From NCBI GenBank assembly GCA_022562855.1, contig JADFON010000156.1, positions 1 to 5,553 of the forward strand: a DNA stretch of 5,553 bases, written 5' to 3'. A program made the translations under genes and the position numbers. How positions within the stretch are numbered: position 1 is the stretch's first letter; each line of letters starts with the position of its first letter. The notes under the pieces are model-generated. The model had not been told where the DNA came from and did no database searches. It saw only the letters and a list, made by a program, of their open reading frames with translations. This DNA comes from Candidatus Zhuqueibacterota bacterium. GTDB lineage: Bacteria > SM23-31. Of the stretch, positions 1 to 5,553 are shown one piece after another.

Positions 1-1218
1 GAGGGTTTTTCGTGTCGATACGACTGAAGCGTCTCCTTGAGAGGACGTTTGCGAAAATCCAGGTAAATCTTCCGGTTTTATGATCGATTGTGCGCCAAGC
101 GCAAATGCGCGTTCAATGCAGTTTTCAAGCTCTCTTACATTGCCTGGCCAGGAATATTCCATCATCATGTCCATTGCCTTTTGGTCGACCCTTTCTATCC
201 GGTTTTGGCTGCGGCTAAATTTCTTGATAAAGTGGCGCACTAATACGGGAATATCGTCTTTTCTCTCTCTTAAAGGAGGTAAGTCGATAAAAACCACATT
301 CAGCCTGTAAAATAAATCAATTCTGAATTCACCTTTGTCGACAGCTTTCAGCAGGTTTTTGTTTGTTGCGGCAATAATTCGGGCGTAAATTTTTTCGGTT
401 TCATTACTTCCAACGGGTCTTATCTCCCTTTCCTGCAGCGATCTTAATAGTTTTGTCTGCATCTGCAGAGGCAGTTCCCCTATTTCGTCGAAAAACAAAG
501 TACCGTCACCCGCCGCTTTCATCAAGCCGGTCTTTTTCTGGTGCGCTCCCGTAAAGGCGCCTTTTGTATGTCCAAAAAGTTCACTTTCTATCAGATTCGG
601 ACTGATAGAACCGCAATCGACGGGAATGAACATCTTTTTTGCCCGGCTGCCATTATAATGAATCGCCTTTGCAACCAGCTCTTTACCCGTTCCGCTTTCT
701 CCCTGGATCAATACCGTGCTATTCTGGTTTGCGACTTTTCCGATTATTGAAAACACTTGCTGCATTGGTACTGAGGCGCCTATGATGTTTTTGAATCTGT
801 GTTTATCTGATAACTGCTGCTTCAGCAATACATTTTCTTTTTTTAAATCATGAATTTCGGCAGTTTTTTCAACTTTAATAAATAATTGTTCACCATCAAT
901 CGGTTTGAGAATATAATCCGAAGCGCCAAGCTTCATTGCCCGGACTATCAACGAGACGTCCGAATGGGCGGTTAACATCAGTACGTCCGTTTTGATTTCT
1001 TTTTCTTTAATCTTTTTCAGCACCTCCAGACCATTAATATCCCCAAGCTGATAATCCAGCAATACTATGTCGCAATGGTGACTGTCGAGTATATCCAGCG
1101 CCTGTGCGCCGGAATCTGCGGTAAGAACATTAAAGCGGGTTTTGGAAAAGTAATTCTCCAACAGTAAAAGAATATCATCGTCGTCATCGACGCATAGAAT
1201 TGTGCTGTTTTTCTTCAT
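1..1218 (-). CDS. Sigma-54-dependent response regulator, NtrC class (C-terminus off the left edge)
   Basis: This is an activator of sigma-54 RNA polymerase controlled by phosphorylation from a sensor kinase, acting in the cytoplasm. The frame is open for 406 codons from the ATG at 1218 to the window edge without a stop. Residues 3-120 form a receiver domain: acidic run D11-D15, phospho-acceptor D55 in IVLLDYQ, T83 in MLTAH, and K105 in ILKP. A helical linker (about 121-140) leads to the AAA+ domain (about 144-375): Walker A GESGTGKE (173-180), the sigma-54 contact loop GAFTGA (220-225), Walker B GTLFFDEIGE (239-248), sensor I ATN (284-286), arginine-finger segment FRIDLFYRLNV (298-308) and sensor II WPGNVREL (357-364). 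All key residues are intact. The Fis-type HTH that would identify its targets is missing because the window ends. The start is supported by the receiver fold beginning immediately after it. No sensor kinase is visible; a cognate one may lie beyond the left edge. The family call is very firm; the specific regulon is unknown. Confidence 0.96.
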   Translation of the reverse strand, partial: MKKNSTILCVDDDDDILLLLENYFSKTRFNVLTADSGAQALDILDSHHCDIVLLDYQLGDINGLEVLKKIKEKEIKTDVLMLTAHSDVSLIVRAMKLGASDYILKPIDGEQLFIKVEKTAEIHDLKKENVLLKQQLSDKHRFKNIIGASVPMQQVFSIIGKVANQNSTVLIQGESGTGKELVAKAIHYNGSRAKKMFIPVDCGSISPNLIESELFGHTKGAFTGAHQKKTGLMKAAGDGTLFFDEIGELPLQMQTKLLRSLQEREIRPVGSNETEKIYARIIAATNKNLLKAVDKGEFRIDLFYRLNVVFIDLPPLRERKDDIPVLVRHFIKKFSRSQNRIERVDQKAMDMMMEYSWPGNVRELENCIERAFALGAQSIIKPEDLPGFSQTSSQGDASVVSTRKTL

Positions 1219-1280
1219 TTCTTTTTTGCCAAGAGAATTTTTTTCAGAGGTACAATAAAAGCCGGGTACAAAGAAGGTTT

Positions 1281-1294
1281 AAGTAATCTTACTT
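1281..1294. promoter_or_regulatory. 14-bp palindrome, possible operator of the regulator gene
   Basis: AAGTAATCTTACTT has two perfect 6-bp arms (AAGTAA/TTACTT) around a 2-bp centre. It lies 62 bp upstream of the regulator start, a plausible place for a dimeric regulator to bind. This is position and symmetry only; a 14-bp AT-rich palindrome can occur by chance. Confidence 0.25.
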
Positions 1295-1372
1295 CTCCCC
1301 GCCAACAAATAACGGGAATTATTTGAGACTCATGTATGTTTTTTGGTGTTAGACCGTCAATATATAAAAATA

Positions 1373-1388
1373 TATCAAAATATCAAAA
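1373..1388. repeat. Short tandem repeat (TATCAAAA)x2 in AT-rich DNA
   Basis: Two exact 8-bp units follow each other and a third partial unit (TAT) continues at 1389. They sit in the most AT-rich part of the divergent intergenic region (about 1361-1417). The stretch may be a flexible or bent upstream element or simple low-complexity drift; no function is claimed. Confidence 0.5.
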
Positions 1389-1692
1389 TATTCTTCCTTT
1401 AAATATCAATATTAAATTGAACCCGTATGGTAAAAAATGTGTATACATCTGATAACAAACTCCCGATATTACAATTACATACTCATTGACTCATAACCCG
1501 CTTTCCGAACGTGCCATCATCGATACCTGTAAAGTATAATTATTACCCAAATATTTTTTGGATTCTATGAATAATATAGAGTTGTAATTTGTATAGTATA
1601 CTTTGAATACCTACATGAAAATAAAACGGATGTTCATAGATAAATCTAATGTAGATATATCAAAAACCCATAAAAACGGAGTCAAAAAGAAT

Positions 1693-4203
1693 ATGCACAA
1701 AGCGCTGATAAAATATTCATTCTTCATTTTTATTGCCGGGATGCTATTGAGCGTCGATGTAAAGGCGCAACCTGATAGAAAATTCAATACAGCTAATCTT
1801 CAAATCGCGTTGCAGAAGTTTAATGTTCTCGGCAGCGTTCTCTATGTTGCGGCGCATCCGGATGACGAAAACACCGCCGTTTTGGCTTACTTATCCAGGG
1901 GCAAAAAATACAGGACCGCCTATCTCTCCGTTACGCGCGGTGACGGCGGACAGAACCTGATCGGACCGGAAAAAGGGGCTCAGATCGGGATAATCCGCAC
2001 CCAGGAGCTTCTTGAGGCACGAAAAATCGATGGAGCATCGCAGTTCTTCACGCGCGCTATAGATTTCGGTTATTCAAAATCCCGGTTAGAAACACTTGAA
2101 TTCTGGGGCAAGGATAAAATTTTGTCGGACATAGTCTGGATTATAAGAAAGCTTCAACCAGATGTAATTTTAACCCGTTTTTCTACAACCGGATCAAGCG
2201 GTCATGGTAATCACACAGCTTCCGGCTCATTAATACAAGAGGCGTTCGACGCAGCGGGAAACCCTAACATGTTTCCGGGACAGTTGGCGTACGTTGAGCC
2301 ATGGCAGGCAAAGAGATTATTCTGGAACAGCGGAGGCTTTGGCAGGAGGGGTGGAGGCAGAGGCGGTGCAAACAGCGGTTCAGTCAGGGTCAATATCGGC
2401 GAATACAACACACTGCTTGGTAAATCATATACTGAAATTTCCTCGGAAAGCCGGTCAATGCACAAGAGCCAGGGGTTCGGATCATCGGGCAGACGCGGCG
2501 AAAATTTCGATTCGTTTTCACTTGTCGACGGTGACCCGGTCAACAATAATTTATTCGACAGTATCAATACGTCATGGTCACGGGTTCCCGGCGGACAAAG
2601 AACCGGAGAAATAATGAACGGCGTAATTGCCTCATTCGATCCGTTAAACCCTTCCGGATCAATTCCACAACTGCTTGAAGCATACAGCGAACTGAACAAA
2701 CTCGATGAGAGTTATTGGGTGACCATAAAAAGACAGGAACTATTACAAATTATTCAAGCAAGTGCGGGACTCTGGATTGAAGCGATCGCAAACAACTTTT
2801 CGACCACACCGGGTGGCAGCTTCCAGGTGCGTACCACAATTGTAAACAGGTCGAATTTTCCTTTTACCGTTGAAAAAATCAGTTTTCCGGAAATTTCATT
2901 TGAGTCGGTTGAAAATATTCCCATTAGCAATAATAACCCGGTATCGATGAACAAAACGGTTCGAATTCCCGGCGATATTCCAATCTCTCAACCGTACTGG
3001 CTCAGGGAAACCCCGACGATCGGCGCTTTTACGGTCTCTGACCAAAGAATGATCGGACTGCCGGAAAATCCCCCTGCAATCACTGCGAATATAACCTTAC
3101 GGGGGGGAGGGGACAATATATTGGAATATTCCATTCCGGTTAAATACCGGTGGACCGACCGGGTAAGGGGGGAACTATACCGGAATATTGAAATCCGACC
3201 CGAAGTCACGCTTAATTTAGAGAACAACGTTGAGATATTTTCAAATGGCGGCGCAAAGGAAATAAAGGTAACTATCAAAAATAACACTTCGAATATTTCC
3301 GGAAATGTCAGACTTAACGGACCATCCAATTGGAGAATAAGCCCGGCGTCGATTCCTTTTTCAATTGCAGGCAGGTATGGCGAATCCCAGGTGACCTTTA
3401 ACGTAACCCCTCCAAATTCTTCCGGGGATGCAACCATAACGGCGGAGGCTGTCGTCGATGGAAGATCTTATGACAGGGCTATGGTAGAAATCGAATATTC
3501 ACACATCGGCAATCAAATTTTGTTTCCGGCAAGCAGTTTTAAAGCTGTGAAAATAAACCTTGAAAAAAGGGGAAGTAAAATCGGATATATAATGGGATCC
3601 GGGGACGAAATACCTGAAGCGTTACGTAACATCGGGTATGTAGTCAGCTTGTTAGATGACGAAGCGCTTGAGAGTGAGGATTTTTCCCAATTTGACGCAA
3701 TCGTTACAGGGGTAAGAGCTTACAACACACGTGAGAGACTGGTGCAGGTAAAATCCAGACTTATGGATTACGTAAACAGCGGCGGTACACTCGTTGTTCA
3801 GTATAATGTCACCAGAGGACTGTTAACACGGGATATTGGACCGTATCCCTTTACTATTGGGAGTGAAAGGGTTAGCGTAGAAGACGCTCCGGTTACTTTT
3901 ATGAATGCAGCTCACCAATTGCTGAATTTTCCGAATAAAATCACACAGGAAGATTTTGGCGGTTGGATACAGGAACGCGGTCTTTACTTTCCTTCACAGT
4001 GGGATGAACGGTATGAAACTGTTATTTCAAGTCACGACCCGGGCGAATCGGACAAGAAAGGGAGTATCCTGTTCACAAAGTTTGGAGACGGCGTCTTTAT
4101 TTATACCGGAATTTCATGGTTCAGAGAACTGCCCGCAGGTGTACCGGGCGCTTTTAGAATATTTGTCAACATGATCTCGGCGGGGAAATATAATGGCAAT
4201 TGA
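1693..4203 (+). CDS. Exported PIG-L (LmbE-like) family deacetylase with C-terminal GATase-like domain
   Basis: This is a predicted zinc-dependent N-deacetylase of the PIG-L/LmbE/MshB family, acting outside the cytoplasm on an unknown N-acylated (probably sugar) substrate. From the ATG at 1693 it has 836 residues. A signal peptide spans 1-25: basic MHKALIK, a hydrophobic core, and cleavage after VKA before Q26. The zinc site is AHPDDE (54-59; H55 and D58 as ligands, D57 as base) together with HGNH (H174), and the family motif TRGDGGQN is at 81-88. A Gly/Arg-rich tract (214-226) interrupts the catalytic region. Beta-rich segments follow, including one NEW3-like sandwich at about 506-600. Residues about 625-830 resemble a class I glutamine-amidotransferase/ThuA-like fold. 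The protein contains no cysteine, so that last domain cannot use a Cys nucleophile. The frame extends upstream to a TTG at 1603, but this would put 30 polar residues before the signal peptide; CGGAG at 1677-1681 supports the ATG at 1693. The small membrane gene follows directly. The family is certain; the substrate is not. Confidence 0.93.
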   Translation: MHKALIKYSFFIFIAGMLLSVDVKAQPDRKFNTANLQIALQKFNVLGSVLYVAAHPDDENTAVLAYLSRGKKYRTAYLSVTRGDGGQNLIGPEKGAQIGIIRTQELLEARKIDGASQFFTRAIDFGYSKSRLETLEFWGKDKILSDIVWIIRKLQPDVILTRFSTTGSSGHGNHTASGSLIQEAFDAAGNPNMFPGQLAYVEPWQAKRLFWNSGGFGRRGGGRGGANSGSVRVNIGEYNTLLGKSYTEISSESRSMHKSQGFGSSGRRGENFDSFSLVDGDPVNNNLFDSINTSWSRVPGGQRTGEIMNGVIASFDPLNPSGSIPQLLEAYSELNKLDESYWVTIKRQELLQIIQASAGLWIEAIANNFSTTPGGSFQVRTTIVNRSNFPFTVEKISFPEISFESVENIPISNNNPVSMNKTVRIPGDIPISQPYWLRETPTIGAFTVSDQRMIGLPENPPAITANITLRGGGDNILEYSIPVKYRWTDRVRGELYRNIEIRPEVTLNLENNVEIFSNGGAKEIKVTIKNNTSNISGNVRLNGPSNWRISPASIPFSIAGRYGESQVTFNVTPPNSSGDATITAEAVVDGRSYDRAMVEIEYSHIGNQILFPASSFKAVKINLEKRGSKIGYIMGSGDEIPEALRNIGYVVSLLDDEALESEDFSQFDAIVTGVRAYNTRERLVQVKSRLMDYVNSGGTLVVQYNVTRGLLTRDIGPYPFTIGSERVSVEDAPVTFMNAAHQLLNFPNKITQEDFGGWIQERGLYFPSQWDERYETVISSHDPGESDKKGSILFTKFGDGVFIYTGISWFRELPAGVPGAFRIFVNMISAGKYNGN

Positions 4204-4225
4204 TAGTGACAACAAGGATGATACC

Positions 4226-4339
4226 ATGGAAGAACCGCCACCGTTTTTTTCGTCATGGAATAAACTCTATTCGTTGGTATTTCTGAATTTAGTTGTCCTT
4301 ATCGTCCTGTTTTATGTATTTACGAAATTTTTTGATTAA
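4226..4339 (+). CDS. Small single-pass membrane protein between deacetylase and symporter
   Basis: The frame encodes a 37-residue protein from the ATG at 4226, or 48 residues from an ATG at 4193 that overlaps the deacetylase end by 11 bp. AAGGA at 4214-4218 lies 7 bases before the 4226 ATG, an ideal ribosome-binding spacing; the 4193 ATG has only GGGGA at 4182-4186. The shorter form is therefore preferred. It begins MEEPPPFFSSW, then NKLYSLVF, and a hydrophobic stretch of about 17 residues ending in LFYVFTKFFD. This is the layout of a cytosolic Pro-rich head followed by one membrane helix close to the C-terminus. From memory, similar short proteins with a PPxFxSW head and an LFYxFT tail occur beside SSS symporters in FCB-group genomes; this was not checked by search. 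A role as a small partner of the symporter, by analogy with other two-part sodium symporters, is inference. An ordinary gene caller could miss it because of its length. Confidence 0.75.
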   Translation: MEEPPPFFSSWNKLYSLVFLNLVVLIVLFYVFTKFFD

Positions 4340-4403
4340 TCGATTTTTGGGATTTTTATATTTCTTTCATCTACGTGTTTACTATCATAAAATTATCAAG
4401 GCA

Positions 4404-4447
4404 GAGATTGCCACGTCCTCCGCTTTACGGATTCCTCGCAATGACAG
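4404..4447. repeat. Interspersed palindromic (REP-like) repeat unit
   Basis: The unit opens with GAGATTGCCACGTC and closes with CCTCGCAATGACAG. Outer arms ATTGC (4407-4411) and GCAAT (4438-4442) pair, and an inner stem TCCG/CGGA closes a CTTTA loop (4419-4431). The GAGATTGC...CTCGCAATGAC pattern resembles a dispersed repeat class found in intergenic DNA of many bacterial genomes, usually as inverted pairs; that comparison is from memory. Only one good unit is present here, so dispersal in this genome cannot be shown from the window. Confidence 0.6.
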
Positions 4448-4464
4448 AAAGGTGTTGATAGTAC

Positions 4465-4553
4465 TTCTAAATAATGAACTGTCATTTTCCCTTAAGAGAT
4501 AACCACATGACGAGCGAAACCGAGACCCCCCCCTAATAAGGTGTTATTTAGAA
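4465..4553. repeat. 10-bp inverted repeat pair flanking a 69-bp segment
   Basis: TTCTAAATAA (4465-4474) and TTATTTAGAA (4544-4553) are exact reverse complements. The segment between them contains CTGTCATT (4479-4486), which pairs with AATGACAG (4440-4447) of the preceding repeat, then GAGCGAAACCGAG and a C8 run. It may be the decayed second half of a paired palindromic element, or chance pairing in AT-rich DNA. The right arm ends 8 bases before the symporter start and could hide its translation start region in a transcript hairpin. Confidence 0.4.
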
Positions 4554-4561
4554 TTTAGCTT

Positions 4562-5553
4562 ATGAGCGCAATTGACTGGATTGTATTAAGTTCATTTATA
4601 TTGTTTGTCGTTCTCTACGGGATATGGAAGACTCGCGGCAAAAAGGATATTAAAGCCTACCTTCTCGCGAATAGAGCAACCCCCTGGTATGCCGTAACGC
4701 TTTCGATGATGGCAACGCAGGCAAGCGCGATCACATTCCTGTCCACACCCGGTCAAGCGTATGATGACGGAATGAGGTTTGTACAATTCTATCTTGGTGT
4801 TCCGTTAGCAATGATCATTCTCTCCGCCACTGCGGTTCCAATTTTCCATAAATTAAAAGTCTACACTGCGTACGAATACTTAGAACAGAGGTTTGACCTC
4901 AAAAACCGTATTTTGGGGAGTGTCCTGTTTCTTGCACAAAGGGGATTAGCTGCGGGTTTCACGATCTTTGCGCCCGCTCTTATCATTTCTGTTCTCCTCG
5001 GATGGAATATCAACCTTACGATATTCATTATTGGCGGGCTTGTGATAACATATACCACAGTCGGAGGCACCGATGCGGTCAACAAGACCCATCTGCTGCA
5101 GATGATAATCATTACATTTGGAATGGCGTCGGTAGTCCTGATAATCTTTCGATTGCTGCCGCCGGATATATCCTTTCTCGATGCCACGACCATCGCCGGA
5201 AAAATGGGAAAACTGAATGCGATAACGTTTGATTTTGATTGGCGTGACCGGTATAATATCTGGTCGGGTTTGATAGGGGGTACGTTTCTCGCCCTTTCCT
5301 ATTTTGGCACCGACCAGTCGCAGGTACAACGGTATCTTGCGGGCAAATCGATAGCCCAAAGCAGGATTGCATTGCTGGTAAACGGTATCGTAAAAGTCCC
5401 GATGCAGTTTATCATATTATTTATCGGAGTAATGGTGTTTGTTTTTTACCAGTTTGTAACCCCTCCACTGTTTTTCAACTCGGTAGAAACGGATAATGTC
5501 AAGTCCAGCGTTTATTCCGCCGAATACCGGAACCTGGAAAACGAATACGAACT
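4562..5553 (+). CDS. Sodium/solute symporter, SSS family (C-terminus off the right edge)
   Basis: This is an inner-membrane transporter of the SSS (SLC5-like) family that uses the Na+ gradient for uptake of a small solute. The window shows 330 complete codons without a stop; full members are usually 500-600 residues. The ATG at 4562 is the first possible start after an in-frame TAG at 4556-4558; no good Shine-Dalgarno site precedes it. Visible features are a first helix (about 5-22), a helix with ATQASAITFLSTPG (51-64) matching the broken first core helix of the family, a helix pair at about 118-165, TVGGTDAVNKTHLLQ (166-180) matching the family GGxxAVxxTDxxQ signature, a helix to about 197, FGTDQSQVQRYLA (248-260) matching the DQ-VQRY signature, and a helix at about 270-298. 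After this comes a polar stretch rich in Glu, Asn and Tyr (from about 304) that runs off the window, probably a loop insertion. The helix sequence recalls monocarboxylate/vitamin (SLC5A6/8-like) members, but the substrate cannot be assigned. It is probably functionally tied to the deacetylase and small membrane protein upstream. Confidence 0.94.
   Translation, partial: MSAIDWIVLSSFILFVVLYGIWKTRGKKDIKAYLLANRATPWYAVTLSMMATQASAITFLSTPGQAYDDGMRFVQFYLGVPLAMIILSATAVPIFHKLKVYTAYEYLEQRFDLKNRILGSVLFLAQRGLAAGFTIFAPALIISVLLGWNINLTIFIIGGLVITYTTVGGTDAVNKTHLLQMIIITFGMASVVLIIFRLLPPDISFLDATTIAGKMGKLNAITFDFDWRDRYNIWSGLIGGTFLALSYFGTDQSQVQRYLAGKSIAQSRIALLVNGIVKVPMQFIILFIGVMVFVFYQFVTPPLFFNSVETDNVKSSVYSAEYRNLENEYE

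Follow-up and report, generated by a model that had tools for sequence, protein, structure and literature searches.

A conserved single-helix microprotein encoded beside an SSS/SLC5 symporter and its proposed role as an accessory subunit

The small ORF located between an exported deacetylase and a sodium symporter in the analysed stretch of 5,553 nucleotides (the window) is a genuine protein-coding gene. Its product most probably represents a conserved accessory subunit of 33–60 aa with a single transmembrane (TM) helix, which would bind to the adjacent symporter of one SSS/SLC5 subfamily. A partnership with the symporter had already been proposed in the initial annotation and is now supported by gene linkage and purifying selection, from which we infer a physical association. 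The relevant features of the window are as follows.

1693–4203, + strand: exported PIG-L/LmbE deacetylase with an NPCBM-associated-like domain, a frequent, not obligatory neighbour; start likely at ATG 1693, with a signal peptide
4182–4186, + strand: GGGGA, likely Shine-Dalgarno sequence for ATG 4193; GGGGA/AGGA/GGAGA-like sequence at the same place in the relatives L002, L034 and L003
4193–4339, + strand: single-TM microprotein of 48 aa, proposed symporter companion subunit, based on homologues, conserved position, the predicted helix 18–47 and codon-position differences of the [10,2,15] type
4214–4218, + strand: AAGGA, fitting the internal ATG 4226 only; not favoured
4238–4273, + strand: boundary motif PPFF..W22..Y26, codons 16–27; W22 and Y26 each 97% conserved in 84 members
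4244–4333, + strand: predicted helix, codons 18–47, with the conserved face W22, Y26, V29, L33, I37, F40, T44 and F47, from AlphaFold2 (AF2) and the alignment
4340–4561, no strand: spacer of 222 nt, containing CCTCGCAATGACAG at 4434–4447
4562–5553, + strand: proposed partner, an SSS/SLC5 sodium:solute symporter truncated at the end of the contig, based on its SSF domain and solved relatives

Gene position and linkage to the symporter

The microprotein (MAIDSDNKDDTMEEPPPFFSSWNKLYSLVFLNLVVLIVLFYVFTKFFD) is encoded from ATG 4193 to the stop codon at 4337–4339, and its frame shares 11 nt with the 3' end of the deacetylase gene, which terminates at 4201–4203. An internal ATG at 4226 in the same frame would give rise to a 37 aa form. 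ATG 4193 preceded by GGGGA is the most likely start on the basis of sequence comparison, and the 48-codon form is favoured because in L002, L003 and L034, the relatives closest to the window, the first ATG of the microprotein likewise overlaps the 3' end of the deacetylase gene and has a purine-rich site ahead of it, located where the window has GGGGA (two of these relatives show GCAGGAAAAT and the other CCGGAGATAT, compared with GCGGGGAAAT at the same place in the window). The initial annotation had located the frame of 37–48 codons exactly, as overlapping or nearly abutting the exported deacetylase; its ribosome-binding site AAGGA is present in the sequence, but serves the internal ATG only.

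The neighbouring symporter starts at ATG 4562, matches the Pfam SSF model (PF00474, E 9e-23) and is of the SLC5 type, its closest solved relatives being SMCT1, NIS, SMVT, SiaT, vSGLT and SGLT; no match to it was found among plasmid records. Symporter, deacetylase and microprotein were searched in the same 247 genomes of one phylum, taken as Bacteroidota from the names of the matched MAGs, and their positions were compared. A profile built from ten microprotein sequences gave 65 matches in 64 of the 247 genomes, 59 of which lie on the same strand as the symporter and precede it by -1 to 91 nt, with junctions of -1 to 6 nt to the symporter start in 33 of the 59. The six residual matches have neither gene as a neighbour, are weak (E of 0.001 or higher) and were considered to have arisen by chance. 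The gap of 222 nt in the window is unusually long compared with the -1 to 91 nt of most relatives.

Direct inspection of the 700 bases upstream of each of the 95 symporters in this sample revealed a one-helix microprotein directly upstream on the same strand in 87 cases, including most of the genomes missed by the profile. ORFs with a TM segment were observed in 86 of the 95 upstream regions (4.7 expected from Markov shuffles of the same regions), and those also containing W-x3-Y in 78 (0.06 expected). Among 145 genomes spread over phyla, the symporter subfamily and the microprotein occur in the same six (Fisher p 9e-11). Eight of the 95 symporters (L108, L129, L130, L131, L145, L147, L151 and L156, in genomes G255, G210, G241, G233, G123, G151, G135 and G197) are devoid of an upstream microprotein, which implies that it is dispensable in some lineages; an N-terminal fusion was not seen in the stretch of these symporters inspected. 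The eight proteins are natural loss cases in which to compare what compensates for the microprotein.

The deacetylase matches the Pfam PIG-L model (E 1e-17), is weakly Mca/MshB/BshB-like and offers itself as another potential partner. The microprotein, serving for example as membrane anchor or export aid, might belong to this exported enzyme and adjoin the symporter merely as a member of a shared operon, as could be read from the overlapping or abutting genes in the window and its near relatives, from the order of all three genes at 58 of the 95 symporter loci, and from the single split case examined (L035), where deacetylase and microprotein lie together and the symporter ortholog is present elsewhere. 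However, among the 87 loci with symporter and microprotein the deacetylase is adjacent in 58, encoded elsewhere in nine and undetected in 20 at a cut-off of E 1e-50, and none of the 65 profile matches in the 247 genomes adjoins the deacetylase alone. Because the pair persists when the deacetylase is located elsewhere or absent, the genomic link of the microprotein is to the symporter and not to the deacetylase, and we regard a partnership with the latter as unlikely.

Conservation and anatomy of the microprotein family

With tblastn-type searches, homologues of the microprotein with 63% identity (E about 1e-14) were detected in two relatives belonging to the same family or class as the window, and further homologues in MAGs carrying the labels Flammeovirgaceae, Flexibacter, Bacteroidia, Aminicenantes and Vicingaceae; the microprotein is also present in the six of 145 genomes across phyla mentioned above. 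Two first-pass matches (L005 and L006) were weak and were discarded, as they resided inside large ORFs of unrelated genes. When the window is compared with its nearest relatives, the differences at codon positions 1/2/3 amount to 10/2/15, 12/2/16 and 8/3/18. In all 111 microprotein pairs compared pN is smaller than pS, and the pooled pN/pS of 19 disjoint pairs is 0.26, a ratio biased down by the choice of pairs according to protein identity. In three congeners the peptide is identical despite 10–14 synonymous differences. Homologues beside SSS symporters in related genomes and a substitution pattern of purifying selection, on which the initial annotation had made its proposal depend, were accordingly both found.

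The family is characterized by a variable hydrophilic head, followed by W-x3-Y and one TM helix with a single conserved face; PPF precedes W-x3-Y in about half of the members. The window protein conforms to this layout, having W-x3-Y, then one TM helix, and a position upstream of the same SSS subfamily. AF2 predicts a single helix for residues 18–47 with a pLDDT of about 95 in the core, in line with the one membrane helix originally annotated. Besides W22 and Y26, the residues V29 (79%), I37 (81%), F40 (84%), T44 (69%) and F47 (68%) are conserved, and the helical moment of conservation peaks at 100 degrees (permutation p 0.00035). This periodicity indicates that one face of the helix is held constant. 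Lysine and arginine residues number about 2 at the N boundary versus 0.5 at the C end, and this excess suggests that the topology is probably N-in/C-out.

The overlapping or very close symporter junctions noted above for 33 of the 59 matches would also be compatible with a leader ORF that acts on symporter expression through its own translation, by translational coupling, and not through the peptide it encodes. Such a function is very unlikely, given that amino acids are conserved (W and Y at 97%, along with one helix face), that identical peptides are maintained across 10–14 synonymous changes, and that the microprotein of L035 is not placed upstream of the symporter. A chance ORF without product would be conceivable from the short frame, the lack of a family model and the window's long spacing to the symporter. 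This reading is refuted by conservation across phyla together with purifying selection and excluded jointly by homologues, conserved position, upstream-region counts above those of shuffles and the conserved helix face; its probability is practically negligible.

Proposed role and relation to known transporter partners

The assignment as an accessory subunit is favoured because the lone helix has a constant face, the gene is tightly linked to that of a single transporter, and the two genes often overlap. In the proposed scenario, the microprotein would be made just before the symporter, often translationally coupled to it, and its helix would insert in the N-in/C-out orientation. The face formed by W22, Y26, V29, L33, I37, F40, T44 and F47 might then pack onto a peripheral helix of the symporter, and the bound microprotein might assist the transporter by stabilizing, folding or positioning it, comparable to MAP17 on TM13 of SGLT2. 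By this analogy, its contribution probably consists in stabilizing or positioning the symporter scaffold. The AF2 model of the symporter, calculated from five sequences, is of low confidence (mean pLDDT 50) and was set aside for its poor quality. One symporter (L031:6135-7829) carries a long charged mid-protein insertion at residues about 310–400, which is variable between relatives.

Symporters of the SSS/SLC5 superfamily are usually studied as lone proteins. Small membrane proteins are encoded beside several SSS symporters, namely DUF485 (YjcH with ActP), DUF997 (YhdT with PanF) and DUF4212 (with the VC_2705 family). The present family resembles them in being a small membrane protein encoded next to an SSS symporter, but those proteins possess two helices in contrast to the one predicted here (18–47), and it matches no Pfam model. 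MetS of the NSS transporter MetPS is likewise a very small protein that assists a sodium symporter; its transporter, however, belongs to another superfamily, and the microprotein matches no NCBIfam model.

The symporter small accessory protein of NCBIfam (NF045580, symport_access) is also a single-helix ORF (about 33 aa) directly upstream of an SSS symporter, an arrangement seen in four genomes. The signature MLGf...CviYGi.nWN and a different symporter subfamily distinguish NF045580 from the family described here; none of ten microprotein-carrying genomes searched contains a match to it above the 35-bit cut-off, and hmmscan gave no match. Neither Pfam nor NCBIfam contains a model matching the window protein or its family, and no match to the microprotein profile was found among PDB sequences.

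The sole relevant paper found in literature searches describes the SGLT2-MAP17 complex, in which the single helix of MAP17 contacts TM13 of SGLT2, moves with the fixed bundle and is required for SGLT2 transport (PMC10803289). MAP17 (PDZK1IP1, PF15807) and SGLT2 (SLC5A2) share with the present pair a single helix, predicted here, and an SLC5-type transporter, here as gene neighbour and putative partner. In contrast, MAP17 is eukaryotic and not an operon neighbour of SGLT2. The two families show no sequence relation, as the PF15807 model does not match the window protein and matches one of the 84 members at a Pfam E of 0.099, which corresponds to chance level.

The microprotein constitutes a previously unnamed family, while single-helix symporter partners as such are already known. 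The earlier description of an overlooked gene holds as judged against the Pfam and NCBIfam family libraries, and that of a distinct single-helix version holds for the one helix and the unmodelled family, but not for the single-helix partner as a novelty, since SGLT2-MAP17 and NF045580 are precedents. With somewhat more confidence than doubt, we further propose that such single-helix subunits are widespread in Bacteroidota and relatives, that an SLC5-type symporter depends on them for its activity or stability, and that they are an independently evolved counterpart of MAP17 assembled during translation from overlapping genes. If so, this third, sequence-unrelated family of single-helix companions would imply that transporters of the SLC5 type have acquired an additional helix on repeated occasions, and these Bacteroidota symporters may fail when expressed without the small gene. 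The adjacent bacterial gene pairs would provide simple systems to study the job of the extra helix, which is still debated for MAP17.

Further observations at the loci

The sequence CCTCGCAATGACAG in the spacer of the window occurs at four sites in this genome (none for the reversed control) and is probably a dispersed repeat, which may be the cause of the unusual spacing to the symporter. At the L034 locus (L034:3749-9127), bshC, bshB1 and bshA are inserted between microprotein and symporter, a single-locus lead that hints at a cluster linked to bacillithiol or amino-sugar amide metabolism. In the phylum sample bshC is near-universal (242 of 247 genomes) and thereby uninformative for co-occurrence. 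A second small membrane ORF is found just before the microprotein in L073, L074, L077, L085, L120 and L127; it comprises about 64–87 aa in most of them, is a longer open frame in L127 and apparently adds another small protein to the cluster of certain lineages. Finally, the minus strand of the window (1–1218) encodes an NtrC-type response regulator with receiver and sigma-54 activation domains, divergent from the deacetylase operon and a possible regulator.
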